DNA from: Xanthomonas sp. AM6
Lineage (GTDB): Bacteria > Pseudomonadota > Gammaproteobacteria > Xanthomonadales > Xanthomonadaceae
Assembly (NCBI RefSeq): GCF_025665335.1
Contig: NZ_CP106869.1
Span: 3,560,501 to 3,624,500, forward strand
Direction: 5' to 3'
Length of the DNA stretch: 64,000 nucleotides
Shown here: positions 1 to 64,000 of the stretch, piece by piece
Position numbering within the stretch: the stretch's first letter is position 1
Layout of the letters: each line of letters opens with the position of its first letter
Program-made: the position numbers and the translations under genes
Notes under the pieces: generated by a model
Databases searched by the model: none
Seen by the model: only the letters and a program-made list of their open reading frames with translations
What the model was told of the DNA's origin: nothing

Positions 1-2134
1 GCACATACGTCGTGTCCTTTCCAGGATAGGAACGATTGAGCCGCGACAACGTCTGCACCGCCTGGATCCCGCCCAGCATCTTGTCCACGTACATGCCGCA
101 CAGCAGCGGCTGGTCGAAACCCGTCTGGAACTTGTTAGCCACCAGCAGCAGGTGATAGTCCGGCTCCTTGAAGACCTCGCGGATGTCACGCCCACGCAGG
201 CCCGGGTTCAGCAGCTGATTCGATTCGGCGACTGCATCGGGGAAGCTATCCGGGTCATTGACCTCACCCGAGAACGCCACTAGCACGCCCAACGCATAGT
301 GCTGCCGCTCAATATAGCTGCGGATGGCCTTTTGCCAGCGCACTGCCTCCTTGCGACTGCCGACCACGACCATCGCCTTGGCTTTCCCGCCAAGCAACGG
401 CTGCACGTTCTCGCGGAAGTGCTCTACCACTACCTGCACCTTGCTGGCGATGTTGTAGGGATGCAAGCGCACCCACTGCATGATCCCTTTCAACGCCGAA
501 CTTCGCTCTACTTGGAGCTGGTCGTACTCTTGCCCATTGTGTGCAAGCTTGAAGGCCAGGTTATAGGTGGTGTAGTTCTTCAGCACATCGAGGATGAACT
601 TCTCCTCGATTGCCTGCCGCATCGAGTAGACATGGAAGGGCTTTGGCAGTCCGTCTTCAGCTTTGCGGCCAAACAGCTCCAATGTCTTGGCCTTGGGTGT
701 GGCGGTGAAAGCCACGTACGTCAGGCCTTTCACGCTCGCACGTGCTTCCATCTGCGCGGCGAGCAGCGCTTCGGTATCGACTTCCCCACCATCCTGCAGT
801 TGCGCCCACTCCTCTGCGGAAAGCACCTGCTTGAGCTTGACCGCGGCCTCGCCGGTCTGCGAGCTGTGCGCCTCGTCGGCGATCACTGCGAAACGCTTGC
901 CCTCGGTCGCCGCAAGCTCCTGCACGGCCTGCAGTGCAAAGGGGAAGGTCTGGATGGTGCAGACAATGATTTTCTTGCCGTCCTTCAATGCCTGGGTCAG
1001 CTGCGCGCTCTTGCTGCCGGATTCGTTGGTAATGCTGGCCACCACGCCAGTGGTACGCTGGAAGTCAAACAAGGCCTCTTTCAGCTGCGCGTCTAACACC
1101 GTGCGATCGCTCACCACCAGTACGCTGTCGAACAGCTTGGTGTGGAGTTTGTCGTGCAGATCCGCCAGGAAGTGCGCGGTCCAGGCGATGGAGTTTGTTT
1201 TGCCCGAACCGGCCGAATGCTGGATCAGATAACGCCCACCCGCGCCATTAGCAAGCACATCGGTGACCAGTTGTCGTGTCGCATCCAGCTGGTGATAGCG
1301 GGGAAAAATGACGCTGGCCAGCTGCTTCTTGTCGTCGCGCTTGCCAATCAAATAACGATGCAGGATGTCCAGCCAGCTTTCGCGCTGCCAAACTTCTTCC
1401 CAAAGGTAAGCTGTGGCGTAGCCGTGAGGATTGGGCGCGTTGCCCGCGCCACCGGCATTACCGCGATTGAACGGCAGGAAAGAGGTTTCGGTGCCCGCCA
1501 GCCGCGTGGTCATCATCACCTCGGACTGGCTCACCGCAAAGTGCACCAGCGCGCCGCCAGGGAATCCCAGCAATGGCTCCTGCACCCCTCCCTTAGGCTG
1601 CGGATGCCGGTCGAATCGGTATTGGTCCACGGCATCGTCCACGCTCTGGGTGAAGTCGCTCTTCAGCTCGGCGGTGGCAACCGGGATGCCGTTGAGGAAC
1701 AGCACCAGATCCAGTTCGTCACCGGAATTGTTAGGCGAATGGCGGACCTGCCTCACCACACGCAGCCGGTTTGCCGCATACCTGGCCTGGATGTCCGGGT
1801 TGATCGCGAGTGCCGGCTTGAACTGCGCCAGCTCCAGCGGCTCGCGCAAGCCCAGCATCTCCACGCCGCGGCGCACCACATCCAACGTGCCGCGCTCGTT
1901 GAGGTTCTTGCGCAGGCGCTCAGCCAGCACCTGCGGCAGTGCGGGGCCGTGCGTCTTGCCCAGGCGCTGCCAGCTGTCTGGTTGCGTCGCCTCGATCCAT
2001 GCCAGCAGATCGGGCAGGAACAAGCCGCTCGCTCGGTCGAACAAGTCCGCATCGCCCTCCTCGTGCAGCCAGCCACTGGCCGCAAGGTGCGCGCAGATCT
2101 CTCGCTCGAAATGGTGTTCCTGGTGCAGATTCAT
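1..2134 (-). CDS. hsdR: Type I restriction endonuclease subunit R (HsdR), 3' end beyond window
   Basis: This is the translocating and cleaving subunit of a type I restriction-modification enzyme. I translated it from the minus strand starting at ATG 2134, preceded by AGGGGA; no stop occurs before base 1, so 711 residues are visible. The N-terminal nuclease region has ELDLVLFLNGIPVATAELK, the usual D...ExK type core. The helicase follows, with Walker A HSAGSGKT (K312), DEAH at 420-423, and GFDQP and QTLSRLNR motifs close to the window edge. It lies 32 bp after the DUF4411 gene and is last in the visible minus-strand block. It is separated from hsdM/hsdS by three non-HSD genes, which is common for type I loci carrying cargo. 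No frameshift is seen, so it looks functional as far as visible. Confidence 0.96.
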   Translation of the reverse strand, partial: MNLHQEHHFEREICAHLAASGWLHEEGDADLFDRASGLFLPDLLAWIEATQPDSWQRLGKTHGPALPQVLAERLRKNLNERGTLDVVRRGVEMLGLREPLELAQFKPALAINPDIQARYAANRLRVVRQVRHSPNNSGDELDLVLFLNGIPVATAELKSDFTQSVDDAVDQYRFDRHPQPKGGVQEPLLGFPGGALVHFAVSQSEVMMTTRLAGTETSFLPFNRGNAGGAGNAPNPHGYATAYLWEEVWQRESWLDILHRYLIGKRDDKKQLASVIFPRYHQLDATRQLVTDVLANGAGGRYLIQHSAGSGKTNSIAWTAHFLADLHDKLHTKLFDSVLVVSDRTVLDAQLKEALFDFQRTTGVVASITNESGSKSAQLTQALKDGKKIIVCTIQTFPFALQAVQELAATEGKRFAVIADEAHSSQTGEAAVKLKQVLSAEEWAQLQDGGEVDTEALLAAQMEARASVKGLTYVAFTATPKAKTLELFGRKAEDGLPKPFHVYSMRQAIEEKFILDVLKNYTTYNLAFKLAHNGQEYDQLQVERSSALKGIMQWVRLHPYNIASKVQVVVEHFRENVQPLLGGKAKAMVVVGSRKEAVRWQKAIRSYIERQHYALGVLVAFSGEVNDPDSFPDAVAESNQLLNPGLRGRDIREVFKEPDYHLLLVANKFQTGFDQPLLCGMYVDKMLGGIQAVQTLSRLNRSYPGKDTTYV

Positions 2135-2166
2135 CCGATCCCCTGTTGGCATTCTTTGCTGCTTAT

Positions 2167-2688
2167 TTAAATCAATGGTGCCGGCGCCGCCGGAAGCGCG
2201 GGAGGCCCCAGCACGAATCGCGCGCGTTCCTGTCGAAGCATCTGGTATGGCGTCAAGAAGCGCACGCCAAGCCCTACACAGACGTTGGGAATCTTGATCT
2301 TCCTTGTTGAATTGGCTGGCACTTCATGCGTCACCACGGCGTGGCCTGCCGCCAACGCGAACGCCACCAGCCAGTAATCGGCGACCTGCAGAAAGGTGTT
2401 CACCGCGACCGGCTCGTATTGCTGGCTAGCAACCCATGCGCTGACCCGCGCAGCAGCAGCCAACACCGCATTGTCAGGCGGAAGGAAGAATGCATCGCCG
2501 CGCGCGTGCGCCCACACGGCCAGATCGTCCTCACCGGCCTGTAGCTCTTCGCCAACCTGGCGAATGCTGAAAACATTCCCGGCCGCATGCTTCATCACCA
2601 GCCAATCCCAGAACGCCGGGCAGAAATCGAACCCGTATTGCAGGTTCTTGGCCTGGATAAAGACATTTGCATCCAGCAGATAAGCCAT
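2167..2688 (-). CDS. DUF4411 family protein, PIN-like putative toxin
   Basis: A 173-residue protein that begins LLDANVFIQAKN, with Asp6 placed as in PIN-domain nucleases, and it later has VTHEVPANSTRKIKIPNVC. This pattern matches the DUF4411 family, which is regarded as PIN-like. Its start overlaps the stop of the upstream ImmA/IrrE gene in a TGATG arrangement, so translation is probably coupled. Pairs of a DUF955 (ImmA/IrrE) protein with a PIN-like partner have been predicted as toxin-antitoxin systems from comparative genomics. Here the DUF4411 protein would be the RNase toxin and the peptidase the antitoxin; that role is inference. Its stop lies 32 bp before hsdR, inside the restriction locus. 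Confidence 0.85.
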   Translation of the reverse strand: MAYLLDANVFIQAKNLQYGFDFCPAFWDWLVMKHAAGNVFSIRQVGEELQAGEDDLAVWAHARGDAFFLPPDNAVLAAAARVSAWVASQQYEPVAVNTFLQVADYWLVAFALAAGHAVVTHEVPANSTRKIKIPNVCVGLGVRFLTPYQMLRQERARFVLGPPALPAAPAPLI

Positions 2689-3851
2689 CAGGTCGGCAGT
2701 CCCAGTGAGCGGCCAAGCTCGTTGAATGTTCCTGTCTTCGCGATTCCCAGCATCTGGAAGGCGTCGCGATATAGCGTACGGCCTTCGAGCGTGCTCTCCA
2801 CCAGGGAACGGGCAAAACGCTTGCCCACCCGCGCGGTTGTCGTGCTATAAAAATCGCCACCACCACTGCTTGTTGCCTGGATCGCCGCCAACCGAGCCTG
2901 CTCGGCACGAAATGCCTGCCAGAAGGCATCGCGGCTTAGCCTGCCGGCATCTAGCATCCTGCGCAGCACCACCAGCGTGCTGACCTTGAACTCCCGCGCG
3001 AGCCTGCGCAGCGCTTCTTCCAACAGCTCGCCATCACGCAGGGCCGCAACAAACACGGGCAAAGGCACCAGCAACTCGGCGGCAACCTGGTTGCACCAGC
3101 GTTCAACGTCAGCGCCATGTTGCGGCCGGCCGGCTCCCTCGACGCCGGCATCGCTCAACGCCGATTGCCCAAGCCACAGATGCGCCAGTTCGTGTGCCAG
3201 CGTGAACATCTGCGCGGACTTGCTATCCGCTCCATTGATAAACACCAGCGGCGCCAGCGCGTCCGTCAACGCAAACCCGCGAAATTCCTCAGGATTCAGA
3301 ATACGCGTGTTGTTACTGCCCACCACGCCGCTGACCATCACCAGCACGCCAAGCGCGTCGGCCTGGGCAATGAACAAGCGCAATGCCTCGGTCCAGCTGG
3401 GACATTCCCGTCGCGCCTGCACGCTGAACCCCAGCGTCAGCCGCAACTGCTCGGCGGCACGTTCTGGCGTAATGGAAAGGTCCATGCTTCCGATGAACGG
3501 CAACGGCCGCTGGCCCGTGACTAGCGCCTCATCGCGATACCAGGCCTGTCGAGCTTGGCAGGCATAGAGCGTGTCCAGCAGGTCGGCGCCCGGCCGGGCG
3601 ACGGCACGATCCCCGATGGTACGAAAGTCCGGAATGGGAAGCGGTTCCTCGGGCGGCCTCGGCAGGAAGAAGTAGCCCACGGGCGCGTGCGTCGCACGCG
3701 CATAGCTTTCAAGCTGCCGCAGCGTGGGCTGCAGATCACCCGCCTCCCACTCCGGCAGCTTTGGGAACCGCACTGTCAACGCCCGCGCATCCAGACCCGC
3801 GCGGTCCCGCGCCCAGCGCAACAATTCAGGTTGGACATCAACTCGTATCAT
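2688..3851 (-). CDS. ImmA/IrrE family metallo-endopeptidase (DUF955), putative antitoxin
   Basis: A 387-residue protein with a helical, XRE-like N-terminus (about residues 1-60, LLRWARDRAGLDARAL... LRQLESYARAT). Its central zinc-peptidase domain contains TLAHELAHLWLG, with the HExxH residues H220, E221 and H224. The ImmA/IrrE family cleaves or binds repressor-like partners. In this architecture, with a PIN-like DUF4411 gene immediately downstream and overlapping by one base, it is predicted to act as regulator and antitoxin. It is preceded by a 145-bp gap after the GIY-YIG gene, the only sizeable gap inside the restriction block, so this pair may have its own promoter. Start ATG 3851 was taken because the XRE-like region begins there. 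Confidence 0.88.
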   Translation of the reverse strand: MIRVDVQPELLRWARDRAGLDARALTVRFPKLPEWEAGDLQPTLRQLESYARATHAPVGYFFLPRPPEEPLPIPDFRTIGDRAVARPGADLLDTLYACQARQAWYRDEALVTGQRPLPFIGSMDLSITPERAAEQLRLTLGFSVQARRECPSWTEALRLFIAQADALGVLVMVSGVVGSNNTRILNPEEFRGFALTDALAPLVFINGADSKSAQMFTLAHELAHLWLGQSALSDAGVEGAGRPQHGADVERWCNQVAAELLVPLPVFVAALRDGELLEEALRRLAREFKVSTLVVLRRMLDAGRLSRDAFWQAFRAEQARLAAIQATSSGGGDFYSTTTARVGKRFARSLVESTLEGRTLYRDAFQMLGIAKTGTFNELGRSLGLPT

Positions 3852-3996
3852 TTGAAGAGTTTAACCAAGACGCCGCGAGCGGCTCCATGTGATCGCCAGT
3901 GTTGCCTAAGAAAATCAAAGTGGCCTATGTTAAAGCCAGCCTAGAACATGGATGGCTCATCGGCGCTGCCTTGCCCCCTCCTGATTGCCGCTCCAG
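3852..3996 (-). other. Gap inside restriction locus, possible promoter of the ImmA/IrrE-DUF4411 pair
   Basis: A 145-bp non-coding gap, AT-richer than the flanking genes. No convincing -35/-10 pair or palindrome could be assigned by eye. It is the natural place for an autonomous promoter of the downstream pair, since all other junctions in this block are overlapping or short. Confidence 0.3.
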
Positions 3997-4911
3997 TCAC
4001 CCAACAACGACTTCGCCCGAATGGCGACCGCTCACAGCACCCACACCATCCTGCACTGCCTGTCGCTCAACCGTATCTAAGGAACGGCCGGAAGCATCTT
4101 TCCAATCGTCCCAGCCGTTGGACGAGCGACCCAGCAGCAATCCAGATGCAGCACTGGGCGACCGGAACAGGTGGTCGACCTCAAACCGGATCTGAGCCCC
4201 CCGAGCGGATAGCACCCCCTGCTCCAGCAACTCCTTACGCGTCGCGATCAACCGATCAGGGACTGATGCGACCGTTTCAAAGCGTCCAGTAGAGCCCTTC
4301 AGGACCACCATGCCCTCGGTGGTGTACTCGCCAAGGCCTTCGGTCTCTGGACCACGGCAGTGATAGCGAGGCTTCTGAACCGCGGCAGAGGCCTGTAGCT
4401 TTCGCAGTGGCTCGAAGATCGGATAGCCCATCGTCGCCAGCAGCACTCGGAGTGTCTGGTGGATCTCGCGGCAATCCGCTTCCATCGGCGCAGGCGCGTG
4501 CGGCCGTCCACCACCGGTCCCATTGTGCAATTGATAACGCCCGGCCTCTTTGGCTTGCTGGATGGAACACCACTCAAGGTAAATTGCATGCGTGTTGGTC
4601 AGGCTCTGGGTCAACGAGACCGCCACCACTGCACGGTTCCAGAAATCCTTTTTTGTGTTGTGCTCGGACAACCGTTGCCTCAGCAGTCCACTCTGTCCGA
4701 TATAAGCCTGCTCGCGACCACTCGTCTCATCCTCGCCAAAAAGGAAATACACGCCCACCTGCTCAGACTCCGGCATCGCCAAAAATTCGGCCACGAGGCT
4801 GCGCGGCACTTCGATCATCCGCACAATGCGCGTGGTGATCTCGGCAACACGCACGCCCTGCGGATCCCCGGAGGGGAGAAAGATCTGGATGGTCTGTGGA
4901 TGACTGTTCAT
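3997..4911 (-). CDS. GIY-YIG nuclease family protein with C-terminal DUF4357
   Basis: A 304-residue protein. The GIY-YIG fold is recognisable from GVYFLF (53-58), AYIG (69-72), Arg78/Arg80, Glu113 in YLEWC and Asn130, which are the expected catalytic positions. The C-terminal third (about 205-295; GMVVLKGSTGRF, FEVDHLFRSPSAAS, GWDDWKD) matches DUF4357, a domain often attached to GIY-YIG nucleases or found in restriction loci. The ATG overlaps the hsdS stop codon by four bases (ATGA), so the gene is translationally coupled to the specificity subunit. A nuclease role in defence, or an accessory role to the restriction enzyme, is inferred from this context. No substrate can be named. Confidence 0.88.
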   Translation of the reverse strand: MNSHPQTIQIFLPSGDPQGVRVAEITTRIVRMIEVPRSLVAEFLAMPESEQVGVYFLFGEDETSGREQAYIGQSGLLRQRLSEHNTKKDFWNRAVVAVSLTQSLTNTHAIYLEWCSIQQAKEAGRYQLHNGTGGGRPHAPAPMEADCREIHQTLRVLLATMGYPIFEPLRKLQASAAVQKPRYHCRGPETEGLGEYTTEGMVVLKGSTGRFETVASVPDRLIATRKELLEQGVLSARGAQIRFEVDHLFRSPSAASGLLLGRSSNGWDDWKDASGRSLDTVERQAVQDGVGAVSGRHSGEVVVG

Positions 4912-6263
4912 ATGGCGATGTTCTCAACTTGGCCGCGCACGTCGATCTTGCCTGTGACGGCGGCGGCGATTAGGGCGCTGCGACGCTCCTTGAGAAGGCC
5001 AATACCAGTTTCGGCCTCATCTTTGAGGGTGTCCAGCTTGCTTACCTTGATCTCAAGAAAATTAATAATCTCTTGCTGCTCCTCAACTGGAGGCTTGGCC
5101 ATCATGAGCCTCGCGATATCCGTCATATAAATCGTCTGATGGGTGGATCCCATCATCAACCGATTAAACTCCGGCTGCATACCTCGAAGTACATAAAGAA
5201 GAAATTCCGACAAAAGATCCTGCTTGCAAATCCAATTCACGAAATCTTGAGTGGTAGCCATCTCGCAACCCATGATGGCGGAATAACCGACCGAGGCGGT
5301 GCGGGACAGAATTACAGTTCCCCTTGGAAGCAACCTTGCTGAGGAATTGGCAAGACCGAGCTCGCTCACCAACTCTTTCGTTTCGTTCACGTACTTGACC
5401 TTGCCCGATCGAATTTGCCACACATCCGCAAGTGAGAACCACGGAATGGTGCATCCTTCCCAGTATTCCGGGTGCTGCCGGCTTGGCGTATGCCCAGACT
5501 CACGCTTGGCAAAAGATTGAATCTTGCCGACATCCCAATGCGCCGGCACATCGCCCAGCCAGACGATGCCGGAATCCTTCATTGGAGCGTCTGGGTTCAG
5601 GCCTTTAGTGACGGCGTGGGAGATGGTGGCTTGGCGCTTTTCGGCCAGCAGGGCGATGAGTTTTTCCTGCTCGGCAATCAGCGCGTCGATCTTGGCGGTT
5701 TCGCGATCGAGGAAGGCGGCGATGGCGGCCTGCTCATCCGTCGGAGGAAAAGCCCAAAAAAGATTACGCACGAAATCATCAGGCACACGCTTTTGTCCGC
5801 CTGCGCCATACATGCTTGCCGTTCCCTGTTCACGAAAATTTGGTGATCGAAAGATCCAGTTCACCAATGGGCCGCTGACTTCTGACGGATTTGGGCGCAC
5901 GACAATCAGCTCGGTAGTGCCAAAGCCGACGCCGTAGTGCAACCCAGCCATCAAAGCGCCTTTGCCGTTCTCGAAACACGGAGTGATTTTTGCAACCGAC
6001 ACGTCGCCATCGCGAAAGTATGTGTAGCCGGTTTCCACCTCGGAAATAGGACGCGTCCTTTCAAGATTGAGACTACCGTTGTCACCGATGGCCTCCATCG
6101 GCAAAAAAGAAACTTCTGAGTCACGGTCCATCGAGGAAATCTCTGCCTTCGACGGATTGAGCTGCATGGCGAAGCGCATCCGCTTCACTCCCCAATGCGC
6201 TGGCACCTCGCCAAGCCAATCGAAGCCACTGTCCCTGTACTCCGGATACATCGGCAACGTCAT
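4908..6263 (-). CDS. hsdS: Type I restriction-modification specificity subunit S (HsdS)
   Basis: The specificity subunit sets the bipartite DNA target for both HsdM and HsdR. The 451 residues show the expected two-fold repeat. Each half opens with DSG-x-WLG-x-VPAHW (about residues 11 and 230), carries a target recognition domain, and ends in a coiled helix after PP-x-x-EQ (about 177 and 393). Both recognition domains are present, so the protein should read two half-sites. Base composition is clearly lower in GC than the flanking genes, as is usual for horizontally exchanged hsdS genes. The start overlaps the hsdM stop by four bases, and the stop overlaps the start of the GIY-YIG gene by four bases. 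Confidence 0.96.
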
Positions 6264-8131
6264 TCCGCCAGTTCCCCCAGCATTTTCATGATGCTGGCCG
6301 TCACCGCCTTCAGTTCCTCATCGATGGTGTGCAGGCTGCGCGGCGGCTCGAACACGTAGAAGTGGCGGTTGAATGGGATCTCGTAGCCTACCTTGTTCTT
6401 GTCCTCGTCGATCCACGCATCCGGCGCATGCGGCAGCACTTCGCGGGCGAAGTATTCGCTGATATCTTGATCCAAGGGCACGTTCTCGGTATCGCGCAGG
6501 GCGCTGTCCGGCTGCGGCTTGCCCTTCTGCTTGCCCTTGAGGCCCAGCACCACGTTGCCGGCCTCGTCCTTCAACGGGCGCTCGACGGTGATGGTGGTGT
6601 AGCCGAAATCCTCGTTCTTGAAGATGCGCGCGATGGGAACGCGCTTGAGGCGGCCGCCTTCCGGGGGCTGCGGTGCGGCCTGCGTATTGGTCACCAGCTG
6701 CGGCTGGCCCAGCGCGTTGCCGGCGGCGTCGAGCACGCTGACCAGCTCGGCCTCGGCAAAGTCGCCAAACAGGCGGGTGACGGTGTCGATATGGGCCGGC
6801 GCCATCTCCTTGCGCTTGGAACCCAGGCTCTTGCGCATCTTCTGCCAGAAGCTGCCGGCATCGATCAGCTGCACCCAGCCCTTTCGGTCGTCGGGCTTCT
6901 TGTTGGACAGGATCCACACATAGGTGGCGATGCCGGTGTTGTAGAACATGTCGGTGGGCAGGCCGACGATGGCTTCCACCAAGTCGTTTTCCAGCACATA
7001 GCGACGGATCTCGCTTTCGCCGCTGCCAGCGGCGCCGGTGAACAATGGGGAGCCATTGAGCACGATGCCGAAACGGCTGCCGCCGTCGCGCGCCGGGCGC
7101 ATCTTGCTGAGCAGGTGCATCAGGAACAGCATCGAGCCATCGGACACCCGCGGCAGGCCGGGGCCGAAGCGGCCATCGAAGCCCTTGGTTTCGTGCTCGG
7201 CACGCACGCTCTTTTCGACCTTCTTCCATTCCACGCCGAACGGCGGGTTGGACAGCATGTAGTCGAACTTATGCCCGGCGTGGCCATCATCACTGAGCGT
7301 ATTGCCGGGGACGATGTTCTCCACCGCCTGGCCTTTGATCAGCATGTCGGCCTTGCAGATGGCGTAGGACTCGTCGTTGAGCTCCTGGCCGTACATGGTC
7401 AGCCGCGCCCGCGGGTTGTGCTCGGCCAGGTATTCGCCGGCGATGGACAGCATGCCGCCGGTGCCAGCGGTGGGGTCGTAGATGGTGCGCACCACGGCAT
7501 TGCCGGGCGTCAGCACGTCGTCGTCCTCGATGAACAGCAGGCCGACCATCAGCCGGATGACCTCGCGCGGCGTGAAGTGCTCGCCGGCGGTCTCGTTGGA
7601 GATTTCCGCGAACTTGCGGATCAGTTCTTCGAACACCGAGCCCATGGTGGCGTTGTCCACCGCATCGGGGTGCAGGTCGATATTGGCGAACTTCTCGGTG
7701 ACCAGGTACAGCAGGTTGGCCTTGGCTAGTCGGTCGACCTGGGTAAAAAAATCAAATCGCTCGAAGATATCGCGCGCCGCCGGCGAAAACGCCTTCATGT
7801 AGGTATAGAGGTTCTGGCGGATGTTGTCCTGGTCGCCCAGCAGCTTGGCCAGGTTCAGCGGCGAGGTGTTGTAGAAGCTTTGCCCAGCCTTACGCAGCAG
7901 GAAGGGCTCAGGATTCAGGCCAGCTTTGGTCTTGGCATCCAGTTCTTTCAGGACGGCAGCCTTGGTTGGCGCGAGCACGCAGTCCAGACGGCGCAGCACA
8001 GTGAACGGCAGGATGACCTTGCCATACTCATGCGGTTTGTAATCACCGCGCAGCAGGTCAGCAACAGACCAGATGAAGGCGGAAAGGGAAGCGTGGTTCA
8101 AAGTAATGTTTCCAGAGGGAGAATGGTGCAT
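6260..8131 (-). CDS. hsdM: Type I restriction-modification DNA methyltransferase subunit M (HsdM)
   Basis: An N6-adenine methyltransferase that modifies the target chosen by HsdS. An N-terminal helical domain ([16 protein letters not shown], about 15-30) precedes the SAM-binding motif I DPTAGTGG (from residue 219) and the catalytic motif NPPF (295-298). The frame is open upstream to 8293, but homologues begin near [12 protein letters not shown], so I chose ATG 8131 (623 residues). No strong ribosome-binding site precedes it, and a TTG a few codons downstream is a possible alternative. The gene overlaps hsdS by four bases and follows the toxin gene by 31 bp, so it probably shares a transcript with the toxin-antitoxin pair. 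Confidence 0.95.
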
Positions 8132-8162
8132 CCGTAGGATCGAGTCGGGTGCAGCAGGGATA

Positions 8163-8471
8163 TCAGTGATAGTCGTCTTCGCGCTGATGCCGAACTGCCA
8201 GTACGGTGACGCATTGGCTGTCCTCGACCTCGAACAGCAGCACATAGCCGCTGGCGCCAAAGCCGATGACCAACTCACGCAGAAATGGATCACCCAGGCG
8301 GGCTTTGCGGCAGCTCAATGGCGCAAGTTCAAGCACGGTGATGCCGTCTCGGATGGCCTGCAGCGCACGCTCGGCCACGGTGAAGTCGCCCTCTGCACGT
8401 TGCAGCAGCCAGTCGTAGAGGCGCGAGAGGTCTTCGCGCGCTTCCTCCGTGAAGCGGACGGTAAATCTCAC
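8163..8471 (-). CDS. RelE/ParE family toxin
   Basis: A 102-residue protein with the RelE/ParE pattern: an N-terminal beta strand then [15 protein letters not shown], a central [25 protein letters not shown], and a C-terminal [13 protein letters not shown]. The HQRED ending is characteristic of ParE-like toxins that act on gyrase, but RelE-type RNases share the fold, so the target is not certain. It starts 6 bp after the antitoxin stop and ends 31 bp before hsdM. It may stabilise the restriction locus by making its loss toxic; that is inference. Confidence 0.85.
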
Positions 8472-8477
8472 GCTGGC

Positions 8478-8741
8478 TTAGCCCTTCCGGGCCGTATCCA
8501 GCTGGGACTGCAGTCCAGCCAGCACGTCTTTCGCTTCAATGTAGCGGCGCGACTGCCGGGCGCTGTCGCGCGATGCCAGGCCACGCGCGACAAACGCATC
8601 CTGCTGTTGCCGCAGCTGCACTTGGGCGCGCACGGACTGCTCGACGAAGCTGGACAGGGTTTCGCCCTTTTGCAACACCGCCTCGGCGGCCTCGCGTAGC
8701 GCAGGATCGACCCGAAGCGAAGGAAGGGATGCGGATTTCAT
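8478..8741 (-). CDS. Antitoxin, ribbon-helix-helix type (YlcI/YnfO-like)
   Basis: An 87-residue protein starting MKSASLPSLRVDPALREAA, the beta strand and helix of a ribbon-helix-helix DNA-binding domain. A charged, presumably disordered C-terminus (from about residue 45, rich in Gln and Arg) would wrap the toxin. The frame is open to 8768, but GAGGTG lies just upstream of ATG 8741 and the domain starts there, so this start is preferred. It is the first gene of the pair, six bases ahead of the RelE/ParE toxin, the usual order for autoregulated systems. The tandem palindromes 125-160 bp upstream are candidate operators. Confidence 0.8.
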   Translation of the reverse strand: MKSASLPSLRVDPALREAAEAVLQKGETLSSFVEQSVRAQVQLRQQQDAFVARGLASRDSARQSRRYIEAKDVLAGLQSQLDTARKG

Positions 8742-8865
8742 GCGACACCTCATGCATTGCAATTGCAACGCATGATGGCAGGTGGGTGCTGCGACTTCAA
8801 CTTCGCCGCTGTCCTCGGCAAGCGACGCGGGCCTTACAACCCGCGCGCACCACCCGCCCGCCCTC

Positions 8866-8901
8866 TACCCCAATTGGGTAGATTTCTACCCAATCTGGGT
8901 A
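8866..8901. promoter_or_regulatory. Two tandem palindromes TACCC-N5-GGGTA, candidate operator
   Basis: Two sites of identical form, TACCC-CAATT-GGGTA at 8866-8880 and TACCC-AATCT-GGGTA at 8887-8901. They are spaced 21 bp start to start, so both face the same side of the helix. They lie in the 212-bp gap between the aminopeptidase stop and the toxin-antitoxin genes. Paired palindromes are typical of cooperative binding by ribbon-helix-helix antitoxins, so autoregulation of the downstream pair, and perhaps of the whole restriction block, is inferred. Confidence 0.55.
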
Positions 8902-8980
8902 TTTGCAAAGCCTTTTGGCCGGGCCGGGCAAAGGCTCCCTGATCGGGAGCCAGCCGCACTCAACCAGCCACCGCCCACCC

Positions 8981-11638
8981 TCACCCCTTCCGCCCCCCCA
9001 ACCACGCCTTGATCTCCGGCACCCGCTGCGCCCGCAGCTTCACCCGCGTGCGGATATCGGCAATCGCCGCCTCCGCATCCCGCCGCGACGTTGCAGCGAG
9101 GTAGCGCTCGGCATAGGCCTGGATCTTGTCGACCATCTTCAGGTCGTCGGAGCCGGCGCCCAGGTGCGGGTAGTAGCGGGCGCGGGAGGTAGTGTCGATC
9201 AAGGTGTCCACGCGGGTGCGGTGGGCCACGGCGAAATCGAAGGCCAGGTCCGGGTGCTCGCGCGCGACGCTCGAGATCATGGAGGCGCTGTTGGTGGCGC
9301 CGGGCTCGTCGGTCAGCGCCATGTCCAGGGCGCGTTGCGCCAGGGCGTCGTTCTTGGCGGCGGCCAGCAGCAGGTAGTCCTGGTCGCGGATCATCGCGGC
9401 GGTTTCCTGCTGCGCCATGCGGTGCAGGGCGTCCCAGGTGGCGGCGTCGGCGTTGCGCGCGACGATGCCCAGCACGCTGTTGCGCAGTTCCGGCGGCAAG
9501 GCCTTGGGATCGGCCTGGAACGTGGCGAAGCGGCGGTGCGCTTCGGCGATCACGTTGGCGTCGCCCATGCCGCCGAGGGTGTCGATCAGGCGCGCGCGCA
9601 GTTGCTGGACCTGGGCGGAATCGCCTTTGCGGTCGTCCCAGCCCAGCGTGGCGAACTCGGGCGCCAATCGCGACAGCGCGTAGCGGCGCCAGGCCGCCTG
9701 GGCCTGCGGGTCGCCCTGGAACATGTCGTCGATGTCGGCGTAGATGCCGGACACGGCGGCCCACAGGTCCGGCGCGGCGCCCACCGGCACCTTGTCGGCC
9801 AGGCCGAGCAGATCCGCTTGCGGTTGCAGGCCGACGCTGGCCAGTGCGCTGGTATCCAGCAGCACGCCGAGCTGGTCCACCACCGGCAATGTGCCGAACC
9901 CGTCGGTCAGCGCCTTGAACTGCGCGGGCGCGTACAGCGTGCGGTAGTAGCCCTTCTGCCCGGCGTTGACCAGCACCGGAGCGGCGCAGCCGGGCAGTTG
10001 CAGCTGCGCGTTGCCGTCCACCAGCACGCGCACGTCTTTGTCGCCGCTGCGCACGGCCACCGGCACGTGCCAGTGCAGCGGTTGTTTGTCGGGGCGGTCG
10101 AGGGTGTATTCGCCCTGCTCCAGGCGCACGACGGTGGTGCCGGCGTTGCAGCTTGTCGCGACTTTGATCAGCGGCACGCCGGGCTGCAGGGTGAAGTCGT
10201 GCGCCACCTGCAGGAACTGCTTGCCGGGGGCGGCGGCGTCGATTTCCTGCCACAGATCGCCGGTGACGGCGTTGCCGTAGGCGCGCTTGCCGATGTAGCG
10301 GCGCACGCCGTCGCGCCATGCCTCGGCGCCGACGTAGTCCTCGAGCATGCCGATCACCGCCGCGCCCTTCTGGTAGGTGATGCCGTCGAAGGCCTGGCTG
10401 GCCTGTTCGACGGTGGCCACGGTCTGCACCACCGGGTGGGTGGTGGCGTAGGCGTCGCGGCCCATGGCCGCGCGGCTGTCGTGGGCCGGGCCGGTCCTGT
10501 CGATGTCCCACTCCGGATGCAACTTGGCGGTGGTGCGGCCTTCCAGCCAGGTGGCGAAGCCTTCGTTGAGCCACAGGTCGTCCCACCAGGCCATGGTCAC
10601 CAGGTCGCCGAACCACTGGTGCGCGATCTCGTGCGCGGCGGTGGTGAACACGCGCTGGCGGTCGGTGACGTCCGACACGGCCGGGTCCAGCAACAGCGAA
10701 TGTTCGAAGGTGAAGATGGCGCCCCAGTTCTCCATGGCGCTGAAGAACTGGCTGCTGCCCGGCGCGGCGATGTTGTCCAGCTTGGGCAGCGGGTACGGCA
10801 CGCCGAAGTAGGCGTTGTACTCGCGCAGCACGTCGCGGCCGGACTCCAGCGCGAAACGCGCCTGCTCGGCCTTGCCCTGCTGCGCGATCACGCCGATCTC
10901 GGTGCCGTTGTCGCCGGTGAGCGCGGTACGCTCGAAATCGCCCATGCCCAGGAACAGCAGGTAGGTGGACATCTTCGGCGTGGTCTGGAACGCCACGCGC
11001 TTCAAGCCATGGCCGAGGTCGGTGGTGCTGGCCACGGGCATGTTGCCGACCACGCTCTGCGCGGCCGGCGCGATCACCGCCAGGTCGAAGGTGGCCTTGA
11101 AGTCGGGTTCGTCCCAGGACGGCAGGAAGCGGCGCGCGTCGGAATTCTCGAACTGCGTGTACAGCGCGCGGCGCTGACCGTGCGGCGTGGCGTAGTCCAG
11201 CGCGAACAGGCCGTTGGCCTGGGTGTTGATGATGCCGCTGTAGGCGATGGTCAGCACGTAGCTGCCGGGCGCCAGCGGCTTGGCGAAGACGAAGCTGGCG
11301 GTCTGCGCCTCGGCGTCGGCGACGACCTTGGCGACCAGTGCGGCCTTGGCGTTGCCGCCGGTGAGGGTGCTTTGGCCGAAGCGCAGGTCGGCGGCCTGCA
11401 GCACGATGCGGTCGGTGGGCTGCAGCACGTCGAGTTCGATCCGGACCTTGCCGTCGAAGCTCATCTTGTCGGCGTGCGGGGTGATCTCCAGCGCGTAGTG
11501 GCGCGGCCTGGCGGTGCGCGGCAATTGCGTGGTGACCGCGGCGGCGACGCCGGGCGCGGGGCCATCCGGCTGGGCCAGCGTGCACGGGGAAACGCTGGCC
11601 AAGGCCAGGGCAATGGCGGTCGTCAGGATCTGGCGCAT
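8981..11638 (-). CDS. M1 family zinc aminopeptidase, exported
   Basis: A gluzincin aminopeptidase that removes N-terminal residues from peptides. The start at ATG 11638 gives 885 residues and an N-terminal signal peptide (MRQILTTAIALALASVSPCTLA), so it is probably periplasmic or lipid-free secreted. The M1 signature is complete: substrate-recognition AMEN at 301-304, zinc ligands HEIAH at 336-340 and the third ligand Glu359 in NEGFA. The C-terminal half matches the ERAP-like helical domain seen in PepN-type and tricorn-interacting-factor-like enzymes. The frame extends another 77 codons upstream, but these are Arg/Pro rich and lack family similarity. It is a single gene, with no close operon partner. 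Confidence 0.94.
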   Translation of the reverse strand: MRQILTTAIALALASVSPCTLAQPDGPAPGVAAAVTTQLPRTARPRHYALEITPHADKMSFDGKVRIELDVLQPTDRIVLQAADLRFGQSTLTGGNAKAALVAKVVADAEAQTASFVFAKPLAPGSYVLTIAYSGIINTQANGLFALDYATPHGQRRALYTQFENSDARRFLPSWDEPDFKATFDLAVIAPAAQSVVGNMPVASTTDLGHGLKRVAFQTTPKMSTYLLFLGMGDFERTALTGDNGTEIGVIAQQGKAEQARFALESGRDVLREYNAYFGVPYPLPKLDNIAAPGSSQFFSAMENWGAIFTFEHSLLLDPAVSDVTDRQRVFTTAAHEIAHQWFGDLVTMAWWDDLWLNEGFATWLEGRTTAKLHPEWDIDRTGPAHDSRAAMGRDAYATTHPVVQTVATVEQASQAFDGITYQKGAAVIGMLEDYVGAEAWRDGVRRYIGKRAYGNAVTGDLWQEIDAAAPGKQFLQVAHDFTLQPGVPLIKVATSCNAGTTVVRLEQGEYTLDRPDKQPLHWHVPVAVRSGDKDVRVLVDGNAQLQLPGCAAPVLVNAGQKGYYRTLYAPAQFKALTDGFGTLPVVDQLGVLLDTSALASVGLQPQADLLGLADKVPVGAAPDLWAAVSGIYADIDDMFQGDPQAQAAWRRYALSRLAPEFATLGWDDRKGDSAQVQQLRARLIDTLGGMGDANVIAEAHRRFATFQADPKALPPELRNSVLGIVARNADAATWDALHRMAQQETAAMIRDQDYLLLAAAKNDALAQRALDMALTDEPGATNSASMISSVAREHPDLAFDFAVAHRTRVDTLIDTTSRARYYPHLGAGSDDLKMVDKIQAYAERYLAATSRRDAEAAIADIRTRVKLRAQRVPEIKAWLGGRKG

Positions 11639-11923
11639 GGGGGTCCTTGAATGGGCCGGCGCAGGATACCGAGGTGGCGCAACGATTGGCGCAGCCGCCT
11701 GGACCGGAGACAGCGGAGAATCAGGTCGCTCGCGGCGCTTTCGCACACCGCCGTTCGCATGCGGCCGCGGGAGACCGGGCGCACCGCGTCGCCGCGACAA
11801 CCGTTGCCGAGGCGCAGGAGCGTGCAGGGGCGATGCGGCACCGCCGCGCGTTGCCGGCCGCAAGCGCATCCATGCGGCGCCCCACGCCGCCGCGGCCGCG
11901 ATCGAATGCGCGGGCAGCGCGCC

Positions 11924-14155
11924 CTACTCCATCGTCCGCGCTGCGGCTCGGCTGTCCTCGCCGGTGCCGCCGCTCTGGCGCACGCGGCCCTGGGCCTGCA
12001 GCGCATCGAGGGAGAGGTCCGCGCCGGCATCGGCCGGCACCGACGCGTCGTGATCCAGGGCCAGCGCGACCCAGCGATCGCGGCCGGCATGCTTGGCGCG
12101 GTACAGCGCGGCGTCGGCGATGCGCAGGCTCAGCAGCCAGTCGCCGCCGGGCTGCGCCGGGAACAGGCTCGCGCCCATCGACACGGTGAGCGCGACCGCG
12201 CCGGTGGGGCGCAGCAGCGGCTCGGCCTGCAGGCGTTCGCGCAGGCGCTGGAACAGCACCGGCGCGTCTGCCAGGGTACCGCCTGGACAGAGCCACAGGA
12301 ATTCCTCGCCGCCCCAACGGGCGATGACGTCGGAACCGCGTGCGCACTCGCGCAGCAGATCGCCCAGGTGCATCAGCGCATGGTCGCCGCCCTCGTGGCC
12401 GTGCAGGTCGTTGACGCGCTTGAAGTGGTCGATGTCCAGCAACGCCACCAGCAGCGGCTCGTGCGCCGCCGCCGGCGCGGCAGCGCGCGCCTGCAGCCAG
12501 GCCGTCACGTAGCGGCGGTTGCGCAGCCCGGTCAGCGCGTCCTCCTCGCTCTGGCGACGGATCGCCGCGTTGAGCTGCTCCAGTTCGCGGTGCTGGGCCT
12601 GGATCTCGCCGTTCTTGTGTGCCAGCTCGGCGTTGATGCGGCGGCGCGCACGCGCCTCGCGCACCGTCCAGGCGACGAACGCGGCCAGCGTCAGCAATGC
12701 GGCGAACAGGCCGTAGACGATGGTGCGCTGGCGCTGTTCGCGCGCCTGCAGTTGCGCGTAGGCGGCCTGTTCGGCGGCACGCGCGCGGCCGACCGCGGCC
12801 AGTTCGCTTTCCTTGCGCGCCAGGTCCACCGCCGATTCGAGTTCGGCGATGCGGGTCTTGGACTCCACGTTCACCGCGTCGTCGTTCACCTGTTTGTACT
12901 CGCGCATCAGCGCCAGCGCCTCGCGGCTGCGGCCGAGCGCGTCGAGGTTGTCGATCATGCGCGGGTACAGTTCCAGGCGCCGCGGCACGTTGTCCGACTG
13001 CGCGAACAGGGCGCGCGACCGTTCGAACTCGGTAGCGGCCGCCTCGCGCTCGCCGAGATCGGCCAACGTCACGCCGATGTTGGAATGGACGATGGCCGCC
13101 TCGCCGTTGTCGCCGTTCTCACCGCGCGTGCCGGCATCGATCGTGGCGGCCGCCTCGCGCAGCAGCGGCAGCGCCTCGCGCGGGCGTTGCTGCCGGCGCA
13201 ACACGTTGGCGAGGTTGTTCAACGGGCCGGCCAGCGATGCGCCGCCTTCGGCGCGTGCGCTGGCCAGCGCCTGCCGGTAGATCGCCTCGGCGCGTTGCAG
13301 TTGGTCGGCGCCTTCGTAGGCCGAGCCGAGGTTGTTGAGCACATCCGAGCGCGCCAGTCCCTTGCGCGGGTTCGCGTCGTAGGCGGCCAGCGCACGCTGG
13401 CCATGGTCGATCGCCTTGGGCCATTCGTGGGCATAGACGAACAGGCCGGTGGCGTTGTGCAGCAAGGCCGGATCGGCCGGCTTGCCCAGCGCCTTGCCGA
13501 CGCGCTCGACCTCCAGCAACGCGGCGATGGCATCGGGCAGCCGTCCCTGCTGTGCGGAGACGATGAAGACGATCTGGTTGGCGTTGTACTCGACCAGGTC
13601 CGGGTGGCGGCGGACCTTGGACAGCGCCAGGCGCGCGACCCGCAGCGCATCGTCCTGGTCGCCCATCCGGTAGTAGGACGCGGCGAGTTGCCGCCACAGC
13701 TCGGCGAGGGCAGGCTCCGCCGGCAGCGCGCGTTCGAGTTTGCCCATCTCGGTCTCGAGTTCGGCGATGCGCGCGGCGTCGCGGCTGTGCCAGATGGCGC
13801 CATTGAGTCGCTTGAGCAGGCGCAGCCGCTGCGGCGGCGACAGGTCGGTCCGCGCGCGCAGCGCCGAGCCGATGGCGACGACGCGTTCGGGGCGATTGGC
13901 CGCCGCGGCCGCCTCCACGAGTTCCAGGCCGAGCGCGACGCGGCCGGGCGCGTCGCCGCCGGCCTGCCAGGCGGGTTCGCCCAACCGCAGCGCCGCGGCG
14001 GGATCCTGCTTGCGCAGGTCCGCCACGCAGGCGGGCAGTTCCTGCGGCTGCGCGCAGGCCGGCGGCACCGGCTCCGTCGCGGCCCCCGCCGGCAGCGCAA
14101 GCGCGACCGACCACAGCAGCGCGCCGAGCGGCTGCCAAACGAAACGACTGCGCAC
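11924..14155 (-). CDS. Diguanylate cyclase with TPR sensor region and GGDEF domain
   Basis: It makes cyclic di-GMP from two GTP. I chose GTG 14155, which follows GGGGAGAG by five bases and begins a signal-like segment (FVWQPLGALLWSVALALPAGA); the protein is then 743 residues. A long TPR-like helical region (about 60-430) is followed by a coiled coil, one membrane helix (about 477-496, TIVYGLFAALLTLAAFVAW) and a C-terminal GGDEF domain. The active site is GGEEF (about 614-618). Five residues before it sits RGSD, an intact RxxD product-inhibition site. The TPR part is predicted to be periplasmic and the cyclase cytoplasmic. Signal and partner are unknown. Confidence 0.92.
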   Translation of the reverse strand: MRSRFVWQPLGALLWSVALALPAGAATEPVPPACAQPQELPACVADLRKQDPAAALRLGEPAWQAGGDAPGRVALGLELVEAAAAANRPERVVAIGSALRARTDLSPPQRLRLLKRLNGAIWHSRDAARIAELETEMGKLERALPAEPALAELWRQLAASYYRMGDQDDALRVARLALSKVRRHPDLVEYNANQIVFIVSAQQGRLPDAIAALLEVERVGKALGKPADPALLHNATGLFVYAHEWPKAIDHGQRALAAYDANPRKGLARSDVLNNLGSAYEGADQLQRAEAIYRQALASARAEGGASLAGPLNNLANVLRRQQRPREALPLLREAAATIDAGTRGENGDNGEAAIVHSNIGVTLADLGEREAAATEFERSRALFAQSDNVPRRLELYPRMIDNLDALGRSREALALMREYKQVNDDAVNVESKTRIAELESAVDLARKESELAAVGRARAAEQAAYAQLQAREQRQRTIVYGLFAALLTLAAFVAWTVREARARRRINAELAHKNGEIQAQHRELEQLNAAIRRQSEEDALTGLRNRRYVTAWLQARAAAPAAAHEPLLVALLDIDHFKRVNDLHGHEGGDHALMHLGDLLRECARGSDVIARWGGEEFLWLCPGGTLADAPVLFQRLRERLQAEPLLRPTGAVALTVSMGASLFPAQPGGDWLLSLRIADAALYRAKHAGRDRWVALALDHDASVPADAGADLSLDALQAQGRVRQSGGTGEDSRAAARTME

Positions 14156-14750
14156 TGCTGCTCTCCCCGGATCCTGCGGCGCACGGGGTCGGACCTGTGC
14201 CATTCCGCCATTGACGTGATGCGCTGGACCGTGTCGCTGCACTACCACCACGCCAGCCTGTTGGCCCATTAGCGGCGACAGTGCGCTTTTCTTGAGCGCG
14301 ACCGGCACCGGCACAAGGCGCCATGCCACGCCACCGGCGGGCGCGTCGCCTGCCCTGCCGGTTGCCGCGGCACACCTCGCGGGCAGCCAGGCGTGCCCGG
14401 GCGACGACGGACACGACGCCCCCGCCGCGGCGGGGCCTTGCGCGTTGCGGACCGTTTGCCGCGGCTCGCGCAAGCGGGCACGCACCGGGACGCGCGACGG
14501 CACGGTTGCGCATCGCCCATCTGCGGCATTTCGTACAAGGACGCACGGGGCCAGGAGCGCCCCTGCTCGAGCGCCCGCGCGTGCAGCGCCATGCGCTTCG
14601 CGCCTTGGCTCCACGGCGCAGTCCTGCTGCCGCTTCCGGAAGATGCAGCCTCCGCGCCTGAGCCGTGCGCGCAGCGCATTGCCCAAACGAGAAAGGCCCC
14701 TTGCGGGGCCTCTCTGCACGACAGGTCCCGGCATGCGCCGGGACGCCGGA
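14156..14750. other. Intergenic region between the diguanylate cyclase and purA
   Basis: About 595 bp without a supported gene. It holds the purA terminator at its right end and, presumably, the promoter of the diguanylate cyclase gene at its left end. Apparent reading frames on both strands are Arg/Ala/Pro-rich shadows without domain similarity. No repeat or RNA gene was seen. Confidence 0.6.
14694..14711 (-). terminator. Rho-independent terminator after purA
   Basis: On the minus strand AGGCCCC-GCAA-GGGGCCT forms a seven-pair stem followed by TTCTCGTTT. It lies about 40 bases after the purA stop. Confidence 0.75.
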
Positions 14751-16247
<1,497 letters not shown>

Positions 16248-16295
16248 TCACCACCCCCTGCGGCGACGCGTTCAGCGGACGCGGGACGGCGCGGC

Positions 16296-16481
16296 TCAGC
16301 CGCGGACCCACCACAGGGCGAGCAGCCCCACCGCCAGCGCCACGCCGCCGGCGATCCGCAGCTGCGCCGCCGGCATGGCCAGCATCTGCTGCACCAGGCG
16401 CTTCCAGGCGTCCGGCGCGACCAGCAGGAACAATCCCTCGAAGATGACGACCAGGCACACGGCGGCGATCAGATCGTGCAT
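16296..16481 (-). CDS. DUF2065 small membrane protein (YjeT-like)
   Basis: A 61-residue protein with two hydrophobic helices (about 5-23 and 42-58) around a short charged segment, APDAWKRLVQQM. This is the DUF2065/YjeT pattern. Position supports it: the gene sits between hflC and purA, as yjeT does in Escherichia coli. No biochemical role is established for the family. Confidence 0.85.
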   Translation of the reverse strand: MHDLIAAVCLVVIFEGLFLLVAPDAWKRLVQQMLAMPAAQLRIAGGVALAVGLLALWWVRG

Positions 16482-16539
16482 GGGAGTTCTCGCGGTAAGG
16501 GGCGGATGAGTGAGCGCAGCAGGGTGGCGCTCCGCAACC

Positions 16540-16607
16540 TGTAGGAGCGGCTTTAGCCGCGACGGGCTTTCTCCGGAACACCTGTCGCGGCTAAAGCCGC
16601 TCCTACA
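16540..16607. repeat. Palindromic intergenic repeat, paired copies (REP-like)
   Basis: Two inverted copies of the unit with core GCGGCTTTAGCCGC face each other across about 20 bases, between hflC and the DUF2065 gene. Each copy is flanked by TGTAGGA and GAC. It is one member of the dispersed family described in the findings. Confidence 0.85.
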
Positions 16608-16700
16608 AGGGCCGCACGCAAGATGCGGCTACCCTTGCCGAACGGGGAATCAGGACCCGCTCTTGCGAATCCCGAATCTCCAATCCCAAATCCCGGCCTC

Positions 16701-17564
16701 TCAGCGCTCGCTCTTCAGGTACTGCAGGAACGGATCGTTCTTGTCCAGCACGATCACCGCGTTGCCGTCGGCCATCGCGCCGCGATAGGCCTCCAGGCTG
16801 CGGTAGAACGCGTAGAACGACGGGTCGGCGGAGCCGGCCTTGCCGTAGATGCTGGCGGCCTGCGCATCGCCCTCGCCGCGCAGCTTCTGCGCGTCGCGCT
16901 CGGCCTCGGCGACCAGCACGGTGCTCTCGCGGTCGGCCTGGGCACGGATGGTCAGCGCCTGCTCCTCGCCCTCGGCGCGCAGCTTGCTGGCTTCCTGCTT
17001 GCGCTGCGCGCGCATGCGTTCGTACACGTCGGTGATCACCTGGCTGTCGGTCGGCAGGTCGATCTGCTTGATGCGCAGGTCGGTGATCTGCATGCCCAGG
17101 GTCTTGCCGCCGGCATTGATCGCCTTCAACTGCTGCGCGATCAGCTCGCTGCGGTCGCCGGAGACCAGCTGCTGCAGGGTGCGCGCGTTGATCTGGTTGC
17201 GCAGCGAATCGATGATGATCGGCGCCAGGCGCGCGTTGGCCACCTTCTCGTCGCCGCCTGTGGCGCGGTAGAAGGCGCGCACGTCGGAGATGTAGCCGAT
17301 GGCGAAGAAGTCGACGCTGACGTCCTTCTGCTCGGCGGTGAAGTAGCGCGCCGGCGGCGTGTCCAGCACCTGGAAACGGCGGTCGAACACGCGCGCGGTC
17401 TCCACCAGCGGCAGCTTGAAGTGCAGGCCCGGCTTGAGGTCGGCGCGGACCACGCGGCCCAGGTTGAGCACCATCGCGGTCTGGTCCTCGCGCACCACGA
17501 ACACCGAGCTGAGCAGCGCGAACAACGCGACCACCGCAACGCCCGCCCACAGGGAAATTCTCAT
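16701..17564 (-). CDS. hflC: HflC, SPFH-domain membrane protease modulator
   Basis: With HflK it forms a membrane complex that surrounds and restrains the FtsH protease. The 287 residues have one N-terminal membrane helix (about 6-24, WAGVAVVALFALLSSVFVV) and then the SPFH/band-7 domain. A long charged helical stretch (about 180-245, RAEGEEQALTIRAQADRE...) resembles family members. The start overlaps the hflK stop by four bases. The protein ends DPFLQYLKSER, close to the Escherichia coli HflC C-terminus. Confidence 0.96.
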   Translation of the reverse strand: MRISLWAGVAVVALFALLSSVFVVREDQTAMVLNLGRVVRADLKPGLHFKLPLVETARVFDRRFQVLDTPPARYFTAEQKDVSVDFFAIGYISDVRAFYRATGGDEKVANARLAPIIIDSLRNQINARTLQQLVSGDRSELIAQQLKAINAGGKTLGMQITDLRIKQIDLPTDSQVITDVYERMRAQRKQEASKLRAEGEEQALTIRAQADRESTVLVAEAERDAQKLRGEGDAQAASIYGKAGSADPSFYAFYRSLEAYRGAMADGNAVIVLDKNDPFLQYLKSER

Positions 17565-18712
17565 CGCTGCACCTCCTCACGGCCGTTCGGGCGCGGGCTG
17601 CGCTCCGGACTGCGGATACTCTCGGCCGGGCTGCTGGACAGCGACGGCATCAGGACCTCCTGCGGCAGCGTCGGCACGCCGCCGCTGTTGGACGCCGGCG
17701 GCGCGGCGCTGCCGGCGCTCTTGCCGCCGTCGGCCGGCATCGGCACGTAGATCAGCTGGCGGCCGTCGCCGCCGATGACCTTGCGGTTCTCGGCCAGCAC
17801 CTTCTGCACCGTCTCCAGCCACAGCCGCTTGCGGGTGACCTCCGGCGCGTTCTGGTACTGCTGCTGCAGCAGGGTGAAGCGCTCGGCGTCGCCCTGCGCG
17901 CGGGCGATGGAGGCTTCCTTGTAGCCCTCGGCCACGGTGCGGGTGCGCGCGGCCTGGCCGCGGGCTTCCGGCACCACCTTGGCGGCGTAGGCCTGGGCCT
18001 CGTTGATCAGCCGCTCCTTGACCTGCTGGGCGCCGTTGACCTCGTCGAAGGCCGGCTTCACTTCTTCCGGCGGGCGCGCGTCGGGCAGGGTCAGCCCGGT
18101 CACGATCAGGCCGGTGCGGTAGGCGCTGAGCGCGGCCTGCAGCCGCTCGCGGGCGGCGGTGGCCATCGGCCCGCGGTTGTTCAGCACCACGTTGAGGTCG
18201 GCGCGGCCGACCTGCTCGCGCACCGCGCTCTGCGCGGCCTGCTCCAGCACCTGGTCGGCGTTGCGCGAGCCGAACACGTACATGCGCGGGTCGTCGATGC
18301 GGTACTGCACGTTGAGTGAGACGCTGACGATGTTCTCGTCACGGGTCAGCACCGGCACCTGGTTGCTGAAGGTCTTGATCTCGGTGGCGTTGACCTTGCG
18401 CACCGACTCGATCGGCCACGGCAGCTTGAAGTTCGGGCCCGGCTGCAGGATCCGCGAGAACTGGCCGAAGCGCAGCACCACGCCGCGCTGCTGCTCGCCG
18501 ATCAGCTGGAAGCTGCTGAACAGCAGCAACAGCACCGCGCCGCCCAGCACCCAGCGGCCGATGTTGCCGCCGTCGCCGCCGAACAAGTCCTTCAAGGGCC
18601 CGGGCATCCCGCCCCACCTGCCGCCGCCATTGCCGCCACGCGGCTTCCAGGGATTGCGCCCGTGATTGTCCGGGCCATCTGTGCCCTTGCCGCCGGGTGT
18701 ATTCCAGGCCAT
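17561..18712 (-). CDS. hflK: HflK, SPFH-domain membrane protease modulator
   Basis: Partner of HflC. The 383-residue product begins MAWNTPGGKG followed by a Gly-rich cytoplasmic stretch with NPWKPRGGNGGG, like other HflK proteins. A membrane helix (about 52-70, WVLGGAVLLLLFSSFQLIG) and the SPFH domain with the GVVLRFG and GPNFKLPWPIE signatures follow. A Pro/Ser-rich tail follows the long helix. It is first of the hflK-hflC-DUF2065-purA series and divergent from the AcuI-type reductase gene. The usual upstream hfq/hflX genes are not here. Confidence 0.96.
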   Translation of the reverse strand: MAWNTPGGKGTDGPDNHGRNPWKPRGGNGGGRWGGMPGPLKDLFGGDGGNIGRWVLGGAVLLLLFSSFQLIGEQQRGVVLRFGQFSRILQPGPNFKLPWPIESVRKVNATEIKTFSNQVPVLTRDENIVSVSLNVQYRIDDPRMYVFGSRNADQVLEQAAQSAVREQVGRADLNVVLNNRGPMATAARERLQAALSAYRTGLIVTGLTLPDARPPEEVKPAFDEVNGAQQVKERLINEAQAYAAKVVPEARGQAARTRTVAEGYKEASIARAQGDAERFTLLQQQYQNAPEVTRKRLWLETVQKVLAENRKVIGGDGRQLIYVPMPADGGKSAGSAAPPASNSGGVPTLPQEVLMPSLSSSPAESIRSPERSPRPNGREEVQR

Positions 18713-18856
18713 GCATGCTCCAAGAAGGAAAGGTGGCGGCGCGTCGGTCCGCGCCGGTCACCGTAAGTGAGTCGCCGATTCTACAAGATGGGGCAGATCG
18801 GACGTTTCGAAAGGGCTATCTTGGTGCATTCCTTCGTGCCAACCAAGGTGTTTGCC

Positions 18857-19861
18857 ATGTCCGTCCCCGCCCGCTTCCCCGCCTTCCGCATCCACCAGGA
18901 CGACGCCGGCTACCGTGCCGCGGTCGAGCCGGTGGGGCTGGACCAGCTCAGCCCGGGCGAAGTGGTGATCCGCGGCGCCTGGTCGTCGGTGAACTTCAAG
19001 GACGCGCTGGCCGGCACCGGCCAGGGCAAGATCCTGCGCCGCTTCCCGCTGGTCGGCGGCATCGACGTGGCCGGGCACGTGGTGGCCTCGACCGACCCGG
19101 GGTTCAAGGAGGGCGACGCGGTGCTGGTCACCGGCTGCGGCCTGAGCGAGACCCGCGACGGCGGCTACAGCCAGTACGCGCGGCTGGAGGCCAAGTGGGT
19201 GGTGCCGCTGCCGGCCGGGCTGAGCCTGCGCGAGAGCATGGTGCTGGGCACCGCCGGCTTCACCGCGGCGCTGGCGCTGCTGCGCCTGCTCGACAACCGG
19301 CAGACCCCGGACCACGGCCCGCTGTGCGTGACCGGCGCCACCGGCGGGGTCGGCTCGCTGGCGATCGACATCTTCAGCCGCGCCGGCTTCGAGGTGCATG
19401 CGGTCAGCGGCAAGGCCGACCGCGTCGAGCACCTGAAGGCGCTGGGCGCCAGCCAGGTGCTGGGGCGCGAGGCGCTGCAGAGCAAGCGCCCGCTGGAATC
19501 GGTGCGCTTCGGCGGCGGCCTGGACAACGTCGGCGGGGCGATGCTGACCAGCCTGCTGGCGCAGACGGCGCCGTACGGCAACGTCGCCAGCGCCGGCCTG
19601 GCGGCCACCCCGGGGCTGGACATGACGGTGATGCCGTTCATCCTGCGCGGCGTGTCGCTGCTGGGCATCGGCTCGGCCGGCACCGCGCGCGACCTGCGCG
19701 ACCGCATCTGGCAGCACTTGGGTAGCGACTGGAAGCCGCGCCACCTGGAGGCGATCTGCACCCGCGAGGTGGACCTGTCCGGGCTGCCGGAGGTGTTCGC
19801 GACGATGCTGGCCGGGCAGTCGTTCGGGCGCACCGTGGTGCGGCTGGATCCGGCCGCGTAG
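18857..19861 (+). CDS. acuI: YhdH/AcuI-family NADPH-dependent quinone or acrylyl-CoA reductase
   Basis: A zinc-independent medium-chain reductase; AcuI/YhdH members reduce acrylyl-CoA to propionyl-CoA. Start ATG 18857 gives 334 residues with the family start FRIHQDDAGYRAAVE. Further hallmarks are WSSVNFKDALA, GIDVAGHV, the nucleotide-binding GATGGVGSLAIDI (about 155-167) and FGGGLDNVGG. The frame is open 30 codons upstream without similarity. A propionate catabolic cluster lies elsewhere in the window, but not adjacent. It is transcribed away from hflK. The exact substrate here is inferred from the family. Confidence 0.88.
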   Translation: MSVPARFPAFRIHQDDAGYRAAVEPVGLDQLSPGEVVIRGAWSSVNFKDALAGTGQGKILRRFPLVGGIDVAGHVVASTDPGFKEGDAVLVTGCGLSETRDGGYSQYARLEAKWVVPLPAGLSLRESMVLGTAGFTAALALLRLLDNRQTPDHGPLCVTGATGGVGSLAIDIFSRAGFEVHAVSGKADRVEHLKALGASQVLGREALQSKRPLESVRFGGGLDNVGGAMLTSLLAQTAPYGNVASAGLAATPGLDMTVMPFILRGVSLLGIGSAGTARDLRDRIWQHLGSDWKPRHLEAICTREVDLSGLPEVFATMLAGQSFGRTVVRLDPAA

Positions 19862-19943
19862 ACGCGGCCCGGGGTTTGTGACGCGCACCGCTTTCCGGGT
19901 GCGCGGCGCTGCCACTACACTCGTGCTTCCAAGGGGGAAACAC

Positions 19944-20318
19944 ATGGCACGCATCCTGATCGTCGACGATTCGCCGTCGCAGCTGCTCGGCATCCAGCGC
20001 ATCGTCGAGAAGCTGGGCCACGAGACGCTCACCGCCACCGACGGCGCGGCCGGGGTGGAAGCGGCCAAGGCGGCGCTGCCGGATCTGGTGCTGATGGACG
20101 TGGTGATGCCCAACCTCAACGGGTTCCAGGCCACCCGCACCCTGCGCCGCGAGCCGAGCACGCAGAACATCCCGGTGATCCTGGTCACCACCAAGGACCA
20201 GGACACCGACCGCATGTGGGGCATGCGCCAGGGCGCCCGCGCCTACATCACCAAGCCGTTCTCCGAGGACGAGCTGTCGGAGGTGATCGAGCGGGTGTTC
20301 AGCGGCGAGGGGCGCTGA
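19944..20318 (+). CDS. Single-domain response regulator (PilG/PilH type)
   Basis: A 124-residue CheY-like receiver with no output domain. RILIVDDSPSQLLGIQ carries the acidic pocket, LVLMDVVMPNLNGFQA carries the phosphorylated Asp, and VTTKDQD and AYITKPF supply the Thr and Lys. A strong ribosome-binding site (AAGGGGGAAA) fixes ATG 19944. It resembles PilH/PilG-like regulators of twitching chemosensory systems, but no pil-chp genes are adjacent, so its kinase is unknown. Confidence 0.88.
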   Translation: MARILIVDDSPSQLLGIQRIVEKLGHETLTATDGAAGVEAAKAALPDLVLMDVVMPNLNGFQATRTLRREPSTQNIPVILVTTKDQDTDRMWGMRQGARAYITKPFSEDELSEVIERVFSGEGR

Positions 20319-20392
20319 GGGGCCGGGATTGGGGATTGGGGGATTCGGGTTGGGAAGCCGGGGCTAGCCTGCGCTGCCGGCCCCGCGCTTTT

Positions 20393-20454
20393 TGTGGAGG
20401 GCTTCGGCCCCGGCGCATTGCCGGGAAGGCGTCGGGGCCGAAGCCCCTCCCACA
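20393..20454. repeat. Palindromic intergenic repeat, paired copies (REP-like)
   Basis: Inverted copies with cores GGGCTTCGGCCC and GGGGCCGAAGCCCC lie between the response regulator and cbpA, which converge. It is a variant of the dispersed family in which the loop is TTCGG/CCGAA rather than TTCAG. Confidence 0.8.
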
Positions 20455-20507
20455 GCGGTGGGAAACTCACCGAATCCCCAATCCCGGCATCCCGCCATCC
20501 CGGCCCC

Positions 20508-21392
20508 TCAGACCGCCTCGCCGAACGCCTTGGCCAGATTCCGGTACGCCTTGCGCTGCGCTTCGGTCTCCGGCGCCGGCGCCAGCACTTCCAGTTCGAC
20601 GATCTGGTCGCCCTGCTGGGTACCGGGCAGGCCGCGGCCGCGCAGGCGCAGCTTGCGCCCGGCGTCGGAGTCCGGCGGGATCTTCAGCTCCACCGCGCCG
20701 CCCAGGGTCGGCACGCTGATGCTGGTGCCCAGCGCCGCCTGCCACGGGGTCACCGGCAGCGTGTACAGGATGTTGAGCCCGTCCACCTCGAACTGCGGGT
20801 GCGCGGCGTATTCGATCTCCAGCAGCAGGTTGCTGCCGCCGTTGCCCTGCCCGCTCAGCCGGATCACCTGGCCCGGGCGCACGCCCTTGGGCACGCGCAC
20901 GTCCAGCTGCTTGCCGTTGATGGTGATGCGCACGCTGTCGCCGCTGTAGACCGCCTCCAGCGGCACCGCCAGCTTGGCGCGGGTATCGCCGCGCGGCGCC
21001 GCGCCCGGGCCCGGGCCGGGACCGCCCTGGCGCGCGCGCTGCTGGCGCGCGAACAGGCTCTCGAAGAAATCGCTGAAGCCGCCGCCGGCGCCGCCGTTGC
21101 CGAACACTTCCTCGAAGTCGAAGCCCTGCGCGCCGCCGTAGTTGGGCGGCGCGTGGAACTCCTCGCCCGGGCGGTAGCCCTGCGCGCGCAACTGGTCGTA
21201 GGCCGTGCGTTTCTGCGGGTCGCGCAGCGCCTCGTAGGCTTCGTTGATCGCCTTGAACTTGTCCTCGGCGCCGGCCTCCTTGCTGACGTCGGGATGGTAT
21301 TTGCGCGCCAGCCGCCGGTACGCGGTCTTGATCTCGGCGTCGCCCGCGCTGGGCTCCACGCCCAGGGTGGCGTAGTAATCCTTGAATTCCAT
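20508..21392 (-). CDS. cbpA: Curved DNA-binding protein CbpA, DnaJ-class co-chaperone
   Basis: A type II J-protein that stimulates DnaK. In the 294 residues the J-domain occupies about 1-70 with HPD at 33-35. A Gly/Phe-rich linker (about 78-125) follows, then the C-terminal substrate-binding domains (LAVPLEAVYSGDSVRI, LDVRVPKGVRPGQVIRL). The cysteine-rich zinc domain of DnaJ is absent, as expected for CbpA. It lies 136 bp downstream of the hsp20 gene, with a terminator between, so the two are probably only partly co-transcribed. Confidence 0.93.
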   Translation of the reverse strand: MEFKDYYATLGVEPSAGDAEIKTAYRRLARKYHPDVSKEAGAEDKFKAINEAYEALRDPQKRTAYDQLRAQGYRPGEEFHAPPNYGGAQGFDFEEVFGNGGAGGGFSDFFESLFARQQRARQGGPGPGPGAAPRGDTRAKLAVPLEAVYSGDSVRITINGKQLDVRVPKGVRPGQVIRLSGQGNGGSNLLLEIEYAAHPQFEVDGLNILYTLPVTPWQAALGTSISVPTLGGAVELKIPPDSDAGRKLRLRGRGLPGTQQGDQIVELEVLAPAPETEAQRKAYRNLAKAFGEAV

Positions 21393-21411
21393 CCATCACC
21401 TCAAAAAGAGT

Positions 21412-21439
21412 CGGCCCGCCGCCTTGCGGCAACGGGCCG
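21412..21439 (-). terminator. Terminator between hsp20 and cbpA
   Basis: On the minus strand CGGCCCG and CGGGCCG pair around an inner GCC/GGC stem with loop GCAA, followed by ACTCTTTTTG. It lies about 90 bp after the hsp20 stop and just before cbpA, so it should end or attenuate the hsp20 transcript. Confidence 0.7.
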
Positions 21440-21528
21440 GTTGCATGCTGCGCACCATCGCCCGGCCATTCTACCGGCCGGCCGCGAAGGCGCGGCGACG
21501 CCATGGCGCCGCCGCCGCGGGCGGGCGC

Positions 21529-21996
21529 TTACTGCACGATCGTGGCCCCGGTGTCGACCTGGATCCGGCGCGGCGTGCTCGCCGGGCGCTTGGGGATGCG
21601 CACTTCCAGCACGCCATGGTAGCCACTGGCGGAGATGTTGTCGGGATCGGCGCTGTCGGGCAGCGCGAAGCGGCGGTGGAAGCTGCCGTAGCGGCGTTCG
21701 ACGCGCGAGAAGCGCTCGCTGTCGGCGGTGGATTCGCTCTTGCGCTCGCCCTTGATCGACAGGATGCCCTTGTCCATCGACACCTCGATCTCCGACGGGT
21801 CGATGCCGGGCAGGTCGGCGTACAGCACGAAGCGCTCGGCCTCCTCCTTGATGTCCACGCGCGGCACCCACTGCGCGGTGACGACGGCCGATTCGTCGGT
21901 GCCGCCGTTGGGGTCGAAGAAGCGGTCGAACACCTGCTTGATCTCGTTCTGGAACGCGGCCTGGGCCGGCAACTGGCGATAACGGACGATGCTCAT
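21529..21996 (-). CDS. Hsp20/alpha-crystallin small heat-shock protein
   Basis: An ATP-independent holdase for unfolding proteins. ATG 21996 follows GGAGA and gives 155 residues. The N-terminus has FQNEIKQVFDRFF. The alpha-crystallin domain (about 40-135) includes VPRVDIKEEAERFVLYADLPG, LSIKGER and a C-terminal ALPDSADPDN...GVLEVRIPK. The C-terminal KRPAS motif replaces the usual IxI anchor. It is divergent from the peroxiredoxin gene and next to cbpA, forming a protein-quality-control group. Confidence 0.93.
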   Translation of the reverse strand: MSIVRYRQLPAQAAFQNEIKQVFDRFFDPNGGTDESAVVTAQWVPRVDIKEEAERFVLYADLPGIDPSEIEVSMDKGILSIKGERKSESTADSERFSRVERRYGSFHRRFALPDSADPDNISASGYHGVLEVRIPKRPASTPRRIQVDTGATIVQ

Positions 21997-22163
21997 CGTA
22001 GTCTCCTGCAACGTGAATTGAGGTAACCCTGACGGGTGGTGGGCGGTGGCGGGCCGGGCCCGCCGCCATGCCTGCCAGATAGGAATGGGCCCGCGCTTTT
22101 CAAGGGCCTTGACGCTGCCTTTCCATGCCGATTCCTAGACTCGGTTCACCCAAGGAGCCCGAC

Positions 22164-22646
22164 ATGTCCATCCAGCCCGGCGATCGCATTCCCGAAGTGG
22201 TCCTGCAGCGCATCCGCGAGGGTGTGGAGCAGGTGGACACGCGCAGCCTGTTCGACGGCCGCCGCGCGCTGCTGTTCGCGGTGCCCGGCGCGTTCACCCC
22301 GACCTGCTCGGAGAAGCACCTGCCCGGTTACGTGGAGCACTTCGAGGAATTCCGCAAGCGCGGCATCGAGGTGTACTGCATGGCGGTCAACGACCCGTTC
22401 GTGATGCAGGCCTGGGGCAAGAGCCAACTGGTGCCCGACGGCCTGCAGATGCTGTCCGACGGCAACGGCGACCTGGCCAAGGCGCTGGGCCTGGAAATGG
22501 ACGCCAGCAGCTACGGCATGGGCGTGCGGGCGCGGCGCTTCGCGCTGTACGCCGACGACGGCGTGGTGCGCGCGCTGTTCGTCGAGGCGCCGGGCGAATT
22601 CAAGGTGTCCGCCGCCGACTACGTGCTGCAGCACCTTCCCGACTGA
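22164..22646 (+). CDS. Peroxiredoxin, Prx5/hybrid type
   Basis: A thiol peroxidase reducing hydrogen and organic peroxides. ATG 22164 gives 160 residues, with the peroxidatic Cys48 in PGAFTPTC, the PxxxTxxC hallmark of the Prx5 group. A second Cys lies in VYCMAVND (about 71). There is no fused glutaredoxin. The gene is 35 bp before the ferritin-like gene in the same direction, consistent with one oxidative-stress operon. Upstream codons in the frame carry no similarity. Confidence 0.93.
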   Translation: MSIQPGDRIPEVVLQRIREGVEQVDTRSLFDGRRALLFAVPGAFTPTCSEKHLPGYVEHFEEFRKRGIEVYCMAVNDPFVMQAWGKSQLVPDGLQMLSDGNGDLAKALGLEMDASSYGMGVRARRFALYADDGVVRALFVEAPGEFKVSAADYVLQHLPD

Positions 22647-22681
22647 CATCCCTTTTCCCACCACACAGGAACCGGCCAGCC

Positions 22682-23257
22682 ATGTCCAATCAGCCAGCCA
22701 ACGACGCCAAGCCGCTGCAGAACACCGCCGGCCTCACCGATACCGCCACGCTGCGCGCCAACGCCCGCCAGAGCATCGAGGACGGCGCGATCACCAAGAG
22801 CTACAGCGCCGATCGCGAGGCGGTGATCAAGCTGCTCAACGATGCGCTCGCCACCGAATACGTGTGCGTGCTGCGCTACTACCGCCACTACTTCATGGCC
22901 TCGGGCATGCTCGCCGATTCGGTCAAGGCCGAGTTCCTGGAGCACGCGCAGCAGGAGCAGGAACACGCGCACAAGCTGGCCGAGCGCATCGTGCAGCTGG
23001 GCGGCGAACCGGACCTCAATCCCGACACCCTGACCGCGCGCTCGCACGCCGAATACAAGGAAGGCGAGGACCTGCGCGACATGGTCAAGGAGAACCTGAT
23101 CGCCGAGCGCATCGCCATCGACAGCTACCGCGAGATGATCAACTTCGTCGGCGACAAGGACACCACCACCAAGCGCATCCTGGAGCAGATCCTGGCCCAG
23201 GAGGAAGAGCACGCCGACGAGTTCTCGGACATGCTGGAAGGATGGATCGGGAAGTAA
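22682..23257 (+). CDS. Ferritin-like/bacterioferritin-family protein
   Basis: A 191-residue four-helix protein of the ferritin-like superfamily. Iron-ligand patterns are visible: Glu in ATEYVCVLRYY, EHAQQEQEHAHKLAER (ExxH), NLIAERIAIDSY, and EEEHADEFSDML near the C-terminus. This spacing fits a diiron ferroxidase. It resembles bacterioferritin in length, although no haem Met is assigned. It follows the peroxiredoxin by 35 bp, so the pair probably handles peroxide and iron together. Confidence 0.87.
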   Translation: MSNQPANDAKPLQNTAGLTDTATLRANARQSIEDGAITKSYSADREAVIKLLNDALATEYVCVLRYYRHYFMASGMLADSVKAEFLEHAQQEQEHAHKLAERIVQLGGEPDLNPDTLTARSHAEYKEGEDLRDMVKENLIAERIAIDSYREMINFVGDKDTTTKRILEQILAQEEEHADEFSDMLEGWIGK

Positions 23258-23283
23258 CCGCCCGGTCGTACGCGATGCAATCC

Positions 23284-23313
23284 AGCGCCCGGCACTCGCC
23301 GGGCGCTTTTTTT
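23284..23313 (+). terminator. Rho-independent terminator after the ferritin-like gene
   Basis: AGCGCCCGGC-ACTC-GCCGGGCGCT gives a ten-pair stem with a four-base loop, followed by a run of seven T. It lies about 27 bp after the stop codon. Confidence 0.92.
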
Positions 23314-23400
23314 GGTGGCGACCGCGGCGGGATTCGCCGGTAACGCCTTCGCGGCCGAACAGGATCGCGCGTCCGCATGACGCGCCGAGCACCCGCTCCA

Positions 23401-23470
23401 TGTAGGAGCGGCTTCAGCCGCGACAGGATCCATCCGCAAGGCATTGGTCGCGGCTGAAGCCGCTCCTACA
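23401..23470. repeat. Palindromic intergenic repeat, paired copies (core GCGGCTTCAGCCGC)
   Basis: Two inverted copies with identical cores and TGTAGGA/TCCTACA ends, in the gap between the ferritin-like gene and pbpC. The whole forms a long potential hairpin. Confidence 0.88.
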
Positions 23471-23524
23471 GAAGGCGCAAGCCCGAGAAGGCTCTTCCCG
23501 ATGGAGCCGCGCGGGACGCACATC

Positions 23525-23591
23525 TGTAGGAGCGACTTCAGTCGCGACGGGCGTTACCGGCAAAGCCCGTCGCGACTGAAGTCGCTCCCAC
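23525..23591. repeat. Palindromic intergenic repeat, paired copies (core GCGACTTCAGTCGC)
   Basis: Inverted pair of the second subtype, where the inner G:C pair is replaced by A:T in both halves of the core. It lies 54 bp from the previous pair of the other subtype. Confidence 0.88.
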
Positions 23592-23659
23592 GACACACCT
23601 GCGACTGCAAGCAGCAAGGTCGAACGCTCCACATCCCGCGTCGCGCAATGCACGCGCAC

Positions 23660-26098
23660 TCAATGCAACACCCGGAACCGCACCTGGGTCCAGGCGCCGT
23701 TGCTGGCCAGCGCGGTCAGGGTGTGTTCGCCGGCCTCGGCGAAATCGCGCTGGAAGTTGCGCGCGCCCTCGGTGCGGGCGATCCAGCGCCCGTCCAGCAG
23801 CCAGTCCACCGGCGCGGTGGTGCCCAGCGCGCGCACCTGCAGGCGCACACTGGGGCTGCCCGGCGCGCGCGCCAGGGTGGCGCGGTCGTTGAGCCCTTCG
23901 ATGCGCAGCACGTCGTTGCCGCCGCGGCCGTCGTCGCGGCAGTCGGGCGCCAGCGCCGGCAACTGCCCGGCCTGGCGTTCGCTGGCATGCAGCCACGGCG
24001 TCAGCAGCGCCGGCCAGCGCGCGATCTCGCGCTGCACCGCCTGGTGCGGCCGCGCGCAGTCGGGCGACAGGCGCAGGCCGCTGCGCGCGTCCACCTGCAC
24101 CGTGTCGCGGCCGGCGCTCCACAGCCGCGCGTCGCGCTCGGCGAAGGTCGGCGGCACCGCGCCGTCCAGCGCGTAGGCGGCGAAGCGCCGCTGGCACAGG
24201 GCGGGCGGGGTCTGTTCGGCGGCGATGCCCAGCGGCCAGCACACGTCCAGCTGCTGCACGTTGGCCGGCATCGGCCGCGGCGCGTTGTCGCCGCGCGCGC
24301 GCGGCAGGCTGTCGATGGTCTCGAACATCAGCGGCAGCGCGGTCACCGCGCCGTACTGGCCTGGCAGCGGGGTGCCGTCCGGGCGCCCGACCCAGACCCC
24401 GACCGTGTAGCGGCGGGTGCTGCCGATCGCCCAGGCATCGCGGTAGCCGTAGCTGGTGCCGGTCTTCCACGCCACCCGCGGGCGGGTGCCGACGTCGAAG
24501 GTGCCGACGCCGTAGCCGGGGCGCGGATTGGCCTCCAGGATCTCGCGCACGATCCAGGCCGCGCCGGGCGACATCAGCCGCCGGTCGATGGCCTTGTCGG
24601 CCGGGGTATAGCGCACGTGCCCGGCGATGCCGTCGCGATTGAGCGCGGCGAAGGCGCCGACCAGTTCCTCCAGCTGCGCGCCGGTGCCGCCGAGGATCAG
24701 CGCCAGGTTCGGGGTGCTGCCGCGCGGGAACTTCAGGCCGATGCCGGCGTTGTTCAGGCGCGCGGCGAAGCGCGCCGGCCCAACCCGTTCCAGCAGGTCC
24801 ACCGCCGGCACGTTCAGCGACAGGCGCAGGGCGCTGGCCGCGCCGACCGGGCCGTTGAACGCCTCGTCGAAATTGCCCGGGCGGTAGTCGCCGAAGCTCT
24901 GCGGCGCGTCCACCAGCAGGCTCTCCGAATGGATCAGACCATCGTCCAGGGCCATGCCGTACAGGAACGGCTTGAGCGTGGAGCCGGGCGAACGCCAGGC
25001 CTGCACCATGTCCACGTCGCCGAGCCGCTTGCGGTCGCCGAACGTCACCGAGCCGATGTAGGCGCGCGCCTGCAGGTCGCGGTTGTCCACCACCAGCAGC
25101 GCGGCGGAGGTGCGCTCGGGCAATTGCGAGAAATACGCGCTGACCCGGTCCTCCAGGGTGCGCTGCAGGTCGGCGTCGATGGTCGAGACGATGTGCGCGG
25201 CGCGCGGCGACTGCCGGCGCAGGCGCTCGGCCAGCAGCGCGGCATGCATCGGCGATTGCAGCGAACGCGCCACCACCGGTTCGATGCGCGCATCGTCCAC
25301 CTGCGCGCGCGACCATACGTGCAGGTCGACCATGCGCTCGAGCACCTTGTCGCGCGCCGCGCGCGCGGCTTCCGGATGCCGGTCCGGGCGCAGCCGGCTC
25401 GGCGCCTGCGGCAGCACCGCCAGCAGCGCCGCCTCGGCCTGCGACAGGCGCGCGGCCGGCTTGCCCAGGTAGGCCCAGCTCGCCGCCTCCACGCCCTCGA
25501 TGGTGCCGCCGTACGGCGCGCGCTCCAGGTACAGCTGCAGGATCTGGCGCTTGCTCAGGTGCACTTCCAGCTGCAGCGCGCGCAGCAGCTGCTGCAGCTT
25601 GCCCAGCGGGCTGCGCGTACTGACGTTGTCCGGCATCAAGATCCGCGCCACTTGCATGGTCAGGGTGGAACCGCCGGAGACGATGCGGCGCGAGAACGCC
25701 CACTGCTTGCCGGCGCGCAGCAGCGCCCACGGATTGACCCCGGGATGGTGCCAGAACCAGCGGTCCTCGTAGTTCAGCAGCGCCTGCAGGTACAGCGGGG
25801 AAACGCTTTGTGGCGTGGCCGGATAGCGCCACACGCCATCGCCGTCGGCGAAGGCGCGCAGCGGCGTGCCGTCGGCGGCCACCACCAGGGTCGAGGTGTC
25901 GCGCGATTTCGGCAGCGGCAACGGGAACGCCAGGTCCAGCAGCAACAGCGTGGCCAGCAACGCGGCCGTGCCCCAGCGCAGCACGCGCCACTGCGGCATG
26001 CCCCAACGCAGCCGGCCCCGATGCAGCCTGGGCAGCAGGCGCGCCCCGCGCCAGCTGCGCCGCGCGGTGCGCGTGGCGGCGGTCTCGTCCTGCGACAT
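23660..26098 (-). CDS. pbpC: Penicillin-binding protein 1C, bifunctional peptidoglycan synthase
   Basis: The 812-residue product has an N-terminal basic segment and one membrane helix (about 30-52). The glycosyltransferase domain (EDRWFWHHPGVNPWALLRA, GGSTLTMQVARIL) and the transpeptidase domain follow, with catalytic SxxK in GSTLKPF, SLN in LRLSLNVPAV, and KTGTSYGYRD. The C-terminal BiPBP_C-like domain (about 720-812) is typical of PBP1C. In many bacteria pbpC sits beside the alpha-2-macroglobulin gene; here that gene is about 11 kb away on the same strand. REP-like repeats flank the gene on both sides. Confidence 0.96.
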   Translation of the reverse strand: MSQDETAATRTARRSWRGARLLPRLHRGRLRWGMPQWRVLRWGTAALLATLLLLDLAFPLPLPKSRDTSTLVVAADGTPLRAFADGDGVWRYPATPQSVSPLYLQALLNYEDRWFWHHPGVNPWALLRAGKQWAFSRRIVSGGSTLTMQVARILMPDNVSTRSPLGKLQQLLRALQLEVHLSKRQILQLYLERAPYGGTIEGVEAASWAYLGKPAARLSQAEAALLAVLPQAPSRLRPDRHPEAARAARDKVLERMVDLHVWSRAQVDDARIEPVVARSLQSPMHAALLAERLRRQSPRAAHIVSTIDADLQRTLEDRVSAYFSQLPERTSAALLVVDNRDLQARAYIGSVTFGDRKRLGDVDMVQAWRSPGSTLKPFLYGMALDDGLIHSESLLVDAPQSFGDYRPGNFDEAFNGPVGAASALRLSLNVPAVDLLERVGPARFAARLNNAGIGLKFPRGSTPNLALILGGTGAQLEELVGAFAALNRDGIAGHVRYTPADKAIDRRLMSPGAAWIVREILEANPRPGYGVGTFDVGTRPRVAWKTGTSYGYRDAWAIGSTRRYTVGVWVGRPDGTPLPGQYGAVTALPLMFETIDSLPRARGDNAPRPMPANVQQLDVCWPLGIAAEQTPPALCQRRFAAYALDGAVPPTFAERDARLWSAGRDTVQVDARSGLRLSPDCARPHQAVQREIARWPALLTPWLHASERQAGQLPALAPDCRDDGRGGNDVLRIEGLNDRATLARAPGSPSVRLQVRALGTTAPVDWLLDGRWIARTEGARNFQRDFAEAGEHTLTALASNGAWTQVRFRVLH

Positions 26099-26450
26099 GC
26101 TTGCTCCCGATGGAAGCGGCTATTTTGCCTGTTGCGGCGGCGACGTGGCGACGTGGCGCGCGCGGCGTTCGTCGAGGCCGGCGAACCGAGCCTGCGGGTG
26201 GACTGCGGGACATTGGTCGCGATGATTGCTCGGGAAGGCCCGTCGCGACTGAAGTCGCTCCCACAACGAGCGCTGCCCGTCGGACGTCATCCACGCGGCC
26301 GATCGTGGAAGCGACTCCTGGTGCCCCGGCCATCGCTCCCGACTGTCACCGAAACCGGATCCCTTCCGGCTTCGACGCCGCGACTGATCGCCCCGCACGG
26401 CCGCCGCAACGCCGTGCTGGCGGCGAGCGCTGCGGAAAAATCCAGCTACA
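26099..26450. other. Intergenic region between pbpC and the histidine kinase gene
   Basis: About 350 bp with no supported gene. It holds one degraded REP-like half unit (about 26240-26265, core GCGACTGAAGTCGC). No terminator or promoter could be assigned. Confidence 0.5.
26240..26265. repeat. Single, degraded copy of the palindromic repeat
   Basis: One well-preserved arm of the GTCGCGACTGAAGTCGC subtype; the expected partner to its left is decayed (GGTCGCGATGATTGC). It shows the family persisting as a solo unit. Confidence 0.7.
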
Positions 26451-27776
26451 TCACGCGTCGTTGCCGCCGGGCGCCAGCGGCAGGCGCAATGTGGCGACGC
26501 TGCCGCCGGCCTCCCCGCGCGGCGCAAGGCTCAGGCTGCCGCCCTGCGCCTCCAGGATCTGCCGCGACAACACCAGGCCGATGCCCGACCCGCCGGGCTT
26601 GGTGGTGAAGAACGGCACGAACAGGTTGTCGCTGGGCGGCAGTCCGGCGCCGCCGTCGAGGATCTCGATCAGCGCGCTGGCGCCGTCGCGGCGCGCGCGC
26701 AGCGCCACCGGCGCGCTGCCGCCGGATTCCAGCGCGTTGCGCAGCAGGTTGATCAGCACCTGCTCGAGCTGGTCGGCGTCGGCGTGCAGGTGCAGCTGTG
26801 GCTCGACTTCGACCTGGACCCGCGCATCGTCCAGCAGCCGCTGCACGCGCGCGCACAGCGGCGCCAGCGCCACGGCCGCCGGCACCGGCGCCGGCAGCCT
26901 GGCCAGGCGCGCGTAGCCGCCGAGGAAGCGCTGCAAGGCCGCGCTGCGCTGCTCGATCAGCGCCAGGCCGTTGCGCAGGTCCGCGTGCAGGTCGGCATCG
27001 AGCGTGGCCGGCGCGGCCGCCAGCAGGCGCGCGAGGGTGTCGGCGATCGAGGCGATCGGCGCCAGCGAGTTGTTGATCTCGTGGCTGAGCACGCGCAACA
27101 GGCGGCGGAAGGCCTGCGCTTCCTCCTCGCGCAGCGCACGCTCCATCGGCTGCACCAGCAGCAGCTGCCCGGCCTGGCTGCGGCTGCGCAGCGCGGCGTG
27201 GCCGATCTGCCAGCGCCCCTGCTGGCCGGCGAAGGCATGCGCGTGGATGCTGCCCGACGGCAACGCGAACAATGCGGACAGGCCCAGCGCCTGCGCCGAT
27301 CGCCCGATCAGCTGCTCGGCGGCGGCACCGAGCAGGCGCTCGCCGGCCGGGTTGACCAGGCGCAGGCGCTGGTCCTGCTCGAACGCGAACACCGCCCCGT
27401 CCAGCGCCGCCAGGGTCTTGCTCAGCAGTTGCAGGCTCTCGTGCGAGTCGCGCTGTTCGTCCTGCAGCCGCTGCGCCAGCGCGTTGAACCGCTGCAGCAG
27501 GCCGTCGGCATCGCGATCGCGCGCGTCCTGCGCCACGCGCACGCTGTAGTCGCCCTCGCGCAACGCCTCGAGCAGGCCGCCGAGGGTGCGCAGGCGCTGG
27601 CCGGCGTCGCGCTGCTGCCAGCGCCACAGCGCCGCGGTCAGCAGCAGCACGCACAGCAGCAGCACCGCCGCCTCCGGCGGCCGCGGCGCGCCGAACGCGA
27701 GGACCAGGATCAGCGCCAGCGACGCCGGCGCCGACAGCCACAAAGACCGCCAGCGCTGTCGCTCAGCCGCCGTCAT
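26451..27776 (-). CDS. Sensor histidine kinase, NtrY/PAS-like
   Basis: A 441-residue kinase. Two N-terminal membrane helices (about 10-48) enclose almost no periplasmic loop. A HAMP-like region and a PAS-like segment (about 110-190, LAALDGAVFAFEQDQRLRLVNPAGERLLG) follow. The H-box is LSHEINNSLAPI, with the phosphorylated His about 237. N-box LINLLRNALESG, LDGGAGLP and FVPFFTTKPGGSGIGL complete the catalytic domain. Its start overlaps the stop of the NtrC-type regulator gene by 14 bp. The lack of a periplasmic domain suggests it senses a cytoplasmic or membrane signal. Confidence 0.92.
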   Translation of the reverse strand: MTAAERQRWRSLWLSAPASLALILVLAFGAPRPPEAAVLLLCVLLLTAALWRWQQRDAGQRLRTLGGLLEALREGDYSVRVAQDARDRDADGLLQRFNALAQRLQDEQRDSHESLQLLSKTLAALDGAVFAFEQDQRLRLVNPAGERLLGAAAEQLIGRSAQALGLSALFALPSGSIHAHAFAGQQGRWQIGHAALRSRSQAGQLLLVQPMERALREEEAQAFRRLLRVLSHEINNSLAPIASIADTLARLLAAAPATLDADLHADLRNGLALIEQRSAALQRFLGGYARLARLPAPVPAAVALAPLCARVQRLLDDARVQVEVEPQLHLHADADQLEQVLINLLRNALESGGSAPVALRARRDGASALIEILDGGAGLPPSDNLFVPFFTTKPGGSGIGLVLSRQILEAQGGSLSLAPRGEAGGSVATLRLPLAPGGNDA

Positions 27777-29157
27777 CGCTGCGCAGGCCGTGCTTGCCCA
27801 GGCGCCGGTACAGGCTCTGCCGGGTGATGCCGAGCTGGTCGGCGGTACGTTGCAGGTTGCCCTGCTGCTGGGCCAGCGCCTGCCGCAGCAGCAGGGCCTC
27901 GGCTTCCTCGAGGGTCAGCTGGGTCGACAGGGCCGGCGCCGCGCCCGCGGCCGGCTGCAGGCGCAGGTCGTCGCTGCCCAGCGTCGCGCCGTCGGCGAGC
28001 AAGGCGGCGCGCTCCATTGCATGCGCCAGTTCGCGCACGTTGCCGGGCCAGGCGTAGCCGAGCAAGGCACGTTCGGCGTCGCGCGCCAGCGCCGGCAGCG
28101 GCCGCCGGTAGCGCGTGCAGGCGGCGGCCAGGTAGTGCCGCGCCAGCGGCAGGATGTCGGCGCCGCGCTCGCGCAGCGGCGGCACCCGCAACTGGAAGGT
28201 GTTGAGCCGGTACAGCAGGTCCTGGCGGAAATGGCCGGCGGCCACTTCCGCGTCCAGGTCGGCATTGGTCGCCGCGACGATGCGCACGTCCACGCGCTGC
28301 GTGCGCGAGGACCCGAGCCGCTCGAACTCGCCGTCCTCGATCGCGCGCAGCAGCTTGGGCTGCTGCTGCAGCGGCAGGTTGCCGATCTCGTCCAGGAACA
28401 GGGTGCCGCCATCGGCCAGTTCGAAGCGGCCGGCACGGTCCTGGCGCGCGTCGGTGTAGGCGCCGCGCACGTGGCCGAACAGCTCGGCCTCGAACAGGGT
28501 CGGCGCCAGCCCGCCGATGTTGACCTTGACGAAGGCCTGCGCGCGGCGCGGCGACCACTGGTGCAGCAGCTGCGCCAGCAGGCTCTTGCCGGTGCCGTTC
28601 TCGCCCAGCAGCAACACGTTGGCGCCGCTGCCGGCGATGCGCAGCAGGTCCTCGACCAGGCGCTGCATCGGCGCCGACTCGGCGACGAAACCGGCGGCGC
28701 CATCCTGCAGCAGCAGCGCCTGCGCCTCGCCGAGCCGCTGCGCGTTGCGGCGGCTGCGGTCCAGCGCGATGCGGCTGTCCAGCACCGCCAGCACGCGCGC
28801 GTTCTGCCAGGGCTTTTCGATGAAATCCACCGCGCCGTCGCGCATCGCCGCCACCGCCAGCTCGATGCTGGCCCAGGCGGTCATCGCGATCACCGGCAGC
28901 CCCGGCCACTGCGCGGCGATCTGCGCGATCAGCGCCAGGCCCTCGGCGCCGGAGGTGGTGTCGCGGGCGTAGTTCATGTCCACCAGCACCGCGGCGAAGT
29001 CGTCGCCGCGCAGGCAGGCCAGCGCCAGCTCCGGCGACTCGGCGCCGACCATGCCGTAGCCGGCGCTCTTGAGCAGCATGCGCAAGGCCTCGCGCACGTC
29101 GGCCTGGTCGTCGACCACCAGGATGCGCGGCAAGGGCGGCGTGCGAGCGTCGTTCAT
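27763..29157 (-). CDS. NtrC-family sigma-54-dependent response regulator
   Basis: A 464-residue activator. The receiver (1-120) has acidic residues at 16-17 and phosphorylation site Asp60 in VLVDMN. The AAA+ domain has Walker A GENGTGKS (K191) and Walker [11 protein letters not shown]-terminal Fis-type helix-turn-helix ([17 protein letters not shown]) completes it. The sigma-54 contact loop, normally GAFTGA, reads GAYTDA (232-237), a deviation worth noting. ATG 29157 begins the receiver; the upstream frame lacks similarity. It follows the ABC permease by 82 bp and overlaps the kinase gene, so exporter and two-component genes are probably one operon. Confidence 0.94.
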
Positions 29158-29239
29158 GGCGCAGAGTCTAGCGGCTGGCCGTCGCCTGCATGCGCGACGC
29201 ACGCCGCGGCCGCGCAGGCGCGCCGGTTCGCGGTCCCGG

Positions 29240-31681
29240 TCATTCGGCGCGCAACGCCTGCATCGGCGGCACCCGCGCCGCCCGCCGCGCCGGCGCCAGC
29301 GCCGCGAGCAGGCCGGCCGCGGCCAGTACCAGCAGCACCGCGCCGATCGCCAGCGGATCGGCCACCCGCACCTCGAACAGGAAGCGTTGCAGCACCCGCG
29401 ACAGCGCCATCGCCACGCCCAGGCCCAGCAGCAGCCCTATCCCGATCTGCATGCCGGCCTCGCGCAATACCTGTTGCCGCAGCCGCGCCGGCGGCGCGCC
29501 GAGCGCGGCGCGCACGCCGAACTCGTGCTGGCGCGCGGCCACCGCCACCGCCATCACCGCGTACAGGCCGACCGCGGCCAGCAACAGCGCCAGCGCGGCG
29601 AACAGGCCGACCAGCAGCAAGTTGAGCTTCTGCTCGCCGGTGGTGGTGGCGACCACGGCGTTCATCGACTGCAGATCGGCGATCGGCTGCTGCGGCGCCA
29701 CTTCGCCGATCGCCGCGCGCAGCGCGCGCTCGTCCACGCCCTTCGCGCCCGCATGCAGCCGCAGCGCATAGGTCAACGCGCCGAAGCTGCGCATGATCCG
29801 CCACATCGGCTCGCTCATCTGCGCCAGCGGCTGGTACACCGTCGGCTCCGGCGGCTCGGCCGGGCTGGTGTGGCGCACGTCGCCGACCACGCCGACCACC
29901 CGCATCGACAAACGGTGGTTGTCGCCGTCGTCGGGGACGGTCACGATCTTGCCGAGCGCCTGCCCGTGCAGATAGCGCTCCGCGAACGAGGCACTGACCA
30001 GGCACACATTCTCGGCGCCGGCCACGTCGCCGTCGGCGATGCCGCGGCCGGCCAGCAACGGAATACGGAACACCTCCAGGAACTGCGGCGTGACCACGCG
30101 GTACTGGCTATCGAGGGAGGGACCGCCGTCCACCTCCACGCTCCAGCTCAGCTGCGTCGCCGTCGGCGGATTGCTGGAGACGCCGACGCGTTCGATGCCC
30201 GGCACCTGTTGCAGCCGCGCGACGATGCGCCGGGCCTGCTCCACCGCGTCCTGCGCCGTGGCATAGCGCTCCTTCACCGGCGACAGGGTGAACACCATCG
30301 CGGAGCGGCTCTCGAAGCCCATCGGCACCTCCGCCAGTTTTTGCAGGGTGCGCGTGAACAGCGCCGCGCCGATCAGCAGCACCACGGCGATGGCCACCTG
30401 CGCGATCACCAGGGTGCGGCCGAGGCGGCCGGCCTGCAGGCTCCAGCCGCCACGGCCGCCGCCGGCCAGCTCCGTCACCAGGTTGCGGCGGCGGCCGCGG
30501 ACGATGCCCAGCGCCGCGGCCAGCAGCGCCGTGGCGCCGCCGGCGAGCAGCGCGAACAGCGCGCTGGCGCCGCTCAGGTGCGCGGCCTCGCCGCGCATCC
30601 ACAGCAGCGGCACCCAGCCGCCGAGCAGGCGCAGGCCGAGCCAGGCCAGGGCCAGCCCGGCCAGGCTGCCGAGCGCGCCGATCAGCACGCCTTCGGCCAG
30701 TGCCGGCAGGCTCAGCCGCGTCCACGGTGCGCCGAGCGCGGCGCGCACCGCGCTGTCGTGGCTGCGGCCCAGCGCGCGCAGCAGCATCAGGCTGGTCAGG
30801 TTGATCGCGGCGATCAGCAGCACGCAGGCCGCCGCGGCGAAGAACAGCCACAGCGTGTTGCCGCTGTAGGAACTGTACAGGCTGCCCTGCAGCGGCAACG
30901 CGTTCGGCGGGTCGCGCTGCAGCTGGTGCCACCAGTCGTCGGTCATGTACGGACTGCGGCGCAGCACGCCCTTGAGCACCTCCGCGGTCTGCGCGGAGGC
31001 GGCCGCCACACTGACGCCCGGACGCAAGCGCGCCACGATGATCTCGTTGGTGGACAGATTGGTCGCGGTCAGGTCCGGCTGCATGTTGCGGACCACGTCG
31101 AACGGCTCGGCCCAGGGAAAGTCCGCCGGCAACACGCCGACGATCTGCACCGGCTTGCCCTCCACCTGCAGCGTGCGGCCTACCGCCGCCGGATCGCCGC
31201 CGAAATAGCGCTGCCAGAAACGATGCGCGAGGATCACCGCCTGCGGTCCGCCGGGCCGATCCTCCTCGGCGTTGAAATTGCGCCCCGCCGCCATCGGCAG
31301 CCCCAACGTGCGCAGGAACCCCTCGTCGGCGCTGATCGCCGCGACCACTTCGCTGGTGTCGCCGCGGGCGATGTTGGCCGGCACCGGAAACCCGCGCAGG
31401 ATGCCGATGGACTGCAGGGCGGACAGGCGCCGCAGCGGCGGGTAATAGCCGGGCGCGGCGATGTTGTGGCCGCCATCGACGGCCTTGCCCAGCGTGACCA
31501 GCTGCTGCGGCTGCGGGAACGGCAGCGGCTTCAGCAAGGCCTGGTCGAGCAGCGCGAACACCGCCGTGGTGGTGGCCACGCCCAGCGCCAGGGTCAGCAC
31601 CGCCAGCAGCAGGTAGCCGGGCTTGCGCGCCAGCGCGCGCCAGGATTGCCGCGTCTCGGCCCAATAGATGGCGGCGCTCAT
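29240..31681 (-). CDS. ABC transporter permease, MacB/FtsX-like (ADOP type)
   Basis: An 813-residue membrane protein with two FtsX permease units. Helices lie near the N-terminus (about 20-42), in the middle (about 275-450, including LLIAAINLTSLMLLRALG) and near the C-terminus (about 690-800, ALGAPPARLRQQVLREAG). Periplasmic MacB-PCD domains sit between (for example GVLPADFPWAEPFDVV). This doubled layout matches the family called ADOP permeases. Start ATG 31681 overlaps the ATPase stop by four bases. With the ATPase and adaptor it should form a MacAB-like tripartite efflux pump; the substrate is unknown. Confidence 0.92.
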   Translation of the reverse strand: MSAAIYWAETRQSWRALARKPGYLLLAVLTLALGVATTTAVFALLDQALLKPLPFPQPQQLVTLGKAVDGGHNIAAPGYYPPLRRLSALQSIGILRGFPVPANIARGDTSEVVAAISADEGFLRTLGLPMAAGRNFNAEEDRPGGPQAVILAHRFWQRYFGGDPAAVGRTLQVEGKPVQIVGVLPADFPWAEPFDVVRNMQPDLTATNLSTNEIIVARLRPGVSVAAASAQTAEVLKGVLRRSPYMTDDWWHQLQRDPPNALPLQGSLYSSYSGNTLWLFFAAAACVLLIAAINLTSLMLLRALGRSHDSAVRAALGAPWTRLSLPALAEGVLIGALGSLAGLALAWLGLRLLGGWVPLLWMRGEAAHLSGASALFALLAGGATALLAAALGIVRGRRRNLVTELAGGGRGGWSLQAGRLGRTLVIAQVAIAVVLLIGAALFTRTLQKLAEVPMGFESRSAMVFTLSPVKERYATAQDAVEQARRIVARLQQVPGIERVGVSSNPPTATQLSWSVEVDGGPSLDSQYRVVTPQFLEVFRIPLLAGRGIADGDVAGAENVCLVSASFAERYLHGQALGKIVTVPDDGDNHRLSMRVVGVVGDVRHTSPAEPPEPTVYQPLAQMSEPMWRIMRSFGALTYALRLHAGAKGVDERALRAAIGEVAPQQPIADLQSMNAVVATTTGEQKLNLLLVGLFAALALLLAAVGLYAVMAVAVAARQHEFGVRAALGAPPARLRQQVLREAGMQIGIGLLLGLGVAMALSRVLQRFLFEVRVADPLAIGAVLLVLAAAGLLAALAPARRAARVPPMQALRAE

Positions 31682-32448
31682 CGCGCCTGCTCCGCGGCGC
31701 GCGCCGGCAGCGCCACGTCCTGCTCGTGGCGCAGCCGCTCGAAGGTGTCTTCGTCGACGATGCGCCCGTCGAGCATGTGCACGATGCGCTGCGCGCGCCG
31801 CGCGAACGCCGGATCGTGGGTGACCATGCACAAGGTGGTGCCGTTGTCGTGCAGCTGCTCGAGCAGCTGCATCACCGCCTCGCCGTTGCGCGTGTCGAGG
31901 TTGCCGGTGGGCTCGTCGGCGAGCAGGATCGAAGGATTGCCGGCCAGCGCGCGCGCCACCGCCACGCGCTGCTGCTGGCCGCCGGACAGCTGCCCCGGAT
32001 AGTGCCGGTGGCGATGGTGCATGCCGACCAGTTCCAGCACCTCGCGCACGCGCTGGCGGATGCGGCCGCGCTCGGCGCCGTCGCGGTAGGTCAGCGGCAG
32101 CGCCACGTTCTCCTCCACGGTGAGGTCGGCGATCAGGTTGAAGGCCTGGAAGATGAAGCCGATCTCGGCGTTGCGGATGCGCGCGCGACCGACCGCGTCC
32201 AGTTCGGCGACGCTGCGGCCGTTGAGCCGGTACGTGCCGCCGCTGGGCGCGTCGAGCAGGCCGAGGATCGACAGCAGGGTCGACTTGCCGCAGCCGGACG
32301 GCCCGGTGATGGCGACGAAATCGCCATGCGCCACGTCCAGCGCGATCTCGGCCAGGGCATGGGTTTCCACCTCGTCGGTATGGAACACCTTGCCCAGCCC
32401 TTGCAGGCGGATCAGCGGCTCGGCGGGATGTGCGGGAACTGCGGTCAT
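31678..32448 (-). CDS. ABC transporter ATP-binding protein, LolD/MacB type
   Basis: The 256-residue ATPase has Walker A GPSGCGKST, Q-loop IFQAFNLI, signature LSGGQQQR, Walker B ILLADEPTGNLD and H-loop VTHD. ATG 32448 is preceded by GGAGAAA at good spacing; the open frame extends 16 codons upstream without similarity. It lies 19 bp after the adaptor gene and overlaps the permease gene by four bases. Confidence 0.95.
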   Translation of the reverse strand: MTAVPAHPAEPLIRLQGLGKVFHTDEVETHALAEIALDVAHGDFVAITGPSGCGKSTLLSILGLLDAPSGGTYRLNGRSVAELDAVGRARIRNAEIGFIFQAFNLIADLTVEENVALPLTYRDGAERGRIRQRVREVLELVGMHHRHRHYPGQLSGGQQQRVAVARALAGNPSILLADEPTGNLDTRNGEAVMQLLEQLHDNGTTLCMVTHDPAFARRAQRIVHMLDGRIVDEDTFERLRHEQDVALPARAAEQAR

Positions 32449-32467
32449 GTCGGTTTCTCCTGAGGCG

Positions 32468-33712
32468 CTAGCGTAAGCGCAGGGTGGCGTAGGCATTCCA
32501 CTGGCTGGTGTCGGACAGCACGACCTGGTCGCCGGCGCGCAGGCCGGCGCGGACTTCGATGCGGTCGCTGGAGGCGGCGCCGAAGCGCACGCGGATGCGC
32601 TGCGCGCGCGCGCCGCCCTCGCGCAGCACGAACAGGTCGCCGGCGGTGTTGGGCGCGGCCAGCGCCGGGCGCGGGATGCTGACCACGTCGCGCAGCGTGC
32701 CGAGCACGATGCGGCCGTCCACCGACAGGTCCGGGCGCACGCCCAGCGGCAGCGGCGGCGCCAGCCGCACGTCGACCACCACGCTGCCGCTGCGCACCGC
32801 CGGATCGATCCGCGCCACCTGTCCGCCGACCACGCCGTTGTGCGTGTCCACCGCGACCGGCAGGCCGTCGATCACGTCCTTGGCCAGCACTTCGGGCACC
32901 TGCAGCCGCGCCAGCAGTTCGTCCGGGCGCGCGACCCGCGCCAGCTTGGCGCCGACCTCGACGCGCTGGCCCGGTTCCACGTCCACCTGCTGCAGGATGC
33001 CGGCGCTGCCGGCGCGCACCTGCAGCGAGGCCGCCTGTTGCGCGGCGACGGCCAGCGCGCTGGCGGCCTGCGCACGCCGCGCCTGCGCGGCGCGCAGCTG
33101 CGCGGCCATGTTCTGGCGGAAGGCGGCCACGCGCTTGGCCTCGATGGTGGCGCGGCCATGCTGCTGGGCCTCGGTGATCTGGCTCTGGGTCAGGTCGATC
33201 GCCGAGATCGCGCCGCCGTCGTGGCCGCGCTGGTAGGCCTGCGCCCTGACCTGCGCGATGCGCCAGTCCGAGTCGGCCTGCGCCTGCAGCGCCTGCTGGT
33301 CCAGCAGTTGCGAGGCCAGCGCGGCGCGCAGCGCGGCCACGTCGGCATCGGCGCCGGCCAGCGCGGCGCGGGCGCGGTCCAGGCCGGCGTCCAGTTCGGG
33401 ATTGGCCAGTTGCAGGATCAGCGTGTCGGCCTGCACCCGCGCGCCGGCATCGACCAACTGCTGCTGCACGGTGGCGGTGGCGCCGGCGGTGATCCAGCGG
33501 ATCTGCCGCGGCACCAGCACGCCGTTGGCGCGGATCTCGCGGCGCATCTCGCCGCGCGTGGCCGCATCGATCCACAGCTCGCTGCGCGCCACGCGCGGGG
33601 CGGCCCTGCCCAGGCCGAGCGTGGCCAGCAGCGCCAACAGCGCCACGGCGATGGCGAGCGCGACGACGAGACGGCGGCGATGGCGGGCGGCGGGCTGCTT
33701 GGCGATATCCAT
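32468..33712 (-). CDS. Periplasmic adaptor (membrane fusion) protein of an ABC exporter
   Basis: A 414-residue HlyD/MacA-like adaptor with a short basic N-terminus, one membrane helix (about 17-36), a lipoyl-like half (IRWITAGATATVQQQLVDAGARVQAD), an alpha-helical hairpin (about 100-210) and beta-barrel and membrane-proximal domains (VDGRIVLGTLRDVVSIPR). It is first in the five-gene cluster adaptor-ATPase-permease-NtrC-kinase. Start MDIAKQ at 33712 is immediately downstream of a near-consensus sigma-54 promoter and lacks an obvious ribosome-binding site. Either translation is leaderless or the start differs. Confidence 0.9.
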   Translation of the reverse strand: MDIAKQPAARHRRRLVVALAIAVALLALLATLGLGRAAPRVARSELWIDAATRGEMRREIRANGVLVPRQIRWITAGATATVQQQLVDAGARVQADTLILQLANPELDAGLDRARAALAGADADVAALRAALASQLLDQQALQAQADSDWRIAQVRAQAYQRGHDGGAISAIDLTQSQITEAQQHGRATIEAKRVAAFRQNMAAQLRAAQARRAQAASALAVAAQQAASLQVRAGSAGILQQVDVEPGQRVEVGAKLARVARPDELLARLQVPEVLAKDVIDGLPVAVDTHNGVVGGQVARIDPAVRSGSVVVDVRLAPPLPLGVRPDLSVDGRIVLGTLRDVVSIPRPALAAPNTAGDLFVLREGGARAQRIRVRFGAASSDRIEVRAGLRAGDQVVLSDTSQWNAYATLRLR

Positions 33713-33723
33713 GCCATGACCGC

Positions 33724-33740
33724 AGCAGGCTGCGTGCCAA
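33724..33740 (-). promoter_or_regulatory. Near-consensus sigma-54 promoter before the exporter operon
   Basis: On the minus strand TTGGCACG-CAGC-CTGCT matches the sigma-54 pattern (TGGCACG-N4-TTGCW) with one mismatch and exact spacing. The predicted start of transcription is about 33713, next to the adaptor ATG. A sigma-54 activator (the NtrC-type protein) is encoded in the same cluster. Confidence 0.6.
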
Positions 33741-33803
33741 TCGCGCTGCAGGAGAAATCCCATTGCATTCAACGCATTGCGGAAGTCACCGCGCGCGCGT
33801 GCC

Positions 33804-33837
33804 GTCCGTTTCCGGACAGCGCGGACCGGTTGTGGAC
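33804..33837. promoter_or_regulatory. Two tandem candidate upstream activating sites
   Basis: The sequence GTCCG-TTTC-CGGAC at 33804-33817 is a perfect inverted repeat. GACCGGTTGTGGAC at 33824-33837 matches it at 10 of 14 positions. The two are 20 bp apart and about 90-125 bp upstream of the sigma-54 promoter start, the usual place for NtrC-family activator binding. Confidence 0.5.
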
Positions 33838-34065
33838 GTCGCGCTGCTTTCAGCGGCGCGTACTCACCCGTACATCGCGGGCGCAGGCCGTTCCGTAACC
33901 TGCGGGTCTGCGCAGGCATCGGCACCGCGCGGCGCGCCTGGTGCAGGATCAGTCGACATAGGCACCGCCCCGTCCACGCTCAGCAGTTGAATCTCCGCGC
34001 GGCCAGCCGCGCGCGGCGACCGGCGATTGCGGCGCCGGCGCCGGCCCGAGTGGCCGCGCGACGCG

Positions 34066-34860
34066 CTAGCCGGCGGCCTCGGCAGGACCGGCGCGATGCA
34101 CCTGCACCGCCTGCGCGGCGAAGGCCGCGAGCAGGCCGGCGGGCGCATCGTGCTCGACCACCAGGCGATCGATCGCCTCCACGCCCACCACCTGGTGCGC
34201 GGCCAGCGCGCCCAGCTTGTCGCTGGTCACCACGGCGATGGTCTCGGCGCTGGCCTCGACCATGGCGCGCTTGAACAGGCTTTCCTCGCCGTCCACGCCC
34301 CACAGGCCGCGCTCCGGGTCGATCGCGCAGGCGCCGGGGAAGCACAGGTCGGCGCGCAGCTGGCGCAGTTGCTGCAGCGCCTGCGCGCCCACCGCCGCGC
34401 CGATGCGCGGATCGACGCGGCCGCCGATCAGCAGGATCTCGAAACCTTCGCGCGGCATCAGCAGCTGGGCGATGTCCGGCGCGTTGGTGACCACGGTCAG
34501 GCCCTGCCGCGGCGGCAGGGCGGCGGCGATGGCGCTGTTGGTGGAACCGGCGTCGATCAGCAGCACCTGCCCGGGCCGCACCAGTTCCACAGCAGCTTGG
34601 GCCAGGGCACGCTTGCGCTCGGCGTGTTCCTCGCGCCGCTGCGGCAGCGGCGCGACGCTGGGCGTGGGCGGCAGCGCGCCGCCGTAGACGCGGCGGCACA
34701 GGCCCTGCGCGGCGAGCTCGCGCAGGTCGCGGCGGATCGAGTCCTCGGACACCGCGAACGCGGCGGCCAGTTCGGTGGCCACGACCCGGCCGTGTTCGCG
34801 CAGGCGTTGCAGGATCGCCTGCTGGCGTTCCTGCGGCAGCGCGTCGGCGGCCGCGGTCAT
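34066..34860 (-). CDS. DeoR/GlpR-family transcriptional regulator
   Basis: A 264-residue repressor with an N-terminal DeoR helix-turn-helix (about 9-60, QERQQAILQRLREHG, TELAAAFAVSEDSIRRDL) and a C-terminal sugar-phosphate sensor domain (IDAGSTNSAIAAALP, DLCFPGACAIDPERGLW). ATG 34860 overlaps the HAD-gene stop by four bases. As the last gene of the MFS-HAD-DeoR operon it probably represses its own operon through the decamer repeats before the MFS gene, releasing with a phosphorylated sugar; the ligand is unknown. Confidence 0.93.
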   Translation of the reverse strand: MTAAADALPQERQQAILQRLREHGRVVATELAAAFAVSEDSIRRDLRELAAQGLCRRVYGGALPPTPSVAPLPQRREEHAERKRALAQAAVELVRPGQVLLIDAGSTNSAIAAALPPRQGLTVVTNAPDIAQLLMPREGFEILLIGGRVDPRIGAAVGAQALQQLRQLRADLCFPGACAIDPERGLWGVDGEESLFKRAMVEASAETIAVVTSDKLGALAAHQVVGVEAIDRLVVEHDAPAGLLAAFAAQAVQVHRAGPAEAAG

Positions 34861-35504
34861 GCGTCCTGCCCGGCGCCGCGCAGTGGCAGGCCCAGCGCGC
34901 GCAGCTCGGCGCGCAGCGTGGCCGCGTCGCGGAACTGCAGCGCGTGCAGGCCCTGCGCGGCGGCGGCGCGCACGTTGCGCGGCGCATCGTCGACGAACAC
35001 CGCGCGCGCCGGATCGATCGCGTAGCGCGACAGCAGCAGCGCGAAGATCGCCGGGTCCGGCTTCACCAGCCGCTCCTGCCCGGACACCAGGATGCCGGCG
35101 AAGCGCTGCAGGAACGCGTAGCGCCGCAGCGCGACCGGGAAGGTCTCCTGCGACCAGTTGGTCAGCGCGTACAGGCGCACGCCCTGCGCGTGCAGCTCCT
35201 CCAGGATGTCCACGCTGGCCTGCAGCGGGCCGCCGAGCGTCTCCTCCCAGCGCAGGTGGTAGGCGGCGATCAGCTCGGCCTGCGCCGGATGCGCCGCGCT
35301 CAGTTCGGCGACCGCCTCGCGCCACGGGCGCCCGGCGTCCTGGCGCTCGTTCCATTGCGGCGAGCACACCTCGGCGAGGAAGCGCTCCATCGCGGCGTGG
35401 TCGTCGAACAGGTGCCGGTACAGATGGCGCGGGTTCCAGTCGATCAGCACGCCGCCGAGATCGAAAATCACCGTGTCCGGTGCGTGCGCGGGAGGGGATG
35501 GCAT
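34857..35504 (-). CDS. HAD-superfamily hydrolase (YihX-like)
   Basis: A 215-residue haloacid-dehalogenase-like protein. Motif I is IFDLGGVLIDWN (nucleophile Asp15, with Gly where many phosphatases have the second Asp, as in YihX-type sugar phosphatases). Motif II is LTNWS, Lys is in RLVKPDPAIF, and motif IV is VFVDDAPRN. The cap is the helical C1 type. It lies 22 bp after the MFS gene and overlaps the DeoR gene, so it may dephosphorylate the sugar phosphate that acts as the inducer; this is inference. Confidence 0.9.
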   Translation of the reverse strand: MPSPPAHAPDTVIFDLGGVLIDWNPRHLYRHLFDDHAAMERFLAEVCSPQWNERQDAGRPWREAVAELSAAHPAQAELIAAYHLRWEETLGGPLQASVDILEELHAQGVRLYALTNWSQETFPVALRRYAFLQRFAGILVSGQERLVKPDPAIFALLLSRYAIDPARAVFVDDAPRNVRAAAAQGLHALQFRDAATLRAELRALGLPLRGAGQDA

Positions 35505-35526
35505 GGTCTGGCGCTCCTTGGTCGGG

Positions 35527-36708
35527 TCAGTGTCGCAGCAGCCGCGAACCCGTCGCCACCAGCAGCAGCAGCCCGGCCACCGCCAGCAAGGCGGTCGGCA
35601 GGCTGCTGGCGTGGGCCAGGAAGCCGATCAGCGCCGGGCCGGCGAGCAGGCCGGTGTAGCCGAGCGTGGTCAGCGCCGCGATCGCCACCGCCGGCGAGGT
35701 GCCGGGCAGGCGCCCGGCCGCGCCGAACAGGATCGGCACCAGGTTCGACACGCCCAGGCCGACCAGCGCATAGCCGAGCAGGCCGCTGGCGAGGCCGGGC
35801 AGCTGCGTGGCCAGCAGCAGGCCGCCGGCGGCCAGCGAGGCGCCGGCCGCCAGCATCGCCGGCTGGCCGATGCGCGCGACCACGCGGTCGCCGCCGAAGC
35901 GGCCGGCCGCCATCGCCACCGAGAACAGCGCGTAGCCGACGCCGGCGTAGCGCGTGTTCACGCCGTGGAAATCGCGCAGCAGCACCGCGCTCCAGTCGAG
36001 CATCGCGCCCTCGGCGAGCAGGCAGATGAAGCACAGCGCGGCCAGCGCCAGCACCACCCCGCGCGGCAGGCGCAGCGGGGTGCGCTGCGCCGGATCGTGG
36101 GCGACGACCACCAGCAGGCCGGAGCGTTGCCACAGCAGCAGCGCCAGCAGCAGCACCGACACTGCCAGCGTGGCCGCCAGCAGCGGCGCGCCGAGGGCGA
36201 GCAGCGCGCTCATCGCCGCCGCGCCGGTCAGCCCGCCGACGCTGAACACGCCGTGGAAGCTGGACATCACCGGCCGCCCGGCGCGCTTCTCGGTCTCCAC
36301 GCCGTGCGCGTTCATCGCCACGTCCAGCGCGCCGAGCGCGGCACCGAAGTACAGCAGCGCGGCGACCACGCTCGGCAGGTTCGGCGCCAGCGCCACCAGC
36401 GGCAGACCCAGGCACAGCGCCAGCCCGGAGACGACCATCACCGCGCGGCTGCCGAAGCGGTGGCTGAGCACGCCCGACAGCGGCATCGCCAGGATCGAGC
36501 CGCCGCCGAAGGCCAGCAGCACCAGGCCCAACGCGGCGTCGTCCAGCGCGAAGCGCGCTTTCACGTACGGCACCATCGGCGCCCACGCGGCCATCGCGAT
36601 GCCCGACAGCAGGAACACCCAGCGGGTGGCGTGGATCGCCGGGCGGGCGGATGCATCGGGAAAGGAACGCGGATCGCCGTCCATTGAGGTGCGCAGGTGG
36701 CCTGACAT
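35527..36708 (-). CDS. MFS transporter, sugar-porter-like (YbjJ/fucose-permease type)
   Basis: A 393-residue membrane protein with twelve predicted helices, beginning ATRWVFLLSGIAMAAWAPMVPYVKARF, the pattern seen in YbjJ-like and FucP-like transporters. A loop of charged residues (about 115-130, HGVETEKRAGRP) sits at the middle of the N-terminal half. ATG 36708 has AAGG at seven bases upstream. It is first of the MFS-HAD-DeoR operon, with three direct decamers 25-54 bp upstream of the start. The substrate cannot be named. Confidence 0.9.
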   Translation of the reverse strand: MSGHLRTSMDGDPRSFPDASARPAIHATRWVFLLSGIAMAAWAPMVPYVKARFALDDAALGLVLLAFGGGSILAMPLSGVLSHRFGSRAVMVVSGLALCLGLPLVALAPNLPSVVAALLYFGAALGALDVAMNAHGVETEKRAGRPVMSSFHGVFSVGGLTGAAAMSALLALGAPLLAATLAVSVLLLALLLWQRSGLLVVVAHDPAQRTPLRLPRGVVLALAALCFICLLAEGAMLDWSAVLLRDFHGVNTRYAGVGYALFSVAMAAGRFGGDRVVARIGQPAMLAAGASLAAGGLLLATQLPGLASGLLGYALVGLGVSNLVPILFGAAGRLPGTSPAVAIAALTTLGYTGLLAGPALIGFLAHASSLPTALLAVAGLLLLVATGSRLLRH

Positions 36709-37217
36709 GCGTCAACCTTAAAACAATGCGCTTAAACGTGCAATAACATGCACAAACATGCAGATCGGCGCATCGGTATGCCGCACGCCGCCTGTGCCGC
36801 TGGATGAACCTGCGCCAGCCGGCGGACATGCCTGGGCGTCCTCAGCCTTCGTCGGTTCGGCGCCTGGCGCCTGCCCCCGGCGCGGCGGCAGCAGCAGCAT
36901 TGCAGCAAGATGGCGCCCGCCGCAGCGCTCGGCCTGCCGGCGGCCGCGGCGATATCGCGGACCTGCGACGCGAGTGACCGCACACAGCCACGCAATGCCG
37001 CGCCGCGGATGCGCAGAACGCGAGAAATTCCAGAGGAGCCGATGCGGCCGCGCGCCGGCAGAAGCCGCGGCGCGACCTGGCGCCGATCGCGATCGCGAAC
37101 GCGGCGCGGACGCCCGTCACCGTGCCGGACCAGACGGCGACCTTGAAGGCTGCAGCGCCTACCCCGCAGAACCAGGAGCGCGCCCGCACCGATGCGGGCG
37201 CATTCCAGCAGCCGGTG
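36709..37217. other. Intergenic region between the alpha-2-macroglobulin and MFS genes
   Basis: About 510 bp without a supported gene. It holds the decamer operator at its left end and a hairpin, GCGCCCGCA-CCGA-TGCGGGCGC (37180-37201), just past the macroglobulin stop. The hairpin lacks a clear T-run but may help terminate that transcript. The rest shows only Arg/Ala-rich shadow frames. Confidence 0.5.
36733..36762. promoter_or_regulatory. Three head-to-tail decamers, candidate DeoR operator
   Basis: TAAACGTGCA, ATAACATGCA and CAAACATGCA follow each other without a gap (one per helical turn), directly upstream of the MFS gene. DeoR/GlpR-type proteins often use direct repeats, and the operon encodes such a protein. 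Confidence 0.55.
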
Positions 37218-40200
37218 TTACGGCTGCACCACGTTGATCGTGCCCGGATTGCTGCGCCCCACCCCGCGCAGGTCGGGACGGTACATGTCCTCGACCAGCG
37301 GCGGCGGCACGGTGTAGGTGCCCGGGGTCACCGCGCGCACCAGGTAGAACACCTGCGCCTTGTCGCCCGAGGACAGGCTCAGCGCGGCCACGTAGCGGTC
37401 GTCGCGGAACTCCTCGTGCTTGACCTCGGCGGCCTCGGAGCGGTCGCTGATCTCGATGCCGTCCACCACCACCTCGGACCACTGCTTGGCGTCGCCCAGG
37501 TTGAAGTTCTCGATCTCCAGGCCGGCCGGCAGCAGGTCGGTCAGCAAGGCGTCGGGCATGTTCACGTTGGAGGTGATGGTGACGCGCACGATCAGCGCCT
37601 CGCCTTCCTTCAGCGGCCGCGGCGTCCACGGCTTGCCGTCGGTGCCGTACCACTCGCGTTCCACCTTCAGCGTGCTTTCGTCCACCGCCGGCGCGGTGCG
37701 CGGGACGCCGGCGATTTCCAGGCTGGCGTACAGCGGCGCCTCGCCCTGCGGCACGAAGCTGACCCCGCGCGCCAGCTCGGCCTCGCCGAACTGGCGGCCG
37801 AACGCCTTGGCCGCGCCGATCGCCTCGCTGCCGTCGCCGATCGTCAGCTGCCCGGACACCAGCTTGCTCTGGTTGGCCAGCAGCGCCTTGCCCATCCGCG
37901 CCAGCGCCACCTGCTCCTGGGTGCTCAGCCACAGCCAGCCGCCGTGGCGGCGCGCGTCGATCTCGCGGCCCAGCGCCACCGCCCGTGCGTCGTACTCGGG
38001 CTTGGCCAGGCCGCGCTCGTGCAGCAGCGCGATCATCAGCGCGTCGTCGCGGATCACGCTGCCGTAGTCGCCGAAATAGCGCGGGCGGTCGGCGCTGTCC
38101 TTGGCGAAGCCGGCCGCGATCGCCGCTTCGCCGCGCTTCTTGTCGCCCTGCAGCGACAGCGCCACGCCCAGGTGCACCAGCGACAGGCCGGTCAGCGCCT
38201 TGCCGCGGTCGTTGTCGTACAGCGCGCGCAGCGTGCCCAGCGGGGCGCGGTTGACGCGGGCCAGCACGTAGCCGGACCAGGCCTGGTTGGCGAACTTCAG
38301 GTTCTCGCGGCGGTCCTGGCCGTAGAAGTTGTTGCCGCCGGACAGCAGGTCCTCGCTGAGCCGGTTGAGCGCCTTCTGCAGCACGGTGTCAGGCACCGCG
38401 AAACCGGCGTCCTTGGCGTCGAGCAGGAACTCGGCGATGTACGGGGTCAGGCCCGGATTGACGTAGACGTCGTCGCCCCACATCGAGAAATGGCCGCTGG
38501 AGATCTGCATCGACGCCAATCGGCCGAACGCGCCTTCCATGCGCTCGCGGCGGGTCGCCGCGTCCAGGCCCGTGGCGCCGAGCAGCCTGGCGGTGGCGTC
38601 GTCGAGCAGCAGCGCGGCGTAGCCCTTGCTGGTGGTCTGCTCGGCGCAACCGTACGGGTAGTTCAGCGCGCCCTGCAGCGCGCTGGCGAACGGGATCGGC
38701 GGCAATGCGCTGACCAGCATGCGCGCGTTGACCGAGCCGGCCATCAGCCCCTCGGCATCGGCCATGCCCAGCGTCACCGGCGCCAGCGGATCCAGCACGC
38801 GGGTCTGCGCGCGCAGCACCGACGGCCACGCCGCGCGCACCGGCAGGTCGTAGCGGCGGTCGACGCTGAAACCGTTGCCGTCCACCCGCACCCGCACCTT
38901 GGCCACGGTATAGCCTTCCTGCGCCACCAGCGGGAAGCTCAGCGTGGCCTTGCCGTCCTTGCCGAGCTTGGCGCTGCGCGCGTTCTCGGCGATCGCCAGC
39001 GGGCCCTCGCCGTCCACCCGCACCTTGAACTCGCCCGGCTGGCCGGTGAAGTTCTGCACGTCCAGGGTGACCGTGCTGCGGTCGCCCGGCGCCATCACCC
39101 GCGGCATGCTCGCCTCGGCCACGATCGGCGCGCGCACCAGCGTCTCCACGTCGCGGTTGCCGTAGCGCTCGTCCGAATACACCAGCGCCGACACGCGCAG
39201 CGTGCCGTTGAAGTCCGGCACCGGCAGCTGCACCCGCGCGTTGCCCTTGGCGTCGAGCTTCACCGAGCCGGAGAACAGATCCACGGTCTGCACCCGCGCG
39301 GTCGGCCGCTTGGCCTGCGGCAACGCCGCCAGCGCCATGTCGCCGCCGAAGCGCAGCTTGCCGCTGCCGCCCTCGAAGCTCTCGATCACGCGGCCGTAGA
39401 TGTCGTACGCATCCACGCCCAGGCGCCGCTGCGCGAAGAACTGCGCGTTGGCGTCGGGCACCGGGAAGCGGGTGATGTTGAGGATGCCCACGTCGACCGC
39501 GGAGATGGTCACGTGCGCCTGCTTGCCGGCCAGTTCCGGCACGCTCACCGTCACCGGCAGCGGCTGCTCCGGGCGCATCTGCTTGGGCGCGACCAGGCCC
39601 ACCGCCACGCGCCGGGTCTTGCGCTCCATCGGCACGAAGGCCACGCCGACCGCGCGCGCCGGGGTGATCTTGCTCGGCGCCGACCCGCCGCGGAACACCA
39701 GCGCGGTGACGTAGACGTCGTGGCGCTCCCAGTCCTTGGTCACCGGGATCTCGAACGTGCTGCCCGGCTTCACGTCGACGTCCTGCACATACAGCATCCT
39801 GTCGCTCTCGACCATCAGCACGCCGGGACCGGCATGCGGCGGGGTCAGGGTGACCTTGAGCGTGTCGCCGGCCTTGTAGCCGGTCTTGTCCAGCGCCAGC
39901 TTGACCTTGTCCGGGCGCGCGTCCAGGCCGCGGTTCTCGTCGTTCCAGCTCCAGCCGGCGCGGAACGGATAGCGCGTGGTCAGGCCGGTGGACGGATCGA
40001 ACACGTCCACGCGGTACTCGCCCCACTCCACCGGGAAATCGAACTTGGCCGCGCCGCTGCCGGCATCGACGGCGATGGTCTGCTTGTTCTCGAAGCGGCG
40101 GGTGAAGTCGTAGTCCCAGCGGTTGTCGGTGAACGCCCAGTGGTAGTCGCGCAGCTCGCGCACCAGGGTTACCTTCAGCCCCTTGGCCGGCTGCGGCTTG

Positions 40201-42170
40201 CCCTGCGCGTCCACCCGCATCAGCTCGAAGCGCGCATTGGCGTTGGCGTCGGCGCCATCGGCGTCGTCGAACAGCGGGCGCACCCCGACCAGCGCCGGCG
40301 CCGGCCACAGCACGCGCTTGAGCGTGCGGGTGACGGTACGGCCGCCGGTCTCGTAGACGCTGGCGGAAACCAGCGCGGCGATGGTGCTGGTCGGCTTGGC
40401 TTCGTCCGGCAGCGCGATGTCCTCGGCGATCTTGCCGTCGGCGCCGAACTCGGTATCGATCACGTCCTTGGCTTCGCGCGGCAGCTGCAGCGTCGAGTCG
40501 CCGAAGAAATAGCCCGGCAGCGATTCCACCGGATGCTGCTCGACCGCTACCGCCAACTTGGCGGTGAAGCGGTTGCCGTCGGCCGGCGCGCCGTACAGGT
40601 AGGCGGCAGTGGCCTGCAGCTTGAACGGCTCGCCCGGCTTGAGCGTCTTCTGCGCGCTGTCCAGGTCCAGCTTCATGCGCTCGGGCAGGAACTCCTCGAT
40701 GCGCAGGGTCATGCCCTGCACCGCCTCCTTGCTGGCCGGGTCGGTGCGGAACTCCACCTGCCAGCGCCCGGTCGGGGCATCGGCGGGGATGAGCTGCTCG
40801 AAGCTGAAATAGCCCTGCTCGCCCGGCAGCAGCCGGGTCTCGCGGAAGATCTTGCCGTCGGGCTGCTTCAGCCGCAGGAACACCGGTTGACCGCCGGCCG
40901 GCTGCGCGCCCTTGCCGGTGGCTGCCACCGGCTTGCCGTCGTTGTCGCGCAGCAGCGCCGACACGCGCACCGTCTCGCCGGGACGGTACAGGTCGCGGCC
41001 GGACCAGGCGAACACGTCGAACCAGGCGTTCTCGCGCCCGGCCACGGCGAACTCGCTCAGGTCCAGCGCCGGCTGGTTGAACGGCAGCATCGACAGGTCG
41101 GTGCCGCTGCGCGCCACCAGCACCTGGCCGGCGTCGAGCGTGTAGTTCAGCAGCGCGTTGCCGTTGGCGTCGGTCTCGCCCTTCAGGAACAGCTCGCCCT
41201 GGGCGTCGAGGATGCGCAGTTCCACCTTCTTCAGCGGCTCGCCGCTCTGCAGCGAGGCGGTGTGCACGAACAGCTTGTCCTTGTAGGCGCGCGTGTGCAG
41301 GCCGATGTCGCTGACGGTGAAGAAGGCGGTGTCGTATTCGTTCTCGAACCGGCCCGGGCGCTTCATCACCGCGAAGTACAGGCCCGGCTCCTGCAGCTCC
41401 TTGATTTCCTGGATCGGCAGGTAGGTCAGCGCGCGCTCGTTCTTGTCGCCGCCGAGCACGAAGCGGTTGACGTAGACCGACTCGGCCAGCTGCGAGATCG
41501 GGGTGTGCTCGCCGTACTCGCTGTCCATCTCCCAGCTGCCGCGGCGGCCGCCGCGCTGGTACTGGGCGAAGAACGTCGGCAGCGCGCCTTCCTTGACCCG
41601 CATGAACTCCACGTCCACTTCCGGCACGTTGAGCGAGACCACCGGCAGGCCGCGGCTCTCACGCGCCGGCAGCACGCTGCCCTGCGAGGCGAAGCCGACC
41701 GCCGGCTCCAGTTCGCCGGTGTAGACCTTCTGCTTGAGCGGCTTGCCCAGGCGGCTGCCGTCGGCGGCGAGCAGGTCGGCGGAGATCACCACGGTGTAGT
41801 CCTTGGCCGCCTCCACGTACGGATAGCGCAGGGTCTTGCCGTCGTCGGACAGCGACCAGGCGCTGTCGTCGGTGCCGACCTTCTCCTCGAAACGCAGCAG
41901 CTTGTCGAAGTCCTGGGTGCCGACCAGCGGCCGCGAGAACTCCAGCGCCAGCGACAGGCCGTCGCTCTTCTGGTCGGGATAGGCGCGGACCAGGCCAAAG
42001 CCCTTCATCGCTTCCTTCTGGCCCTTGACCGGTTCGCCGCTGGCGTCGGGCAACTGCCCGGATTCGTTGCGCTTGCAGCCGCCCAGCGCCAGCGCCAGGC
42101 CCAGCAGCAGGAAGGTGCCCAACAGCCCCGCGCGCAGGAAGTGCCGCTGCCGCTTCGAATCCGTCTGCAT
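37218..42170 (-). CDS. yfhM: Alpha-2-macroglobulin family lipoprotein (YfhM type)
   Basis: A very large (1650 residues) periplasmic lipoprotein that can trap attacking proteases. The signal sequence ends LALALGGC, so Cys32 is the lipid site. MG-like domains run through most of the chain, followed by the thioester domain with YGCAEQT (Cys1175 to Gln1178), whose CxEQ is intact, so covalent trapping of proteases should be possible. The length is near that of Escherichia coli YfhM (1653). ATG 42170 is preferred because the signal peptide starts here. PbpC, the usual partner, is 11 kb away. It follows the repeat-rich gap after the nucleoside hydrolase gene. Confidence 0.96.
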   Translation of the reverse strand: MQTDSKRQRHFLRAGLLGTFLLLGLALALGGCKRNESGQLPDASGEPVKGQKEAMKGFGLVRAYPDQKSDGLSLALEFSRPLVGTQDFDKLLRFEEKVGTDDSAWSLSDDGKTLRYPYVEAAKDYTVVISADLLAADGSRLGKPLKQKVYTGELEPAVGFASQGSVLPARESRGLPVVSLNVPEVDVEFMRVKEGALPTFFAQYQRGGRRGSWEMDSEYGEHTPISQLAESVYVNRFVLGGDKNERALTYLPIQEIKELQEPGLYFAVMKRPGRFENEYDTAFFTVSDIGLHTRAYKDKLFVHTASLQSGEPLKKVELRILDAQGELFLKGETDANGNALLNYTLDAGQVLVARSGTDLSMLPFNQPALDLSEFAVAGRENAWFDVFAWSGRDLYRPGETVRVSALLRDNDGKPVAATGKGAQPAGGQPVFLRLKQPDGKIFRETRLLPGEQGYFSFEQLIPADAPTGRWQVEFRTDPASKEAVQGMTLRIEEFLPERMKLDLDSAQKTLKPGEPFKLQATAAYLYGAPADGNRFTAKLAVAVEQHPVESLPGYFFGDSTLQLPREAKDVIDTEFGADGKIAEDIALPDEAKPTSTIAALVSASVYETGGRTVTRTLKRVLWPAPALVGVRPLFDDADGADANANARFELMRVDAQGKPQPAKGLKVTLVRELRDYHWAFTDNRWDYDFTRRFENKQTIAVDAGSGAAKFDFPVEWGEYRVDVFDPSTGLTTRYPFRAGWSWNDENRGLDARPDKVKLALDKTGYKAGDTLKVTLTPPHAGPGVLMVESDRMLYVQDVDVKPGSTFEIPVTKDWERHDVYVTALVFRGGSAPSKITPARAVGVAFVPMERKTRRVAVGLVAPKQMRPEQPLPVTVSVPELAGKQAHVTISAVDVGILNITRFPVPDANAQFFAQRRLGVDAYDIYGRVIESFEGGSGKLRFGGDMALAALPQAKRPTARVQTVDLFSGSVKLDAKGNARVQLPVPDFNGTLRVSALVYSDERYGNRDVETLVRAPIVAEASMPRVMAPGDRSTVTLDVQNFTGQPGEFKVRVDGEGPLAIAENARSAKLGKDGKATLSFPLVAQEGYTVAKVRVRVDGNGFSVDRRYDLPVRAAWPSVLRAQTRVLDPLAPVTLGMADAEGLMAGSVNARMLVSALPPIPFASALQGALNYPYGCAEQTTSKGYAALLLDDATARLLGATGLDAATRRERMEGAFGRLASMQISSGHFSMWGDDVYVNPGLTPYIAEFLLDAKDAGFAVPDTVLQKALNRLSEDLLSGGNNFYGQDRRENLKFANQAWSGYVLARVNRAPLGTLRALYDNDRGKALTGLSLVHLGVALSLQGDKKRGEAAIAAGFAKDSADRPRYFGDYGSVIRDDALMIALLHERGLAKPEYDARAVALGREIDARRHGGWLWLSTQEQVALARMGKALLANQSKLVSGQLTIGDGSEAIGAAKAFGRQFGEAELARGVSFVPQGEAPLYASLEIAGVPRTAPAVDESTLKVEREWYGTDGKPWTPRPLKEGEALIVRVTITSNVNMPDALLTDLLPAGLEIENFNLGDAKQWSEVVVDGIEISDRSEAAEVKHEEFRDDRYVAALSLSSGDKAQVFYLVRAVTPGTYTVPPPLVEDMYRPDLRGVGRSNPGTINVVQP

Positions 42171-42886
42171 ACGTTCGCTCCGTGAAAGTGGCGCGAGTAT
42201 AGAACGCGGACGCGACGGCCGGAGGGTCGGCGTGGAGATTGCAGCGCGGCGTTTGCGCGTGCCCGGCCCGGGGAGAGGAAGCGAAGGGGAAAGCACCCGC
42301 CGGCACCTCCGAGAGCCCTCCCTGTGGGAGCGACTTCAGTCGCGACGCACGCCGCGGCGCATCGGCTGGACCAGGATGCAGTCGGGACTGAAGTCCCTCC
42401 CACAGTGCACCCGGCGAGCTGGCTGCAAGTGCGTGTAGGAGCGGCTTCAGCCGCGACGAGCGAAGCCTGGAATCGCGACGGTTTCGGCACTCGGTCGGGC
42501 TGAAGCCCCTCCTACGATGCACCCAGGCGGTTGGCCGCGAATCCTGTAGGAGCGGCTTCAGCCGCGACGAGCGAAACCTGGAATCGCGACGGTTTCGGCA
42601 CTCGGTCGGGGCTGAAGCCCCTCCTACGATGCACCCAGGCGGTTGGCCGCGAGTCCTGAGGAGCCGGCCGCCGCGAGTCTCCTGTGGGAGCGACTTCAGT
42701 CGCGACGATCGGCGCCGGGAACCGCAACGCATCGGCTACCTGCCGGGGCCGAAGCCCTCCTGCAGTGCATCCAGGCGGTTGGCCGCGAATCCTGTAGGAG
42801 CGGCTTCAGCCGCGACGAGCGAAGCGGGAAATCTCGTTCGCTTCGGATCCGGTCGGGCCGAAGCCTTCCGCGGTTTACCGCCGGCC
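42171..42886. repeat. Repeat-rich intergenic region with about ten REP-like units
   Basis: About 716 bp with copies of both subtypes and their GGG variants. Examples are 42323-42346 and 42683-42706 (core GCGACTTCAGTCGC), 42434-42457, 42545-42568 and 42793-42816 (GCGGCTTCAGCCGC), 42381-42404 (GGGACTGAAGTCCC) and 42494-42515 and 42605-42627 (GGG-x-CTGAAGCCCC type). No gene is supported in the region. Confidence 0.9.
42434..42656. repeat. Tandem duplication of a 111-bp unit
   Basis: Two nearly identical units (42434-42544 and 42545-42656), each holding a REP-like copy, the string CCTGGAATCGCGACGGTTTC, an inverted REP-like copy and CACCCAGGCGGTTGGCCGCGA. They differ by a few bases and one insertion. 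The last string returns a third time around 42767-42790. Confidence 0.85.
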
Positions 42887-43900
42887 TCAGCGCAGCAGGC
42901 GCTGCATGTACAGCGCGATCAGCCGTGGCCGGTCCAGTGCCAGGCAGACCTGGGCGTTGGCGGCGCCGGTTGCGGCGCGGCGGCCGTCCGCCGCGCCGCC
43001 GGGCGGCAGTTCCCGCGTATAGCCCTGGTCGTCGACGGCGATGCGCAGCGGCACGGTCGGGCACAGGCTGGGGTCGAGCAGCTGCGCCACCGGCACCACA
43101 TCGAACAGGGTCGGGGTGGCGCTGGCCCAGGGCTGGTCGGTGTCGCGCCACTGGTAGTACAGCTGCGCCAGCGCATCGGTCAGCGGGTCGCCGTGGGCGA
43201 ACAGCGCTACCCGCTCCGGCTCTTCCAGGGTCACCTGGGTCGCGTCCAGCGGCAGCATCACGATCGGCACGCCGGCGCCGAACACGCGCTGCGCGGCGGC
43301 GATGTCGGAGACGATGTTGTACTCGGGCGCCGGCGCGCTCGGCGGGCGGTAGCGCGACTTGCCGTAGCCGGCGCGCACCGAGCCGCCCATCAGCACCACC
43401 TGCCTGAGCTGGGCGAAGCCCTGCGGGTCGCGCGCGAGCGCGCGCGCCGCGTCGGTCAGCGGGCCGAGCACCAGCAGCGTGACCTGGCCGGGATGGCGCC
43501 GCGCCTGCGCCAGGATCAAGTCGGCCGCATCCGGCGCCTTGCGCGGCGGCGTGCCCTTCGCCGCCCAGCGCGCCTGGCTGAAGGGAATGCCGCTGGCGGT
43601 CCTGTGGCCGATCGCCAGCGGGATGTCGCCGCGTCCGGCCTGCTGCAACAGCCGCTGCAGCAGCTGCGCGCGCAGCCCGGTGTCGCCCCAGGCCGAGCCG
43701 ATGCCGAGCACCTGCAGTTCCGGGCTGCGCAGCAGCAGCGCCAGCGCGAACGCATCGTCGATGTCGTCGCCGATGTCGGTGGACACGACCACCTTCTGCG
43801 CCGCGACCGGCCCCATGGCCGCGTCCGCCGCATTGCCGGCTGCCGCGATCGGCGCCAGCGCCAGCAGCGCCAGCGCCGCCCACCCTTTCAGATTGCGCAT
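42887..43900 (-). CDS. Secreted nucleoside hydrolase (IunH family)
   Basis: A 337-residue nucleosidase that splits the N-glycosidic bond of nucleosides. The N-terminal signal peptide (MRNLKGWAALALLALAPIAAAG) indicates export. The calcium-binding motif is STDIGDDIDDAFAL, a variant of DTDPGxDD with an added Asp. The chain includes LVLGPLTDAARAL, MGGS and EYNIVSDIAAAQRVF, as in family members. It is immediately downstream of the TonB receptor, after a strong terminator, and could degrade nucleosides in the periplasm. Nucleobase preference cannot be told. Confidence 0.9.
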   Translation of the reverse strand: MRNLKGWAALALLALAPIAAAGNAADAAMGPVAAQKVVVSTDIGDDIDDAFALALLLRSPELQVLGIGSAWGDTGLRAQLLQRLLQQAGRGDIPLAIGHRTASGIPFSQARWAAKGTPPRKAPDAADLILAQARRHPGQVTLLVLGPLTDAARALARDPQGFAQLRQVVLMGGSVRAGYGKSRYRPPSAPAPEYNIVSDIAAAQRVFGAGVPIVMLPLDATQVTLEEPERVALFAHGDPLTDALAQLYYQWRDTDQPWASATPTLFDVVPVAQLLDPSLCPTVPLRIAVDDQGYTRELPPGGAADGRRAATGAANAQVCLALDRPRLIALYMQRLLR

Positions 43901-43912
43901 GCGCGCCTCCGC

Positions 43913-43944
43913 AAAAAAGAAACCGCCGGCATGATAGCCGGCGG
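43913..43944 (-). terminator. Rho-independent terminator between the TonB receptor and nucleoside hydrolase genes
   Basis: On the minus strand CCGCCGGC-TATCAT-GCCGGCGG is followed by TTTCTTTTTT. It sits 32 bp after the receptor stop and about 12 bp before the nucleoside hydrolase start, so the next gene either has a promoter inside or is reached by read-through. Confidence 0.85.
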
Positions 43945-43975
43945 TCCGTGGTTCACCGCAGTGCCGACGCGCCGA

Positions 43976-46195
43976 TCAGAAATTGGCGCGGAACTGCGCG
44001 CCGACGATGCGCGGATCGTTGATGAAGCCGGTGAGGTTGTTGAAGTCGATCGCACCGGTGGCGCGGATCTGGTTGGTGCAGTTGCGGCAGAACACCGACA
44101 CCTCGTACGCGCCGGCGCCCCAGTTGTAGCCGATCTTGGCGCCGCCCTCGAACAGCGGCTGGCCGACGAACTCGCGCGAGTCGTACAGGAAGAAGTTGAT
44201 CTCGCTGCGGTAGGACCAGTCGGTGTAGAAGAAGAACTCGGCGTCGTCGCCGACCGGGATGCCGTAGCGCAGCGTGGCGTTGCCCATCCACTTGGCCGCC
44301 TGCGGCAGCACGTTGCCGTCGATGATGGCATTGCCGGCGGCGTTGAGCGGATCGGTCACGGTGCAGGTGCGGCACACGCCGACCGACAGGGTCGGATCCT
44401 CGATGCGGGTCCAGTTGTAGGCGCCGCCCAGGGTGAAGCGCAGGTTCTGGGTCAGCAACGCTTCGAAGTCGAACTCGGCGCCGCGCGCCTTGGAGGTGTC
44501 GGCGTTGAGCAGGCGCACGTCGTTGGAGGTACCGCCGACCGCGGTCAGCTGCTGGTTCTTCACCCGGAAGTCGTAGACGTCGAAGCTGATGCGCGCGCGC
44601 TTGTCGAACAGGTCGGACTTGATGCCGATCTCGTAGGAATCCACGGTCTCCGGCGCGGCCACGGTCAGCGGCGCGGTCGCCGACGGCACGCCGAAGCTGG
44701 CGCCGCGGAAACCGCGCGCGGCACGGGCGTAGACGTTGACGTCGTCGTTGATGGCGAAGGTCGCGCTGAGGTCGCCGGTGACCTTGGAGTTGTCGGTGCT
44801 GCCGGTGGACGGCTCGAGCAGGGTGACGCGGTCCAGCGCCAGCACGTCGAAGGTCTTCTTGTCGTAGGTGTAGCGGATGCCGGCGCGCAGGTTCAGGCGA
44901 TCGGTCGCGGCGTAGTTCAGCGAGCCGAACGCCGCCCACGAGGTGTTGCGCTGGCGGGTCAGCTGGTAGCTGCTCAGATCGCCGCCGCCGAAGGTGTCGT
45001 AGGTGTAGTTCTCGCCTTCCACCGAATCGTGGAAGTAGTACAGGCCGGCCTGCCAGTTGAGCGGGCCTTCGTACTGCGATTCGGCGCGCAGCTCCTGCGA
45101 GTACTGGTCCAGGTTCTTGATGCCGCCGGCGGTTTCCACCGGGAACGCGATCACGCCCGGGCCGGACGGCGGCGCGAACACCGCGCCGTAGCCGCCGTCG
45201 ATGTCGCCGCGGCTGTAGTACTTGCCGATGCCCTCGTAGCCGGTGATCGAGTGCAGCACGATGTCGCCCAGGTCCCAGGTCAGGTTGACGCTGCCGCCGT
45301 AGGTCTGCAGTTCCTGGGTGTTGGCGCCGTCGATGGAGACCTTGTCCGGATCGAAGCCGGCGACCAGCTGGTTGCTGCCCGGCCGGAAGATGTTGGCGCG
45401 GAACAGCCGTGCGGTGCCGTCGAGGTGGCGCGCATGCGCGTTGAACAGCGCGCTGAAGTCCTCGCCGGGCTGGAACAGGAGCTGCACGCGCACCGCCGAG
45501 TCGGTGTAGCCCTCGAACGAACGGTCGTCGACGGTGTTGTCGACCCAGTCGTCGCGGCGCTGGCCCAGCGCCGACACGCGCGCGGCCCACTTGTCGCCCA
45601 TCGCCACGCTCAGGCCGGTTTCCATGGTCATGGTGCCGTAGGTGCCGTAGGACAGGCTGGCGTAGCCGTCGTTGGCGCCGATGGTCGGCTTGACCGAGTT
45701 GAACTTGACCACGCCGGCCGGCGTGTTGCGCCCGAACAGCGTGCCCTGCGGGCCGCGCAGCACTTCCAGGCCCTCCAGGTCGAAGATCGGGAAGCCCTTC
45801 AGGAACGCGTTCTCGGCCACCACGTCGTCGTAGATCAGCGACACCGGCTGTGAGGCGTAGGTGTTGAAGTCAGTGTTGCCGTAGCCGCGGATGTAGAAGC
45901 GCGGGAACACGCGGCCGTTGGAGGACTCGACGTTGAGGCTGGGCGCCTTGCCGGCCAGCACGCGCACGTCCGAACCGCTGGTGGCGATCGCGTCCAGGTA
46001 TTCCGGGCGCAGCACGCTGGCCGACACCGGCACGTCCTTGGAATCCTCCGAGCGCCGCTCGGCAGTGACCTTGACCGCATCCAGGCGGGCGATCCCGTCG
46101 GTGCCGTCGGCCTGTTGGGCGGCGGCGGAGAACGAGAGGGCGGAAACGACGGCTACGGCAAGTGCGCTGGCGCGCAGCGACCAACTGGCGGACAT
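43976..46195 (-). CDS. TonB-dependent outer-membrane receptor
   Basis: A 739-residue receptor with signal peptide (SLRASALAVAVVSALSFSAAAQQ), TonB-box-like region (about 40-50, AVKVTAERR), plug (YLDAIATSGSDVRVLAGKAPSLNVESSNGRVFPRF..., split by the barrel start at about 150; includes EGLEVLRGPQGTLFGRNTPAG), and a beta-barrel ending ...RIVGAQFRANF with the terminal Phe. Such receptors import large substrates using the TonB system. It lies before a nucleoside hydrolase gene, but the substrate is not implied strongly. A palindrome sits about 90 bp upstream. Confidence 0.95.
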   Translation of the reverse strand: MSASWSLRASALAVAVVSALSFSAAAQQADGTDGIARLDAVKVTAERRSEDSKDVPVSASVLRPEYLDAIATSGSDVRVLAGKAPSLNVESSNGRVFPRFYIRGYGNTDFNTYASQPVSLIYDDVVAENAFLKGFPIFDLEGLEVLRGPQGTLFGRNTPAGVVKFNSVKPTIGANDGYASLSYGTYGTMTMETGLSVAMGDKWAARVSALGQRRDDWVDNTVDDRSFEGYTDSAVRVQLLFQPGEDFSALFNAHARHLDGTARLFRANIFRPGSNQLVAGFDPDKVSIDGANTQELQTYGGSVNLTWDLGDIVLHSITGYEGIGKYYSRGDIDGGYGAVFAPPSGPGVIAFPVETAGGIKNLDQYSQELRAESQYEGPLNWQAGLYYFHDSVEGENYTYDTFGGGDLSSYQLTRQRNTSWAAFGSLNYAATDRLNLRAGIRYTYDKKTFDVLALDRVTLLEPSTGSTDNSKVTGDLSATFAINDDVNVYARAARGFRGASFGVPSATAPLTVAAPETVDSYEIGIKSDLFDKRARISFDVYDFRVKNQQLTAVGGTSNDVRLLNADTSKARGAEFDFEALLTQNLRFTLGGAYNWTRIEDPTLSVGVCRTCTVTDPLNAAGNAIIDGNVLPQAAKWMGNATLRYGIPVGDDAEFFFYTDWSYRSEINFFLYDSREFVGQPLFEGGAKIGYNWGAGAYEVSVFCRNCTNQIRATGAIDFNNLTGFINDPRIVGAQFRANF

Positions 46196-46282
46196 GGGAA
46201 CTCCGGACGTGGAAGGGGCGAGAACGGGGTGCGCGCCGCCGGCAACCGATGTCGCGCCGCAGCATAATTAACACAAAATACA

Positions 46283-46295
46283 CATGCTTTGCATG
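46283..46295. promoter_or_regulatory. Palindrome CATGC-TTT-GCATG upstream of the TonB receptor
   Basis: A perfect five-base inverted repeat, about 88 bp before the receptor start, next to an AT-rich candidate promoter. It could be an operator. The protein that might bind it is unknown. Confidence 0.3.
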
Positions 46296-46509
46296 GGCCG
46301 GTCACTTGAACACGTTAAGGCGGCGACCGCGCAGTACGCCGACCGCGGCGGCGCCCAAGCCGCGACGCGGGCGCGGCACGCCGTCGACCACACCTGCTGC
46401 GTGCCTGTGCCCTGCCGATGCCCCGCTCCCGGCCCGCGCTTCGGCTCCCAGTCCTCCGGTGCCACTGCCCTTTCGGCCGGATGGCATCGCGCTGCTGCGC
46501 AACGCCCCC

Positions 46510-46577
46510 TGTAGGAGCGGCTTCAGCCGCGACCGCTCTACACGCGAAGCCCGGTCGCGGCTGAAGCCGCTCCTACA
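46510..46577. repeat. Palindromic intergenic repeat, paired copies (core GCGGCTTCAGCCGC)
   Basis: Two inverted copies with TGTAGGA/TCCTACA ends, 59 bp after the prpF stop, before the TonB receptor gene. The hairpin may serve as the 3' end of the prp transcript. Confidence 0.88.
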
Positions 46578-46635
46578 AGGTCCAGACTGGATCTTCGGCG
46601 CCACGGCGGTGCGGCCGGGCTGTCAGCGCTGCCGC

Positions 46636-47826
46636 TCAGCAGGTGTCGCCCGGCACCCGCACCCAGCCTTCCATCAATACCCGCGCACTGCGGCTCATGA
46701 TCGCCCTGGTCACGGTCCACTGGCCGTCCACCTGCGTGGCTTCGGCGCCGACCCGCAAGGTGCCCGACGGGTGGCCGAAGCGCACCGCCTGGCGCGCGCC
46801 GCCGCCGGCCGCGCGGTTCACCAGCGTGCCCGGGATCGCCGCGGCGGTGCCGATCGCGACCGCGGCGGTGCCCATCATCGCGTGGTGCAGCTTGCCCATC
46901 GACATCGCCCGCACCAGCAGGTCGATGTCGGCGGCAGCCACCGGCTTGCCGCTGGAAGCGAGGTAGTCGGCCGGCGGCGCGACGAAGGCGACCTTGGGCG
47001 TGTGCTGGCGCGTGGCCGCCTCTTCCAGCGTCGCGATCAGGCCCATGCGCAGCGCGCCGTGCGCGCGGATGGTCTCGAACCTGGCCAGCGCCTGCGCATC
47101 GCCGTTGATCGCGTCCTGCAGTTCGGTGCCGCGGTAGCCCAGCGCCTGCGCGTCGAGGAAGATGGTCGGGATGCCGGCATTGATCAGGGTCGCCTCGAAG
47201 GTGCCGACGCCCGGCACCTCGAGCGCATCGACCAGGTTGCCGGTGGGGAACATCGCTCCGTCCGCGCCGTCCTCGTCGGCGGCCGGATCCAGGAACTCGA
47301 GCTGGATCTCGGCCGCGGGGAAGGTCACCCCGTCCAGTTCGAAATCGCCGCCTTCCTGCACCGCGCCGGCGGCCATCGGCACCTGCGCGAGGATGGTCTT
47401 GCCGATGTTGGCCTGCCAGATCCGCACCGTGGCCAGGCCGTCGTGCGGAATGCGCGCGGGGTCGATCATGCCGGCAGCGATCGCGAACGGCCCCACCGCC
47501 GCCGAGAGGTTGCCGCAGTTGCCGCTCCAGTCCACGAACGGGCGGTCGATCGCGACCTGGCCGAACAGGTAGTCCACGTCGTGGCCGGGACGCGTGCCCG
47601 GCGCCACGATCACCGCCTTGCTGGTGCTGGACGTGGCCCCGCCCATGCCATCGATCTGCTTGGCGTAGGGATCGGGGCTGCCGATCACCCGCAGCAGCAG
47701 CGCATCGCGCGCCGCGCCGGGCACCTGCGCGGCCGCGGGCAGGTCCTGCAGGCGGAAGAACACGCCTTTCGACGTGCCGCCGCGCATGTAGGTGGCGGGA
47801 ATGCGGAGCTGGGGAAGCTGGGACAT
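46636..47826 (-). CDS. prpF: PrpF, 2-methylaconitate cis-trans isomerase
   Basis: A DAP-epimerase-fold isomerase needed alongside AcnD in the methylcitrate cycle. The 396 residues include YMRGGTSKGVFF, IDGMGGATSSTSKAVIV, DWSGNCGNLSAAVGPFAI, with Cys and Lys pattern of the PrpF family, and QHTPKVAFVAPP. The last gene of the cluster: it is 30 bp after the SRPBCC gene. Its presence with acnD, and the lack of prpD, define the AcnD/PrpF variant of propionate breakdown. Confidence 0.95.
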   Translation of the reverse strand: MSQLPQLRIPATYMRGGTSKGVFFRLQDLPAAAQVPGAARDALLLRVIGSPDPYAKQIDGMGGATSSTSKAVIVAPGTRPGHDVDYLFGQVAIDRPFVDWSGNCGNLSAAVGPFAIAAGMIDPARIPHDGLATVRIWQANIGKTILAQVPMAAGAVQEGGDFELDGVTFPAAEIQLEFLDPAADEDGADGAMFPTGNLVDALEVPGVGTFEATLINAGIPTIFLDAQALGYRGTELQDAINGDAQALARFETIRAHGALRMGLIATLEEAATRQHTPKVAFVAPPADYLASSGKPVAAADIDLLVRAMSMGKLHHAMMGTAAVAIGTAAAIPGTLVNRAAGGGARQAVRFGHPSGTLRVGAEATQVDGQWTVTRAIMSRSARVLMEGWVRVPGDTC

Positions 47827-47856
47827 GGGCGTTCCGATCGGGGTGGATGAAGCGGC

Positions 47857-48318
47857 TCAGGGGGCGTCGGGAATCTCGGCCTCGACCAGCTGCGCCAGCA
47901 GGGTCAGCGACTCCTGCCAGCCGAGGTAGCAGAACTCGACCGGGATCTGTGCGGGGATGCCGTCCTGCACGATGTCCAGCTCGGTGCCGCAGGCCACCGC
48001 GCGCAGCTTGACCGTCACCTTCATCTCGCCCGGCAGGTCCGGGTTGTCGAACGTGTCGGTGTGGCGGATCAGCTCGCCCGGCACCAGTTCCAGGTAGGTG
48101 CCGCCGAAGGACTGGCTGGAACCGGTGCCCAGGTTGGTGAAGGACATCCGGTAGCTGCCGCCCACGCGCGCATCCAGCGCATGCACGGTGGCGACGAAGC
48201 CGTGCGGCGGCAGCCATTTGGCCAGCGCCGCCGGTTCCAGGAAGGCGCGGTAGATGCGCTCGGCCGGCGCGCGCAGGACGCGGTGCAGGCGGACGGTGCC
48301 GGGATTGCCATTGCTCAT
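47857..48318 (-). CDS. SRPBCC (AHSA1-like) domain protein
   Basis: A 153-residue protein of the START-like SRPBCC fold, with TVRLHRVLRAPAERIYRAFLEPAALAKWLPPHGF as the AHSA1-type opening. ATG 48318 is chosen since similarity begins at it. It is embedded between acnD and prpF in the same direction, an uncommon guest in a prp cluster. These proteins bind hydrophobic ligands or aid folding; no reaction can be assigned. It may merely be a passenger. Confidence 0.85.
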   Translation of the reverse strand: MSNGNPGTVRLHRVLRAPAERIYRAFLEPAALAKWLPPHGFVATVHALDARVGGSYRMSFTNLGTGSSQSFGGTYLELVPGELIRHTDTFDNPDLPGEMKVTVKLRAVACGTELDIVQDGIPAQIPVEFCYLGWQESLTLLAQLVEAEIPDAP

Positions 48319-48421
48319 GGTGATGTCCTCAGCGGTGATGGCGCGCGCAGGATGGCACGCGCTCATGACACCGACGAATGGGGCGGGCCGATTTCGACAC
48401 TGCCAAAAAATCCTGCCCGGA

Positions 48422-51034
48422 TCAGGCGGCGGACGCCTCCAGGAAATCCTGCGCGAAGCGCTGCAGCACGCCGCCGGCTTCGTAGATCGCCAGTTCCTCG
48501 GCGGTGTCCAGGCGGCAGATGACCGGCACGTCCAGGCGCTCGCCGGTCTTGCGGGTGATGGACAGGGTCAGCGTCGCGCCCGGGGTGCGCGCGCCGAGCA
48601 CGTCGAACAGCTCGCTGCCGTCGATGCCCAGGGTGGTGCGCGTGGTGCCGGGCTGGAACTCCAGCGGCAGCACGCCCATGCCGACCAGGTTGGTGCGGTG
48701 GATGCGCTCGAAGCCCTCGGCCACGATCGCCTCGACCCCGGCCAGGCGCACGCCCTTGGCCGCCCAGTCGCGCGAGGAGCCCTGCCCGTAGTCGGCGCCG
48801 GCGACGATCAGCAGCGGCTGCTTGCGCGCCATGTAGGTCTCGATCGCTTCCCACATCCGCATCACCTGCCCTTCCGGCTCCAGCCGGGTCAGCGAGCCGC
48901 GCTGGACCTGGCCATCGACCACGGCCATCTCGTTGAGCAGTTGCGGGTTGGCGAAGGTGGCGCGCTGCGCGGTGAGGTGGTCGCCGCGGTGGGTGGCGTA
49001 GGAATTGAAGTCCTCTTCCGGCACGCCCATCCGCGCCAGGTATTCGCCCGCGGCGCTGTCGGCCAGGATCGCGTTGGATGGGGACAGGTGGTCGGTGGTG
49101 ATGTTGTCGCCGAGCACCGCCAGCGCGCGCATGCCGCGCAGCGTGCGCGCGCCGGCCAGCGCGCCTTCCCAGTACGGCGGGCGGCGGATGTAGGTGCTGC
49201 GCTCGCGCCACGCGTACAGCGGCGCCACCTGCGCACCGGCCTGCGCGCTGCGCGCGAACATCGGCGCGTAGACCTGGCGGAACTGCTCGGGCTTGACGCT
49301 GGCGGCGACGATCGCGTCGATCTCTTCGTCGCTGGGCCACAGGTCCTTCAGGGTCACCGGCTGGCCGTCGCGATCCACGCCGAGCACGTCCTTCTCGATG
49401 TCGAAGCGGATGGTGCCGGCGATCGCGTACGCCACCACCAGCGGCGGCGAGGCCAGGAACGCCTGCTTGGCGTAGGGATGGATGCGCCCGTCGAAATTGC
49501 GGTTGCCCGACAGTACCGCGGTGGCGTACAGGTCGCGCTCGATCACCTCGCGCTGGATCGCCGGGTCCAGCGCGCCGCTCATGCCGTTGCAGGTGGTGCA
49601 GGCGAAGCCGACGATGCCGAAGCCGAGCCGCTCCAGCTCCGGCAACAGCCCGGAATCTTCCAGGTACAGTTGCACCGCCTTGGAGCCCGGCGCCAGCGAG
49701 GTCTTGACCCACGGCTTGCGGGCAAGCCCGCGCGCGTTGGCGTTGCGTGCCAGCAGGCCGGCGGCGATCACGTTGCGCGGGTTGCTGGTGTTGGTGCAGC
49801 TGGTGATCGCGGCGATGATCACCGCGCCGTCGGGCATCAGCCCCTGCGCCTGTTCGGCCTGGCCGGCTTGCAGCTTAGATGCGTCGGCGATGCCGCGCGC
49901 GGCCAGGTCGGACGTGGCCACGCGCTTGTGCGGATTCGACGGCCCGGCCATGTTGCGCACCACGCCGGACAGGTCGAAACGCAGCACGCGTTCGTACTGC
50001 GCCCGGGCCAGGTCGTCGGCCCACAACCCGGCGGCCTTGGCGTAGGTTTCCACCAGCGCCACCTGCGCGTCGTCGCGGCCGGTCAGCTTCAGGTAGTCGA
50101 TGGTCTGCCGGTCGATCGCGAACATCGCCGCGGTGGCGCCGAACTCGGGGGTCATGTTGGAGATCGTGGCGCGGTCGCCCAGGGTCAGCGCGGCGGCGCC
50201 TTCGCCGTGGAATTCCAGGTAGGCGCCGACCACTTTCTGCGCGCGCAGGAATTCGGTCAGCGCCAGCACCACGTCGGTGGCGGTGATGCCCGGCTGCGGC
50301 CGCCCGCCCAGTTCCACGCCGACGATGTCCGGCAGGCGCATCCACGATGCGCGCCCGAGCATCACGCTCTCCGCCTCCAGCCCGCCGACGCCGATCGCCA
50401 GCACGCCCAACGCGTCCACATGCGGGGTGTGGCTGTCGGTGCCCACACAGGTATCCGGGAACGCCACGCCGTCACGCACCTGCACCACCGGCGACATCTT
50501 CTCCAGGTTGATCTGGTGCATGATCCCGTTGCCCGGCGGGATCACGTCGACGTTCTCGAACGCGCGCTTGGTCCAGTCGATGAAGTGGAAGCGGTCTTCG
50601 TTGCGGCGGTCTTCCACCGCGCGGTTCTTGGCGAACGCGGCGCGGTCGAAGCCGCCGTATTCCACCGCCAGCGAATGGTCCACGATCAACTGGGTCGGCA
50701 CCACCGGATTGACCTGCGCCGGATCCCCGCCCTGCTCGGCGATCGCATCGCGCAGCCCGGCCAGGTCCACCAGCGCGGTTTGGCCGAGGATGTCGTGGCA
50801 CACCACCCGCGCCGGGAACCAGGGGAAATCCAGGTCGCGGCGGCGCTCGATCAGCTGCGTGAGCGAGGCGTCCAGCGTGGCCGGATCGCAGCGCCGCACC
50901 AGGTTCTCGGCGAACACCCGCGAGGTGTACGGCAGCGTGGCATAGGCGTCCGGACGGATCGCATCGACCGCGGCGCGCGCGTCGAAGAAATCCAGCGAGG
51001 TGCCCGGCAGGGGTTTGCGGTAGTGGCTGTTCAT
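48422..51034 (-). CDS. acnD: AcnD, 2-methylcitrate dehydratase (Fe/S-dependent, aconitase-like)
   Basis: Dehydrates 2-methylcitrate in the methylcitrate cycle, with PrpF acting on its product. The 870-residue aconitase-family protein has the [4Fe-4S] cysteines in SCTNTSNPRN (first) and CTTCNGMSG (pair). The C-terminal swivel domain starts at about residue 690. The N-terminus MNSHYRKPLPGTSLDFFDARAAVDAI resembles AcnD rather than AcnA or AcnB. It is placed after prpC with a 166-bp gap that contains a G-rich intergenic repeat-like string, and before the SRPBCC gene. Confidence 0.96.
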   Translation of the reverse strand: MNSHYRKPLPGTSLDFFDARAAVDAIRPDAYATLPYTSRVFAENLVRRCDPATLDASLTQLIERRRDLDFPWFPARVVCHDILGQTALVDLAGLRDAIAEQGGDPAQVNPVVPTQLIVDHSLAVEYGGFDRAAFAKNRAVEDRRNEDRFHFIDWTKRAFENVDVIPPGNGIMHQINLEKMSPVVQVRDGVAFPDTCVGTDSHTPHVDALGVLAIGVGGLEAESVMLGRASWMRLPDIVGVELGGRPQPGITATDVVLALTEFLRAQKVVGAYLEFHGEGAAALTLGDRATISNMTPEFGATAAMFAIDRQTIDYLKLTGRDDAQVALVETYAKAAGLWADDLARAQYERVLRFDLSGVVRNMAGPSNPHKRVATSDLAARGIADASKLQAGQAEQAQGLMPDGAVIIAAITSCTNTSNPRNVIAAGLLARNANARGLARKPWVKTSLAPGSKAVQLYLEDSGLLPELERLGFGIVGFACTTCNGMSGALDPAIQREVIERDLYATAVLSGNRNFDGRIHPYAKQAFLASPPLVVAYAIAGTIRFDIEKDVLGVDRDGQPVTLKDLWPSDEEIDAIVAASVKPEQFRQVYAPMFARSAQAGAQVAPLYAWRERSTYIRRPPYWEGALAGARTLRGMRALAVLGDNITTDHLSPSNAILADSAAGEYLARMGVPEEDFNSYATHRGDHLTAQRATFANPQLLNEMAVVDGQVQRGSLTRLEPEGQVMRMWEAIETYMARKQPLLIVAGADYGQGSSRDWAAKGVRLAGVEAIVAEGFERIHRTNLVGMGVLPLEFQPGTTRTTLGIDGSELFDVLGARTPGATLTLSITRKTGERLDVPVICRLDTAEELAIYEAGGVLQRFAQDFLEASAA

Positions 51035-51200
51035 GGCTGGCTACGAAGTGGGAAGAAAGCGAAGGCGCCCCTTCTCCCATCGGGAGGGGGGCCCCGAAGG
51101 GGCGGATGAGGGTCCGGGCGAAGCCTGGTGCAACCAAACGCGACGAGGCTGCGCCCGCACCCTCACCCCCAACTCCTCCCCCCGCAGGGAGAGGGAGCGA

Positions 51201-52367
51201 TCAGCTGCGGCGGTCGATCGGCACGAACGCCTGGTCTTCCGGCCCGGTGTAGTTCGCGCTGGGGCGGATGATCTTGCCGTCGATGCGCTGCTCGATGATG
51301 TGCGCGCTCCAGCCGGCGGTGCGCGCGATCACGAACAACGGGGTGAACATCGCCGTCGGCACGCCCATCATGTGGTAGCTGACCGCGCTGAACCAGTCCA
51401 GGTTCGGGAACATCTTCTTGATCTCCCACATCACCGTCTCCAGGCGCTCGGCGATGTCGTACATCTTGCGGCTGCCCTGCGCGTCGGACAGTTCGCGCGC
51501 CACGTCCTTGATCACCTGGTTGCGCGGATCGGACACCGTGTACACCGGGTGGCCGAAGCCGATGATCACTTCCTTGCGCTCGACCCGCGCGCGGATGTCC
51601 GCTTCCGCCTCGTCCGGCGTGTCGTAGCGCTTCTGCACCTCGAACGCGACCTCGTTGGCGCCGCCGTGCTTGGGCCCGCGCAGCGCGCCGATGCCGCCGG
51701 CGATGGCGCTGTACATGTCGCTGCCGGTGCCGGCGATGACCCGGCAGGCGAAGGTGGAGGCGTTGAACTCGTGCTCGGCGTACAGGATCAGGCTGGTGTG
51801 CATCGCCTGCACCCATTCCTCGTGCGGCTTGAAACCGTGCAGCAGGTGCAGGAAATGCCCGCCGATCGAATCGTCGTCGGTCTCCACCTCGATGCGCTTG
51901 CCGTTGTGGCTGTAGTGGTACCAGTACAGCAGCATCGACCCCAGCGACGCCATCAGCTTGTCGGCGATGTCGCGCGCGCCGGGATGGTTGTGGTCGTCCT
52001 TCTCCGGCTGCACGCAGCCCAGCACCGACACGCCGGTGCGCATCACGTCCATCGGATGCGCCGACGGCGGCAGCTGTTCCAGCGCCGCCTTGACCGCGGC
52101 CGGCACCCCGCGCAGCGAGCGCAGCTTGGCCTTGTAGCCGCGCAGCTCGCTGTTGCTGGGTAGCTTGCCGTGCACCAGCAGGTAGGCGATCTCCTCGAAC
52201 TGGCTGCTGCGCGCCAGGTCCAGGATGTCGTAGCCGCGGTAGTGCAGGTCGTTGCCGCTGCGGCCGACCGTGCACAGCGCGGTGTTGCCGGCGGCGGTGC
52301 CGGACAGGGCCACCGATTTCTTCGGCTTGAAGGCCGGTGCGGACTGGCTGGCGGTGGTGTCGTTCAT
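51201..52367 (-). CDS. prpC: PrpC, 2-methylcitrate synthase
   Basis: Condenses propionyl-CoA with oxaloacetate. The 388 residues contain the citrate-synthase catalytic set: GPKHGGANE (His), GFGHPVY (His) and FPNLDWFS (Asp). The short form with [19 protein letters not shown] at the start fits PrpC rather than housekeeping GltA. It lies 46 bp after prpB and is second in the operon. Confidence 0.96.
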
Positions 52368-52413
52368 GCGTGGTCTCCCAGGTAGCGCGGTCGTGTCATC
52401 GGGGCGGCGCAGA

Positions 52414-53301
52414 TCATGCGCCCTTACCGGCGAACAGCGCGTCCAGCCGCTGCTCGAAGGCGTGGTAGCCGATACGTTCGTACAGTTCCTCGCGGGTCTG
52501 CATCGTCGCCAGCACGCCCTGCTGGTGGCCGTCGCGGCGGATCGCGGTGTACACCGCCTCGGCGGCCTTGTTGGCGGCGCGGAACGCCGACAGCGGGAAC
52601 AGCTGGATCGCCACCCCGGCCGAGGCCAGTTCGTCGCGGGTGAACAGCGGGGTCTTGCCGAATTCGGTGATGTTGGCCAGCACCGGCACCTTCACCGCGT
52701 CGACGAAGCGGCGGTAGGTGTCCAGGTCGTAGGCGGCCTCGGCGAAGATGCCGTCGGCGCCGGCCTCCACGCAGGCGATGGCGCGCTCGATCGCCGCGTC
52801 CACGCCGTCCACCTGGATCGCGTCGGTGCGCGCGATCAGGAAGAAGTCGGCATCGGTCTTGGCATCGGCCGCGGCCTTGACCCGGTCGGCCATCTCGCCC
52901 TGGCTCACGATCTCCTTGCCGGGGCGGTGGCCGCAGCGCTTGGCGCCGACCTGGTCCTCGATGTGGCAGGCGGCCGCCCCGGCCTTGATCAGCGACTTGA
53001 TGGTGCGCTCGATGTTGAACGCGCTGGGGCCGAAGCCGGTGTCGATGTCCACCAGCAGCGGCAGAGCGCATACGTCGGTGATGCGGCGCACGTCGATCAG
53101 CACGTCGTCCAGGGTGTTGATGCCCAGGTCCGGCAGGCCCAGCGAGCCGGCGGCGACGCCGCCGCCGGACAGGTAGATGGCCTGGTAGCCGGCGCGCTGC
53201 GCCAGCAGCGCATGGTTGGCGTTGATCGCGCCGATCACCTGCAGCGGCGACTCGGCGGCCAGCGCGGCGCGGAAACGGGCGCCGGCGGAAACGTGCGACA
53301 T
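52414..53301 (-). CDS. prpB: PrpB, 2-methylisocitrate lyase
   Basis: Cleaves 2-methylisocitrate to pyruvate and succinate. ATG 53301 follows GGAG at good spacing and yields 295 residues. Hallmarks are [23 protein letters not shown], and the catalytic loop [13 protein letters not shown]. It is first of the prp operon; its promoter region is shared with the divergent citrate-synthase-like regulator gene and holds a 17-bp palindrome. Confidence 0.96.
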
Positions 53302-53387
53302 GGCGAACTCCTGAGCGAGGGCGGCGGCCCGCACGGGCCGTTCCGCGATGGGCGCCAATCTGTCACCATCGCCCCAGCCGATCAATC

Positions 53388-53404
53388 TTGATTCAATGAA
53401 TCAA
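53388..53404. promoter_or_regulatory. 17-bp palindrome in the prpB/regulator divergent promoter region
   Basis: TTGATTCA-A-TGAATCAA is a perfect odd palindrome, 17 bp before the divergent regulator start and 87 bp before prpB. A smaller repeat, ATCAA-TC-TTGAT, overlaps its left edge (53381-53392). It is the obvious candidate operator for prp control. Confidence 0.65.
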
Positions 53405-53421
53405 CCTATCAGCGGATCCAC

Positions 53422-54657
53422 ATGTCCCCTGCCGCCGACCGCAACCTGATCTCCGCCGCCGAGGCCTGCGCCCTGCTCGGCATCAGCAGCGCCACGCTGT
53501 ACGCCTATGTGAGCCGCGGCCTGCTCAGTTCGCGCGCCGGCGCCGACCACCGCAGCCGCGCCTACCTGCGCGCGGAGGTGGAACGGCTGGCGCAGCGCAA
53601 GCGCGTCGGCCGCGGCGCGGCGCGCGGCGCGGCGCAGAGCCTGGACCGCGGCCTGCCGGTGCTGGAGACGCGCATCTCGCTGATCCGCCCCGACAGCCCC
53701 TACTACCGCGGGCGCTCGGCGGTGGCCGCGGTGCGCGAGGGCGCCGGCCTGGAGGACATCGCGCGGCTGCTGTGGGAGTGCATGGACGAAGACCCGTTCG
53801 CCAGCGCCCCCGCCGCGCCCTGGCCGGCGCGCGTGGCGCCGCTGGCCGGCGACGCCACGCTGCCGCCGCTGGAGCGCGCCATGGCCTGCATCCCGCTGCT
53901 GGCGCTGGAGCTGCGCCAGCCGCTCAACGCCGCGCCGGCGGTGCGCCGCGAGATCGCCGCCACCTTGCTGCGGCAGAACGCCGCGCTGCTGGTCGGCACC
54001 CAGCCGGACGTGCAGCCGGTGCATCGCCTGATCGCCGACCACTGGCGCCCGGGCGATGCCGACTTCGCCGAACTGGTGCGTGCCATCCTGGTGCTGTGCG
54101 CCGACCACGAACTCAACGTCTCGGCCTTCGCCGCGCGCGTGGTCGCCTCCACCGGCGCGCCGCTGCACGCCACCGTCAGCGCCGGCCTGGCCGCGCTGTC
54201 CGGCCCGCGCCACGGCGGCGCCACCGCCCGCGCCCATGCCCTGCTGCGCGACGCGCAGGAGGCCGCCGACCCGGCGGCCTTCATCGCCGAACGCTGGCAG
54301 CGCGGCGACGACCTGCCCGGCTTCCACCACGCCCTCTACCCGGACGGCGACCCGCGCGCGGCCGAAGTGCTGCGCCTGCTGCGCGAACGCTGCGGCCACC
54401 ATCCCCAGATGCGGCACGTGGAAACGGTGCTGGCCGCAGCCCAGGACTGCAGCGGCCAGGCGCCCAACATCGACGGCATGCTCGCGGCGCTCTGCCTCAT
54501 CCACGACCTGCCCGCCGCCCACGCCCTGGTGCTGTTCGCCGCCGCCCGCCTGTCCGGCTGGCTGGCCCACGCGCTGGAGCAGCAGGCGCTGGGCAAGCTG
54601 ATCCGCCCGCGGGCGCGCTATGCCGGGGTGATGCCCGAGGGCGCGGCGCCGGGCTGA
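53422..54657 (+). CDS. Helix-turn-helix/citrate synthase fusion, candidate prp regulator
   Basis: A 411-residue protein. The N-terminal segment (about 8-60, LISAAEACALLGISSATLYAYVSRGLL) is an excisionase/MerR-like helix-turn-helix; the rest is a citrate-synthase fold. The three catalytic residues of the citrate synthase family remain: His264 in GPRHGGA, His303 in HHALYPDGDPRA and Asp351 in PNIDGML. So it could bind or turn over acyl-CoA/oxaloacetate. It is divergent from prpB across a short region with a perfect palindrome, in the position where many bacteria place prpR or a GntR regulator. A regulatory role is inferred. Whether it is also an enzyme is open. Confidence 0.85.
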   Translation: MSPAADRNLISAAEACALLGISSATLYAYVSRGLLSSRAGADHRSRAYLRAEVERLAQRKRVGRGAARGAAQSLDRGLPVLETRISLIRPDSPYYRGRSAVAAVREGAGLEDIARLLWECMDEDPFASAPAAPWPARVAPLAGDATLPPLERAMACIPLLALELRQPLNAAPAVRREIAATLLRQNAALLVGTQPDVQPVHRLIADHWRPGDADFAELVRAILVLCADHELNVSAFAARVVASTGAPLHATVSAGLAALSGPRHGGATARAHALLRDAQEAADPAAFIAERWQRGDDLPGFHHALYPDGDPRAAEVLRLLRERCGHHPQMRHVETVLAAAQDCSGQAPNIDGMLAALCLIHDLPAAHALVLFAAARLSGWLAHALEQQALGKLIRPRARYAGVMPEGAAPG

Positions 54658-54761
54658 GCGCGACAGCTTGCGCGGCAGGCGCCGCATCGCAACCCGCGCC
54701 CCTGCACCGCAGAGAAGGGCTGACCGGATTCAGTGAGCCGCGTCGCCAAATTGTCTGCGAC

Positions 54762-54779
54762 GGTGTACAAATGTACACC
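54762..54779. promoter_or_regulatory. LexA2-type SOS operator
   Basis: GGTGTACA-AA-TGTACACC is an inverted repeat with perfect eight-base arms, ending one base before the lexA2 ATG. Its form is like the known LexA2-type box of imuA-imuB-dnaE2 cassettes in Xanthomonas and Pseudomonas. It probably autoregulates the entire cassette. Confidence 0.85.
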
Positions 54780-55388
54780 ATGGATACCCTCTCCCCACAA
54801 CGCGCCGCCATCCTCGCCTACGTCCACGACTGCGCCGAGCAGGCCGGGCGGCCGCCGTCCCTGGCCGAGATCGCCGAGCGCTTCGGCTTCGCCTCGCGCA
54901 ATGCGGCGCGCAAGCACGTGCAGGCGCTGGTCGAGGCCGGGCTGCTCGAGCATGTGCCGCAGCAGGCGCGCAGCCTGCGACCGGCGCAGGCGCAACCGCG
55001 CGGCGGGCTGATGCGGCTGCCGGTGCTGGGCCGGGTCGCCGCCGGCGCGCCGATCGGCGCCGACATCGGCCTGGACCAGCAGCTGCGCCTGGACCGCGCG
55101 CTGTTCGCGCTGCGCCCGGACTACCTGCTGCGCGTGCAGGGCGATTCGATGATCGACGACGGCATCCTCGACGGCGACCTGGTCGGGGTGCGGCGCAGCG
55201 CCGAGGCGCGCAACGGCCAGATCGTGGTGGCGCGGCTGGACGGGGAGCTCACCATCAAGCGCTACCGCCACGATGGCGCGCGCATCCAGTTGCTGCCGCG
55301 CAATCCGGCCTATGCGCCGATCGTGGTGCAGCCGGGGCAGGACTTCGCCATCGAAGGGCAGTACTGCGGCCTGATCCGGCAAGGCTGA
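54780..55388 (+). CDS. lexA2: LexA2, SOS repressor of the mutagenesis cassette
   Basis: A 202-residue repressor. The winged helix (about 1-65, SLAEIAERFGFASRNAARKHVQALVEAGLL) is followed by the self-cleavage domain: Ala88-Gly89 in RVAAGAP, Ser123 in GDSM and Lys160 in LTIKR. ATG 54780 begins the domain and directly follows the operator. ATG 54771 inside the operator would add three residues. No ribosome-binding site is clear. It overlaps imuA by one base (TGATG). It is the second LexA typical of Xanthomonas, the first of the cassette's four genes. Confidence 0.94.
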   Translation: MDTLSPQRAAILAYVHDCAEQAGRPPSLAEIAERFGFASRNAARKHVQALVEAGLLEHVPQQARSLRPAQAQPRGGLMRLPVLGRVAAGAPIGADIGLDQQLRLDRALFALRPDYLLRVQGDSMIDDGILDGDLVGVRRSAEARNGQIVVARLDGELTIKRYRHDGARIQLLPRNPAYAPIVVQPGQDFAIEGQYCGLIRQG

Positions 55389-56014
55389 TGGGCGCCGTCG
55401 TCGCCCTCGACCGCCTGCTCGCCGAACGCCGGGTCTGGCGCGGCCAGCCGGCCGCACTGCCGCCCAGCGCGCAGCCCACCGGCCATGCCGCGCTCGACGC
55501 GGCGCTGCCGGCGCGCGGCTGGCCGGAAATGGCGCTGACCGAACTGCTGCACGCCGCCGACGGCATCGGCGAACTGCAGCTGCTGTGGCCGACGCTGGCG
55601 CGGCTGTCGCAGGGCGGCGGCCGCATCGTGCTGGTCGATCCGCCCTACCTGCCCTACCCCGGCGCCTGGGAACAGGCCGGGGTGGCGCTGCCACAGTTGC
55701 AGATCGTGCGCGCCGGCCCCGATGCGGCCTGGGCCGCCGAGCAATGCCTGCGTTCGGGCAGCTGTGCGGCAGTGCTGTGCTGGCCGGCGCAGGCCGGCGA
55801 CAAGACCCTGCGCCGGCTGCAGGTGGCGGCCGAGAGCGGGCGCGCGCTGGGCTTCGCCTACCGCCCGCTGAAAGCCTCGGCCAACCCGTCGCCGGCCGCG
55901 CTGCGCATCGCCATCGATGCCGCGCCGGCGCAGTTGCGCGTGCTCAAGTGCCGCGGCGGCCTGCCGCCGGCGCGGCCGATCGCGCTGGCCGCGCCCAGCC
56001 CGGCATCGGCTTGA
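55388..56014 (+). CDS. imuA: ImuA, RecA-like accessory factor of SOS mutagenesis
   Basis: A 208-residue RecA-fold protein that lacks a Walker A lysine; in its place is WPEMALTELLHAADGIGE. The family assists ImuB and DnaE2 in lesion bypass. It overlaps lexA2 by one base and lies 10 bp before imuB. The shape, size and order fit ImuA (SulA-like in older annotations). Confidence 0.92.
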   Translation: MGAVVALDRLLAERRVWRGQPAALPPSAQPTGHAALDAALPARGWPEMALTELLHAADGIGELQLLWPTLARLSQGGGRIVLVDPPYLPYPGAWEQAGVALPQLQIVRAGPDAAWAAEQCLRSGSCAAVLCWPAQAGDKTLRRLQVAAESGRALGFAYRPLKASANPSPAALRIAIDAAPAQLRVLKCRGGLPPARPIALAAPSPASA

Positions 56015-56024
56015 GCGCGCACGC

Positions 56025-57466
56025 ATGCGCTGGGCCTGCATCCTGCTGCCGCAACTGGCGCTCGACACGGTGCTGCGGCGCTGGCCGACGCCGGAGGAGC
56101 CGCTGGCGCTGCTCAGCGGTCCGCCGCAGCGGCGCACGCTGAAGGCGGTCAACGCCGCCGCGCGCGCGCGCGGCCTGCAGCCCGGGCAGTCGCTGGCCAC
56201 CGCGCAGGCACTGTGCGACCGCTTCGCCACCGCGCTGCACGATCCCGAGGAAAGCCGCCGCTGCCAGCAGTTCCTGGCGGCGTGGGCGTACCGTTTCAGT
56301 TCGCTGGTCAGCACCGATTACCCGGGGGCGCTGCTGCTGGAGATCGAGGCCAGCCTGGGCCTGTTCGGGCCGTGGCCGCGCTTCGAGGCGCGCCTGCGCG
56401 AGGAGCTGACCGCGCTGGGGTTCCGCCACCGCATCGTGGTCGCGCCGCATCCGCTGGCCGCGCGCGTGCTGGCCAACGCGCACGACGGCATCGCCCTGCT
56501 CGACAACGCCGCGCTGCAGTGCGCGCTGGGCCAGTTGCCGATCGCCCGCGCCGGGCTGCAGCCGGGCCTGGCCGAGGCCTTCGCGCGGATGGGCCTGCGC
56601 AGGCTGCAGCAGCTGTTCGCGCTGCCGCGCACGGCGCTGGCGCGGCGCTATCCGCCGGCGCTGCTGCAGCACCTGGACGCCTTGCGCGGGCAGGCGCCGC
56701 TGCCGCTGCAGTACTACCTGCCGCCGGACCGCTTCGACGCGCGGCTGGAGCTGGGCTATGCAGTGGAATCCAGCCAGGCGCTGCTGTTCCCGCTGCGCCG
56801 CCTGACCGCTGATCTGGCCGCGTTCCTGGCCGGGCGCGACGGCGGCGTGCAGCGCTTCCAGCTGCACCTGGAGCACGAAGGCCTGGCCGACAGCGTGGTA
56901 CCGGTCGGGCTGCTCGCCGCCGAGCGCGAGGCGGCGATGCTGTTCGAGCTGGCGCGCGGGCGCCTGCAGCACGCCAGCGTGCCGGCGCCGGTGCAGGCCA
57001 TGCGCCTGTGCGCCGACGAACTGCCGCCGTTCGTGCCCGCCGCGCGCGAACTGTTCGACGACCGCACGCAACAGGCGCTGCCCTGGGAGCAGTTGCGCGA
57101 ACGCCTGCGCGCGCGCCTGGGCGACGACGCGGTGCACGGCCTGCGCGCGCATGCCGACCATCGCCCCGAACAGGCGTGGCGCGCCGAATCGGGCAAGCCG
57201 GCGCCGGCCGGCAAACCGCCCAAGGCGAACACGGCGATCGCCGGCACCGCATTGCCGCGCCCCGGCTGGCTGCTGACCCGGCCGATCCCGCTGCGCGAGC
57301 GCGACCCCGAACGCCTGGCCGGCCCGGAACGCATCGAAAGCGGCTGGTGGGACGACGCCGACGTGCGCCGCGACTACTACGTCGTGCGCACCCGCCAGGG
57401 CCAGCGCGCCTGGGTGTTCGCGCCGGCCGACGCGCCGGACGCCCTGATGCTGCACGGCTGGTTCGC

Positions 57467-57470
<4 letters not shown>
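56025..57470 (+). CDS. imuB: ImuB, catalytically inactive Y-family polymerase
   Basis: A 481-residue Y-family polymerase homologue serving as a hub in the mutasome. The N-terminus [20 protein letters not shown] replaces the usual DxDAFFA motif, and [12 protein letters not shown] replaces the SxDE motif, so the catalytic acids are lost as in all ImuB. A possible clamp-binding motif, QQALPWEQL, lies near residue 350. ATG 56025 starts the family similarity. The stop overlaps dnaE2 by four bases. Confidence 0.94.
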
Positions 57471-60655
<3,185 letters not shown>

Positions 60656-60762
60656 GAGACAAGCGCCCCACTCGTCGCAACGCACTGCGTTCTGGGGTTC
60701 CAGCGGCGGACACTGCCGCCGCATATGCGTCCGCGTTCGAACGTACCGGCCGAAACTGCTCT

Positions 60763-61527
60763 CTACGAGGCTCCAACATCGTCAGCATCCAGCGCATAGC
60801 GCCGCTGGCAATGCTCGCAGAAGAACGCACGCCGCTGCGCCTTGCCGAGCTGCTTGCGGTAGGTCAGCAGATGGCCGTCGCGCGGACAGGTGGTCTTGGT
60901 ATGCACCTGGTAGTGCTTCTTCAGCACGTAGGCCTTCTTCCAGTGGTAGAAATCGAAGCTGTACTCGCGCGCCTGCGTCACCAGTTCGGCCAGCTTGCGC
61001 GGCGGCAACGCCCCGACCTCGCTCTCCGGATGCACGCGGATGCGGAACAGCACTTCGTTCTTGATGATGTTGCCGACGCCGGCGAACACGTCCTGGTCCA
61101 GCAACGCATCGGCGGCCAGCGTGCGCGGCCGCAGGCGCAGCTTGCGCCGCGCCTGCGCCGCGTCCCACTCCGGGTTCATCACGTCCCCGCGCCAGTCGTA
61201 GGCCTCGTCCAGCGCACCTTCGATGAACTTGACCGAACACGCGTAGAAATTGAGCTCCTCGCCCTTGGCGAAACCCAGGCTCAACCGCGGCGGCGCCTCC
61301 TTGCGCGCATTGATCCGATAGCTGCCGAACAGCAGGAAATGGATGCGCACGCTGAACCCATCGAACTCGATCAGGAAGTGCTTGCCCCAACTGCGCAGCG
61401 ACAGGATCTTGCGATTTTGCATCCGCGCCAGCTCCTGCTTGCTGTTGCCGGATACCCGCAGCACCTTGCGGCCCGCGAACGCGGCCGCCTCTTCTTTCAG
61501 GATGACGATCGAAGGACCTTCAGGCAT
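60763..61527 (-). CDS. Nei-like DNA glycosylase/AP lyase (endonuclease VIII family)
   Basis: Removes oxidised bases and nicks abasic sites. ATG 61527 gives 254 residues with the family N-terminus MPEGPSIV (Pro2 nucleophile, Glu3), Lys49 in SWGKHFLIEF, the H2TH helices (DALLDQDVFAGVGNIIKNE) and a C-terminal zinc-finger-like region. The first half of that finger is CPRDG, with a single Cys, while the second is FCEHC. It converges with dnaE2, forming a DNA-repair neighbourhood. Exact lesion range cannot be told. Confidence 0.92.
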   Translation of the reverse strand: MPEGPSIVILKEEAAAFAGRKVLRVSGNSKQELARMQNRKILSLRSWGKHFLIEFDGFSVRIHFLLFGSYRINARKEAPPRLSLGFAKGEELNFYACSVKFIEGALDEAYDWRGDVMNPEWDAAQARRKLRLRPRTLAADALLDQDVFAGVGNIIKNEVLFRIRVHPESEVGALPPRKLAELVTQAREYSFDFYHWKKAYVLKKHYQVHTKTTCPRDGHLLTYRKQLGKAQRRAFFCEHCQRRYALDADDVGAS

Positions 61528-61689
61528 GGCCTCAGTATCGGCACGACCCGTGAGCCGGTCGTGAGCGTCTGCCGACGATACGATCAGCATCGGGAAATGA
61601 AGAGCACAACGGCGCAAGGTCGCCTCTTCGCTCGGCCGGGACAGCGTCGCGCCCGGCCGCCAACGACGTTCGCTTTTCGGCGGCAGCGG

Positions 61690-62505
61690 CTAAAGGCCGG
61701 GCAGCATTCCGCCATCGACGCGCAGGTTGATGCCGGTGATGTACGACGCGCCGTTGCCAGCGAGGAAAGCGACTGCGTCCGCAATTTCTTTCAGGCCGCC
61801 GACGCGGCCGACTGGCACCTGAGCGAAAAGCGGCAGGACCGCGCGTTCGATCTCCTGCCACGAGGCGCCCTCGCCCGCCAGCCCGCGCTCCTTCGCGACT
61901 TCGCGGAAGCGTTGATCGAGCGCGTCGCTATGGATGGTCCCGGGCGACACCGCGTTGACCGTGACGCCATCGGCTGCCACGGCCTTGGCCATTGAGACGG
62001 TCATGGCGTTCATCGCCGCCTTGCTTGCCGCGTAATCAGGACCGGATGGCGGCGGCATCAGGGCGGCCATGCTGGAGATGTTGATCACCCGCCCCCAACC
62101 GGCCCTGCGCATAGCGGGCAACAGTCGCGTGGTGATCCGAAGGGCTGCAAGCACGTTGCGATCGTAGGCCGATGCCCAGGATGCAGGCTGTGTGCTCGCC
62201 CAATCCTCCTTGGCACCGCCAGATCCGCCGGCATTGTTCACCAGAATCTGGATGTGGCCGGCCAGGTCCTGTGCTTCCTGGACCAGGCGCTGCACCTCGT
62301 CATCGTGCGTCAGATCGCCCACGACCATGTACGCGCGTCCGCCCGCGGCGTTGATCTCCAGCGCGACGCGTTCCGCCTGATCCCTGTCGCGACCGTGCAC
62401 GACAACCGTAGCCGCTTCCTTCGCCAATGCCCGCGCAATCGCTTCGCCGATGCCCTTGCTGCTTCCGGTAACGAGCGCCGTCTTTCCAGCCAGTTGCAAA
62501 TCCAT
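61690..62505 (-). CDS. Short-chain dehydrogenase/reductase (SDR)
   Basis: A 271-residue classical SDR: TGSSKGIG (13-20) for NAD(P) binding, NNAG, NISSMAAL with catalytic Ser, and YAASK with the catalytic Tyr and Lys. The C-terminus ends SYITGINLRVDGG. ATG 62505 starts the Rossmann fold and the open frame upstream lacks similarity. It is divergent from the HxlR gene, 48 bp away, and is its likely target. The substrate is unknown. Confidence 0.93.
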   Translation of the reverse strand: MDLQLAGKTALVTGSSKGIGEAIARALAKEAATVVVHGRDRDQAERVALEINAAGGRAYMVVGDLTHDDEVQRLVQEAQDLAGHIQILVNNAGGSGGAKEDWASTQPASWASAYDRNVLAALRITTRLLPAMRRAGWGRVINISSMAALMPPPSGPDYAASKAAMNAMTVSMAKAVAADGVTVNAVSPGTIHSDALDQRFREVAKERGLAGEGASWQEIERAVLPLFAQVPVGRVGGLKEIADAVAFLAGNGASYITGINLRVDGGMLPGL

Positions 62506-62553
62506 CGCCGCACACCCAACTTGCAATCGTCGAACACATGGTCGAGCCACGAA

Positions 62554-62973
62554 ATGAATGGCACAAGTACGCACTTTCAAGTGCCTGCACCGAGAGAAGA
62601 GCGTGCCGCCTGCCTTGGGCCGGATGGATCTGTCGCCCATGTCACACGCGTGGTGCGGATGATCCAGGGACGCTGGAAGCTTGCCATCCTGTTCCGGCTT
62701 TACGCCGATCCGTCCAGGCGCACCACCCATCTCAAGCGCGACCTTCCGGGCATCTCGCAGAAAATGCTCACGCAACATCTCCGCGAACTGGAAAAGGATC
62801 GGCTCATCGACAGGGTCGACTTCGGCGAAAAGCCTCCGCGTGTGGAGTACCGCCTCTCCGAAGCCGGCAAACACCTGCTGCCAGTCCTGCTGTCGACTCG
62901 GGCGTTTTCACAGACGCACCTCCCTGCTCTTGCGTCCGGTATTCCAGCGAACGCAGAGGGCGAAGCGTTCTAG
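62554..62973 (+). CDS. HxlR-family transcriptional regulator
   Basis: A 139-residue winged-helix protein: VVRMIQGRWKLAILFRL, LPGISQKMLTQHLRELEKDRLIDR and PPRVEYRLSEAGK. A cysteine at residue 20 sits in the position used as a quinone or electrophile sensor in related regulators (for example YodB, QorR). It is divergent from an SDR gene in the usual regulator/target arrangement. ATG 62554 keeps the Cys; a later ATG at the winged helix would lose it. Confidence 0.9.
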   Translation: MNGTSTHFQVPAPREERAACLGPDGSVAHVTRVVRMIQGRWKLAILFRLYADPSRRTTHLKRDLPGISQKMLTQHLRELEKDRLIDRVDFGEKPPRVEYRLSEAGKHLLPVLLSTRAFSQTHLPALASGIPANAEGEAF

Positions 62974-63160
62974 AGGGCGGCAGCGGCCGGCAGCCGCTTC
63001 GCCGCCGCCGGCCAGAAGCGGACGCCGGCGACAACAACCCGCGGCGGGGCCTGGGCGATTCATCGACTGGATGGCTGCAGAGGCGTTTGCGCGCTCCCGA
63101 ACGCCCGCGGGCCAACTCGCCACGTCGTCCTTACTGCGCTCGCCACAGCAGCGCGCAACA

Positions 63161-63187
63161 AAAAAGCCCCTGGAACCGGGGCTTTTT
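63161..63187. terminator. Bidirectional terminator beside tRNA-Val
   Basis: AAAAAGCCCC-TGGAACC-GGGGCTTTTT forms a ten-pair stem with T-runs on both strands. It sits 12 bp beyond the 3' end of the tRNA and also faces the end of the HxlR transcript. Confidence 0.9.
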
Positions 63188-63198
63188 GCTTTACGTCG

Positions 63199-63273
63199 TG
63201 GTGGGCGGTGCAGGGTTCGAACCTGCGACCCTTGCCGTGTGAAGGCAATGCTCTACCGCTGAGCTAACCGCCC
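63199..63273 (-). tRNA. tRNA-Val (anticodon CAC)
   Basis: A complete cloverleaf of 75 nt on the minus strand: acceptor GGGCGGT pairs with ACCGCCC, D arm AGCTC-AGCGGTA-GAGC, anticodon stem TTGCC/GGCAA around the loop TTCACAC (anticodon CAC), T arm GCAGG-TTCGAAC-CCTGC, and encoded CCA. It has the usual invariant TTC and A positions. No integrated element is next to it. Confidence 0.97.
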
Positions 63274-63349
63274 GTGTCGCGAGCCGCACATTATAGGGCT
63301 GCCGCGGCTGGCGTCAACGGTCCCGCGCGAGCCGTGCCCGCGCGGCGGC

Positions 63350-63703
63350 TCACATGGTCTGGGTGGGCTTGTCGGCGTTGAGGGTGCCGGCCAGCTGGGT
63401 CTCGATCCTGTTGCGGATGGTCTCGCCTTCGTTGTTGTCCGGCAGCTGCACGCCGATGCCGGCGGTGCGGTTGCCCTGCGCGCCCATCGGGGTCACCCAG
63501 ATCACCTTGCCGGCCACCGGCAGGCGTTCGCTGGAATCGGGCAGGGTCAGCAGCAGGAACACTTCGTCGCCCAGGAAATAGCGCTTGGGCGTGGGCACGA
63601 AGATGCCGCCGTTCTTCACGAACGGCATGTACGCGCTGTACAGCGCCGCCTTGTCCTTCACCGCCAGCGACAGGATGCCCTGGCGTCCGCTCATCGCACT
63701 CAT
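63350..63703 (-). CDS. pilZ: PilZ domain protein
   Basis: A 117-residue single PilZ-domain protein required for type IV pilus function in relatives. It has SLAVKDKAALYSAYMPFVKNGG, TPKRYFLGDEVFLLLTLPD and a C-terminal GIGVQLPDNNEGE. The canonical RxxxR and D/NxSxxG c-di-GMP motifs are missing or degenerate (NNEGE), as in Xanthomonas PilZ that does not bind c-di-GMP well. The start overlaps the holB stop by four bases, the usual holB-pilZ order. Confidence 0.92.
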   Translation of the reverse strand: MSAMSGRQGILSLAVKDKAALYSAYMPFVKNGGIFVPTPKRYFLGDEVFLLLTLPDSSERLPVAGKVIWVTPMGAQGNRTAGIGVQLPDNNEGETIRNRIETQLAGTLNADKPTQTM

Positions 63704-64000
63704 CGTTGTGTCCCTCTCCGGGCCGGGCGATCGCCATCGCGCCAGGCCAGCAACAGTTCCGCGATGGCCAGGTCGCCACGGACGGTGGTGCGCAGCAGGT
63801 CGCGGGTGCGGTTGGCTGCGTCGAACCAGGCGGCCAGCTTGTGCAATCGCGCCGGGTCGGTCAAGCCGGCCTGCGAGGCCTGCGCCAGCGCCAGGTCGGC
63901 GGCGTGGCCCAGGCGCTGCTCGGCCAGGCCGTCGCCGCTCCAGCGCTGCGCGGCGTCGAGGGTACCCAGCTTGCCGGCGGCGACCTGTTCCAGGTCGGCG
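63700..64000 (-). CDS. holB: DNA polymerase III subunit delta', C-terminal part
   Basis: The last 99 residues of HolB, cut by the window edge. The translation from 63999 runs ADLEQVAAGKLG...RLHKLAAWFDAANRTRDLLRTTVRGDLAIAELLLAWRD (split here by omitted residues) and ends RRGTQR. The helical C-terminal region and its overlap with pilZ match HolB. The clamp-loader subunit is needed for replication. Confidence 0.88.
   Translation of the reverse strand, partial: ADLEQVAAGKLGTLDAAQRWSGDGLAEQRLGHAADLALAQASQAGLTDPARLHKLAAWFDAANRTRDLLRTTVRGDLAIAELLLAWRDGDRPARRGTQR

Follow-up and report, generated by a model that had tools for sequence, protein, structure and literature searches.

A citrate synthase fused to a helix-turn-helix as a predicted cluster-specific regulator at the prp operon of Xanthomonas

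Results

The window, a 64,000-nucleotide stretch of the genome of Xanthomonas sp. AM6 (4.9 Mb, one contig), contains a gene for a 411-residue protein in which a helix-turn-helix (HTH) precedes a citrate synthase domain (53422..54657, plus strand; open reading frame and Pfam). Divergent from it, all on the minus strand, lie the genes of the prp operon: prpB for 2-methylisocitrate lyase (52414..53301; TIGR02317, 409 bits, cut-off 354), prpC for 2-methylcitrate synthase (51201..52367; NF009006, 723 bits, cut-off 550), acnD for 2-methylisocitrate dehydratase (48422..51034; TIGR02333, 1766 bits, cut-off 1420) and prpF for 2-methylaconitate isomerase (46636..47826; TIGR02334, 762 bits, cut-off 441). 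With all four above their NCBIfam cut-offs, the divergent arrangement proposed in an earlier, sequence-only reading of this DNA is borne out. That reading had placed the gene at 53302..54657; its end stands, and its start moves to 53422, where the frame opens, 53302 having taken in the intergenic stretch. Beside the fusion, the citrate synthase family is represented in the host genome by prpC and one plain citrate synthase, and no PrpR_N domain was found anywhere in this genome. Between acnD and prpF, a 169-residue open reading frame (47857-48366) gave no NCBIfam match and has an SRPBCC-type look by eye; downstream of prpF and in the same direction, a TonB-dependent receptor gene was recognised by eye (43976-46195).

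The fusion of a citrate synthase to an HTH, also claimed earlier, is confirmed by two Pfam matches above cut-off. HTH_17 spans residues 10-60, with 31.8 bits against a cut-off of 27, and Citrate_synt (PF00285) spans residues 76-397 (193.5 bits, cut-off 27), the latter covering positions 3-357 of the 357 of the profile, which places the whole domain in the citrate synthase fold. All 51 aligned fusion members match HTH_17 with an E-value of 0.01 or lower. The window protein missed MerR (21.0 bits, cut-off 28.2) and MerR_1 (19.6 bits, cut-off 21.6), gave no Pfam match to PrpR_N (PF06506) and fell far below the cut-offs of two enzyme models (115.9 of 550 bits for NF009006, 130.2 of 421.3 for TIGR01800). 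An AlphaFold2 model made with 51 sequences (mean pLDDT 88.7) has a winged HTH at about residues 8-60, a helix to about residue 75 and then the citrate synthase fold of residues 76-397, with a hinge at 67-79 where pLDDT is under 50. Pfam and the model thus both give an HTH plus an enzyme-like domain, the architecture of enzyme-derived regulators of the BzdR kind. The top Foldseek matches to the model were Mycobacterium tuberculosis methylcitrate synthase, the PrpC proteins of Pseudomonas aeruginosa and Salmonella, and M. tuberculosis CitA, with query-normalised TM-scores of 0.61-0.68 among the 50 matches listed. None of the solved chains at E 1e-20 or better in a profile search spans the HTH part. 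Among the matches listed, the closest named relative is the fusion of Xanthomonas sp. NCPPB 1128 (87%).

The claim that the three catalytic residues are kept holds at the very numbers given, His264, His303 and Asp351, and five further active-site residues (His229, Asn232, Arg312, Arg376 and Arg395) are kept as well. We take the roles of catalytic His, His and Asp, and of oxaloacetate-binding His and Arg, to apply at these positions of the fusion. All eight residues are present in 79 of 79 relatives among the matches listed (39 near, 40 distant) and in 24 of 26 proteins of a separate draw over the phylum, that is, in 103 of 105 over both sets, no protein of one set being identical to any of the other. 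His303 is replaced by Asn in L199 and by Gln in L210. In three examined loci (L112, L120 and L130), the divergent citrate synthase has Glu at the position of Asp351 and the adjoining fusion keeps Asp.

In a tree of 60 rows, for which the program warned of long branches, a branch (100/100) separates the 34 fusions from the other rows, and another (98/95) sets the prp-linked fusions apart. An origin by duplication of the neighbouring prpC found no support, the fusions forming a clade of their own in this tree, to which the long-branch warning applies.

The sequence-only reading further described a 17-bp palindrome shared by the fusion and the prp operon. This palindrome, TTGATTCAATGAATCAA, is present at 53388-53404. 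Perfect palindromes of the 8+1+8 form are not rare in the window, where there are 10, and the palindrome alone therefore proves little. Comparison of loci revealed a conserved unit that is longer and offset, TCAATCTTGAT-N7-ATCAA (also written TCAATNTTGAT-N7-ATCAA), which lies at 53382-53404, contains the palindrome and is our candidate operator. Among 30 family loci, the perfect 17-mer is confined to the six of the window's genus (L005-L010), and outside that genus only the outer TTGAT and ATCAA are kept, within the longer block. The core of the shared palindrome is thus family-wide, and the palindrome as the operator itself was rejected, its conservation being limited to these outer parts. 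The 17-mer has no second copy in the 4.9-Mb genome with up to 3 mismatches allowed. A multi-site regulon in this genome was also rejected: the conserved pattern has one exact site there, followed by 11 with 3 mismatches each, against 3 in the reversed control.

Read towards prpB, the 38 prp-linked loci among the matches listed share TTGATC (38 of 38), 17 nt and nA(G/C)AnT. In the window these elements correspond to a putative -35, TTGATC, which overlaps the candidate operator (53380..53385, minus strand), and, 17 nt away, to a putative extended -10, TGn-CAGATT (53357..53362, minus strand). The second place of the putative -10 is A and the sixth T in 38 of 38 loci, and the T and G just before it are present in 36 and 37 of 38. 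A stricter sigma-70 scan of the stretch between fusion and prpB gave no promoter match. We read the conserved elements as a putative extended -10 promoter of prp whose -35 would lie inside the operator.

The distribution of the site was followed in 149 genomes of the family, 31 of which have the fusion (on one contig in 30, split across two in G104). The exact pattern used for these counts, TCAATNTTGATN{6,8}ATCAA, has a single match, with a spacer of 7, in every one of the 31 fusion genomes, and it also occurs in one of the 118 fusion-free genomes (G025, spacer 8); the reversed pattern had no match in any of the 149. In 30 of the 31 genomes, the exact site is 5-33 bp upstream of the fusion's aligned start; in G087 (locus L032) the distance is 223 bp, and the site is on the prpB side. 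A second, degenerate operator-like copy with 4 mismatches to the palindrome adjoins the fusion in the same intergenic stretch of L032. Since every one of the 149 genomes has prpB (146 over cut-off) and those with the fusion have the site, the site follows the regulator and not the pathway. A matrix built from 38 prp-linked loci among the matches listed (L069-L108 without L089 and L096) scored 41 to 63 in 30 fusion loci, against -37 to 10 in fusion-free prpB loci, which came from 68 of the 118 genomes.

Sixteen of the 149 family genomes have PrpR_N, in each case divergent from prpB, at a distance of up to 0.7 kb in 14 of them and of 3.6 kb in two. None of these is among the 31 fusion genomes (P 0.019, uncorrected for kinship), and the comparison agrees with the earlier view that the fusion occupies the place of prpR. 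Kinship among the genomes makes this mutual exclusion weak evidence. One genus has both kinds, the fusion in G029 and PrpR_N in G071, G098, G124 and G145. In 102 of the 149 genomes prpB occurs with neither protein; a dedicated regulator is therefore not essential.

Fusions beyond the family were collected by scanning named genomes with seed peptides, keeping the best 80 of at least 80 loci (L069-L148). Of L069-L108, all 39 loci with upstream DNA among the matches listed have the fusion divergent from prpB-prpC; L096 is left out of the count as its contig ends there. The distant loci L109-L148, at 42-47% identity, belong to Rhizobiaceae, Reyranella, Roseibium, Paraburkholderia, Herbaspirillum and others among the matches listed, and none of those listed has a prp operon beside the fusion. 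In every one of the 40 distant loci listed, the best matrix match of the whole locus is no more than 160 bp upstream of the fusion, and each of these 40 matches scores above the best of five shuffles; in L120, L121, L123, L127, L138, L141 and L148 it is the same element on the other strand. The seed peptides include the recognition-helix stretch TLYAYVSRG, whose invariance in the distant loci is partly due to selection.

An independent, profile-based draw of 398 genomes over the phylum, made without seed peptides, answers this seed bias in part. It found the fusion in 50 of the 398 genomes. The exact pattern is present in 40 of these 50 and missing from 10, against 9 of the 348 others, and of 50 exact matches, 39 are at most 200 bp upstream of a fusion. 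A matrix site precedes 37 of 44 further fusions of this draw and is missing before seven (L210, L233, L234, L235, L236, L237 and L238). One genome, G816, has two fusions (L198 and L233) and two exact sites, the second of which lies 2.9 kb before the second fusion and does not adjoin it. L234 and L235, from one genus, have a changed HTH helix, lack the operator and have in common an upstream palindrome, TTTACA-N4-TGTAAA, which is perhaps a changed operator. Overall, the comparison strongly supports the use of the candidate operator by the fusion.

Neighbours were surveyed in 86 loci that do not belong to the prp group (L109-L148 and L193-L238), with queries drawn from these same loci. Facing the fusion, 55 loci have a second citrate synthase, 19 a class III CoA-transferase and one prpB, and in 11 the divergent gene was unmatched; among checked representatives, three of three were citrate synthases of the NF009005 type and four of four PF02515 CoA-transferases. 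L227 and L232 have the site beside what looks by eye like a 2-hydroxyacid dehydrogenase gene, and L210, L236, L237 and L238 lack it beside a gene judged by eye to encode a cation efflux protein; L210 and L236-L238 may be a branch with another role. In Agrobacterium fabrum C58, ATU_RS25370 of the At plasmid encodes the fusion; the site precedes its aligned start by 50 bp, and the gene divergent from it, ATU_RS25365, carries the annotation citrate synthase/methylcitrate synthase. The Agrobacterium and Chelatococcus plasmid records that we found annotate the fusion itself as 'citrate synthase family protein' or 'citrate/2-methylcitrate synthase'.

Discussion

Genome comparison shows a fusion with a conserved candidate operator, present once per genome, paired divergently with prp, exclusive with PrpR and with its active site kept. 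As a whole, these observations are best explained, and in our judgement probably correctly, by a local, cluster-specific transcription factor that derives from citrate synthase and replaces PrpR. The N-terminal winged HTH would bind the conserved operator (53382-53404), which sits just upstream of the fusion's start codon and overlaps the putative -35 of prp, and the fusion would so control itself and prpB-prpC-acnD-prpF. Occupation of this site should shut off transcription of the fusion and also influence that of prp. The C-terminal domain, with its active site intact, would be the sensor, the presumed ligand being either oxaloacetate plus an acyl-CoA, here probably propionyl-CoA, or (methyl)citrate. 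Citrate synthase has a well-known closing movement, and the sensor could make use of it because the machinery for oxaloacetate and acyl-CoA is kept: ligand binding would close the two citrate synthase subdomains and change the spacing of the HTH pair. We picture a protein that represses both its own gene and prp and is released when ligand is present, in PrpR's stead. As to the sign of control, which we infer, repression of prp is slightly preferred to activation. Some results speak against the regulator reading: the sigma-70 scan without a promoter match, the fusions that lack the site and the nine other genomes that have it, the distance of the exact site in G087, the replaced His303 of L199 and L210, the seven best matches on the other strand, the 11 unmatched neighbours, the genomes with prpB and neither protein, and the induction of X. 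citri prp by propionate in the absence of PrpR.

Activation of prp is the strongest alternative, although we consider it rather less likely than not to be the case. The liganded protein, bound at the -35 and upstream of it, would then recruit RNA polymerase to a weak prp promoter, and would repress only itself. The operator does cover the -35 and extend upstream of it, and its closeness to the fusion's own start would suit self-repression; neither TTGATC, the putative -35, nor CAGATT, the putative -10, comes close to consensus, but the TG before the -10 is nearly invariant. The overlap with the -35 is, however, equally compatible with repression.

It is tempting to think of a catalytic transcription factor, an idea we regard as unlikely. 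Slow condensation of acyl-CoA with oxaloacetate would take place in one ancient family with a shared operator, and the closed or product-bound state would set DNA binding. If so, the switch would read flux, both substrates at once, and not one metabolite; a single family over Lysobacterales, Alphaproteobacteria and Burkholderiales would now be annotated as plain citrate synthase, and one operator would serve neighbouring genes of about five kinds.

A working (methyl)citrate synthase with a metabolic role, to which the HTH is a minor addition, seems improbable to us. Conservation of all eight residues, the catalytic Asp included, in 103 of 105 proteins is what such an enzyme would lead one to expect. 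However, the operator tracks the HTH fusion and not plain citrate synthases, the genome encodes PrpC and a plain citrate synthase in any case, and the protein stays far under the enzyme-model cut-offs (116 of 550 bits for NF009006, 130 of 421 for TIGR01800). The element contains a putative -35 and AT-rich stretches are conspicuous in GC-rich genomes, and yet it is highly improbable that it belongs to another regulator or is mere AT-rich promoter, with the HTH binding elsewhere or not at all, given that it tracks the fusion and not prp (present in all 31 genomes with the fusion and in 1 of the 118 without it, with prpB in all 149), stays with the fusion when the neighbour is another citrate synthase or a CoA-transferase, and is missing from L234 and L235 (one genus), whose helix is changed and which share another palindrome.

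The sequence-only reading had proposed an enzyme-like metabolite switch that regulates prp. On the comparative evidence, a DNA-binding regulator at the place of prpR is the part of this proposal that finds support; regulation of prp as such is too narrow, the same fusion and operator facing other genes elsewhere. Because all fusion neighbourhoods share acyl-CoA or oxaloacetate/citrate chemistry, we place the common ligand in that chemistry, and a ligand common to all settings (oxaloacetate, an acyl-CoA or a citrate) is more likely than propionyl-CoA alone.

Several known systems resemble the fusion in part. Its fold is that of PrpC and of CitA-type citrate synthases, from which it differs by the added HTH, its own clade (100/100) and its scores under the enzyme-model cut-offs. 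A winged HTH is common to the MerR family and the fusion, although the latter stays under the MerR and MerR_1 cut-offs. MerR promoters have their operator between -35 and -10, in a spacer of 19-20 bp, whereas the candidate operator of the fusion would lie over the -35, in a putative promoter with a 17-bp spacing. The nearest precedent is BzdR of Azoarcus sp. CIB (PMC3602430), a pathway regulator that also joins an N-terminal HTH to an enzyme-derived sensor. BzdR combines an HTH-XRE with a shikimate-kinase-like domain and answers to an acyl-CoA, benzoyl-CoA; its sensor domain shows no shikimate kinase activity. Unlike BzdR, the fusion belongs to another HTH family and another enzyme fold, and its active-site residues are all kept.

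PrpR of the sigma-54 (Fis) type is likewise divergent from prpB, in all 16 genomes having it, but it is an unrelated protein, the fusion being without PrpR_N, and it uses a different site in X. citri. A study of X. citri (PMC12153269) describes PrpR as a prp repressor acting on a palindrome before prpB, GTTGCAA-N2-TTGCAAC, and reports that induction of prp by propionate persists without PrpR; some other control must therefore exist there. The Caulobacter crescentus paralogs CitB and CitC are neighbouring citrate synthases, like the pair of fusion and citrate synthase in Alphaproteobacteria, and CitB complements an E. coli gltA mutant and CitC does not (PMC7083601). A link between these paralogs and the fusion pair may be suggested by analogy.

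In the open-access literature searched, we found no published function for an HTH-citrate synthase fusion, and nothing relevant under the name PrpQ. The earlier statement that the fusion is known in databases and has no settled function agrees with this search and with the existing database names. A study of malonate and propionate regulons by Suvorova and others (J Bacteriol, 2012) reportedly predicts regulators that could include the fusion. With its arrangement already in databases and a mechanism that would resemble that of BzdR, we file the fusion among enzyme-derived regulators. The comparison predicts that 'citrate synthase family proteins' of the fusion type are transcription factors, and it gives their operator to the base together with neighbouring targets. 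If true, the fusion would join BzdR as a second example of an enzyme recruited to sense its source pathway, here with the active site intact.

Beyond the fusion, the window carries a second lexA-type gene (TIGR00498) at 54780-55388, directly preceded by a perfect palindrome, GGTGTACA-AA-TGTACACC (54762-54779). The palindrome at 53388-53404 was considered as a LexA box and rejected, a different palindrome standing before lexA2. Frames resembling imuA, imuB and dnaE2 by eye follow this gene, up to 60655.
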